Source: Candidatus Mediterraneibacter vanvlietii
GTDB lineage: Bacteria > Bacillota > Clostridia > Lachnospirales > Lachnospiraceae
Reading direction: 5' to 3'
DNA: 38,888 bases
Assembly: GCA_019113645.1 (NCBI GenBank)
Contig: DXGZ01000104.1
Location: 1-38,888 of the forward strand
Each line of letters starts with the position of its first letter. The stretch's first letter is position 1. A model generated the notes under the pieces. The model made no database searches. It was not told the DNA's origin and was given only the letters and a program-made list of their open reading frames with translations. The position numbers were made by a program, and so were the translations under genes. Below are positions 1 through 38,888 of this stretch, one piece after another.

Positions 1-192
1 AGGGGGACTGTGGGCGGCTGACTTCGGATGGGGATTAGTGAAACTTGGAGTGCCGGGGAGGGACGTTGGGGCAGACGGTGAGATTGTTTGAGCGAATGCG
101 AGTTGCTCACCGTCTGTCTCTGCTTTTAGTCTGTCCCCGGCACTCCTTAGTTTCCCTTATCCCCTGGAGCGGAAGCCGAACACAGTCCCCCT
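1..192. repeat. Large imperfect palindromic element, edge of window
   Basis: The first ~60 bases and bases ~130-192 are near-complementary: AGGGGGACTGTG at 1-12 matches CACAGTCCCCCT at 181-192, and GGAGTGCCGGGGA near 47 matches its complement near 137. An inner 11-bp stem (CAGACGGTGAG near 75 with CTCACCGTCTG near 108) closes the centre. The whole stretch could fold as one ~190-nt hairpin and may continue beyond the left edge. Open frames inside it are by-products of the palindrome. It is probably a MITE-like or REP-like intergenic repeat; a structured RNA is the alternative. Confidence 0.6.
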
Positions 193-278
193 CCCTGCAG
201 AATACGTCTTGTAAAGCCACTCTGTTTTCGTCCGATTTGAAACCGGTAATTATTGAACTAAATAGCGATTTTTCTTTG

Positions 279-307
279 TTGCAACCCAGATGGGAATCTA
301 CTATAAT
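279..307 (+). promoter_or_regulatory. Promoter of dacF-like gene
   Basis: TTGCAA at 279-284 and TATAAT at 302-307 are separated by 17 bases, a sigma-A-type promoter. It lies 35 bases before the dacF-like start codon, whose SD is GGAGG near 332. Confidence 0.6.
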
Positions 308-342
308 TAGGGAAAGATTGTTCCATCGGACGGAGGACGGAA

Positions 343-1893
343 ATGAGAAATATTGTAAAGCGCGCCGTTACCGGGATACTGGCTGTATCACTGGTAGCGG
401 CGCCTATGGGTAAGGCTTATGCGGAAGAAGAGACCGGAGAGGGGACGGAAGAGCTTACGCTGGAAGAGCAGCTGCAGGCTTCTTATGACATCGTTCCGGA
501 CAGCAACAGTATAGAAGGGTGGCCGCAGGGACCGCAGATCTATGGACATTCGGGGATTGTTATGGATATGGACAGCGGTGCGGTGCTCTATGAGAAGGCG
601 GCGGATGATCAGCATTATCCGGCGAGTATTACCAAGATGCTCACAGCGCTTGTCGCCCTTGAGAATTCCGAGCTTGATGATGAGGTGTATTTTTCAGAGG
701 ACAGCACTTCATTTCTGGAATATGGTGATGCCAGTATCGGAATGACGCCGGGTGAGATTCTCAGTATGAATGATGCGCTCTACGGTATGCTCCTGGCATC
801 GGCGAATGAAGTATCTTACGCCATTGCAGAGAGTGTAGGGAAACTGATGGGCGGCGACTATAATACATTCATCCAGGAGATGAATGACCGCTCGGCAGAG
901 CTCGGATGCACGGGTTCACACTGGGTGAATGCTAACGGGCTTCACGATGAGCAGCATTACACGACAGCAAGGGATATGGCGCTGATTACCTCGGCGCTCT
1001 ATCAGTTTGACGAGTTCAAGACAGTTTCTCAGACATTGAATTATACCATTGGTGAGACCAACCTGATGAAGGAGACCCGGACATTCCAGCAGAATCACAA
1101 GATGCTCTGGCCGGGGAATTATTACTATTATGAGTACTGTACTGGCGGCAAGACCGGCTATACGGATCAGTCGCGGACCACGCTTGTGACAACTGCTGAA
1201 AATGCAGGGCTTCGCCTGGTTGCAGTGATCCTTCAGGATGATGGAGACGTCTACGTGGATACCCGTTCCATGTTTGATTACGCGTATAATAATTTCTCTA
1301 AAGTATCTCTGAGTGATCAGACACTGCCGGAGGAGATTGAATCTTATACAGATCAGGAGGCTTACGTAGTGCTTCCGAATGGGGCGCAGTTTACTGATCT
1401 TGAGTATGAGATTACGCAGGATGATGAACAGTCATCTGCCGGAACCATAACCTATACGTATAACGGACAGAATGTGGGAAGCGCAGCGGTTACACTGTCA
1501 GAGTCTTATCTGGCAGGGCTTGCGGCAGAAAATGGAAATGCAGACGGGACGCAGGCCGATGGAGCGGACGGCAGAGCTCAGGAGGAAGGACTTCCGCTGC
1601 CTGTGATGATGCTGGCAGGGGCAGCAGTTGTGATCGCGCTTCTTTTTATCATCGGATTTGTTGTGACAGTAAAGATCCGCCTGGACAGACTGAGGAGGAA
1701 ACGCAGGAGGAAACAGGCACGGGCGCGGCAGATGGCGGAGGGACGCCAGCCGCAGAACGGATACCGGGTACAGAGATCAGGAGATCCGGCGAGACCCAGC
1801 GCGGGCGCGCGGCAGAGGCGGCCGGTTCAAAACAGGACGGCGCCGCGGCACTATGAGCCGGGACGGCGTGACCGGACTGGCGGATACAGATAA
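343..1893 (+). CDS. dacF: D-alanyl-D-alanine carboxypeptidase (DacF/PBP5 family)
   Basis: Serine-type D,D-carboxypeptidase that removes the terminal D-Ala from peptidoglycan pentapeptides outside the membrane. The 516-residue protein has a signal peptide (residues 1-28, ending AYA). The penicillin-binding motifs are all present: SITK with nucleophile S95 and K98, SAN at 153-155, and KTG at 270-272. A transmembrane helix lies at roughly 420-445, after a beta-rich stalk. Unlike PBP5, which ends in an amphipathic anchor, this protein continues into a ~70-residue cytoplasmic tail very rich in Arg. The start is set by GGAGG eight bases upstream. It is transcribed alone and ends in a terminator shared with the convergent AraC gene. 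The family call is secure; the exact paralogue (dacA, dacB or dacF) is not. Confidence 0.9.
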   Translation: MRNIVKRAVTGILAVSLVAAPMGKAYAEEETGEGTEELTLEEQLQASYDIVPDSNSIEGWPQGPQIYGHSGIVMDMDSGAVLYEKAADDQHYPASITKMLTALVALENSELDDEVYFSEDSTSFLEYGDASIGMTPGEILSMNDALYGMLLASANEVSYAIAESVGKLMGGDYNTFIQEMNDRSAELGCTGSHWVNANGLHDEQHYTTARDMALITSALYQFDEFKTVSQTLNYTIGETNLMKETRTFQQNHKMLWPGNYYYYEYCTGGKTGYTDQSRTTLVTTAENAGLRLVAVILQDDGDVYVDTRSMFDYAYNNFSKVSLSDQTLPEEIESYTDQEAYVVLPNGAQFTDLEYEITQDDEQSSAGTITYTYNGQNVGSAAVTLSESYLAGLAAENGNADGTQADGADGRAQEEGLPLPVMMLAGAAVVIALLFIIGFVVTVKIRLDRLRRKRRRKQARARQMAEGRQPQNGYRVQRSGDPARPSAGARQRRPVQNRTAPRHYEPGRRDRTGGYR

Positions 1894-1915
1894 AGAGTGG
1901 AAAACAGGAAAATGG

Positions 1916-1978
1916 AAAAACAGCGTCGGCGTACGGATGGAACGGAGTGTCCGTCCATTGTGCACCGGCGCTGTTTTT
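1916..1978. terminator. Bidirectional terminator between dacF and AraC gene
   Basis: AAAAACAGCG at 1916-1925 pairs perfectly with CGCTGTTTTT at 1969-1978. A secondary stem (ACGGAT with GTCCGT) lies inside. A-tract and T-tract at the two ends suit termination in both directions. The right arm just overlaps the stop of the minus-strand gene. Confidence 0.75.
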
Positions 1979-2972
1979 ATTTATACTGCCTGCGGTAATC
2001 TGTGGGCAGTATTTTCATGGTCTCCTTAAATGCTGCGGAAAATTTGCTCTGGCTCTCATATCCCACAGCCCGGGCAATATCCGCGATGCTGTCATCGCTC
2101 TCACGGAGCAGTTTCGCCGCATGTGCGATCCGGAACTGTTTCATATACGAGGCAATGGGCATTCCATACACGGATTTGAAGATACTTTTCAGGGCTGCGG
2201 TGTTGATCAGGTACTGCCGGGACAGTTCTTCAATCGTGTAGCGGCGCTCCGGGTGCTCTGTTATGAGATCGTGGATCTGGCGTATGATTTCCACCTGTTC
2301 AGAATAATGAAGATCCAGTGTCCTCCCGCAGGGAGGCTCCGTAATGGTCAAAAAGATCAGAAGTTCCTGGCATTTCAGCTTCAGAAAGGGAATCTTAAGT
2401 TGTTCGGGAAGGTCATAGACTTCTGAGAAAATATGCTCAATATGGGGGCTTGCAGGCAGGGCGGCGGTCTCTTTTGAACCGCAGAATTTCCGGCAGAGCG
2501 CCTCCGCATCCGCCTCTGCTTCTGCGAGAAGTTCCGGGCGGTTTGTTTTCAGAACCTCCGTGTCGAGGGAGACGGACAGCCCTTCATAGTACCCGAGCGG
2601 AAGTGAGATTTCCGAGTCAAGGCATTTATCCGTAAAATGGAAGGCGAGATCTCCGCTTCCGAAATACAGACTCAGCCCGCCATGCATCTTCCACCCGATC
2701 CGTCCGCTTTTGCAGTGATCGACGGAAAGTACAGATGCTCCGTGTCTGTGGCAGAAGTGGAACCGGCTGCCGAGAAAGCGCTGATAGGACAGTTCAATCC
2801 CCGGATAGAGCTCGTAAGTCTCGGTCTTCAGCCGGACGTCTGAAGGGTAGTCTGCATCACAGAATTGCTTAAGTTCGCCGGATGTGCCCAGGGGATGCCG
2901 GATATACAGGTAGCTTCCGCGCGGGACGTCGGACAGTTTTTCATTGATCTGGGATAAAATATCCTTTTCCAT
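1977..2972 (-). CDS. AraC family transcriptional regulator
   Basis: A 331-residue DNA-binding regulator. The C-terminal ~100 residues form the double helix-turn-helix of AraC/XylS proteins, including the second-helix signature with IADIARAVGYESQSKFSAAF followed by the family's typical P-x-x-Y-R ending (PTDYRR). The N-terminal ~220 residues are a poorly conserved ligand or dimerisation domain that I cannot match to a specific sensor type. The start is supported by AAGGAG seven bases upstream. It is followed by the ArsR gene on the same strand in the upstream direction, only 55 bases away, so it may be read through from that promoter. Its target genes are unknown. Confidence 0.85.
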   Translation of the reverse strand: MEKDILSQINEKLSDVPRGSYLYIRHPLGTSGELKQFCDADYPSDVRLKTETYELYPGIELSYQRFLGSRFHFCHRHGASVLSVDHCKSGRIGWKMHGGLSLYFGSGDLAFHFTDKCLDSEISLPLGYYEGLSVSLDTEVLKTNRPELLAEAEADAEALCRKFCGSKETAALPASPHIEHIFSEVYDLPEQLKIPFLKLKCQELLIFLTITEPPCGRTLDLHYSEQVEIIRQIHDLITEHPERRYTIEELSRQYLINTAALKSIFKSVYGMPIASYMKQFRIAHAAKLLRESDDSIADIARAVGYESQSKFSAAFKETMKILPTDYRRQYK

Positions 2973-3027
2973 AGAAATCTCCTTCTGAGTGTTGTTTTAT
3001 CTGCCTGTTATTTTATCGGCAGAATTA

Positions 3028-3420
3028 TTACTGTCCACCATCCTGGGTTCTGGGACAGGTGATCTTCCCCAGCTTTTCGATCATGTGATGAAGCATCTGT
3101 GCCAGCTCTGTATCCGCAGTCCGGTAATACATCTCTTTTCCTTCCCTTCTGCTTACAATCAGCCCGCTGCTCTTTAAGAGGCGCAGATGATGGGAGACGG
3201 CCGGACTGGTCATATTTACAATCGCCGCAATATTCAGCACACATTCCTCACAGTGGCAGAGAAGCCAGAAGATGCGGAGTCGGCTGGGATCGCCGAGCTG
3301 CTTGAGTGCCTCGGAGACGCCGGCGATTTCCTCCTCGCCGGGGAGGTGTGCCTTGATCTTCTCTTCATCCTGGCTGTGGTGGTGCGGCAGTAAAATCTGA
3401 TTATCTTCTTTATTATTCAT
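3028..3420 (-). CDS. ArsR/SmtB family metal-responsive repressor (CadC-like)
   Basis: A 130-residue winged-helix repressor. The recognition helix region reads NMTSPAVSHHLRLLKSSGL and the wing RREGKEMYY, both typical of ArsR/SmtB proteins. A CHCEECVLNI segment sits where CadC and ArsR proteins place metal-binding cysteines, and an N-terminal HHHSQ cluster and a late HHMIEK may add ligands. It is divergent from the HMA and P-type ATPase genes, the usual arrangement for a sensor that releases its operator when Zn, Cd or Pb binds. The ATG at 3420 is preferred because GGAG lies nine bases before it; an in-frame TTG at 3456 lacks an SD. Family call is firm, metal identity is inferred. Confidence 0.85.
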   Translation of the reverse strand: MNNKEDNQILLPHHHSQDEEKIKAHLPGEEEIAGVSEALKQLGDPSRLRIFWLLCHCEECVLNIAAIVNMTSPAVSHHLRLLKSSGLIVSRREGKEMYYRTADTELAQMLHHMIEKLGKITCPRTQDGGQ

Positions 3421-3480
3421 AGTGCATTGCTCCAATCGGAAATACTTTTCGCCCAAACGGGAAAACTCATGGTTTCTCTC

Positions 3481-3533
3481 TTGACTAATTATATAATTCG
3501 AAGTACATTATAGTCAACAATTAAATAATTGTT
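3481..3533. promoter_or_regulatory. Divergent promoters and ArsR-type operator
   Basis: TTGACT at 3481-3486 with TACATT at 3504-3509 (17-base spacer) reads rightward to the HMA gene. On the other strand TTGACT (3517-3512) with TATAAT (3493-3488) and an 18-base spacer reads leftward to the arsR gene, so the two promoters overlap face to face. A perfect 8-2-8 inverted repeat, AACAATTA-AA-TAATTGTT at 3516-3533, overlaps the leftward -35 box and lies just downstream of the rightward promoter. It is the likely repressor operator. Confidence 0.65.
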
Positions 3534-3578
3534 TAATCAATAGAAGGAAAAGAGATTCAGATATAAAGGAGAAGAAAG

Positions 3579-3797
3579 ATGAAAAAAACCTACAAGATTG
3601 ATGTTGACTGTGCAAACTGTGCAAACAAAATGGAACAGGCTGCGAAGGAGACAGCAGGAGTAAAGGATGCTGTTGTGAACTTCATGACACTGAAGATGAA
3701 TGTGGAGTTTGAAGAAGGTCATGACGCGAAGACAGTCATGAAAGAAGTACTTAAGAACTGCAAGAAAGTAGAAGACGACTGCGAGATCTTTATTTAA
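3579..3797 (+). CDS. Free-standing heavy-metal-associated (HMA) domain protein
   Basis: A 72-residue ferredoxin-like metal carrier. The metal-binding loop reads DCANCANKM, a CxxC motif in the HMA position. The rest follows the beta-alpha-beta-beta-alpha-beta pattern of CopZ and of ATPase N-terminal domains. The downstream P-type ATPase lacks its own HMA domain, so this protein most likely supplies that function in trans. The SD is AAGGAG seven bases before the ATG. The gene is the first of the operon and is separated from the ATPase by 180 bases that contain a palindromic repeat and a second hairpin. Confidence 0.85.
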   Translation: MKKTYKIDVDCANCANKMEQAAKETAGVKDAVVNFMTLKMNVEFEEGHDAKTVMKEVLKNCKKVEDDCEIFI

Positions 3798-3800
3798 CCA

Positions 3801-3884
3801 TAACAGTTCAGCCATGGGGCTGTACGGGAGAGAAAATCATGCTCGCATGATTTTTCGAGCGGACAGAACCATGAGCGGAGCAGC
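3801..3884 (+). repeat. Palindromic repeat, copy 1
   Basis: This sequence starts four bases after the HMA stop codon. Its core AAAATCATG-CTCG-CATGATTTT is a near-perfect hairpin, and imperfect outer arms (CAGCCATGG region and ACCATGAGC region) extend it. The same element occurs in reverse orientation at 5863-5950, with ~60 bases nearly identical, so the two copies bracket the ATPase gene. Confidence 0.75.
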
Positions 3885-3908
3885 CCCGGGAGGGAAGGTA
3901 TCCCGGGG
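3884..3908. other. Short GC-rich hairpin before ATPase gene
   Basis: CCCCGGGA at 3884-3891 pairs perfectly with TCCCGGGG at 3901-3908 over a 9-base loop. No T-run follows, so it is not a standard terminator. It may protect or process the mRNA between the HMA and ATPase genes. Confidence 0.45.
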
Positions 3909-3978
3909 TGCATATATGCCAAACGGATAAACGATTAAGCATATATTTAATTAAAAAAGAGTGAGAGAGGAAGACAGT

Positions 3979-5862
3979 ATGACGAAAAAACAGAAAAAAA
4001 TGCTCATCAGGATTCTGATTGCAGCGGCTCTCCTGATCGGGTTTAATTTCCTTCCGGTCACCGGTTACGTCAGATTTATCCTGTATCTGATACCGTATCT
4101 GATTATCGGATATGATATCCTGATCAAGGCATTTAAGGGAATTAAGAACCGGCAGCCATTTGATGAGAGCCTCCTGATGGCGATTGCCACGATTGGGGCC
4201 ATGGCGATTGCCGTATATGATGACGGCGACTATACCGAAGCGATTGCCGTTATGCTGTTCTATCAGATCGGAGAGTGGTTCCAGAGCTATGCCGTTGGGA
4301 AAAGCCGCAGAAATATCAGCGAGCTGATGGACATCCGTCCGGATTATGCCAACATCGAGGCAGATGGAAAACTGGAGCAGGTAGATCCGGATGAGGTAGA
4401 AGTCGGATCTGTGATCGTGGTTCAGCCCGGAGAAAAAGTCCCGATTGACGGAATTATCATAGAGGGGAATACGGTTCTGAATACGAGCGCTCTGACCGGA
4501 GAGAGCCTTCCGCGGGAGGCGGAAGCAGGCGATGAGGTCATCAGCGGATGCATCAATATGACCGGACTCTTAAAGATAAAGACAACAAAGGAGTTCGGAG
4601 ATTCTACGGTTTCGAAGATCCTGGATCTTGTGGAGAATGCAAGTTCCAGAAAATCAAAGTCAGAAGCATTTATCACGAAATTCGCCCGGATCTATACTCC
4701 GGCGGTTGTGTACAGCGCCATTGCCCTTGCCATTCTGCCGCCCCTGGTCAGGATGTTCGGACTGGGAACTGCGCCTGAGTGGGGATCCTGGGTCTACCGT
4801 GCGCTTACTTTTCTGGTGATCAGCTGTCCGTGCGCGCTGGTGATCAGTATTCCGTTAAGTTTCTTTGCGGGAATCGGCGGCGCCAGCAACGCCGGCGTGC
4901 TGGTGAAAGGCTCCAACTATCTGGAAACCCTTTCCCAGACAAAGTATGTTGTGTTTGACAAGACCGGAACTCTGACGCAGGGCGTGTTCGAAGTAAATGC
5001 AGTGCACCACAATTCCATGGATCAGGAGAAGCTCCTCGAGTATGCGGCGCTGGCGGAGAGCGCGTCTTCCCATCCGATCAGCAAGAGTCTGCAGCGGGCT
5101 TACGGGAAAGAGATTGACCGCAGCCGCGTGACAGAGATTCAGGAGCTCAGCGGAAACGGAGTGACCGCGAAAGTAGACGGCATTGAAGTTGCGGCAGGAA
5201 ATTCAAAGCTGATGGACCGGCTTGGCGTGGCATGGATCGACTGCCATCATGCGGGAACGATCATCCATATGGCTGTGAACGGTGAATACGCAGGCCATAT
5301 TGTGATCTCCGATGTTGAGAAACCGCATGCAAGAGAGGCTGTTCAGGCATTGAAGAAAGCTGGCGTGGAGAAGACGGTTATGCTCACAGGAGATTCCCGG
5401 AAAGTGGCGGAGCATGTGGCCGCAGATCTTGGTATCGATGAAGTGCACGCAGAACTTCTTCCGGCGGATAAAGTGGCGAAGGTGGAAGAGCTGCTGAAAA
5501 AGAAACCGGAGAAGGGCAGACTGGCATTTGTCGGCGATGGTATCAACGATGCGCCGGTGCTCTCCAGAGCGGATATCGGTATCGCCATGGGCGCTATGGG
5601 ATCGGATGCCGCCATCGAGGCAGCGGACGTGGTTCTCATGGACGACGATCCCCTCAAGATCGCGAAGGCGATCAGGATATCCAGAAAATGTCTGCGCATT
5701 GTCTATGAAAATATCTGGTTCGCTATTGGAATCAAAATGATCTGTCTGCTGCTCGGTGCAGTCGGAATTGCGAACATGTGGCTTGCGATTTTTGCAGATG
5801 TAGGCGTGATGATTATCGCAGTGCTCAATGCGATACGGGCGCTGTTTGTGAAGGGATTATAG
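3979..5862 (+). CDS. Heavy-metal-translocating P1B-type ATPase (Zn/Cd/Pb class)
   Basis: A 627-residue membrane pump that exports divalent soft metals using ATP. Visible landmarks are the TGES actuator loop, the CPC membrane motif (C283-P284-C285) within SCPCALVIS, the phosphorylated Asp in DKTGTLT (D327), the SSHPIS HP locus of the nucleotide-binding domain, and GDGINDAPVL near the C-terminus. The SCPCALVISIP form of the motif is typical of ZntA/CadA pumps rather than copper pumps. There is no N-terminal HMA domain; the neighbouring 72-residue protein appears to replace it. ATG 3979 is chosen over GTG 3961 because GAGGAAG lies five bases before it. It follows the ArsR-regulated HMA gene. Substrate is inferred from motif class and sensor type. 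Confidence 0.9.
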   Translation: MTKKQKKMLIRILIAAALLIGFNFLPVTGYVRFILYLIPYLIIGYDILIKAFKGIKNRQPFDESLLMAIATIGAMAIAVYDDGDYTEAIAVMLFYQIGEWFQSYAVGKSRRNISELMDIRPDYANIEADGKLEQVDPDEVEVGSVIVVQPGEKVPIDGIIIEGNTVLNTSALTGESLPREAEAGDEVISGCINMTGLLKIKTTKEFGDSTVSKILDLVENASSRKSKSEAFITKFARIYTPAVVYSAIALAILPPLVRMFGLGTAPEWGSWVYRALTFLVISCPCALVISIPLSFFAGIGGASNAGVLVKGSNYLETLSQTKYVVFDKTGTLTQGVFEVNAVHHNSMDQEKLLEYAALAESASSHPISKSLQRAYGKEIDRSRVTEIQELSGNGVTAKVDGIEVAAGNSKLMDRLGVAWIDCHHAGTIIHMAVNGEYAGHIVISDVEKPHAREAVQALKKAGVEKTVMLTGDSRKVAEHVAADLGIDEVHAELLPADKVAKVEELLKKKPEKGRLAFVGDGINDAPVLSRADIGIAMGAMGSDAAIEAADVVLMDDDPLKIAKAIRISRKCLRIVYENIWFAIGIKMICLLLGAVGIANMWLAIFADVGVMIIAVLNAIRALFVKGL

Positions 5863-5950
5863 GTAACAGCTCAGCTCATGGAACTGCCCGATCGAAAAAT
5901 CATGCGAGCATGATTTTCTCTCCTAAGCAGCTCCATGGCTGAACTGTTAC
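5863..5950 (-). repeat. Palindromic repeat, copy 2 (inverted)
   Basis: This element begins one base after the ATPase stop codon. Its ends GTAACAGCTCAG and CTGAACTGTTAC are near inverted repeats ~24 bases long, and the core AAAATCATG-CGAG-CATGATTTT forms an inner hairpin. Reverse-complementing it gives a near match to 3801-3884. The complete palindrome suggests a mobile or once-mobile REP-like unit. Confidence 0.75.
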
Positions 5951-5979
5951 AATAATTATAAAAAGGGACACCCTGAAAG

Positions 5980-6032
5980 TCAGTTTGGGACGTAGTGAAA
6001 TTGAATTTGACTACGTCCCAAACTGATATTTT
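5980..6032 (+). terminator. Terminator after ATPase, convergent with helicase
   Basis: A perfect 16-bp stem, TCAGTTTGGGACGTAG at 5980-5995 and its complement at 6011-6026, has a 15-base loop and is followed by TATTTTTT. It ends the rightward metal operon; the leftward helicase transcript also runs into it. Confidence 0.85.
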
Positions 6033-9023
6033 TTACTGTAATTTTTTATAGAGTTCGAGGATCCCTTCATAATTCCCGCCATATATAAAATAGTAATCAA
6101 TACAGCTGCTTCCCTCGGTATAGAGATAAGTTCCATACACCGGTACATCGCAGCACATGACTGTCTCATCCGCCGCAATCCCCAGCCCGTAGCCGTATTC
6201 GGACAAAACAAGAGGCATCCGCATGATCTTTCCGCCGAAGCTGATGTACCGCGCCTTGCTGTTGATACGTTCGCGGTCTTCGGGCAGGATCCCCTTGACG
6301 GACAGCTTTTCTTCTTTCAGCCAGTCGAAATAATTCCATGTCCTTATCTTATCTCCGGCTTCGATCCGCCTTGGCAGCAGGCGGGACTCAGTGAGCAGTT
6401 TCCGCCCGTCCTGGGCGAGAAAACGGATCGCACCGCTTCGCTTATCGATCTGTACTTTTAGCTCTCCGGCGGCAAGCTCTGCAAGAGATTTTCCTGCACG
6501 GGCAGTCCATGCAGGGGCAGCATCCGGTACACAGTTCCAGTATCCTGAACCGGGCAGAGGAGCGTTCTCCCTGAAGAACTGTACCCGGATAATGGAATCG
6601 TGTACAGGAGTCAGGCGCAGGGTTCCGTCTGAACTGATCAGGTCAAGAAAACGTCTGCTGCGTCTGATGTTCCGGATCGACAGGGCGGAAGAGCGGCTGG
6701 CAGTTTCTCTCCCCAGTTTCAGCAGGCTTACATCCGGAATCGAACCGAACCGGAACGGGGAAGGATTGACGGGGCGGTCAGCGGACCGGGCGTTTTTTAA
6801 AATAGATTGCGGGAAAACAGCGCCGGTGCTTTCCGCTTTTCCGGGACTTTCTTCCTGCTGTTTTGCCGCTGCATTTGTATTCCCGGATTCCGGCAGCTGC
6901 TTCTGCGCTCTATCCGGAGCGGGTTTCGCGATGAGATCTGTCAGGTCTCCTGTGTGCAGCACGGTCAGTTCATGGAGGGCACGGGTGGCAGCTACATACA
7001 GCAGTTTCACGTATGCGTCCTCCGGCGGATAGCTTTCAGAAGACGGATGATAGAGGAGTACGGCATCGAACTCCAGTCCTTTTGTATATTCCACGGGAAG
7101 TACCATAATGCCAGCTGTAAATTCAGCGGTCTCGGGATCTGTATCGGCAAGCTCCAGTTCTGTGCCCAGCTTCTTCTTAACATCCGCTGCTTCTTCCTCG
7201 TCCCGGCAGATCACGGCGATGGTCTCCCTGCCTTCTGACAGCCAGCCGCGGATCGTCTTTATGGCTTCGGCTGTCATGGCGTCCGTATCTTTACACTGAA
7301 TGACATTTACAGGATTCCCGTGGCGACGGATCGGATCCACCGGATAGACGGGAAAACTGCCATGCCTTAATATTTCAGTTGCAAAATCCGAGATCTCAAC
7401 CGTGTTGCGATAACTTTTCTTCAGCACGCCGAACCCGTCGGGAATTCCGTTCAGCATCAGTGCTTTCAGATCCTCCCAGTCATTCAGCCCGTATCCGAAG
7501 TGAATGTTCTGTGACACGTCTCCCATGATTGTGTACGTACAGCCTCGGAGGCAGTAGCGGAGAGAGGCGTATGCCATCATGCCGAAATCCTGCGCCTCAT
7601 CGATGATCACATGACTCGCTTCGCGTATGCCGTCTGTTTCTTTGATCCGTTTATACAGATACGCCAGCGCTGCCAGGTCATACAGGTCAAATGTGTTTCC
7701 GGGATCAGGAACCGGCTTTCCGTTTTCTGCCTGCTCTCTGAGAAAATCTTCGTACAGCTCAAAGATTGAGCCTTTCCATATCTTTCCGCCGAAATGCCAT
7801 TTATATTTCCGGAAAAGTTCTTTCCGAACGTCCGGCGGGTACGCGATATCTTTGCCGGTTATTTCATTTTCCAGCTTTGACTTAAGGATCGAATTGAGCA
7901 GGTCGATTTTTCCCTGCATGGACATGAGCGGATTATTGTTCAGGCAGTTTGTGACCGTGCGTTTCTTCATGAGAAGAACGCCGTTTTCCAGAACAACATT
8001 CTCCGCAGGGATCGTCTCCTGTTCGAGCTTCCGGCAGTATTTCTCAAGGTCGTGAAACCAGTCATAGCTGCCTTTGATTCGGACTGCCTCTTCCTCCTTT
8101 CCGATCGGGCGAATGCTGTAAATCTGCGGATCCCAGTCTTCGTATAGCAGCCGTACGAAGAGCTGTTCCATTGTCATCTGAGATACCCCATACACATCCA
8201 GGTCCGGAAGCACACTGGTAATATAGTTAAGAAGGATCCGGTTGCTCCCGATAATATAGAAGTCTTCGGGACGGAAATCCTCTTCATAGTTATACAGAAT
8301 ATAAGAAATGCGGTGCATTGCCACGGTTGTCTTTCCTGAACCGGCAACTCCCTGTACGATCAGGTTCATCTTTGGCGATCTGCGGATCACCGCATTCTGC
8401 TCTTTCTGGATTGTGGCGATAATTTCTCCCAGCACTGCGCTCTTGTTTCTGGCAAGATATCTGGTCAGAAGCTCATCGTTCGCCACCACATCCGAATCAT
8501 AGAAATCAATGAGCCGGTCATCCGCGATCTCATAGGTGCGTTTGCGCTTCAGGTCGATCTCACATTGTCCCTCGTTCTTCACAGTATAACTGCAGCGGCC
8601 CATTGTATTTTCATAGTAGACGGATGCCACAGGAGCCCGCCAGTCTATGACAGCAGGTTCGGAACTGTTTTCTGAAATCCCGACACGCCCCACATAGTAG
8701 GATTCCGCGCAGGGCTGTTTCGGATCCCGGAAATCAATCCGGCCGAAATAAGGTTTCTTCCGCGCTTTCCGGCACCGGATGAGATCTCTCTGGTTTTCCC
8801 GCATCTGGGACTGGGTATTGTGGAAAAGGGCGAGGGCCTCCTTATCCTTTGTTCCGTAGGTTTCCATCAGCTCGTGCAGCTCATCGGCCAGCCGAGTGCC
8901 GCTCTTTTCCGTTTTCTCAAGATTTGTCTGTGCGATTCTGATAATTCTGGAGAGCTGTTCCTCCTCAGCTTCCCTGCTCAGCCCCGGGATGGGACGGAAC
9001 CCTTTTGCCTGATTTTGCTTCAC
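6033..9023 (-). CDS. HelD-like UvrD-family helicase fused to a GH31-N-like domain
   Basis: A 996-residue protein. Residues 1-~700 are a superfamily-1 helicase of the HelD type: a coiled N-terminal region (~20-100), Walker A VAGSGKTT with K231, motif II DEAQD at 475-479, and a late VAATRALHELTVLHTG motif. HelD proteins in Firmicutes bind RNA polymerase and free stalled complexes. After a low-complexity linker (~700-790) comes ~200 residues unlike HelD: a beta-rich segment with LKVQIDKRSGAIRFL, GYGLGIAADE and terminal DYYFIYGGNYEGILELYKK. These match the pattern of the galactose-mutarotase-like N-terminal domain of GH31 alpha-glucosidases/xylosidases, and the protein stops just where their catalytic barrel would start. 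The start is GTG with AGGTGG six bases upstream. The gene is divergent from ileS. The helicase call is firm; the C-terminal domain rests on pattern recognition. Confidence 0.85.
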   Translation of the reverse strand: MKQNQAKGFRPIPGLSREAEEEQLSRIIRIAQTNLEKTEKSGTRLADELHELMETYGTKDKEALALFHNTQSQMRENQRDLIRCRKARKKPYFGRIDFRDPKQPCAESYYVGRVGISENSSEPAVIDWRAPVASVYYENTMGRCSYTVKNEGQCEIDLKRKRTYEIADDRLIDFYDSDVVANDELLTRYLARNKSAVLGEIIATIQKEQNAVIRRSPKMNLIVQGVAGSGKTTVAMHRISYILYNYEEDFRPEDFYIIGSNRILLNYITSVLPDLDVYGVSQMTMEQLFVRLLYEDWDPQIYSIRPIGKEEEAVRIKGSYDWFHDLEKYCRKLEQETIPAENVVLENGVLLMKKRTVTNCLNNNPLMSMQGKIDLLNSILKSKLENEITGKDIAYPPDVRKELFRKYKWHFGGKIWKGSIFELYEDFLREQAENGKPVPDPGNTFDLYDLAALAYLYKRIKETDGIREASHVIIDEAQDFGMMAYASLRYCLRGCTYTIMGDVSQNIHFGYGLNDWEDLKALMLNGIPDGFGVLKKSYRNTVEISDFATEILRHGSFPVYPVDPIRRHGNPVNVIQCKDTDAMTAEAIKTIRGWLSEGRETIAVICRDEEEAADVKKKLGTELELADTDPETAEFTAGIMVLPVEYTKGLEFDAVLLYHPSSESYPPEDAYVKLLYVAATRALHELTVLHTGDLTDLIAKPAPDRAQKQLPESGNTNAAAKQQEESPGKAESTGAVFPQSILKNARSADRPVNPSPFRFGSIPDVSLLKLGRETASRSSALSIRNIRRSRRFLDLISSDGTLRLTPVHDSIIRVQFFRENAPLPGSGYWNCVPDAAPAWTARAGKSLAELAAGELKVQIDKRSGAIRFLAQDGRKLLTESRLLPRRIEAGDKIRTWNYFDWLKEEKLSVKGILPEDRERINSKARYISFGGKIMRMPLVLSEYGYGLGIAADETVMCCDVPVYGTYLYTEGSSCIDYYFIYGGNYEGILELYKKLQ

Positions 9024-9147
9024 TGAAGTCCACCTGCCTTTTCCTGCTGTTTGACGATTGTTAAGGGCTTAGATATGTCTACTGGCTAATATAACATTTT
9101 TTGATATATTTTCAAAGGTCTAATGGCAGCAGCCAAAAGGAAAACTC

Positions 9148-9176
9148 TTGACTATTTCCTCTGCCATCTATATAAT
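9148..9176 (+). promoter_or_regulatory. Promoter of the ileS T-box transcript
   Basis: TTGACT at 9148-9153 and TATAAT at 9171-9176 have a 17-base spacer. Transcription would begin near 9183, just before T-box stem I. Confidence 0.75.
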
Positions 9177-9182
9177 TATTTG

Positions 9183-9515
9183 CGTATGAATTCCAAATGG
9201 AAAGGCTATGACAGAGACAGTAGGAGCTGACTGAACATCACAGCGAGCCGGGAGCGGTGCAAGCCCGGTATCAGTAGGCGGTTTCCGAACATCACTCCCG
9301 AGCTGCAGCCCCCAAAGTATACGGAAGACAGAGTACAGCATGGAAAGTAAGGGCTGACGCAGATCCCGCGTTAGAGGATACCATATGCGAACTGAGTGAT
9401 TCTGAATACAGGAAAGAAAAGCGTGTATGCCGGAAACGCAGTTCAAGTATGATGTAACAGGTGGTTAAAACGAGAGAAATGGCTTTCGTCCTTTTACGGA
9501 CGGAAGCCTTTTTTT
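9183..9515 (+). promoter_or_regulatory. T-box leader, isoleucine-specific
   Basis: This is a tRNA-sensing riboswitch in the ileS leader. Stem I contains AGTAGG, the GGTGCAAGCCCGG segment typical of T-box stem I, and a specifier-loop context GAAC-ATC-ACTCCCGAGCTGC; ATC at 9291-9293 is an isoleucine codon. GAACTGAGTG near 9390 resembles the conserved region before the antiterminator. The T-box sequence near 9454-9473 (AACAGGTGGTTAAAACG) keeps the TGG that pairs with the uncharged tRNA 3' end (TGGT at 9462-9465), although it departs from the usual GGTACCGCG form. A terminator closes the leader. Uncharged tRNA-Ile should favour read-through into ileS. Confidence 0.85.
9481..9515 (+). terminator. 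T-box terminator
   Basis: GGCTTTCGTCC at 9481-9491 pairs with GGACGGAAGCC at 9498-9508 with one G-U pair, a 6-base loop and seven Ts. It is the OFF structure of the T-box. Confidence 0.85.
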
Positions 9516-9545
9516 AGTTTTGATTCAATCCCCGTTCTGGGCAGG

Positions 9546-9680
9546 TCTGACGCAGCTATGTGTCGATTAAGGACCGTAAAGGAACGCCGGCACTCAGGCT
9601 GCGTATCTTGCAGCCTTATGTACCGCTGCGTTCCGCCCCGAGCGAGAGCGTGTCCGCAATTGACACATAGCTGCGGCGGA
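9546..9680 (+). repeat. Long hairpin element between T-box and ileS
   Basis: CGCAGCTATGTGTC at 9551-9564 is perfectly complementary to 9662-9675, and imperfect pairing extends both outward and inward (GGAACGC near 9581 with GCGTTCC near 9633; GGCTGC near 9597 with GCAGCC near 9610). The ~135-base unit folds on itself and sits wholly inside the ileS 5' UTR, after the T-box terminator. It is not part of any T-box fold I know. It may be an inserted palindromic repeat or an extra regulatory structure. Confidence 0.6.
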
Positions 9681-9704
9681 CCAGAAACAGAAAGGAAAAT
9701 CAGT

Positions 9705-12700
9705 ATGTATAAGAAAGTCCCCACCGACATGAATTTTGTCGGACGAGAAAAAGAAGTGGAGAAATTCTGGGATGACAATGATATCTTCCAGAAGAGTATC
9801 GAAGAGAGAGAGGGATGTCCGGAATACATTTTCTACGACGGACCTCCGACAGCAAACGGAAAGCCGCACATCGGTCATGTGCTGACCCGTGTCATCAAGG
9901 ATATGATTCCGAGATACCGCACGATGAAGGGCTACATGGTTCCGAGAAAAGCGGGCTGGGATACCCACGGTCTCCCGGTAGAGCTCGAGGTGGAGAAATC
10001 CCTCGGCCTGGACGGAAAAGAGCAGATCGAAGAGTATGGTCTGGAGCCGTTCATTGACAAATGTAAAGAAAGCGTCTGGAAATACAAAGGCATGTGGGAG
10101 GATTTTTCTGCCACAGTTGGTTTCTGGGCTGATATGGAACATCCATATGTAACATACCACAACTCGTTTATCGAATCTGAGTGGTGGGCGCTGAAGCAGA
10201 TCTGGGACAAAGGACTGCTCTACAAAGGATTTAAGATCGTGCCTTACTGCCCGCGATGCGGTACGCCGCTCTCCGCGCAGGAAGTAGCTCAGGGGTATAA
10301 AGATGTAAAAGAGCGCTCAGCAGTTGTGCGCTTCAAGGTAAAAGACGAGGATGCATATATCCTTGCATGGACGACCACACCGTGGACACTGCCGTCCAAC
10401 CTTGCGCTCTGTGTAAATCCGAAGGAAGACTATGCGAAAGTAAAGGCAGCGGACGGATATACTTACTATATGGCGTGCGCGCTGCTTGATACGGTTCTCG
10501 GAAAACTGGCGGAAGACGGAAAACCGGCTTACGAAGTTCTCGAGACATACAAGGGAACTGATCTGGAAGGCAAAGAGTATGAGCCGCTTTATCAGTGCGC
10601 GGCAGATGCAGCTGCAAAACAGAACAAAAAGGCATTCTTCGTGACATGTGACGAATATGTTACACTGACAGACGGTACAGGTGTTGTTCATATCGCGCCG
10701 GCATTCGGTGAAGACGATGCGAACGTAGGAAGAAAATATGACCTCCCGTTCGTACAGCTTGTGGATGAAAAGGGTAACATGGCTGAGTCCACTCCGTTTG
10801 CAGGGCTGTTTGTAAAGAAAGCAGATCCGGAAGTGTTAAAGGATCTGGATTCCAGAGGGCTTCTCTTCGATGCGCCGAAGTTCGAGCACAGCTATCCGCA
10901 CTGCTGGAGATGCGACACTCCGCTGATCTACTATGCGCGTGAGTCATGGTTCATCAAGATGACAGCGGTAAGAGATGACCTGATCGCGAACAACAACACG
11001 ATCAACTGGATCCCGGAGAGCATCGGAAAAGGACGTTTCGGCGACTGGATCGAGAACGTTCAGGACTGGGGCATCAGCCGTAACCGTTACTGGGGAACTC
11101 CGCTCAATATCTGGGAGTGTGAGTGCGGACATATGCATTCTGTCGGAAGCATTGCAGAGCTTAAAGAAATGTCCGACAACTGCCCGGATGATATCGAGCT
11201 TCACCGTCCGTACATTGATGAAGTGACGATCAAATGCCCGAAATGCGGCAAAGAGATGCACCGTGTGCCGGAAGTAATCGACTGCTGGTTTGACAGCGGA
11301 TCCATGCCGTTTGCACAGCATCATTATCCGTTTGAGAATAAAGAGCTCTTCGAGCAGCAGTTCCCGGCAGACTTTATCTCTGAGGCTGTTGACCAGACGA
11401 GAGGCTGGTTCTATTCACTGCTCGCAATCTCAACGCTGATCTTTAACAAAGCGCCGTATAAGAATGTTATCGTTCTCGGCCACGTTCAGGATGAGAACGG
11501 CCAGAAGATGAGCAAATCCAAGGGAAATGCGGTCGATCCGTTTGACGCGCTCGAGACATACGGAGCTGACGCGATCCGCTGGTACTTCTATGTAAACAGC
11601 GCGCCGTGGCTTCCGAACCGTTTCCATGGAAAAGCAGTGACAGAGGGACAGAGAAAATTCATGGGAACTCTGTGGAACACTTATGCGTTCTTTGTTCTCT
11701 ATGCGAATATTGATGATTTTGACGCGACAAAATATACACTGGAGTATGACAAACTCTCTGTTATGGATAAATGGCTGCTTTCCAAGCTGAATACCATGGT
11801 AAAAGAAGTGGACAATGATCTGGCGAATTACCGGATTCCGGAGGCTGCCCGCGCGCTTCAGGAGTTCGTGGACGACATGAGCAACTGGTACGTAAGAAGA
11901 AGCCGCGAACGTTTCTGGGCAAAAGGAATGGAGCAGGATAAGATCAATGCATACATGACACTGTATACAGCTCTTGTCACAGTATCAAAGGCAGCAGCGC
12001 CGATGATTCCGTTTATGACAGAGGAGATCTATCAGAACCTTGTGCGCAGCATTGACAAAGACGCACCGGAGAGTATCCATCTGTGCATGTTCCCGGAAGT
12101 GAATGAGTCGCAGATCGATGCGGAGCTTGAGCAGAACATGGATAACGTACTCAAACTGGTTGTTATGGGCCGTGCCTGCAGAAACGCGTCCAATATCAAG
12201 AACCGTCAGCCGATCGGGCAGATGTTTGTAAAGGCAGGGTTTGAACTGCCGGAATTCTATCAGGAGATCGTTGCAGACGAGCTGAATGTGAAGAATGTTA
12301 AGTTTACGGAAGATGTAAGAGATTTTACTTCATATAGTTTTAAACCGCAGTTAAAGACAGTTGGTCCGAAATATGGTAAACTGTTAGGTGGAATCAAAGC
12401 AGCGCTTGACAGTGTAGACGGAAACGCTGCAATGGATGAGGTCAATGCGACCGGATCCCTGAAATTAGATGTGAACGGACAGGAGATCACCCTTTTCAGA
12501 GAAGATCTTCTGATCGAGACCGCTCAGATCGAGGGATTTGTATCGGAAAATGACAATGGCATCACAGTAGTACTTGATACGAATCTGACGCCGGAACTTC
12601 TTGAGGAAGGTTTTGTGCGTGAGATCATCAGCAAAGTTCAGACAATGAGAAAAGAGGCTGACTTTGAAGTTATGGACCGTATCCGCGTGACTTATGCGGG

Positions 12701-12860
12701 AAGTGAGAAGGCAGAGGGAATCTTTGCGAAATACGGCAGTCAGATCGCAGGTGAAGTGCTCGCCAATGAAGTCGCGAAAGCAGAGCCGACAGGCTATGTG
12801 AAGGAGTGGAAGATCAACGGTGAAGCGGTTACAATGGGCGTGGAAAAGGAAGGAAAATAA
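9705..12860 (+). CDS. ileS: Isoleucyl-tRNA synthetase
   Basis: This enzyme charges tRNA-Ile with isoleucine and edits valine. The 1051-residue class I synthetase has the HIGH motif at 55-58 (PHIGHVL) and KMSKS at 601-605. It also has a W-W-rich editing region (AWTTTPWTLPSN), Zn-type cysteines (CPRCG near 190, CECGH and CPKCG near 480-525), and a long anticodon-binding C-terminus. The length and the YDGPPTANGKPHIGH form suggest the eukaryote-like type 2 IleRS, which is often less sensitive to mupirocin; this subtype call is an inference. ATG 9705 is chosen over upstream starts because those lie inside the hairpin element, and AAAGGAAA precedes this ATG. The Ile T-box upstream confirms the role. 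glgP follows after four bases. Confidence 0.96.
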   Translation: MYKKVPTDMNFVGREKEVEKFWDDNDIFQKSIEEREGCPEYIFYDGPPTANGKPHIGHVLTRVIKDMIPRYRTMKGYMVPRKAGWDTHGLPVELEVEKSLGLDGKEQIEEYGLEPFIDKCKESVWKYKGMWEDFSATVGFWADMEHPYVTYHNSFIESEWWALKQIWDKGLLYKGFKIVPYCPRCGTPLSAQEVAQGYKDVKERSAVVRFKVKDEDAYILAWTTTPWTLPSNLALCVNPKEDYAKVKAADGYTYYMACALLDTVLGKLAEDGKPAYEVLETYKGTDLEGKEYEPLYQCAADAAAKQNKKAFFVTCDEYVTLTDGTGVVHIAPAFGEDDANVGRKYDLPFVQLVDEKGNMAESTPFAGLFVKKADPEVLKDLDSRGLLFDAPKFEHSYPHCWRCDTPLIYYARESWFIKMTAVRDDLIANNNTINWIPESIGKGRFGDWIENVQDWGISRNRYWGTPLNIWECECGHMHSVGSIAELKEMSDNCPDDIELHRPYIDEVTIKCPKCGKEMHRVPEVIDCWFDSGSMPFAQHHYPFENKELFEQQFPADFISEAVDQTRGWFYSLLAISTLIFNKAPYKNVIVLGHVQDENGQKMSKSKGNAVDPFDALETYGADAIRWYFYVNSAPWLPNRFHGKAVTEGQRKFMGTLWNTYAFFVLYANIDDFDATKYTLEYDKLSVMDKWLLSKLNTMVKEVDNDLANYRIPEAARALQEFVDDMSNWYVRRSRERFWAKGMEQDKINAYMTLYTALVTVSKAAAPMIPFMTEEIYQNLVRSIDKDAPESIHLCMFPEVNESQIDAELEQNMDNVLKLVVMGRACRNASNIKNRQPIGQMFVKAGFELPEFYQEIVADELNVKNVKFTEDVRDFTSYSFKPQLKTVGPKYGKLLGGIKAALDSVDGNAAMDEVNATGSLKLDVNGQEITLFREDLLIETAQIEGFVSENDNGITVVLDTNLTPELLEEGFVREIISKVQTMRKEADFEVMDRIRVTYAGSEKAEGIFAKYGSQIAGEVLANEVAKAEPTGYVKEWKINGEAVTMGVEKEGK

Positions 12861-12864
12861 GAAA

Positions 12865-15339
12865 ATGTTCAGCAAAAGATTTGAGAAAGAAACATTTAAA
12901 GAGACAGTAAAGGACAATATCAGAACCCTTTACAGAAAAACAATCGACGAAGCGAATCCGCAGCAGCTGTTTCAGGCTGTTTCCTATGCAGTGAAGGATG
13001 TCATCTTTGATGACTGGTTTGCAACTCAGAAAGCATATGACGATGCGGACGCCAAGACAGTGTACTATATGTCAATGGAGTTCCTGATGGGACGTGCGCT
13101 TGGAAACAACCTGATTAACATGACAGTTTACAAAGAGGTGAAGGAAGCCCTTGATGAGATGGGGATCGACCTGAACGTGATCGAGGACCAGGAGCCGGAT
13201 GCGGCTCTTGGCAACGGCGGTCTGGGACGTCTGGCTGCATGTTTCCTCGACTCTCTGGCAACATTGAACTATCCGGCATACGGATGCGGAATCCGTTACC
13301 GTTATGGTATGTTCAAGCAGGAGATCCGCGATGGGTATCAGGTAGAGGTTCCGGATAACTGGCTGAAAGAAGGCAATCCGTTCGAGCTCAGAAGAGAAGA
13401 GTATGCGAAAGAAGTCCGTTTCGGCGGAAATATCCGTTTCGAGAAAGATCCGGTTACAGGAAAAGACAAGTTTATTCAGGAAAACTACGAATCCGTACTT
13501 GCGATTCCGTACGATATGCCAATTGTGGGATATGGAAACCATGTGGTCAACACACTGCGTGTGTGGGATGCAAAGGCAATCACAGACTTCAAACTGGATG
13601 AGTTTGACAGAGGAAATTACCACAAGGCAGTAGAACAGGAGAACCTTGCGAAGCTGATTGTCGATGTACTTTATCCGAATGACAACCACTATTCAGGAAA
13701 AGAACTTCGTCTGAAACAGCAGTATTTCTTCATTTCAGCCAGCCTGCAGGCCCTGATTGCGAAGTATAAGAAAAAACACAGTGATGTACGAAAACTCCAC
13801 GAGAAAGTTGTCATTCAGATGAATGATACACATCCGACAGTTGCAGTTCCGGAGCTGATGCGTCTGCTTATCGATGAGGAAGGCTTAAGCTGGGAAGAGG
13901 CATGGGATGTAACGACAAAAACATGCGCCTATACAAACCATACCATTATGGCTGAGGCTCTTGAGAAATGGCCGATCGATCTGTTCTCACGGCTCCTGCC
14001 GCGTATCTACCAGATCGTTCAGGAGATTGACCGCCGTTTCGTGATCCAGGTGCGTGAGATGTATCCGGGCAACGAGGATAAGGTAAAGAAGATGGCGATC
14101 CTTATGGACGGACAGGTTCGTATGGCAAATATGGCGATCGTTGCAGGATTTTCCGTAAACGGTGTGGCGAAACTTCACACAGAAATCCTGAAACATCAGC
14201 AGCTGAAAGATTTCTATGAGATGATGCCGGAGAAATTCAACAACAAGACGAATGGTATCACTCAGAGACGGTTCCTCGCACACGGCAACCCGCTTCTTGC
14301 GGACTGGATCACAGACAAGATCGGTGACGGATGGATCACGGATCTTTCCCAGATCGCGAAGCTGAAACCGTACGCAGATGATGACACGGCAAGACGGGAG
14401 TTCATGGAGATCAAATTCAAGAATAAAGTACGTCTTGCGAAATATATTAAAGAGCATAACGGAATTGATGTTGATCCGCGCTCTATTTTCGATGTACAGG
14501 TAAAACGTCTGCATGAGTATAAGCGTCAGTTCCTGAACATCCTTCATATTATGTATCTGTACAATCAGATCAAGGAGCATCCGGAGATGTCATTCTATCC
14601 GAGAACATTTATCTTCGGAGCCAAGGCGGCAGCAGGTTATCTGCGCGCGAAAGAGACGATCAAACTGATCAACTCCGTGGCGGATGTGGTGAACAATGAC
14701 CGCAGCATCAACGGAAAACTGAAAGTTGTATTTATTGAGGATTACCGTGTATCCAATGCAGAGATCATCTTCGCGGCAGCAGATGTCAGCGAGCAGATCT
14801 CAACAGCATCCAAGGAAGCGTCTGGAACAGGAAACATGAAATTCATGCTGAACGGAGCTCCGACTCTGGGAACCATGGACGGCGCAAATGTGGAGATCGT
14901 TCAGGAAGTCGGCGAGGAGAACGCGTTTATCTTCGGACTCAGCTCAGAGGAAGTAATCAATTACGAGAAAAACGGCGGCTACAATCCGCAGGATATCTAC
15001 TTCAATGACTGGGAACTCAAGAGAGTTGTGGATCAGCTCATGGACGGCACCTATGCGCACGGAGACCACGAGATGTACAAGAACCTCTATAATTCCCTGC
15101 TCAATACACAGAGCACAGACCGGGCGGATATGTATTTCATCCTTAAGGACTTCCGTTCTTATGCAGATGCCCAGAAGAGAGTGGAGGAAGCATACAGAGA
15201 TCAGAACAGATGGTCAAGAATGGCAATGCTTCAGACAGCTTGCAGCGGAAAATTCTCATCTGACAGAACAATTGAAGAGTATGTAGAAGATATCTGGAAA
15301 CTGGAGAAAGTAGAGGTTCCGTCCGGACAGGACGATTAG
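12865..15339 (+). CDS. glgP: Glycogen/starch/alpha-glucan phosphorylase
   Basis: An 824-residue cytoplasmic enzyme that releases glucose-1-phosphate from alpha-1,4-glucans. The pyridoxal-phosphate lysine lies in EASGTGNMKFMLNG (K659). The phosphorylase pattern is continuous from MSMEFLMGRALGNN near 70 and EDQEPDAALGNGGLGRLAACF near 105 to the C-terminus. It is full length for the family. ATG 12865 is used because AAGGAAGG precedes it; an upstream in-frame ATG lies inside ileS. It sits four bases after ileS, so it is probably part of the same T-box-controlled transcript unless a promoter lies within ileS. That would be an unusual coupling of glycogen breakdown to isoleucine-tRNA charging. Confidence 0.95.
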   Translation: MFSKRFEKETFKETVKDNIRTLYRKTIDEANPQQLFQAVSYAVKDVIFDDWFATQKAYDDADAKTVYYMSMEFLMGRALGNNLINMTVYKEVKEALDEMGIDLNVIEDQEPDAALGNGGLGRLAACFLDSLATLNYPAYGCGIRYRYGMFKQEIRDGYQVEVPDNWLKEGNPFELRREEYAKEVRFGGNIRFEKDPVTGKDKFIQENYESVLAIPYDMPIVGYGNHVVNTLRVWDAKAITDFKLDEFDRGNYHKAVEQENLAKLIVDVLYPNDNHYSGKELRLKQQYFFISASLQALIAKYKKKHSDVRKLHEKVVIQMNDTHPTVAVPELMRLLIDEEGLSWEEAWDVTTKTCAYTNHTIMAEALEKWPIDLFSRLLPRIYQIVQEIDRRFVIQVREMYPGNEDKVKKMAILMDGQVRMANMAIVAGFSVNGVAKLHTEILKHQQLKDFYEMMPEKFNNKTNGITQRRFLAHGNPLLADWITDKIGDGWITDLSQIAKLKPYADDDTARREFMEIKFKNKVRLAKYIKEHNGIDVDPRSIFDVQVKRLHEYKRQFLNILHIMYLYNQIKEHPEMSFYPRTFIFGAKAAAGYLRAKETIKLINSVADVVNNDRSINGKLKVVFIEDYRVSNAEIIFAAADVSEQISTASKEASGTGNMKFMLNGAPTLGTMDGANVEIVQEVGEENAFIFGLSSEEVINYEKNGGYNPQDIYFNDWELKRVVDQLMDGTYAHGDHEMYKNLYNSLLNTQSTDRADMYFILKDFRSYADAQKRVEEAYRDQNRWSRMAMLQTACSGKFSSDRTIEEYVEDIWKLEKVEVPSGQDD

Positions 15340-15352
15340 GAGGCGTTTTCGC

Positions 15353-16357
15353 ATGGATTTTGGTTACCAATACGGCTATGACTACAGGTACGATTATCCG
15401 ATAACATATTATGACAGCAATGAGACAATCTTTGCCGCAATATTATCCATTTACCTGCTTGTACTTACCGTTGTGATTGTATTTACACTGGTAGGATATA
15501 TTTTCCATTCGATCGGTCTTTACACGATAGGAAAACGGCTGGGGAAAAACCACGCCTGGCTTGCGTTTATCCCTTTTGCACGTGATTATTTCCACGGTGA
15601 GATGGCAGGGGAGATCAGGTTCAAGAGCAGAGAGATCAAAAACCCGGGGATCTGGAAGCTGGTGCTTCCGATCATCTCCGGGGTGGTGACTGCCGGTTTT
15701 GTCGCGATAACAATGTTTTTCGTCAGCATTATGGTTTTTGCGAACGGCGCGTACGGAATCGGAAGCGGGCTTATGATGCTGAGCGTTCTGGTTACCCTGC
15801 TGATGATATTCCTGGTTGTTTACAATGCAGTATACCTGGTGCTGAGAGTGATGATCGATATGCAGATCTTCGGAAGGATTACAACACATAACATGGCGAT
15901 TGTACATTCTGTGCTTTCGGTAGTCCTTCCGCTTTACGAAGCATTCTGTCTGTTTGCTATGAGGAACAGAGAGTTTAATCCGGGAGCAGAGCCGAAGAGC
16001 ACAGTTCCCCCGGTGATGCCTGAACCGCCTGTTGCGCCTGAACCGCCGGTGGCACCCGGGACGCCGGTACAGCCGCCGCTTGCGCAGCCGATTGCACCGC
16101 TGGACACACAGACACCTTCGACGGCACCGCAGAATATACAGGCCGGGATGCCAGTACAGCCGGAGGATCCGGTGCAGTCCGAGACTCCAGTGCAGCCGGA
16201 GAAGCCGGTGCAGTCCGAGACTCCAGTGCAGCCGGAAGATCCGGTGCAGTCCGAAACGCAGTTACAGCAGGAAGCGGCAGCACAGCCTGAATCTGTACAG
16301 CCAGGTGAGGCGGCCGGAACACCGGACGATGCATCTGGTATAGAAAAAACAGAATAA
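15353..16357 (+). CDS. Membrane protein with Pro/Gln/Glu repeat tail (unknown function)
   Basis: A 334-residue protein that I do not recognise. It starts with a Tyr-rich segment (YQYGYDYRYDYP), has about four hydrophobic helices (roughly 24-53, 100-125, 130-160 and 175-205), and ends in a ~130-residue low-complexity tail rich in Pro, Val, Gln and Glu. Three DNA-level 36-bp repeats encode PVQPE-x-PVQSET units in the tail. The helices contain GYIFHSIGLYTIGKRLGKNHAWLAFIPF-like text seen in many uncharacterised clostridial membrane proteins, where it often marks a small integral module. AGGAGG overlaps the glgP stop, so translation is probably coupled. Function unknown. Confidence 0.75.
   Translation: MDFGYQYGYDYRYDYPITYYDSNETIFAAILSIYLLVLTVVIVFTLVGYIFHSIGLYTIGKRLGKNHAWLAFIPFARDYFHGEMAGEIRFKSREIKNPGIWKLVLPIISGVVTAGFVAITMFFVSIMVFANGAYGIGSGLMMLSVLVTLLMIFLVVYNAVYLVLRVMIDMQIFGRITTHNMAIVHSVLSVVLPLYEAFCLFAMRNREFNPGAEPKSTVPPVMPEPPVAPEPPVAPGTPVQPPLAQPIAPLDTQTPSTAPQNIQAGMPVQPEDPVQSETPVQPEKPVQSETPVQPEDPVQSETQLQQEAAAQPESVQPGEAAGTPDDASGIEKTE
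16151..16258 (+). repeat. Three tandem 36-bp coding repeats
   Basis: Units at 16151-16186, 16187-16222 and 16223-16258 differ at only a few bases. Each codes for 12 residues (PVQPE-D/K-PVQSET). Copy number could vary between strains by slippage or recombination. Confidence 0.85.
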
Positions 16358-16364
16358 GAAAGAC

Positions 16365-16405
16365 ACAGTCCTTCATATACTTTCCGTATGGAGGGCTGTT
16401 TTTTT
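16365..16405 (+). terminator. Terminator whose 3' arm carries the spoIID SD
   Basis: ACAGTCCTTCATAT at 16365-16378 pairs with GTATGGAGGGCTGT at 16386-16399, with a few G-U pairs, and is followed by a T-run ending at 16405. The start codon of spoIID is the next base. The SD GGAGGG (16390-16395) lies in the stem's right arm, and the T-run serves as the SD-to-ATG spacer. Confidence 0.75.
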
Positions 16406-17395
16406 ATGAAACGATATGTAATCGAGCAGAAATTAAAGACTGCAGCGGCATTTCTAATTATCCTGATCCTGCTTCCTTATGTTGTCTCTGTCTTTGTAAA
16501 TGGAGTGGATGTGGCGGCGGAAGACGGGGGAGGACCTTTTTACGTCAGAATCAGGATCTCGGAAGACGGGGAAAAAGAGGATGTAAAAGAAGTGAACTGG
16601 ACAGAATATCTGGCTGGAATTCTGGCAGGAGAGATGTCGGAGGATTCTGGTATAGAGGCTCTGAAAGCCCAGGCTGTTGTGATTCGCACTCAGATCTATC
16701 AGGAGCTGAGCGATACTGAGGACAAAGTGCTTACGGAAGATTATCTTACAAGAGATGAGATGGAAAAGCGCTGGGGAGCAGATAAGTTCAGATCCTGTTA
16801 TGAAAAATACATCCGGGCAGTGGAGGAAACCGATGATACAGTGCTTATGTATGGAGATGCCTGCGCGTGGACGCCGTTTCACCAGTCGAGCTGCGGAATG
16901 ACAAGAAGCGCCGCGGAGGTGCTGGGAAGTGAAGAGTATCCATATATTGCGGTGCGGGAGTGCGCACTGGATAAGGAAGCGGAGGAAGAGATCGGGGCGT
17001 TTCATTTTACATACAGAGAAGTCCAGGAAATGTGCCGGGACTTCCTGGTGGCGGAGGAGAACACGGAGACAGCCAGTCAGGGATATTCCTTCGCTGATTT
17101 TGAGATACTTTCCTATGATTCGGCGGGATATGTAAGTAAACTGCGGATCGGAAATACAGAGTGTACGGGAGATCAGTTCCGGGACGCACTGTCGCTGCCG
17201 TCGAGCTGTTTTTCCCTGAGCGAAGGGGAAAACGAATTGATCATTACCACTACAGGGCGGGGACACGGCCTTGGAATGAGCCTCTGGACTGCCCGGAAAA
17301 TGGCGGAAGAGGGGAAATCATACGGAGAGATTCTGGCTTTTTTTTACGAGGGCACAGAGCTTCGCAATGATATGCCGGAGACAGAACTGTTCTGA
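16406..17395 (+). CDS. spoIID: Stage II sporulation protein D (SpoIID)
   Basis: A lytic transglycosylase anchored in the mother-cell membrane that cuts septal peptidoglycan during engulfment. The 329-residue protein has an N-terminal membrane helix (~10-35), the conserved block EYLAGILAGEMSEDSGIEALKAQAV..R near 75-100, FHQSSCGMT near 155, and the C-terminal GRGHGLGMS block near 285. The length fits the family. ATG 16406 is chosen with SD GGAGGG ten bases upstream; the in-frame ATG at 16388 lies inside the terminator stem. The spoIIQ-like gene follows, a conserved clostridial pairing. In other endospore formers this gene is driven by sigma-E; no such promoter was identified here. Confidence 0.93.
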   Translation: MKRYVIEQKLKTAAAFLIILILLPYVVSVFVNGVDVAAEDGGGPFYVRIRISEDGEKEDVKEVNWTEYLAGILAGEMSEDSGIEALKAQAVVIRTQIYQELSDTEDKVLTEDYLTRDEMEKRWGADKFRSCYEKYIRAVEETDDTVLMYGDACAWTPFHQSSCGMTRSAAEVLGSEEYPYIAVRECALDKEAEEEIGAFHFTYREVQEMCRDFLVAEENTETASQGYSFADFEILSYDSAGYVSKLRIGNTECTGDQFRDALSLPSSCFSLSEGENELIITTTGRGHGLGMSLWTARKMAEEGKSYGEILAFFYEGTELRNDMPETELF

Positions 17396-17466
17396 GGAAA
17401 ATCTTTCGTTATATTGCAGAATAAGACGTGCATTTTCTGGCAAAAATATAGCCAGAGGTGATGATA

Positions 17467-18270
17467 ATGAATAAAAATGAAAAGCCCTCCTTTCTGAAAG
17501 GCAAGGGAGCTGCGGTCGGAATTGTGATCTGCTTTGTGGCAGTGATTGCTCTGGTAGGCGCATATACGTTCAGCAATTATCAGAGAGACATCGATGAACA
17601 GGTGGCAAGATCCGAAGAACAGGCAGAAGAACTTACAAATGATGAGACAGAAGAAACAACAACAGATGATATCCTTCCGTCCGATGACGGGGAAAGCGCT
17701 GATGATGCAGGAAGCGATATGGAAGACAGCGCATCGGGAGAATCAGGAAACCTGGCAGAGGTTCCAGAGGAAACCGAAGGAACCGGAACTGATGGAGAGG
17801 GCGGATATGCGGCAGATGATGCGGCGGCATCGGGAGGAGATACATCAGGCGTATGGTTCAGTGAAGACAGCACACTTGCATGGCCTGCCAGCGGTGCGGT
17901 AATAATGGGATACAGCATGGACCAGACTGTATTTTTCCAGACATTGGAGCAGTACCAGTACAATCCTGCCATGATTATCGAAGGTGAAGTCGGTGAAACG
18001 ATTGGTGCATCCGCAGCTGGAATCGTAACCAATATCGAAGAAACCGCCGAGACAGGCACAACAGTGACCATGGATATGGGGAATGGATACAGCGCGATTT
18101 ACGGTCAGCTGACAGAAGTTCCCCTCGCCATCGGAGATTACGTGGCAGCAGGAGAGACAGTAGGCATCCTGGGCGAACCAACCAAATACTACAGCGTAGA
18201 AGGTCCAAACCTCTACTTCGAAATCCAAAAAGACGGCACCCCCATAGACCCAATGAAATTCATGGAATAG
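17467..18270 (+). CDS. spoIIQ: SpoIIQ-like M23/LytM-fold protein with degenerate active site
   Basis: A 267-residue forespore membrane protein expected to pair with SpoIIIAH across the septum. It has a short cytoplasmic start, one membrane helix (~15-38), a ~70-residue acidic Ser/Glu/Asp linker, and a C-terminal M23 beta-sheet domain (from ~120). The LytM fold is recognised from GVVxxI-like IVTNIEET, GYSAIYGQLTEV and GPNLYFEIQKDGTPIDPMKF. The catalytic histidines are replaced (YGQL for the usual His-Leu-Ser, LYFEI for His-Phe-Glu-Ile), and the whole domain contains no histidine. ATG 17467 is preferred because AGAGGTG lies six bases before it. Position after spoIID supports the identification; enzymatic loss is read directly. 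Confidence 0.85.
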   Translation: MNKNEKPSFLKGKGAAVGIVICFVAVIALVGAYTFSNYQRDIDEQVARSEEQAEELTNDETEETTTDDILPSDDGESADDAGSDMEDSASGESGNLAEVPEETEGTGTDGEGGYAADDAAASGGDTSGVWFSEDSTLAWPASGAVIMGYSMDQTVFFQTLEQYQYNPAMIIEGEVGETIGASAAGIVTNIEETAETGTTVTMDMGNGYSAIYGQLTEVPLAIGDYVAAGETVGILGEPTKYYSVEGPNLYFEIQKDGTPIDPMKFME

Positions 18271-18283
18271 CATCGAGCCGTGC

Positions 18284-18344
18284 GGAAATAAAAGAGGACG
18301 GAACGGGAAAGTTCACTTTCACGTTTCCGTCCTCTTTTATTTCC
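18284..18344 (+). terminator. Long terminator-like hairpin after spoIIQ
   Basis: GGAAATAAAAGAGGACGGA at 18284 onward pairs with TCCGTCCTCTTTTATTTCC ending at 18344, giving a ~29-bp stem with two mismatches and a tiny loop. T-rich sequence is inside the arm. It can terminate in either direction. Confidence 0.75.
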
Positions 18345-18347
18345 ATA

Positions 18348-18511
18348 GGGCGACAGCCCCCAGTGAGATGGAGCGAAGCGGAATCGAACTGGAAGGCTCG
18401 ATGTGGACGGCTAGAAGGAAGCCGTGCGGGGCGACAGCCCCCCAGTGAGATGAAGCGAAGCGGAATCGAACTGGAAGGCTCGATGCGGACGGCTAGAAGG
18501 AAGCCGTGCGG
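18348..18511 (+). repeat. Two tandem 81-bp repeats plus partial copies
   Basis: Starting at CGACAG (18351 and 18432), two units of 81 bases repeat with three or so differences, including one extra C. Fragments of the unit also occur before (GAGCCGTGCGG near 18275) and after (ATCAAACTGGAAG near 18513). The intervening hairpin 18284-18344 looks inserted into or built on this array. An open frame crosses both units but has no SD and runs into the next gene's frame by chance. Confidence 0.8.
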
Positions 18512-18569
18512 GATCAAACTGGAAGCCCCGCCGGAAATATGTTATGATAATCCCACCGAGGTGTTATCT

Positions 18570-18818
18570 ATGAACTATACTTACATCGTCACGTGCAGTG
18601 ACGGCTCACTCTATACCGGATGGACAAACGACCTGACCAGAAGGCTCAAAGCCCACAACGAAGGAAAAGGCGCCAAATATACAAAATCACGCAGACCGGT
18701 GGTTCTTGCATACTATGAGGAATTCAGTACCAAAGAGGAAGCCATGCGCCGGGAGTGGGAGATCAAGCATATGACAAGACAGGAAAAAATGAGGATGATT
18801 TCGGCTTTTGAGAGCTGA
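18570..18818 (+). CDS. GIY-YIG nuclease superfamily protein (YazA/UPF0213-like)
   Basis: An 82-residue single-domain protein. The GIY and YIG elements appear as YTYIVTC and SLYTGWTNDLTRRLKAHN, with the catalytic Arg in RRLKAH and the conserved Glu in KEEAMRREWEIK. This matches the small UPF0213/YhbQ type, whose cellular role (probably DNA repair or nuclease activity) is not settled. The true start is ATG 18570 with GAGGTG six bases upstream; a longer frame reaching back to 18363 only covers the repeat array. The 3' end of the gene forms half of a terminator. It is transcribed toward the convergent ornithine-cyclodeaminase-like gene. Confidence 0.9.
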   Translation: MNYTYIVTCSDGSLYTGWTNDLTRRLKAHNEGKGAKYTKSRRPVVLAYYEEFSTKEEAMRREWEIKHMTRQEKMRMISAFES

Positions 18819-18834
18819 TACCATCCTCATTTTT
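18785..18834. terminator. Bidirectional terminator overlapping GIY-YIG gene end
   Basis: AAAAATGAGGATG at 18785-18797 pairs perfectly with CATCCTCATTTTT at 18822-18834. The left arm is inside the coding region, and A and T tracts at both ends allow use by the convergent gene. Confidence 0.8.
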
Positions 18835-18883
18835 GCGCCTTCAGAAGTTTCATCTGCCGGCGGGGGATTTCTGTTTATTCTTT

Positions 18884-19978
18884 TTACATCAGCCCCAGAC
18901 CTTTTACAACGATCATGATGAAGTCCTGTACGTTTGTGACAATCGTTGTAGCAGCAAGACTTCCGCGGTCCAGCAGTTTGTTGACAACAAATTCGTCAGC
19001 ATCCACAGTGTATAAGAACACCGGACGGACAGTACCGTCATTCAGAACACGATACGAAGGTGTCATATTTCCGGTGGCAATTGTATGGAGCATTGTCGCC
19101 AGGCAGACTACAGTGGTAGCCTTTTTTACCATGTTCCGCATTGCGCTCTGCCCGTCATAGGCATTTCCGATCACTTCCGGAAGCGGACCATCATCACGGA
19201 TCGATCCGGTCAGTACGAAGGGAACATCATTTTTTACGCAGCTGTACATGATTCCGTTGTCAATGTTATAGTCATCGATAAACTGACTGATAGAGCCGCT
19301 TTTTCTTACCCGGTTAATGACATCCAGGTGGTTATAATGTCCGTTTGGCTGAGATTTCTGCGTGTAGATATCCTGTCCGAGGGCGGTGTGGAACATCGCG
19401 CCTTCCAGGTCGTGTGTGGCAAGTGCGTTTCCTGCCATCAGCCCATGGACATATCCGTTCTCTACCATGGCCTGCATCGCCCGTCTGGCGTCTGCATCGA
19501 AAGAAAAAGCAGGTCCCATTACCCAGAGTATATTTCCATGCTCTTTTTCGTATTTCAGGAGTTCGAAGAGACGGTCATAATCCCGCGCGTAGGATGTTTC
19601 GCGGCTTCTACCCTGGCGGAATACGAACTGATCGCTGTCTTCATCATCCGGATTTTCAAATCCGGTGCTGTGAAGGTAGATTCCTTCTTCTCCGTGTTCC
19701 GTGCGGCCGAGTATAACTTTGTCCCCTATTTCGAGATTTCTGTTTTCTACAACTTTCAATTCCCCGTTATCACAGATGACAACGCTGGAATCCATGCGGC
19801 TTTCTTTGGCAAGTGTCCATTTTCCGTTAATTTTGAAATATTCCGGATACATGGAAGTACTGTGATAATTTTCCGGCGCCACACCTTTTATGGTTACTTT
19901 TTCCCAGGCAGCGTCCGGAGCGTTCATGAATTTTTCCTGGGTAAAATCTGGTTCTCTGTATTCTGGCATGTTAAACAT
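18884..19978 (-). CDS. TIGR00300/ArgZ-type ornithine cyclodeaminase-like protein
   Basis: A 364-residue protein of the LOR/SDH-type family that includes archaeal ornithine cyclodeaminase and the C-terminal half of cyanobacterial AgrE/ArgZ. N-terminal LOR/SDH-like text (EMFNMPEYREPDF and the strand-rich region to ~110) is followed by a Rossmann-like domain. That domain contains GPAFSFDADARRAM, GLMAGNALATHDLEGAMF-T-LG, GHYNHLDVINRVRKSGSI and a C-terminal VDADEF..LLDRGSLA block. The characterised members convert ornithine to proline and ammonia. The guanidine-modifying N-terminal domain of AgrE is absent. ATG 19978 is used because GAGG lies ~9 bases upstream; GTG 19993 has no SD. It sits 21 bases after the amidohydrolase stop, in the same operon. 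Substrate unproven. Confidence 0.75.
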   Translation of the reverse strand: MFNMPEYREPDFTQEKFMNAPDAAWEKVTIKGVAPENYHSTSMYPEYFKINGKWTLAKESRMDSSVVICDNGELKVVENRNLEIGDKVILGRTEHGEEGIYLHSTGFENPDDEDSDQFVFRQGRSRETSYARDYDRLFELLKYEKEHGNILWVMGPAFSFDADARRAMQAMVENGYVHGLMAGNALATHDLEGAMFHTALGQDIYTQKSQPNGHYNHLDVINRVRKSGSISQFIDDYNIDNGIMYSCVKNDVPFVLTGSIRDDGPLPEVIGNAYDGQSAMRNMVKKATTVVCLATMLHTIATGNMTPSYRVLNDGTVRPVFLYTVDADEFVVNKLLDRGSLAATTIVTNVQDFIMIVVKGLGLM

Positions 19979-19999
19979 TTCGTTTATCCTCACTTCGCT

Positions 20000-21649
20000 T
20001 TAATTTTTTCTGTAAACGCAGTCCCCGTCAATATAGGTTTCTGCAACGGTTATTTTGTCAATATCATCGGAAGAAACTTCCAGGATATCATCACTTAATA
20101 CAGCAAAGTCCGCATGATATCCGTTTTTGAGCATACCGATTTCCGGGATGCCGGCAGCCATTGCCGCCCCTCTTGTGTAAAGACTTATTGCAGTGCGGAT
20201 ATCCACAGCACTGTCTTTTCCGCAGTCGGTCCCGTCTGCGGCGGTCCGTGTTACTGCCAGTTTCAGGCCGGGGAACGGATCAGACGGAACAGCCCAGAAT
20301 GTGGCAGGGGCATCAGTTGAGAATCCGACCTGTACGCCGGCCTCCAGCATATGTTTTACAGGATAACACTGTTTCAGCCATTCCGAGCCCAGGTTCTTCT
20401 GATAGCTGGAACTCTCCGCATAGAGGAAGATCGGCTGTGTGACAAATGAAATTCCGTGTGCTGCGGCTTTCTGAATGCTGTCTTCTGCCGGATCCGTGAC
20501 ATGCTCGATACGCACATAAGGAATGCCCTCCGCAGTCCAGCTGGATTCGCCGGCAGCCCGGTCAACCATTCGGCCGATGGTGCGTCCGCCCATGGCATGC
20601 ATGGAGAGCTGGCAGTGTGTCTGTTTGCAGAAATCAATGGCAGTCTCCATAAGGTGTTCGCTGCACACTGAGATGCCGAATTCGTCATCCGTGCCGTAGT
20701 ACGGCCGGTTCATCCAGGCAGTGCGGCCTGAGATGCTTCCGTCGCCGATCAGCTTTAACCCGGCTGCAAAGATCTGCTGGCTGCGGTTCAGACGCTCTTC
20801 CGGAATATGGAAGTCTGGCTGGTCTGCAAAATAATCCCACATATAGTAGATCCCCACCTTCTGGCGGAATCCGCGGCTGGCTGCAGCCTGATAGACAGGA
20901 TAGTTATCTGTGTTATCCAGATTGCCCATATCGCAGATCGCAGTAACTCCCTGCGATGTGAGGAGAGCTCCCAGCTCCAGAAGGTTTTCTGTCTTCTGTT
21001 CCTGAGATTCGACGGGGATCAGCGGGGTGACCAGATTGCGTGCATTTTCCTTCAGCACGCCGGTTGGTTCCCCGTTTTCATCCCGCTCGATCTCTCCGCC
21101 TGGCGGATCCGGGGTGTTGCGGTCGATCCCGGCAAGTTTCAGCGCCATGCTGTTGACACAGCGAATATGTGCGCATGTCCGCATGATGGATACCGGCGCA
21201 TCGCTGCAGCTGCGGTCCAGATCATAGCGGGTGGGAGAGCGCTTCTCAAGCAGTCCCTGCTCATCGTACCCCCAACCCTCGATCCACTGTCCGGGTCCCT
21301 GGTCTTCTCTTCGTTTCCTGACTGCGTCTACGAGATCTTCTATGGAACGGACAGACGGAGGCATTGCCGTAATCTTTTTCTGAAAATCAGCCAGCATAAC
21401 CGGATGCATGTGAGCATCTACAAATCCCGGGATGACACGGTGGTTCTGAAGATCAACCACTTTGACCGTCCCGGAAAGAGCGTCTGCATCGTCTGTCAGA
21501 GCAGCAGAATAGCGGGAAGGGATATCCTTTTCCCTGCCGATCCACTCGATACGTCCGGAGGTAACGGCCATGCAGTCGGCTTCCGGAGCCAGAGGATCAG
21601 ATGTAAATATTTTACCATTTTTAAATATAATTGTTTTTGAAGTATTCAT
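20000..21649 (-). CDS. YtcJ-like amidohydrolase (amidohydrolase 3 family)
   Basis: A 549-residue metal-dependent hydrolase. The TIM-barrel metal site is seen as PGFVDAHMHPV near 73-83, followed by GWGYDEQGL, a His-rich region with MHAMGGRTIGRMVD near 350, RIEHV near 375, and FSTDAPAT near 440. This order is typical of the YtcJ group, whose members act on amide or imide bonds of varied small molecules. The first ~60 residues and the last ~50 form the usual beta-sandwich. AAAGGAG lies ten bases before ATG 21649. It is first in a leftward operon with the ornithine-cyclodeaminase-like gene and is divergent from the M20 and YfcC genes. The substrate is not known. Confidence 0.88.
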   Translation of the reverse strand: MNTSKTIIFKNGKIFTSDPLAPEADCMAVTSGRIEWIGREKDIPSRYSAALTDDADALSGTVKVVDLQNHRVIPGFVDAHMHPVMLADFQKKITAMPPSVRSIEDLVDAVRKRREDQGPGQWIEGWGYDEQGLLEKRSPTRYDLDRSCSDAPVSIMRTCAHIRCVNSMALKLAGIDRNTPDPPGGEIERDENGEPTGVLKENARNLVTPLIPVESQEQKTENLLELGALLTSQGVTAICDMGNLDNTDNYPVYQAAASRGFRQKVGIYYMWDYFADQPDFHIPEERLNRSQQIFAAGLKLIGDGSISGRTAWMNRPYYGTDDEFGISVCSEHLMETAIDFCKQTHCQLSMHAMGGRTIGRMVDRAAGESSWTAEGIPYVRIEHVTDPAEDSIQKAAAHGISFVTQPIFLYAESSSYQKNLGSEWLKQCYPVKHMLEAGVQVGFSTDAPATFWAVPSDPFPGLKLAVTRTAADGTDCGKDSAVDIRTAISLYTRGAAMAAGIPEIGMLKNGYHADFAVLSDDILEVSSDDIDKITVAETYIDGDCVYRKN

Positions 21650-21731
21650 ACTGTTTTACACTCCTTTGAGAACTATGATAGCAGAATGGAGTACTTTTGT
21701 CAGGAAAAAACGCAGAAATCAGGGGAAATTC

Positions 21732-21760
21732 TTGCAAAAACACAAAAAAAGTGGTAGCAT
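21732..21760 (+). promoter_or_regulatory. Promoter of M20-YfcC operon
   Basis: TTGCAA at 21732-21737 and TAGCAT at 21755-21760 are 17 bases apart. Transcription would start near 21767 and run into the leader terminator described next. Confidence 0.45.
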
Positions 21761-21802
21761 AAAGCATATTTATGCAGACTGTTTTTATATTTATTTGGCA
21801 TC

Positions 21803-21840
21803 AACTCTGGACTGACAGGCAGGGCGTCCGGAGTTTTTTG
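21803..21840 (+). terminator. Leader terminator (possible attenuator) before M20 gene
   Basis: AACTCTGGAC at 21803-21812 pairs with GTCCGGAGTT at 21826-21835 with one G-U pair, and T residues follow at once. It lies ~40 bases after the predicted start of transcription and ~90 bases before the M20 gene, where it would stop that transcript unless overcome. I do not recognise a known riboswitch in the short leader. Alternatively it may be the end of a small RNA. Confidence 0.6.
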
Positions 21841-21928
21841 TTTTATAAATGCAGAGTGGAAGGATGGATTTTAAATATCTGTCCTATACAGAAATATGCG
21901 TAACCAATTTCTGAGCAGAGGAAGGGAG

Positions 21929-23194
21929 ATGAAAGGACACATGAGAAATTATGCAGATGAGGTGAAGAGGAGAGCCCAGGATCTGATGGAGCAGATTACA
22001 AAGGACAGAAGAGCGCTCCACAGATTCCCCGAGATTGGTACAGATCTTCCGCAGACAAGCGCTTATATTAAGAAAAGACTGGATGAGATAGGGATAGAGT
22101 GGAAGGACTGCGGCGGCGTGCTTCCAGAACAGATGACAAAAGATTTTATAGAGGCGGGATTCCCGAGGATGGAGAAGGAGACAGGAGTGACGGCGGTGAT
22201 CGGTCATGGCAGTCCATGCATTCTGCTGAGAGCTGATATGGATGCACTGCCCGTGCGGGAAGACAATGATCTTGAGTTCAAATCCTGCAACGAAAACGGT
22301 CATATGTGCGGACATGACAGTCACGCGGCCATGCTTCTCGGAGCAGCTCAGATATTAAAAGACATGGAAGACTGTCTTGCAGGCACTGTCAAGCTGATGT
22401 TCCAGCCGGGGGAAGAGACCGGGGCAGGAGCACGGCTGATGGTAGAGGATGGCGCTCTGGAGAACCCAAAGGCTGACGCTGCCTTCGGGCTTCATGTCCA
22501 GTCGGTTGACGAATTGGGGACCGTGGGATATACCGTCGGGGTGAACTCCGCGTCTCTTGATACATTTATTGTGAAAATCCACGGAAAGGGCGGGCACAGC
22601 TCCCAGCCGCAGCTGTGTGTGGATCCGCTGATGATTATGAACCAGGTTTATCAGGCGCTGAATCTTCTTGTAACCAGGGAGACAGATCCGGCTGCTATGG
22701 CGACGCTGACCTGCGGTGTCGCAAAGGGTGGAACAGCTGTCAATATTATTCCGGATGAGGCGGAACTTCACATTGGTCTCAGAACACTGAACGTGGCTGC
22801 GGCAGACCATCTGATCCGGCGGATTCCGGAAGTGATTGATCATTATATAAAAGCGTGGAATGGAGAGTATGACCTCACAGTTTTTCACACGCCCTGTACG
22901 CTGACGGACGAGGCGCTCTGCAGAGAGCTGGTTCCGCATATCTGTGACATCGCAGGTGAGGATCGCGTGAAAGAAATTCCGGCCATGACAGGAACGGAAG
23001 ATTTCGGATATGTGACAAAAGAAGTGCCGGGGATGTTTGTGTTTGTCGGAGCAGGAAAACCGGGAAATCCACCGCTCCACAGCCCGAAAATGATTCTGGA
23101 TGAGAAAGTGCTTCCGCTGGGCGCGGCCATTTACGCAAATGCTGCCGTCTCCTGGCTGGAAGAGCATGGGAAGGAGAATAAGAGAAGTGAATAA
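21929..23194 (+). CDS. M20 family amidohydrolase (peptidase M20D type)
   Basis: A 421-residue binuclear-metal hydrolase of the IAA-amino-acid/hippurate/aminobenzoyl-glutamate group, which cleaves N-acyl amino acids. The catalytic core is complete: LLRADMDALPV near 105, GHMCGHDSHAAM near 125-136, MFQPGEETGAGA near 160 with the catalytic Glu pair, a dimerisation domain from ~200 to 310 (KGGHSSQP), and a C-terminal TEDFGYV. The start is uncertain between ATG 21929 (AGGAAG four bases before) and ATG 21941; ATG 21896 has no SD. Its stop overlaps the transporter start, which indicates coupling. Context suggests the transporter imports its substrate. Confidence 0.88.
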   Translation: MKGHMRNYADEVKRRAQDLMEQITKDRRALHRFPEIGTDLPQTSAYIKKRLDEIGIEWKDCGGVLPEQMTKDFIEAGFPRMEKETGVTAVIGHGSPCILLRADMDALPVREDNDLEFKSCNENGHMCGHDSHAAMLLGAAQILKDMEDCLAGTVKLMFQPGEETGAGARLMVEDGALENPKADAAFGLHVQSVDELGTVGYTVGVNSASLDTFIVKIHGKGGHSSQPQLCVDPLMIMNQVYQALNLLVTRETDPAAMATLTCGVAKGGTAVNIIPDEAELHIGLRTLNVAAADHLIRRIPEVIDHYIKAWNGEYDLTVFHTPCTLTDEALCRELVPHICDIAGEDRVKEIPAMTGTEDFGYVTKEVPGMFVFVGAGKPGNPPLHSPKMILDEKVLPLGAAIYANAAVSWLEEHGKENKRSE

Positions 23195-24587
23195 AGAAAA
23201 ACAGAAAAACAAAGGGTTCCGTATGCCCCATGTTTTTATCATATTACTTGTAATCATGCTGTTTGTTGTTCTTCTGTCTTATCTGATTCCCAGCGGATCC
23301 TATGAGCGGATCACGGACAGCGCCGGGATTACGGTGATTGATCCGGACACATTCAGCTATGTGGAAAACGAGACTCCGATTACGTTTATGGATTATTTTG
23401 AGGCAATCTATACCGGATTTGTCAACGGCGCGACGATTATGGGCACGCTGTTTATCAGTTCAGGCGTAATCTATCTGCTGGAAGTCAGCGGCGCGTTTGG
23501 CGCCGGAATCGGCATGATTCTGAAGAAGACAAAAGGAAGAGAATTTTCAGTTGTCTGTATCTTCTATACAATCTTTGTTATCTTTGGCGTACTTGGCTAC
23601 GGCGAGGCTGCGTATCCGTTCTATCCGCTGGCGGTCACGATCGGTTTCGCGCTCGGGTATGACCGTATGGTCGGGACTGCCCTGGCGATTGTGGGAAGTA
23701 CGGTTGGTTTCACATCCGGACTGATGAATACATTCACGACCGGTGTGGCGCAGCAGATCGTGGGACTTCCCCTGTTTTCCGGAATCGGATTCCGTGCGGT
23801 CGGTCTGGTTGTGTTCTATATTATCGGACTGATCGGGCTCTATACCTACTGCCGCAAGATCAAGAGAGATCCGAGACTCAGCCTGATGAGCGAAGAGTAT
23901 ATGAATCAGAAACAGGAGAAACACACTGACGGGATGGAAGAGATGAACATCCGGCGTGCACTTGGACTTCTGGTATTCCTTGGAATCATCATTGTCCAGG
24001 GATTCGGCTGCATCAAACTCGGATGGTCATTCCCGCAGATAGCGGCTATCTACGTGATTATGGGAATCCTCCTTGCGATCATCTTCCGGTTCGGACCGAG
24101 CGAGGCGTGCCAGCTTTTCTGTCAGGGGGCGGTCCGCGTATTCGCAGCCGCTTTTGCAGTCGGACTTGCACAGTCAGTGGTCGTACTCATGAATCAGGCA
24201 TGCATCATGGATACAATTGTTCACGCCATGTCAACGCTGCTGGAGAACAAGAGCGCAGTTCTCGCACTGCTGATCATATTTGTCTTTGTGACATTGTTTA
24301 ACTTCCTCGTTGTATCGGGAAGCGGAAAAGCGGTTATCGTCATGCCGATCCTCCAGCCTCTGGGAGAGATCCTTCATATTAATCAGCAGGTTCTCGTGCT
24401 TACATATCAGTACGGCGACGGCATAACAAACAGTTTCTGGCCGGGAAGCTCTCTGGTTCAGCTGTCCATGTGCGGCGTGGATTACGGCTCATGGATCAGA
24501 TTCTGCTGGAAGATATATCTCTCGTTTATCGCGAGCGCGTTTGTGCTGGTGGTGATAGCTTACGGAATCGGGTATGGACCTTTCTAA
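23187..24587 (+). CDS. YfcC/ArcD-like transporter (C4-dicarboxylate/basic amino acid class)
   Basis: A 466-residue integral membrane protein with about twelve hydrophobic helices. The pattern (LLSYLIPSGSYER near the first helix, GVLGYGEAAYPFYPL near 140, GFTSGLMNTFTTGVAQ near 185, and a C-terminal FNFLVVSGSGKAVIVMPILQPL and GDGITNSFWPGS) is that of the YfcC family. These are predicted antiporters for amino acids or their derivatives. GTG 23187 overlaps the M20 stop by eight bases and has AGGAG ten bases upstream; ATG 23223 is an alternative. It forms an operon with the M20 amidohydrolase, so the cargo is probably the acyl amino acid or its product. Confidence 0.82.
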   Translation: MNKEKQKNKGFRMPHVFIILLVIMLFVVLLSYLIPSGSYERITDSAGITVIDPDTFSYVENETPITFMDYFEAIYTGFVNGATIMGTLFISSGVIYLLEVSGAFGAGIGMILKKTKGREFSVVCIFYTIFVIFGVLGYGEAAYPFYPLAVTIGFALGYDRMVGTALAIVGSTVGFTSGLMNTFTTGVAQQIVGLPLFSGIGFRAVGLVVFYIIGLIGLYTYCRKIKRDPRLSLMSEEYMNQKQEKHTDGMEEMNIRRALGLLVFLGIIIVQGFGCIKLGWSFPQIAAIYVIMGILLAIIFRFGPSEACQLFCQGAVRVFAAAFAVGLAQSVVVLMNQACIMDTIVHAMSTLLENKSAVLALLIIFVFVTLFNFLVVSGSGKAVIVMPILQPLGEILHINQQVLVLTYQYGDGITNSFWPGSSLVQLSMCGVDYGSWIRFCWKIYLSFIASAFVLVVIAYGIGYGPF

Positions 24588-24665
24588 AGAGGAGAAATTT
24601 GAGTTTGTGGAATAGAAAACTTAGACAGAATAAGTCCGAAATCCGCAGGAGATAATTTTTGAAAA

Positions 24666-24730
24666 CGTATTCTGCGGGAAGGGGATACCGGATTCGGTTC
24701 CGCTCCGGCATCCCCTTCCCTTTGAATACG
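24666..24730. terminator. Strong compound terminator between yfcC-like and rubrerythrin genes
   Basis: GGGAAGGGGAT at 24676 pairs with ATCCCCTTCCC ending at 24720, with an inner CCGGA/TCCGG stem, and an outer CGTATTC (24666) pairs with GAATACG (24724-24730). It serves the convergent operons on both sides. Confidence 0.8.
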
Positions 24731-24803
24731 GATCTTCAGTCTCTATTCCGCAGTTCTCGGACTGTCCTTCAAATTCAAAGCGTCAGACAAATTCAGATTC
24801 GAT

Positions 24804-25340
24804 TTAGTAATTCTCAGCCTTTCTCTCAAAGTAAGCCTTCGGATGAGCGCATACCGGGCAAACTTCCGGAGCTTCATCTCCCTCGTAGATGTATCCGCAG
24901 TTTCCGCATTTCCATCCGAGAGGTGCCTCATCTTTGAATGTTTTGCCTTCGCGGTAGTGATCCAGAAGTCTCTGATAACGTTTTTCGTGAGCAGCCTCGA
25001 CTTTGGCAACGCCGCGGAATTTTGCAGCCAGCTCCGGGAATCCCTCTGCATCGGCTTCCTCAGCCATTCTTTTGTACATATCTGTCCATTCATAGTTCTC
25101 GCCTGCTGCAGCGTCTGCAAGGTTCTCCTCTACGTTTCCGATGCCGTGGAATTCTTTAAACCACATCTTTGCGTGTTCTTTCTCCTGGTTGGCAGTTTCC
25201 TCAAAGATATTAGCCATCTGTACAAATCCGGCTTTTCTCGCTGCGGAAGCGTAATAAGTATATTTATTGCGCGCCTGAGACTCTCCTGAAAAAGCATCCA
25301 TTAAATTCTGTTCTGTTTTTGTTCCTGCATATTTAGACAT
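24804..25340 (-). CDS. rbr: Rubrerythrin
   Basis: A 178-residue diiron NADH-linked peroxidase that removes hydrogen peroxide in the cytoplasm of anaerobes. The N-terminal four-helix bundle carries the ferritin-like ligands in [21 protein letters not shown] and [10 protein letters not shown]. The C-terminal rubredoxin domain holds both Cys pairs (CGNC and CPVC). AGGAGG is eight bases before ATG 25340; an upstream in-frame ATG at 25376 lacks an SD. It is the last of three leftward genes after perR and reverse rubrerythrin, separated from the latter by two hairpins, one of which lies in the stretch that any rbr transcript must cross. Confidence 0.95.
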
Positions 25341-25392
25341 AACTTGTTCCTCCTGTAGTGTATGATTTTCCCGCACGCAGAATGCGGATATA

Positions 25393-25438
25393 AAAAGGCT
25401 GCCCCGGTGATTTATGAAATTATGAGGAACAGCCTTTT
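25393..25438 (-). terminator. Hairpin upstream of rbr, possible attenuator
   Basis: On the minus strand AAAAGGCTG pairs with CAGCCTTTT and extends by four G-C or G-U pairs, followed by TTTAT. The ~50 bases between it and rbr hold no obvious promoter, so rbr mRNA probably reads through this structure. Confidence 0.6.
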
Positions 25439-25467
25439 GGTTTCACATTTTATGTTGTAGATTCATC

Positions 25468-25510
25468 TGCAAATATAAACAGTCGGTTCCCGCTGTGGAG
25501 AACCGAACTG
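25468..25510 (-). terminator. Terminator after reverse rubrerythrin
   Basis: On the minus strand CAGTTCGGTTC pairs with GGAACCGACTG (one bulge) and is followed by TTTATATTT. The T-run is broken, so termination may be partial. Confidence 0.5.
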
Positions 25511-25530
25511 CTATGTGGTCATGGCCGGAA

Positions 25531-26073
25531 TTAACCGAAGTATCTCTTCAGAAGACCAGCGAATGCTTTTCCGTGACGAGCCTCGTCTCTTGCCATTTCA
25601 TGTACTGTGTCATGAATAGCGTCAAGGTTAGCAGCTTTCGCACGTTTTGCAAGATCGAATTTACCAGCTGTAGCGCCGTTCTCAGCCTCTACACGCATCT
25701 CAAGGTTTTTCTTTGTGCTGTCTGTTACAACTTCACCAAGAAGCTCTGCGAATTTAGCAGCGTGCTCAGCTTCCTCGTAAGCAGCTTTCTCCCAGTAAAG
25801 ACCGATTTCCGGATATCCTTCTCTGTGAGCAACTCTTGCCATAGCAAGGTACATACCAACCTCAGAGCACTCTCCCTCGAAGTTAGCTCTTAAATCTGCA
25901 AGGATATCTTCGCTTACGCCCTGAGCAACACCAACAACGTGCTCAGCAGCCCATGTCATATCACCTGACTGCTCTTTGAATTTCTCAGCCGGAGCGTGGC
26001 AAACCGGACATTCAGCCGGAGCAGCATCTCCTTCATAAACGTAGCCACATACTGTACATACAAATTTTTTCAT
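25531..26073 (-). CDS. Reverse rubrerythrin
   Basis: A 180-residue protein in which the rubredoxin domain comes first ([10 protein letters not shown] and CPVC within residues 1-30) and the diiron four-helix domain follows. The ligand helices are in [48 protein letters not shown] and [14 protein letters not shown]. This inverted order is that of clostridial reverse rubrerythrins, known to reduce both peroxide and oxygen. The SD is AAGGAG ten bases before ATG. It is preceded by perR on the same strand with a 29-base gap, so PerR-controlled co-transcription is likely. Induction under oxidative stress is inferred. Confidence 0.93.
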
Positions 26074-26102
26074 AGTTCTGTTCTCCTTTTCTTTATATAT
26101 AG

Positions 26103-26498
26103 TTATGACTTTTTAATGCAGTCACTGCATTCACCATAAAAAAGTGTAGAACTGGATTCGATGATTCCGTCGAAGTTCTCAGCAGCAAGCCGGTTTACTT
26201 CTTCGATGCTTTTCATGTCAAGATCCAGATCCAGTAATCGTCCGCATTTTCTGCACAGGAAATGATTATGCGGTTCAAGCCTTCCATCAAATCTGTCTCC
26301 ACCGTCCGGGGTGGAGATCTTTACAGCTTCGCCGATGTCTGTCAAAAGGTTGAGATTCCGGTATACAGTTCCGAGACTGATGTTTGGAAAATCCTTCTTG
26401 ACATGCATGTAAACCATGTCAGCTGTCGGATGTTCTTGGGTTGTCATCAGGTAATGTTTGATGGATTCTCGTTGTCTACTGTACTTCAAAGTCGCCAA
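26103..26498 (-). CDS. perR: Fur-family peroxide repressor (PerR-like)
   Basis: A 131-residue metal-dependent repressor. The winged helix ([36 protein letters not shown]) is followed by [18 protein letters not shown] with the regulatory-metal His/Asp ligands. CRKC and CSDC form the structural zinc site. PerR is preferred over Fur because the partners are two rubrerythrins. The start is set as TTG 26498 (MATLKYS) because AAAGGGGG lies seven bases before it; ATG 26516 has no SD in front. The promoter carries a candidate self-operator. PerR/Fur ambiguity cannot be resolved by motif alone. Confidence 0.85.
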
Positions 26499-26547
26499 TG
26501 GGAATCCCCCTTTCATATCTAAATGAGAACCGTTGTCAATACAATAA

Positions 26548-26598
26548 TGATAACGATTACTGTAATTAAAATATAATACAATAAATCAGATTTGTCAA
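26548..26598 (-). promoter_or_regulatory. perR promoter with Fur/PerR-type box
   Basis: On the minus strand TTGACA (26598-26593) and TATATT (26575-26570) have a 17-base spacer. Just downstream, at 26548-26562, TGATAACGATTACTG resembles the 7-1-7 Fur/PerR box (TGATAAT-N-ATTATCA) at most positions. Auto-repression is likely. Confidence 0.6.
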
Positions 26599-26801
26599 CT
26601 GATATTTTAAAGAAATAATATTTGAAGAAAATAAATTATAAGTAAAAGTTCTGCAATGAAGATGATGCTTTATTATTAAGGAAGGAATATTTTCGCGGAA
26701 ATATTACAAAATAATTAAGGAAAATAGGAAAATAAGATTATAAAATAGTTATAAATAATATGAAATGTCGATGAATGTCAACGGAAACCCGGCGAAATCA
26801 G
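26599..26801. other. AT-rich intergenic stretch, nothing seen
   Basis: Between the divergent perR and NlpC/P60 promoters. It is very AT-rich, with many short A and T runs. I found no gene, strong hairpin or repeat. Confidence 0.5.
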
Positions 26802-26830
26802 TTGACACTGCACATTTGCATTGCTATAAT
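26802..26830 (+). promoter_or_regulatory. Promoter of NlpC/P60 gene
   Basis: Consensus TTGACA at 26802-26807 and TATAAT at 26825-26830 with a 17-base spacer. The expected 5' UTR is ~75 bases. Confidence 0.8.
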
Positions 26831-26911
26831 ATTAGCGTAACAAATTTAACAAATGTGTAACATTTAGAACTTCCTACAAAAGATAAAGCGATAATATCAA
26901 GGAGGTTTTAT

Positions 26912-28054
26912 ATGGAGAAAACACACATAAGCCAAAAAGTGGTCTTTTCTGCTCTGGCAGGAATGATCATAATCCCGGGGAGTGCGCTTCGCGTTTCGGC
27001 GGCAGAGGAGGCAAAGGAGCAGCCGTTCGTGCAGACAGCAGGGATTGAATCGGTACTGGATCAATGTTACGAGACAGAAGTGAAAGATAATATTAATCTC
27101 TATCTGGTACCAACAGAAGAGGGAGAGTATTTGAATATGGCATTTTCTGATACGGGTGATTATACCTATATCAGAAGTGCGCCGGATGAGAACAGCGACT
27201 GGGTCGGTAAGCTTTATCAGGATTCCGCAGCCCAGGTGCTGGAATATCTGGATGGCTGGACGAAGATAAAATCCGGCTCGGTGGAAGGATATGTTCCGGC
27301 TGAAGCGCTGCTGACCGGCGAGGACGCGCAGCAGCATTCGGCAGAATACGAAAAGAATACTGTGACTGTTGAAGCGGACGTCCTTAACGTCAGAAGCGGT
27401 CAGGGAACAGACAATGAGATCCTGACCCAGATCGAGCAGGGCGGCAGCTACGAGATGACAGGTGAAGCTGTGGACGGCTGGTACCCGGTCAGAGTGGGAG
27501 AGATCGAAGGCTGGGTGTCCGGAGAATACGTTACACCGGAAACTTCTTATTCCTATGGGGAGACAAAGGCAGAAGAAGAGGAACGGATTGCGGCGGAAAC
27601 AGCAGAGGCAGCGGAACAGCAGTCAGCAGTGCAGGGAACAGCGGACCAGCCGGCAGCGGGAGACGCGGTTTCCCAGGGCGGAGCGGTCAGCACATCGGGC
27701 AGCAGTACTGCGGTAACCGGACAGGCAGTGATCGATTATGCCTGTCAGTTCATAGGAAATCCATACGTCTGGGGCGGTACGAGCCTGACAGAAGGAGCTG
27801 ACTGTTCCGGCTTCGTTCAATCGGTATATGCACATTTCGGGATCAGCCTTCCGAGAACAACATATGATATGGTGAATTCCGGGTATGCTGTAAGCTACGA
27901 AGAAGCCCAGCCGGGAGATTTGATTCTCTATGACGGACATGTGGGTCTGTACATGGGAGACGGAACAATCGTCAACGCAATGAACGAGGCGGACGGAATC
28001 GGAATCTGCAGTGCAACCTATACCAATATCATAGCTGTAAGGCGGGTGCTCTGA
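26912..28054 (+). CDS. Secreted SH3-NlpC/P60 peptidoglycan hydrolase
   Basis: A 380-residue exported cell-wall endopeptidase. The N-terminus has a signal peptide (to VSA, ~31). Two bacterial SH3 domains follow (about 65-130, with YIRSAPDENSDWVGKL, and 148-210, with VLNVRSGQGTDNEIL), then a Ser/Ala/Gly/Gln-rich linker and the NlpC/P60 domain from ~270. Its catalytic Cys is C298 in GADCSGF and the His is H343 in GHVGLYMG, with Asn in IVNAMN as the third polar residue. Such enzymes cut D-Glu-diaminopimelate links. AAGGAGG lies ahead of ATG. It is monocistronic, with a consensus promoter and its own terminator. Confidence 0.92.
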   Translation: MEKTHISQKVVFSALAGMIIIPGSALRVSAAEEAKEQPFVQTAGIESVLDQCYETEVKDNINLYLVPTEEGEYLNMAFSDTGDYTYIRSAPDENSDWVGKLYQDSAAQVLEYLDGWTKIKSGSVEGYVPAEALLTGEDAQQHSAEYEKNTVTVEADVLNVRSGQGTDNEILTQIEQGGSYEMTGEAVDGWYPVRVGEIEGWVSGEYVTPETSYSYGETKAEEEERIAAETAEAAEQQSAVQGTADQPAAGDAVSQGGAVSTSGSSTAVTGQAVIDYACQFIGNPYVWGGTSLTEGADCSGFVQSVYAHFGISLPRTTYDMVNSGYAVSYEEAQPGDLILYDGHVGLYMGDGTIVNAMNEADGIGICSATYTNIIAVRRVL

Positions 28055-28081
28055 TCCTGACGAGCAGAAAATGAACAGAGT

Positions 28082-28124
28082 GGGAACACTGTATTTGGAC
28101 CAGATACAGAGGTTCCCTTTTTTT
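28082..28124 (+). terminator. Terminator of NlpC/P60 gene
   Basis: GGGAAC..CTGTAT at 28082 pairs with ATACAG..GTTCCC ending at 28117, followed by seven Ts. Confidence 0.85.
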
Positions 28125-28215
28125 CGACAGGAAAGAATATTGAAATGAGCAAAATGCACAAAAATGTTCATATTTGTAAAAAACCGTCGAAAATGAAAAT
28201 CAGAAAGTTTTCAAC

Positions 28216-28287
28216 TTATCCACATTGAAATCAATGAAAAACGTGGAAAAAGTAAGAGTTTCCACAGAGTTATCCACATTATCCACA
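28216..28287 (+). other. Cluster of perfect DnaA boxes
   Basis: The consensus TTATCCACA occurs at 28216-28224, 28270-28278 and 28279-28287, the last two directly abutting in the same direction. Near-matches (TTTCCAC at 28259-28265 and its inverted partner GTGGAAA at 28243-28249) lie between, forming a 7-bp inverted repeat. AT-rich DNA follows. No dnaA, dnaN or rpmH is in the window, so this could be a DnaA titration or reactivation site, or a regulated promoter region. Confidence 0.75.
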
Positions 28288-28494
28288 CAAAAACATATGT
28301 TTTTGGTGAATTACTCGAGACAGAAAAAAGAACGAACGTTTTGGTGAGTTGTTATGAAAATGTAAAATTGTCGAAAAAAATCGGCTTGATTATTGACTTT
28401 TGAGTATTCAAAAAAGCAGAAAATTATGAGTGCAGAATTCTGAAAATTCAGATAAGACGGGGGAGAAAGCATCTGTATAAAATAGAAAACACGG

Positions 28495-28523
28495 TTGATA
28501 ATTTAATTTACAGGGATTATAAT
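28495..28523 (+). promoter_or_regulatory. Promoter of DUF1858 gene
   Basis: TTGATA at 28495-28500 and TATAAT at 28518-28523 with a 17-base spacer. Confidence 0.7.
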
Positions 28524-28571
28524 AGAATCCACTGAAACATTTATATTTTTATAAGTCAGGAGGAAATAGAA

Positions 28572-28778
28572 ATGGCACAGATTTCTAAAGATACAAAAAT
28601 CGGAGAACTTCTCAACATCTTTCCGGGATGCGCACCGATCCTGATGGAGATTGGAATGCACTGCCTGGGATGCCCGGCTTCCCAGATGGAGACACTTGAG
28701 GAGGCGGCTATGGTTCACGGAATCGACAGCGCGCTTCTGGTTGAGAAGATCAACGCAGCTATGGCAGCAGCAGAGTAA
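28572..28778 (+). CDS. DUF1858 redox-disulfide protein
   Basis: A 68-residue protein matching the DUF1858 group, sometimes called the hybrid-cluster-protein-associated redox disulfide domain. The motif is seen as [22 protein letters not shown], in which C-x-x-C (CLGC) is the likely redox pair; a further Cys precedes it. It has no signal peptide and is probably cytoplasmic. AGGAGG lies ahead of ATG 28572. The gene is transcribed alone between its own promoter and a strong bidirectional terminator. Its electron partner is not adjacent here. Confidence 0.85.
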
Positions 28779-28799
28779 AGGTTCTGCGAATAAAAATAT

Positions 28800-28849
28800 C
28801 AGGAATAATAAAAAAGTCCCGATTCAACCGGGACTTTTTATTATTCCTG
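28800..28849. terminator. Bidirectional terminator, DUF1858 gene and mecA
   Basis: A 21-bp stem runs from 28800 to 28849 with a 7-base loop and one extra A. The core is AAAAGTCCCG/CGGGACTTTT and the ends carry A and T tracts. Confidence 0.88.
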
Positions 28850-28861
28850 ATTCATAGAGAA

Positions 28862-29578
28862 TCAAAGTGCGGATAATTTTTGTACCGCATTCGCTGATAC
28901 GATAATTTCACAATGCTCTTCCAGAAAAGCGAGAACAGTGGAGTCTGATTTTTCCGGAGAACCATACTCAGAAAGCATGTTGCAGATTTTGTTAAATTCA
29001 GCGGAAGTGTGTGCAGATGGCGCAAGTGCCAGTATAAACATAGAGTTTCCGCTGTCCTTATATAATGTGTTGGCACCGCTGTATATCGGAGCAATCAGCC
29101 GGGAAGCACGGATTACTCCGTCCAGGGTCTCAAAGGCAAAGAGTCGGATGGAGAAATTGGAGGAAGGGCGTTCCTCTTCCGGTGCTTTTGTGCTGGCGGC
29201 AGCCTCCTTTACTTTATTCAGAAGGTTCAGGAATTCGTCCGCGCCCTGCAGTTTTTCGAGTGTTTCAGCGTTAAGCGGATCCGCATCCCCTGCAGGGGTG
29301 AATTTGGAAAAGCGCGTATCCAGCTCTTCCGGATCTTCAACTTTGGTAATGATAAGAACAATCGAATCAGCTGAAGAGGGAATTGCCTCTATCATCAGAG
29401 GAATGTTCTCTGCCTCAAACCCAAAGTCAAAAGAAGCCTGCTGCATCATATCACGAAATAAAGATTTTGCTTTCTCAGTTCCATAGGCGAGCTCGCTCAG
29501 TTTCAGATGGCGGGCAGCCAAATCAGCATGTGTCAGCGTACAACGAATCTGATTTTCATTGAGTTTCTCAATCTTCAT
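28862..29578 (-). CDS. mecA: Adaptor protein MecA
   Basis: A 238-residue adaptor that delivers substrates to the ClpC/ClpP protease (competence and stress control in Bacillus). The N-terminus MKIEKLNENQIRCTLTHADL matches the MecA substrate-binding domain, and ASFDFGFEAENIPLMIEAIP is the second half of it. An acidic, variable linker (~80-130) leads to the C-terminal ClpC-binding domain with FETLDGVIRASRLI and SAEFNKICNMLSEYG. Length fits the family. It is monocistronic and leftward. clpC is outside the window. Confidence 0.9.
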   Translation of the reverse strand: MKIEKLNENQIRCTLTHADLAARHLKLSELAYGTEKAKSLFRDMMQQASFDFGFEAENIPLMIEAIPSSADSIVLIITKVEDPEELDTRFSKFTPAGDADPLNAETLEKLQGADEFLNLLNKVKEAAASTKAPEEERPSSNFSIRLFAFETLDGVIRASRLIAPIYSGANTLYKDSGNSMFILALAPSAHTSAEFNKICNMLSEYGSPEKSDSTVLAFLEEHCEIIVSANAVQKLSAL

Positions 29579-30024
29579 ATAATCACATCCTTATACTATA
29601 TAAGATAATATGCACTTCAAATGGATTTAGATACATATTCTCAAGATTAGTATAAACAAAAAATAATAGGATGTAAAGATAAACAAAAACAGTTTTCTTA
29701 TAAGGTATTCACAGTGAATTGTCCGATGTGTGGAAAAATGCCGGGAAAAGGAGGATAATGCTGCGGTATAAAGGGAAAGTTTTCCCACACCCGGTCTGCG
29801 CTGTATGGGAAAAGTGCTGTCTGCCGTTATTTAATCAGGGAAATATATGGCGGAAAATACCGTTTCTACTGCATGGGCAGAGTTATCAACAAATCCCGCC
29901 CGGTTATGAACAAAAAACACATTGAAAACTGCCCGGACGGGGCAATATAATTGCACTTACAAAAGACGGTGTCCCCTGATAAGTAAATTCGATAAGAAAG
30001 GAGGAACGAGATTTCATTTCTGTT
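29579..30024. other. Intergenic region with one candidate promoter
   Basis: This AT-rich stretch follows mecA in the opposite direction. TTGAAA (29922-29927) and TATAAT (29946-29951), 18 bases apart, form a candidate promoter whose spacer contains a short hairpin TGCCC-ggacg-GGGCA. No convincing gene: an open frame at 29719-29925 has no SD and an atypical composition. Confidence 0.4.
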
Positions 30025-30159
30025 ATTTGCGGATCTTAAGCCAGAGATCCTGGCAGAATCACTAAGGAACAGATCGATAAAATCGCTGCGGATTCTGCTG
30101 TCTTTTGTCCCGTCACAGGTCCGATAAGTATGTCACGAATGCTTCCATATGGGAAATGA
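30025..30159 (+). pseudogene. Possible decayed or unstarted small gene
   Basis: In one frame, ARDPGRITKEQIDKIAADS.. continues through FCPVTG to a stop whose TGA overlaps the next gene's ATG. The reading looks protein-like, but the codon just before it is TAA and no ATG/GTG/TTG with an SD is in place, although AAAGGAGG occurs at ~30000. It may be a gene broken by a stop, or not coding at all. Confidence 0.3.
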
Positions 30160-30467
30160 GGACGGTGTCTGTTATTTATCATAATCCGCAGGGTGGTGAG
30201 TATACATCAGAAAGGAGTATACATCAGATGAAAATGGATGAAACGGCATATAAGGATTTGTTTGCGGAACTGGAGAGATATGAAAGGAAAGGAATCGATA
30301 TATCGCTGGATGGCTGTCATGCCAGTCCGCTCCAGATAGTGACGGCTTATATGACCAGGGAGGAGGGCACTTATATGCGTGATTATGTCATGGGATGTGA
30401 AGGAAACATAGAAGCGCTCAGATTTACCGATATCAATAATTACGACCGGGCAGAGATTACCCCTTAG
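30156..30467 (+). CDS. Small unrecognised protein
   Basis: A 103-residue open frame that I do not recognise. The C-terminal half reads like a folded domain (MDETAYKDLFAELERYERKGIDIS, then TYMRDYVMG). The ATG at 30156 forms an ATGA overlap with the frame before it. The ATG at 30228 has a better SD (AAAGGAG, ten bases away) and would give 79 residues. A 14-bp direct repeat (GAGTATACATCAGA at 30198-30211 and 30215-30228) lies across the second start. There is no signal peptide or membrane helix. It is preceded by the candidate promoter near 29922 and followed by the GH18 gene's own promoter region. Coding status is likely, start uncertain. Confidence 0.5.
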   Translation: MRTVSVIYHNPQGGEYTSERSIHQMKMDETAYKDLFAELERYERKGIDISLDGCHASPLQIVTAYMTREEGTYMRDYVMGCEGNIEALRFTDINNYDRAEITP

Positions 30468-30562
30468 ACTGCCGGACAAACGAAGACATGTCTGTGATTC
30501 CCGAGGCTGTTTAAAATCTCCTTAATCAGGCAAATTATTAATGACGGAAAATAAAAATATGT

Positions 30563-30568
30563 TATAAT
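30563..30568 (+). promoter_or_regulatory. Candidate -10 box of GH18 gene
   Basis: TATAAT lies 23 bases before the ATG. No clear -35 is seen at 17 bases, so an alternative or activator-dependent promoter is possible. Confidence 0.35.
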
Positions 30569-30590
30569 AATTCCTGATAGGAGGTGTGGC

Positions 30591-32528
30591 ATGGACGAAA
30601 GAGAAAGAAAGGGCGCGCGGCCGAGGCGCACCGGAATGAAAGATGCGCGCAGAAGGCGCCCTGACAGAAACGCCCAGCGGCCGACGGGTTCAGGTGCCCG
30701 CAGGCCAAAGCCTGTAAAAAGGAGCAGCAGAGCGAGGAGAAGACGGCGCAATGCGGTGATACGATGGCTGATTTTTATAGTTTTGATCATTGCTGCGATT
30801 GGTGGTTTCTTTATCTGGCAGCGATACGGTTCATCAAATGAGAAAGCCGATCTGGAACAATATTATGAGCTGGAAGAAGAGAACGATGTTGCGGTGATTG
30901 TGAACAATAATGTAGTCAGAAAATCAGATAATGCCGCGGAACAGCAGGGAGATACAGCGGTTTCGCCGGGAAAGATGTATGATGGCGAGTACTATATTGA
31001 ATATTCTGTTGTGCGCGATCAGATCAATAAACGCTTTTATTGGGATTCGAACGAAAATCTGCTGTTATATACTCTGCCGGAAGGAAACGTTACGGTGGAA
31101 GTGGGAAGCAGTGAATATACAGACATAACGGAAAACAAGAGCGAAGATTATGTGATTCTGAAAACAGAGGGCAGCACTGCGTATATTGCCCTTCCGTTCA
31201 TCCAGCAGTATACGAACATGGATTATACGGTCTATGATGATAATCCCGCCAGAGTAGTTGTTACATCAGAATGGGGAGAGATACAGACCGCAGAGCTGAG
31301 GCGGGATACGGAAGTCCGCTATCAGGGAGGCGTGAAGAGCCCGATCCTGACGGAGGTGTCCAAAGGTGATAAGGTTACGGTTCTGGAAGATGAAGACGAC
31401 TGGATGAAGGTTGGAACAGAAGACGGATTTGTGGGATATGTGAGGACAAGCTCACTTCGAGATATCACAGCAGAGACGATATCGAGAGAGTTTGATGAAC
31501 CGGTGTACACCAATATTACCAAAGACTATACGATTAATATGGCATGGCACAATGTGTCCAATTCTGATGCCAACAGCTATATACTGGAAACAATTGCGGA
31601 GACAAAAGGTCTTACAACTCTGGCGCCGACATGGTTCGGTCTGGCGGATACGGAAGGAAATATTTCTTCCCTTGCTGATGCGGATTATGTGAATTATGCA
31701 CATCAATCCAATCTTGAGGTGTGGGCTGTGCTGAGAGATTTCCATGGAGGAATTAATTCTTATGAGGAGACTTATGAAGTGCTCAGCCATACATCGAAGA
31801 GGACGCAGGTGATCAATCAGGTGATTGCGGCAGCGCTGGAGACAGGTGTCGATGGAATCAATCTGGACTTTGAACTGATATCCACAGAGTGCGGCGAGCA
31901 TTATATCCAGTTTGTGCGTGAACTGTCTGTGAGGTGCAGGCAAAACGGACTTGTATTTTCGGTGGATAATTATGTGCCGCAGCCGTATAATGAACATTAT
32001 GATATAGAAGAACAGGGCGCGGTTGCAGATTATGTTGTGATTATGGGTTATGACGAGCATACGGAAGGTTCCTATGAGGCGGGTTCTGTTGCATCCATCA
32101 GTTATCTGGAAAACGGTATTACGGATGCGTTGAATGATGTTCCTGCGGAGAAACTGATCGCGGGAATTCCGTTCTTTACCAGATTGTGGTTTGAAACTCC
32201 GAAAACAGAGGAAGAACTGGCACAGGAGCAGGGAACGGAGGCGGCTTCATATCCTAATAGTGTGAGCAGTTCTGCTTACGGGATGAATGATGCTGCTGAT
32301 ATCGTGTCGCAGGCCGGTGTTCAGGCTGAGTGGGATGACACGACAAAGCAGAATTATGCCCAGTGGGACGCGGACGGAGGAACTTACAAAATATGGCTGG
32401 AAGACAGCCAGTCGCTGGAAGAAAAACTGAAGGTTATCAAATCGAATAATCTGGCTGGAGTAGCCGAGTGGAGTCTTGGAATGGAAGACTCCAGTGTATG
32501 GGACCTGATTCTTCAATACGTGAACTGA
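30591..32528 (+). CDS. Membrane-anchored SH3/GH18 glycoside hydrolase (spore/cell-wall type)
   Basis: A 645-residue protein with a catalytic GH18 domain of the YaaH/YdhD kind, expected to act on peptidoglycan or cortex sugars. The first ~55 residues are an Arg-rich cytoplasmic tail, followed by one membrane helix (~57-80). A beta-rich region of about 120-220 precedes an SH3 domain (~230-295, LTEVSKGDKVTVLEDEDDWMKV). GH18 spans ~310 to the end, with the catalytic DGINLDFE (D421, D426, proton donor E428) and a late AGVAEWSLGMED. The SD GGAGGTG precedes ATG 30591. It is followed at once by cwlD with a hairpin between; neither is proved to share a transcript. Spore function is an inference from the neighbour. 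Confidence 0.87.
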   Translation: MDERERKGARPRRTGMKDARRRRPDRNAQRPTGSGARRPKPVKRSSRARRRRRNAVIRWLIFIVLIIAAIGGFFIWQRYGSSNEKADLEQYYELEEENDVAVIVNNNVVRKSDNAAEQQGDTAVSPGKMYDGEYYIEYSVVRDQINKRFYWDSNENLLLYTLPEGNVTVEVGSSEYTDITENKSEDYVILKTEGSTAYIALPFIQQYTNMDYTVYDDNPARVVVTSEWGEIQTAELRRDTEVRYQGGVKSPILTEVSKGDKVTVLEDEDDWMKVGTEDGFVGYVRTSSLRDITAETISREFDEPVYTNITKDYTINMAWHNVSNSDANSYILETIAETKGLTTLAPTWFGLADTEGNISSLADADYVNYAHQSNLEVWAVLRDFHGGINSYEETYEVLSHTSKRTQVINQVIAAALETGVDGINLDFELISTECGEHYIQFVRELSVRCRQNGLVFSVDNYVPQPYNEHYDIEEQGAVADYVVIMGYDEHTEGSYEAGSVASISYLENGITDALNDVPAEKLIAGIPFFTRLWFETPKTEEELAQEQGTEAASYPNSVSSSAYGMNDAADIVSQAGVQAEWDDTTKQNYAQWDADGGTYKIWLEDSQSLEEKLKVIKSNNLAGVAEWSLGMEDSSVWDLILQYVN

Positions 32529-32533
32529 AAGAG

Positions 32534-32584
32534 ACATCCCCTTTTTGCATATATATTAATATATGAAAAAAGGGGGTGTTTTTT
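32534..32584 (+). terminator. Terminator whose 3' arm carries the cwlD SD
   Basis: ACATCCCCTTTTT at 32534 pairs with AAAAAAGGGGGTGT ending at 32579, continued by CATATA/TATATG (19 bp in all, one mismatch), then six Ts. The SD AGGGGGTG of cwlD (32571-32578) is in the stem and the start codon is 32587. Confidence 0.75.
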
Positions 32585-32586
32585 AT

Positions 32587-33297
32587 ATGAAGAAAACGGG
32601 CTGTATTTTAATGGCGGCAGTGCTGATGGCGTTGATTCTGGCGTGCCGGGGTGCGGGCAAGATTTTGAAAAGCAGTTTCACGGAGACAACGACTGGAGTT
32701 CCGGACAGCGGTACAAAGAAGCGGCTGGTTGTTCTGGACGCAGGACATGGAGGAATGGATTGCGGAAAAGTTGGTGCTAATGGAATTGAAGAAAAAGAAG
32801 TGAATTTAAAAATAACAAAATTAACAGAAAAGTTTCTGACACAAGACGGGATAGATGTGGTTTTAACCAGAACGGATGATGAGCGGCTGGCGGATTCGCA
32901 GGTGGAGGATCTGGAAAAGCGGGTCGAGATTATGAATGAGAGTGAAGCGGCGCTTGTGGTCAGCATTCATCAGAACAGTTACAGCGATCCCTCTGTCAGT
33001 GGTGCGCAGGTGTTCTATTGTACGGGATCAGAAGAAGGGGAGGCGGCAGCAGGGCTGCTTCAGGAAAAGCTGAATGAGATGAATCCGGAACATCAGAAAG
33101 AAATCAAGGCCAATGACACATACTACATACTAAAAAATACGCGCGTGCCGGTTGTTATTGTGGAGTGCGGATTTCTCAGCAATTATGAGGAGGCGGAAAA
33201 GCTCGCCGGAGAGGAGTACCAGACAATAGTTGCGGAAGTGGTTGCGGATGGGGTGGTGTCATATATTGAATCGGGAGAAGAGCTGTTTTCCAGGTGA
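32587..33297 (+). CDS. cwlD: N-acetylmuramoyl-L-alanine amidase CwlD
   Basis: A 236-residue amidase_3 zinc enzyme that strips stem peptides from muramic acid in the spore cortex. An N-terminal membrane anchor or signal helix is followed by VVLDAGHGGMDCG (zinc His54), a catalytic-fold EKEVNL, SIHQN (second zinc-site His) and VVIVECGFLSN with catalytic Glu193. It has no extra binding domain, as usual for CwlD. ATG 32587 uses SD AGGGGGTG; the in-frame ATG at 32563 is within the hairpin. No promoter can be fitted between the GH18 stop and this ATG other than inside GH18. Confidence 0.9.
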   Translation: MKKTGCILMAAVLMALILACRGAGKILKSSFTETTTGVPDSGTKKRLVVLDAGHGGMDCGKVGANGIEEKEVNLKITKLTEKFLTQDGIDVVLTRTDDERLADSQVEDLEKRVEIMNESEAALVVSIHQNSYSDPSVSGAQVFYCTGSEEGEAAAGLLQEKLNEMNPEHQKEIKANDTYYILKNTRVPVVIVECGFLSNYEEAEKLAGEEYQTIVAEVVADGVVSYIESGEELFSR

Positions 33298-33381
33298 GAG
33301 GATGAAGCCTGGGAACCTCAGGATGCTCTGCGCCTGACGATGAACCGGGATAAAATGGTTTTTTTTTAAAACAAATGATGC

Positions 33382-33397
33382 TATAATGGATTTTATG
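33382..33397 (+). promoter_or_regulatory. -10 box abutting the Sua5 start (possible leaderless mRNA)
   Basis: TATAAT at 33382-33387 is seven bases before ATG 33395, so transcription would begin at or beside the start codon. The -35 position is a poly-T stretch (about 33359-33364), a weak match. No SD is visible before the ATG. Confidence 0.4.
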
Positions 33398-34921
33398 GAA
33401 ACAAAAATAAGAAAAATAGATAAAAATCAAATAGAGCAAAAGATTATTGAAGAGGCGGGCGAAGTGCTCAGGGAAGGCGGTCTGGTTGCCTTCCCGACGG
33501 AGACGGTCTATGGATTAGGGGCTGATGCGCTTCAGGAGGAGGCAGCCCGAAAGACTTATGAAGCAAAAGGCCGCCCTTCGGATAATCCTCTGATTGTTCA
33601 TATTGCAGATTATGAGGATTTGAAAAAGATCGCAGTCAATATCCCGGCAGAGACCGACATACTGGCTGCGCATTTTTGGCCTGGACCGCTGACCATGATA
33701 TTTGAGAAGAGTGATGTGGTTCCTTATGGCACCACCGGGGGGCTGGATACAGTAGCAGTACGCATGCCGGTGGATCCTGTTGCGCAGGCATTGATCCGTG
33801 CGGCGGGTGGTTTTGTGTCTGCGCCCAGCGCCAATACTTCGGGGCGTCCGAGTCCGACAACTGCACAGCATGTTGAAGAGGACCTTGCCGGGAAAATTGA
33901 TATGATTATTGATGGGGGGACTGTGGATATCGGGCTGGAATCAACGATTCTTGACATGACGGTGACTCCGCCGATGATTCTCCGCCCGGGTGCTGTGACA
34001 GCTGAGATGTTTGAGGAAGTAATCGGACCTGTCAGCATAGATGAAACGCTGCTCGGTGATGAAAGCGAAAAAGCACCGAAAGCACCGGGGATGAAATACA
34101 GACATTATGCGCCGAAAGCAAAACTTATGATTGTGGAAGGTGATCTCAGGGAAGAGATTCTCGCGATCCGACAGCTTACTTATGCGGCGCATCGGGAGAA
34201 TCGGAAAGTAGGCGTGATAGCGACAAATGAGACTCTTCCGTTTTATAATTATGGAATTGTCAAAAATATCGGGACCCGGGAGAATGAGAAGACGATCGCA
34301 CATGGGCTGTATCGGGTTTTGCGGGAGTTTGACGAGGAAGATGTGGAGGAGATTTACAGCGAGTCCTTTGCGGCGCAGGGGATCGGCAAAGCGATCATGA
34401 ACCGGTTGGAAAAGGCGGCAGGACATCTGAGGATTCCGGCTTCTGTTATAATTGCGAAGCAGAAATACCGTACGGTGACGTTTGTGAGTCGGACGGATTC
34501 GGCAAGAGGACCAATGGCGGCGGAAATGCTGCGGCAATATGATCTGAAACAGGAGTACGTGATTAATTCCCGCGGAATTATAGTGCTGTTCCCTGAACCG
34601 GCGAATCAGAAGGCGGAGGCGATTATGAAAAGCGCGCAGATGACGCTGGAAAATCACATATCGCGCCAGTTTGATGAGGATAATATTCAGGATGATACTC
34701 TTGTGCTGGCAATTGAGGAATCGCAGAAAGAGAAGCTTTTGTCAGAGTATGGAGAAAACGGCAATATATATACTTTGAATGAATTCATAGAAGATGATAC
34801 GGAAATTCCGGATCCGTATGGCAAGCCTCTGGCTGCGTACGGAGAATGCTATGAAATACTGAGCGGGCTTGTGGCAAAGCTCGCAGATAAACTTGATTCA
34901 CTTGCGGAGGAAGAAAAATGA
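33395..34921 (+). CDS. L-threonylcarbamoyladenylate synthase (Sua5) fused to a Cys-less LMW-phosphatase domain
   Basis: A 508-residue protein. Residues 1-~210 form the YrdC domain ([43 protein letters not shown]), which makes threonylcarbamoyl-AMP for the t6A tRNA modification. [12 protein letters not shown] introduces the Sua5-specific domain to ~345. From ~358 to the end is a low-molecular-weight tyrosine/arginine-phosphatase-like domain, but its C-x5-R loop reads V-S-R-T-D-S-A-R, so the catalytic Cys is Ser365 while Arg371 and the general-acid Asp473 (DPYG) remain. In Bacillus, ywlC and ywlE (Sua5 and an arginine phosphatase) are near neighbours; here they are one protein and the second half is predicted inactive. 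It leads a tight operon; its stop overlaps upp (ATGA). Confidence 0.9.
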
Positions 34922-35550
34922 CAGGTAAAATTATGGTAATGGATCACCCGCTGATCACACACAAGATTAATTATATTCGACAGGAGGGGGTTGGAACAAA
35001 AGAGTTCCGCGAGATGATCGGAGAGGTTGCTCAGCTTATGTGCTATGAGGCAACGAGAGATCTGAAAATGCAGGAAGTTACAATTAAGACGCCGATTGCT
35101 GAAATGAAAGGCAAGATGCTTTCCGGAAAAAAACTTGCGATTGTACCCATTCTCAGAGCGGGACTTGGTATGGTGGATGGAATGCTTTCCCTGATTCCGG
35201 CCGCCAAGGTGGGCCATATCGGTCTTTATCGTGACCCGGAGACTCTGGAACCTGTTGAATATTACTGCAAGCTGCCTGCTGACTGCGAGGAGAGAGAAGT
35301 GTTCGTGGTTGATCCCATGCTCGCAACAGGCGGATCCAGTGTGGCGGCCATCAGGATGCTGAAAGAAAAAGGAGTGAAGAATATCCGCTTCCTGTGTATT
35401 CTCGCTGCGCCTGAAGGAGTGGAAAGAATGCAGAAAGAGCACCCGGATGTGGACCTCTACATCGGTGCGCTGGATGAAAAGCTGAATGATCACGGGTACA
35501 TTGTGCCCGGACTGGGTGATGCGGGTGACCGTATCTTCGGTACAAAATAA
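34918..35550 (+). CDS. upp: Uracil phosphoribosyltransferase
   Basis: A 210-residue pyrimidine salvage enzyme that joins uracil to PRPP to give UMP. Visible blocks are [13 protein letters not shown] at the N-terminus, the PILRAGLGM loop, and the PRPP-binding [13 protein letters not shown]. The end [16 protein letters not shown] binds uracil. Length is standard. Its ATG overlaps the Sua5-fusion stop by four bases, so translation is coupled. The Sua5-upp-dCMP deaminase order is common in Firmicutes. Confidence 0.96.
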
Positions 35551-35567
35551 TAAAGGAGATGGGGACT

Positions 35568-36056
35568 ATGTCGGAAAAGAGGACGGATTATTTATCGTGG
35601 GATGAGTATTTCATGGGAGTGGCGATGCTTTCCGGGATGCGCTCGAAAGATCCGAATACGCAGGTTGGATGCTGCATTGTAAGTCAGGATAACAAAATAT
35701 TATCAATGGGCTATAATGGCTTCCCGATCGGCTGTTCTGATGACGAGTTCCCATGGGCGCGTGACGGTGAAGACCCGCTGGAGACAAAGTATGTATATTC
35801 AACGCACAGTGAACTGAACGCAATTCTGAATTACAGCGGTGGGAGTCTGGCTGGTGCTAAACTCTATGTCACGCTGTTCCCCTGCAATGAGTGTGCGAAG
35901 GCGATCATACAGTCGGGGATAAAAGAAGTGATATATGACTGTGACAAGTATGCGGATACTCCTGGCGTGAAGGCGTCAAAACGTATGATGGACGCTTCGG
36001 GAGTGAAATATCATCAGTATCAAAGGACACAGAGAAAGATAGAGATTGAATTATGA
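35568..36056 (+). CDS. Deoxycytidylate (dCMP) deaminase
   Basis: A 162-residue zinc enzyme converting dCMP to dUMP for thymidylate synthesis (ComEB family). The zinc site is H80-S-E82 (THSELNAI) and PCNEC with C106 and C109. NTQVGCCIV and GYNGFPIGCSDDEFPW are the conserved substrate regions. ATG 35568 is preferred because AAAGGAG abuts the ATG at 35559 and gives proper spacing only to the later start. The stop overlaps the fumarase alpha start. It is cytoplasmic and follows upp. Confidence 0.93.
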   Translation: MSEKRTDYLSWDEYFMGVAMLSGMRSKDPNTQVGCCIVSQDNKILSMGYNGFPIGCSDDEFPWARDGEDPLETKYVYSTHSELNAILNYSGGSLAGAKLYVTLFPCNECAKAIIQSGIKEVIYDCDKYADTPGVKASKRMMDASGVKYHQYQRTQRKIEIEL

Positions 36057-36898
36057 TACGTACGGTTCAGACAAATGATATTGTAGAAAACATCAAGGAA
36101 ATGTGCATTGAGGCGAATTATTTCCTGTCAGATGACATGTGTGAGACGATGCGGCTGGCCAAAGAACAGGAGAAGTCTCCCCTCGGGAAGCAGATTCTCG
36201 GTCAGCTTCAGGAAAATCTGTCCATTGCAGCGGAAGATATGATACCGATCTGCCAGGATACAGGCATGGCCGTTGTGTTCCTTGAGATCGGGCAGGATGT
36301 GCATCTTGAAGGAGGTGCGCTGGAAGATGCTGTCAACGAAGGAGTGCGGAGAGGCTACGCAGAAGGATTTCTGAGAAAATCAGTGGTAAATGATCCGCTG
36401 ATTCGCGAAAATACAAAAGATAATACGCCGGCTGTTATCCATACGCGTATTGTGCCGGGAGATAAGGTTAAGATCACGATCGCCCCGAAGGGGTTCGGGA
36501 GCGAAAATATGAGCAGAGTGTTCATGCTGAAACCGGCCGAGGGAATAGAAGGCGTGAAGAATGCAGTTCTTACGGCGGTGAAAGATGCGGGGCCGAATGC
36601 CTGTCCTCCGATGGTGGTCGGAGTCGGTATAGGCGGCACCTTTGAAAAGTGCGCAGTTATGGCAAAAGAAGCGCTGACCAGAGAGACGGGGAAACATTCC
36701 GAGATCCCCTATGTGCGGGAGATGGAGGAAGAACTCCTGGCGAGAATCAACGGGCTGGGAATCGGACCGGGAGGCCTCGGCGGGACGACAACGGCGCTGG
36801 CGGTTCATATTAATACTTACCCTACTCATATAGCGGGGCTGCCTGTGGCTGTGAATATCTGCTGTCATGTGAACCGGCACGTGGTTCGCGTGATATGA
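36053..36898 (+). CDS. Class I fumarate hydratase, alpha subunit
   Basis: A 281-residue iron-sulfur hydro-lyase subunit for fumarate/malate (or L-tartrate) conversion. Candidate cluster cysteines are C67 (CQDTG), C184 (NACPPM) and C270/C271 (ICCHVNRH). MVVGVGIGGTFEK and GLGIGPGGLGGTTTALAV are typical. It starts by ATGA overlap with the dCMP deaminase. The beta subunit follows but with a terminator-like hairpin overlapping this gene's 3' end. Fumarase is named because the operon has no tartrate genes; tartrate dehydratase is possible. Confidence 0.88.
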   Translation: MIRTVQTNDIVENIKEMCIEANYFLSDDMCETMRLAKEQEKSPLGKQILGQLQENLSIAAEDMIPICQDTGMAVVFLEIGQDVHLEGGALEDAVNEGVRRGYAEGFLRKSVVNDPLIRENTKDNTPAVIHTRIVPGDKVKITIAPKGFGSENMSRVFMLKPAEGIEGVKNAVLTAVKDAGPNACPPMVVGVGIGGTFEKCAVMAKEALTRETGKHSEIPYVREMEEELLARINGLGIGPGGLGGTTTALAVHINTYPTHIAGLPVAVNICCHVNRHVVRVI

Positions 36899-36916
36899 TT
36901 AAGTGCCGGCTTTTTT
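36874..36916 (+). terminator. Terminator-like hairpin between fumarase subunits
   Basis: CCGGCAC at 36874-36880 (inside the alpha coding region) pairs with GTGCCGG at 36903-36909, then CTTTTTTT follows. The loop is 22 bases. It would lower expression of the beta subunit and PlsC unless read through. Confidence 0.6.
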
Positions 36917-36958
36917 TGATGTCTCCTTGAGATGAGTTTGGCGAGAAAGGACAGTGCT

Positions 36959-37525
36959 ATGGATAAATATATAAAAGCGCCGATAGATAAAAAAGACACG
37001 GCGGGCCTCAGGGCAGGAGATTATGTTTATATAACGGGAACCGTTTATACCGCGCGCGACGCGGCTCACAAAAGAATGTATGATATACTTGCAGAAGGCG
37101 GGGATCTGCCGATAGATCTTGCCGGACAGGTGATCTATTATATGGGACCGTCTCCGGCGAGAGAAGGCAGAGTTATCGGGTCGGCTGGACCGACTACGGC
37201 GAGCAGAATGGATAAGTATACGCCGCAGCTGCTGGATCTTGGCATGGGTGCCATGATCGGCAAAGGGAAACGGAGCCCGGAGGTGATTGAAGCAATTAAG
37301 AGGAATGGGGCTGTATATTTTGCTGCCGTGGGCGGCGCAGGTGCGCTTTTGTCCAAATGCATAACTGCCTCGGAAGTGGTGGCGTATGATGATCTTGGTA
37401 CAGAGGCGATCAGAAAACTTACAGTAAAGGATTTCCCTGCCATCGTGGTGATAGACAGCGAGGGCAATAATCTGTATGAAACAGCCATAAAGGAATACTG
37501 TCAGGCGGAGGAAGCAAAAGGATGA
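36959..37525 (+). CDS. Class I fumarate hydratase, beta subunit
   Basis: A 188-residue partner of the alpha subunit. YITGTVYTARDAAHKRMYDIL and GQVIYYMGPSPAREG near the N-terminus and SAGPTTASRMDKYTP mark the beta family. The C-terminus reads AYDDLGTEAIRKLTV. ATG 36959 is chosen over 36932 since AAAGGA lies eight bases before it. The alpha subunit ends 60 bases upstream. Its stop overlaps the plsC start (ATGA). Confidence 0.88.
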   Translation: MDKYIKAPIDKKDTAGLRAGDYVYITGTVYTARDAAHKRMYDILAEGGDLPIDLAGQVIYYMGPSPAREGRVIGSAGPTTASRMDKYTPQLLDLGMGAMIGKGKRSPEVIEAIKRNGAVYFAAVGGAGALLSKCITASEVVAYDDLGTEAIRKLTVKDFPAIVVIDSEGNNLYETAIKEYCQAEEAKG

Positions 37526-38232
37526 AACGAATACTTTTAATGGTGGCGAGAAACATCTTTCTGGTTCCGTATGCCTGGATTCGACTGTGCTACCGTGCTG
37601 CGCATGTGGATAAATATACGGAAGAAGATCTGTATGCGTTTCTGAAATGGATTGACCTGCATGCCAACAGAGGCGGAAATGTAAATATTGACGTGCACGG
37701 TCTGGAGAATCTTCCGAAAGAAAACGGGTTTATGTTTTTTCCGAATCATCAGGGGCTGTATGATGTCCTTGCGATTATAGAAGCTTGTCCGCGTCCGTTT
37801 TCCGTGGTCGCAAAAAAAGAAATAGCCGATATTCCGTTTTTGAAGCAGGTTTTTGCGTGTATGAAAGCCTATATGCTTGACCGCGAAGATGTCCGTCAGG
37901 CGATGCAGGTTATAATAGAAGTAACGAAACAGGTAAAGAAAGGAAGAAACTACCTGATTTTTGCTGAAGGCACACGATCGAAAAAGGGAAATCAGCTGGG
38001 GACATTTAAAGGAGGAAGCTTTAAGGCGGCGTCGAAAGCCAGATGTCCGATCGTTCCTGTGGCATTGATTGATTCCTTTAAACCTTTTGATACAAATACA
38101 ATCAAGCCGGTAACCGTGCAGGTACATTTTATGAAGCCGCTTTTATACGAAGATTATAAGGAAATGAAGACAACAGAAATCGCGGCTCTCGTAGAAAAGC
38201 GTATTCAGGAAACAATTAATGCGAATATCTAA
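37522..38232 (+). CDS. plsC: 1-acyl-sn-glycerol-3-phosphate acyltransferase
   Basis: A 236-residue membrane-associated acyltransferase that makes phosphatidic acid. Motif I NHQGLYD has H76 and D81, and motif III is FAEGTRSKKG with E149 and R152. A hydrophobic N-terminal stretch (~1-25) precedes them. It starts by four-base overlap with the fumarase beta gene and ends the operon; only 18 bases separate its stop from the tRNA promoter, with no clear terminator. Length fits the family. Confidence 0.92.
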   Translation: MKRILLMVARNIFLVPYAWIRLCYRAAHVDKYTEEDLYAFLKWIDLHANRGGNVNIDVHGLENLPKENGFMFFPNHQGLYDVLAIIEACPRPFSVVAKKEIADIPFLKQVFACMKAYMLDREDVRQAMQVIIEVTKQVKKGRNYLIFAEGTRSKKGNQLGTFKGGSFKAASKARCPIVPVALIDSFKPFDTNTIKPVTVQVHFMKPLLYEDYKEMKTTEIAALVEKRIQETINANI

Positions 38233-38250
38233 AATATTTGAAAAATAGCG

Positions 38251-38279
38251 TTGACATTGTCAACTGGTTTTAGTATAAT
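38251..38279 (+). promoter_or_regulatory. Promoter of tRNA-Ser
   Basis: Consensus TTGACA (38251-38256) and TATAAT (38274-38279) with a 17-base spacer. The leader contains a small hairpin (CCGTA...TACGG near 38314-38331). Confidence 0.8.
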
Positions 38280-38345
38280 AAATTCCGCACCGTTGGTGTT
38301 AATTGAATAACTGCCGTATGAAATGTACGGTCCTATTCAGTATCA

Positions 38346-38433
38346 GGAGAAATACTCAAGAGGCTGAAGAGGCGCCCCTGCTAAGGGTGTAGGTCGGGAA
38401 ACCGGCGCGAGGGTTCAAATCCCTCTTTCTCCG
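38346..38433 (+). tRNA. tRNA-Ser (GCT)
   Basis: An 88-base class II tRNA. The 7-bp acceptor stem is GGAGAAA with TTTCTCC and discriminator G. The anticodon stem-loop CGCCC-CTGCTAA-GGGTG presents GCT (38380-38382), reading AGC/AGU. A long variable arm and a GAGGG-TTCAAAT-CCCTC T-arm follow. No CCA is encoded. It is a single gene with its own promoter and terminator. Confidence 0.95.
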
Positions 38434-38452
38434 TTTGATATTATCTGAAAAG

Positions 38453-38478
38453 ACTACTGGAGAATCCCAGTAGTTTTT
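38453..38478 (+). terminator. Terminator of tRNA-Ser
   Basis: ACTACTGG at 38453-38460 pairs with CCAGTAGT at 38467-38474, followed by a T-run. Confidence 0.8.
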
Positions 38479-38568
38479 GTATGTTAAATGTTAAATTGTG
38501 GATAATATCATGTAAAAATACCATATCTGGTAGTCAAAAGAAAAACTTGAAAAAGTTGTAAAAAACAG

Positions 38569-38679
38569 TTGACAAATGACAGACGAAATGGTATTATGTT
38601 TAAGCTGACTCGTGAGGGACAGCAAAACAAAGAAAAAAATAAAAAAGTGCTTGACAAACGAAAAACGCTTTGATATAAT
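38569..38679 (+). promoter_or_regulatory. Tandem rRNA promoters P1 and P2
   Basis: P1: TTGACA 38569-38574 with TATTAT 38592-38597. P2: TTGACA 38651-38656 with TATAAT 38674-38679. Both spacers are 17 bases. The next ~170 bases are the rRNA leader, with a typical AACCTTGATAACTGAACA and a processing-type hairpin (GAAAATTTC with GAGAAAATTTC near 38744-38770). No gene lies in it. Confidence 0.85.
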
Positions 38680-38850
38680 ATCAAAGCTGTCGCTTGAAAA
38701 GAACGACAGGAACCTTGATAACTGAACAATAGACAACAACCCTTGAAAATTTCTTTGAAGAGAAAATTTCTAAGAACGGTTCATACGAACCAAACAACAG
38801 TAAAAAGGGAAGAATCAGCTAGTAGTTAATTCTGAACTGGAAACAAACAC

Positions 38851-38888
38851 TTTTAACGAGAGTTTGATCCTGGCTCAGGATGAATGCT
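38851..38888 (+). rRNA. 16S rRNA, 5' end (runs off window)
   Basis: The universal start AGAGTTTGATCCTGGCTCAG is followed by GATGAATGCT, where most bacteria have GATGAACGCT. Only ~38 bases are inside the window. The exact 5' end is set by processing and is estimated. Confidence 0.95.

Follow-up and report, generated by a model that had tools for sequence, protein, structure and literature searches.

Why would a predicted RNA polymerase recycling motor end in a domain whose relatives sit in sugar-cutting enzymes? The question is raised by a gene in a 38,888-nucleotide stretch of DNA from Candidatus Mediterraneibacter vanvlietii, called here the window. A first-pass annotation of this DNA had described the gene as a HelD-type helicase fused to a beta-sandwich resembling the N-terminal domain of GH31 glycosidases, with the catalytic barrel absent. 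The features of the gene, listed from the N-terminus to the C-terminus of its product, are as follows.

6033..9023, minus strand: the whole gene, HelD plus a C-terminal GH31-N-like domain, 996 amino acids from the first listed start codon
6915..8996, minus strand: HelD motor with both arms, residues 10-703, from the NF041464 and 6wvk matches (dN/dS 0.06-0.20)
8631..8645, minus strand: DWRAP motif, residues 127-131, read from the sequence and invariant in 8 close homologues
8328..8351, minus strand: Walker A GVAGSGKT, residues 225-232, read from the sequence
7587..7601, minus strand: Walker B DEAQD, residues 475-479, read from the sequence
6774..6914, minus strand: variable linker, residues 704-750, from dN/dS and the distance between motif VI and the domain
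6681..6773, minus strand: conserved pre-domain stretch with the FGxxPxxxxL motif, residues 751-781, from the motif count and dN/dS
6036..6680, minus strand: GH31 N-domain-like beta-sandwich, residues 782-996, from profile and fold evidence
6417..6461, minus strand: strand pair LKVQIDKRSGAIRFL, residues 855-869, aligned with GH31 rows
6231..6302, minus strand: stretch in which the enzyme positions Y-G-L-G-Q, R-G and N are replaced, residues 908-931, from 31 fusion and 30 GH31 rows
6078..6098, minus strand: DYYFIYG, residues 976-982, common to GH31 enzymes just before their barrel

The assignment of the motor is borne out. The NCBIfam model HelD_BACSU (NF041464) matches the helicase part with an E of 1.5e-108 and 363.8 bits, a score that does not reach the curated cut-off of 419 bits for this model, and the solved Bacillus subtilis HelD (6wvk) matches with an E of 1.1e-71. 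The fused proteins form a subfamily separate from the HelDs that pass the NF041464 cut-off. Residues 47-289 of the query align with residues 56-297 of the 6wvk chain, and residues 449-703 with 520-767. Walker A and Walker B are invariant across 8 close homologues, except for the second residue of Walker A, which is V or A.

Parts of PMC8655204 and PMC10719064 give a long N-terminal secondary-channel arm and a DWR[A/S]P motif as features of class I HelDs, and the latter source also mentions an extra residue in the DWRAP motif of class III. The fused HelD has the long arm (query 47 aligns with chain 56) and a DWRAP motif without an added residue. Because the mobile 2A head of B. subtilis HelD comprises residues 610-774, according to a section of PMC7749167, the extra C-terminal part starts where this head ends. 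The resemblance to class I HelD (B. subtilis HelD/YvgS) thus extends over the motor motifs, DWRAP, an N-terminal arm of similar length, and the 2A end, where query 703 corresponds to chain residue 767 of 774. The difference is some 290 additional C-terminal residues, consisting of the linker and the GH31-N-like domain. HelDs in Fig. 3 of PMC8655204 reach 939 amino acids at most, and the portion of that paper concerned attributes size variation to the arms. By homology, we infer that the gene product is a class I-type HelD, which would act as an ATP-driven remover of stalled RNA polymerase and so in polymerase recycling.

The distance from motif VI to the C-terminal domain varies from 106 to 225 residues among relatives. 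A short GPKRI-like motif is present in the linkers of 12 of the 31 fusions (L061, L064, L066-L073, L075 and L081) and absent from the clade of the window, and 29 of the 31 fusion proteins have the FGxxPxxxxL motif ahead of the domain.

The identity of the C-terminal domain becomes apparent at the level of the family. Taken singly, the sequence from the window matches Pfam PF13802 weakly (E 0.23, 12.1 bits versus a 27-bit cut-off), and its best two matches in the PDB are unrelated, with E about 1. Among the 31 fusion members, 17 match PF13802 at E<=1 (best 3.3e-5), and a profile of the fusion-family domains finds 13 PDB sequences, all of them GH31-type glycosidases, with 7kmp (2.3e-13) and 5jou (1.1e-12) as the best. 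Alignment of the fusion domains with the N-domains of 9 GH31 enzymes by hhalign, an HMM-HMM comparison from which 5 of 14 enzymes with long inserts or divergent sequences were dropped, gave a probability of 99.6. Because of these family-level E-values and the hhalign result, we reject chance resemblance, and the GH31-N-like sandwich proposed from the window alone is upheld for the family as a whole. Structural comparison supports a predicted beta-sandwich, with GH31-type proteins as the structural matches among those listed; no Tudor-like fold is among these matches, a list that does not exclude other families. A structure model built from 8 close fusion domains alone, with no GH31 rows, had a pLDDT of 34. 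In Pfam, the PF13802-type domain belongs to the galactose-mutarotase-like fold group.

The other two parts of the description were also correct. In GH31 enzymes, the stretch corresponding to DYYFIYG continues into the barrel. The gene itself has no barrel: its reading frame ends at 6033, and the gene that follows downstream points toward it. Frames end 0-10 residues past the domain in all 31 fusions.

The earlier concern that the fusion might be confined to this assembly, with a frame error at the join, is settled by its recurrence. A search for close relatives returned 24 matching loci. Seven of these are close relatives, one of them the Lachnospiraceae member M. catenae, and all 7 are HelD fusions with the same join; among the other 17, 14 were translated, and their sequences continue as GH31-like proteins. 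Matches to the domain profile came from 40 of 299 family genomes, 21 of them with the fusion in intact frames of 1011-1145 amino acids, including single-contig genomes such as G046 (the window genome consists of 144 contigs). The presence of the same join in 7/7 close loci and in 21/299 family genomes rules out a frame error there. Three more family genomes carry a cut or split fusion (G149 split, G048 and G006 at contig ends). Thus, 24 of the 299 retain the fusion, each from a different genus handle. The remaining 16 family matches include 7 that were checked, all with a barrel, and 9 that were either assigned to GH31 enzymes from the length of their frames or not classified.

Within the genus, 22 of 58 genomes matched, 17 as fusions in frames of 998-1099 amino acids; this set includes the genomes of the close-relative search and overlaps with it. 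Across the phylum, 21 of 398 genomes matched, and the only HelD fusion recognized was that of the window's own genome. Fourteen of the 20 other phylum matches were checked and have a barrel, and the lengths of their frames led the remaining 6 to be counted as GH31 enzymes or to stay unassigned. Two loci, L084 and L085, are GH31 enzymes and were removed from the fusion counts.

Two copies depart from the usual arrangement. In G149 (L073), HelD (3510-5762) and the domain (5650-6621) lie in two frames that overlap by ~112 bases in the linker, which is either a natural split or an assembly slip. In G336, of the same genus, a 287-amino-acid frame near a contig end (L166, 3838-4701) joins the middle of HelD to the last quarter of the domain, through either an internal deletion or misassembly; a P-type-ATPase-like gene adjoins it, as in the window. 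Because the fusion is patchy (17/58 genus genomes) and seemingly internally deleted in G336, the fused gene is dispensable. A HelD profile at E<=1e-20 matched 58 of 150 family genomes, 14 of which carry the fusion. Scoring of at most 6 candidates per genome at this threshold gave no second intact HelD for 7 of these 14. The window's genome does have a second, unfused HelD on another contig (L026, G000:C76:2335-4242), which is 30% identical to the fused one and sits, as L126, in a different branch of the HelD tree.

Phylogenetic analyses bear on how often the fusion arose. In a helicase tree of 60 rows (11 of the HelD loci L116-L145 included), the 30 fused rows are separated from all others by a single branch (100/99, 200/200 bootstraps), with L158, L156 and L159 as the nearest unfused HelDs. 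In 14 unfused relatives, the protein stops 8-23 residues beyond motif VI, and the addition is therefore clean. In a domain tree, 31 fusions likewise form one branch (100/99) apart from 30 GH31 N-domains, drawn from 36 enzymes after N-domains of at least 300 residues and the duplicate L052 were dropped. Helicase and domain distances agree among 29 proteins (Mantel r 0.90, with 0 of 2000 permutations as high). These results are read most simply as a single fusion event whose product was then inherited vertically and at times lost.

The idea that the domain was captured from a neighboring alpha-xylosidase gene stands in part. As to origin, capture from a GH31 gene is favored by the top profile scores among 38 GH31 enzymes, which belong to the Lachnospiraceae enzymes L052/L085 (116 bits), but the fork of the domain tree that would name a donor is unsupported (38/0), so the tree cannot fix the source. 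As to the neighborhood today, the proposal is not supported: when the 31 fusion loci were scanned with a barrel profile, up to 6 kb on each side and less where contigs ended, no GH31 barrel turned up, and a GH31 gene next door is therefore rejected. A mobile or plasmid origin was also rejected, because the sole plasmid matches to the domain were two Hymenobacter GH31 genes. The strongest match among phages was positions 1078-4179 of MT836747.1, an unannotated faecal ‘Bacteriophage sp.’ whose frame is 98% covered and 46% identical to the whole fusion; this entry is perhaps bacterial DNA.

Within the clade of the window, dN/dS was computed over 8 pairs. Values are 0.06-0.20 for the helicase and 0.05-0.20 for the domain, which evolves somewhat faster than the helicase, and the highest value for each comes from the closest pair. 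The linker gave 0.27-1.01 in the 6 pairs where it was computable, and the pre-domain stretch 0.04-0.20 in 7 pairs and 0.84 in the closest pair. Purifying selection is evident in the domain and not in the linker.

Like the GH31 N-terminal domain (PF13802; alpha-xylosidases 7kmp, 5jou and 2xvg), the fused domain has the sequence profile, the fold and a set of scaffold residues, namely R813, G864, E879, S941, G944, Y945, D976, Y977 and F979. In contrast to it, the fusions lack the barrel and, in a comparison of 31 fusions with 30 GH31 rows, have lost the enzyme letters Y908, G909, L910, Q912, R921, G922 and N931 (positions 908-912, 921-922 and 931) and the LTG that follows. Another 21 positions are conserved in fusions only, including W896, Y898, W901, A924, Y926, S928, G930, C958, P961 and G964. 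A GYG..WDN-type pattern occurs in 29 of 36 GH31 N-domains and in none of the 31 fusions; an xGLG pattern matches 8 fusions, and we attribute these matches to the GYGLG that the window's clade carries at a different position. The lost motifs are ones that we take to border the catalytic barrel in GH31 structures. Judging from these alignments, the loss of enzyme residues together with the newly conserved residues speaks against mere retention of an active-site wall like that of GH31 enzymes and is consistent with a new interface. Enzyme-specific residues would likewise vanish if the domain bound a ligand or its own copy.

The gene neighborhood offers no recurring partner. By eye, the genes around the fusion in the window (3028-5862 and 9558-15339) are an ArsR-like regulator on the minus strand and, on the plus strand, a metal P-type ATPase, an isoleucyl-tRNA synthetase and a glycogen phosphorylase. 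Among 29 of the 31 fusion loci (L001 and L004 were left out), no neighbor family occurs in more than 4 of the 23 loci outside the window's clade, and a conserved operon partner is rejected. This absence is in keeping with a function that resides in the HelD protein itself. We also considered whether the fusion replaces RNAP delta, for which the window's own genome has no match at E<=1. Most of the Clostridia examined in PMC8655204 are reported to have helD but no rpoE, so the absence of delta is not specific to the fusion, and this candidate is rejected as well.

With moderate confidence, we favor the explanation that the gene encodes a HelD with an exapted, non-catalytic GH31 N-domain that is flexibly tethered to the 2A end and docks or regulates through a partner, most likely a protein. 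The linker would tether the domain to the end of the moving 2A head, and the surface that formerly bordered the sugar-cutting barrel may now serve to bind a partner. The partner would most likely be RNA polymerase or a factor bound to it, and the domain would hold or regulate the recycling motor, by analogy with the PcrA Tudor domain, which docks its helicase on RNA polymerase. Docking or regulation through a protein partner is favored because the 2A tether, the long linker and the newly fixed residues resemble the PcrA layout. According to parts of PMC5397179 and PMC8318588, the PcrA C-terminal domain is a Tudor fold on a long linker that binds RNAP, and PcrA/UvrD and the fusion have in common an SF1-type motor, a flexible C-terminal linker of variable length, and a small beta-rich domain (PMC8318588). 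The fold and the motor family are different, however, and RNAP binding, shown for PcrA, is proposed for the fusion. The analogy is one of layout, not of fold. Also in favor of this explanation, 7 of the 14 fusion genomes examined with the HelD profile yielded no second intact HelD. Against it stand the patchy distribution of the fusion, the separate frames in G149, the somewhat faster evolution of the domain, and the low pLDDT of the model built without GH31 rows.

Other explanations deserve consideration. The domain may instead pack on its own motor as an intramolecular lid, or on a second HelD, and thereby control the ATPase or the storage of polymerase as dimers. The newly conserved aromatic and small residues offer a plausible contact surface for such packing, and helicase and domain diverge in step. 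However, the match in distances is not evidence of contact because shared history alone yields it, and with some 100 residues or more of linker separating the domain from motif VI, a fixed lid becomes less probable, so we regard this explanation as possible but rather unlikely. Somewhat less likely again is a small-molecule sensor, in which HelD would be switched by a sugar or similar metabolite bound to the sandwich, tying polymerase recycling to carbon supply. The galactose-mutarotase-like fold group and the gut fermenter hosts speak for it, although the enzyme positions (Y-G-L-G-Q, R-G, N and LTG) are gone and the GYG..WDN-type pattern is missing in 31/31, and no carbohydrate gene recurs nearby, nor is there a GH31 barrel in the fusion loci. 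The GH31 N-domain in isolation is not known to act as a sugar sensor. Lower still do we place the particular version in which a glycosidase domain of gut bacteria was turned into a sensor of sugar or glycan metabolites on the recycling motor, such that the clearance of stalled transcription follows carbohydrate supply.

It is improbable that the domain is an evolutionary relic, captured by chance and tolerated without function at the C-terminus. Its patchy presence, with one internally deleted and one split copy, is what a relic would produce, but domain dN/dS values of 0.05-0.20 beside a linker at 0.27-1.01, and retention in 24/299 family genomes of different genus handles, with 21 intact frames, are not. 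An artefact, whether frame error, misassembly or chance resemblance, might be suspected from the weak single-sequence Pfam match and the 144 contigs of the window genome; with the join in 7/7 close loci, in-frame fusions in 21/299 genomes including single-contig G046, and a PDB profile E of 2.3e-13, its likelihood is negligible.

Searches of the open-licence literature for HelD phylogeny in Clostridia and Lachnospiraceae, for helicase fusions to GH31 or mutarotase domains, and for C-terminal extensions returned no description of a HelD-GH31-N fusion, and the words ‘C-terminal’, ‘fused’ and ‘extension’ do not occur in the available portions of the HelD survey PMC8655204. HelD has been described as a motor with two arms, to which the lineage reported here adds a third, tethered module. 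Its single origin provides a natural experiment, with closely related HelDs that have or lack the domain. If the domain docks on RNA polymerase, then it would represent a new polymerase-binding fold made from part of an enzyme, whereas binding of a metabolite would link the recycling of transcription to nutrition. In both cases, a GH31 N-domain exists here without its barrel.
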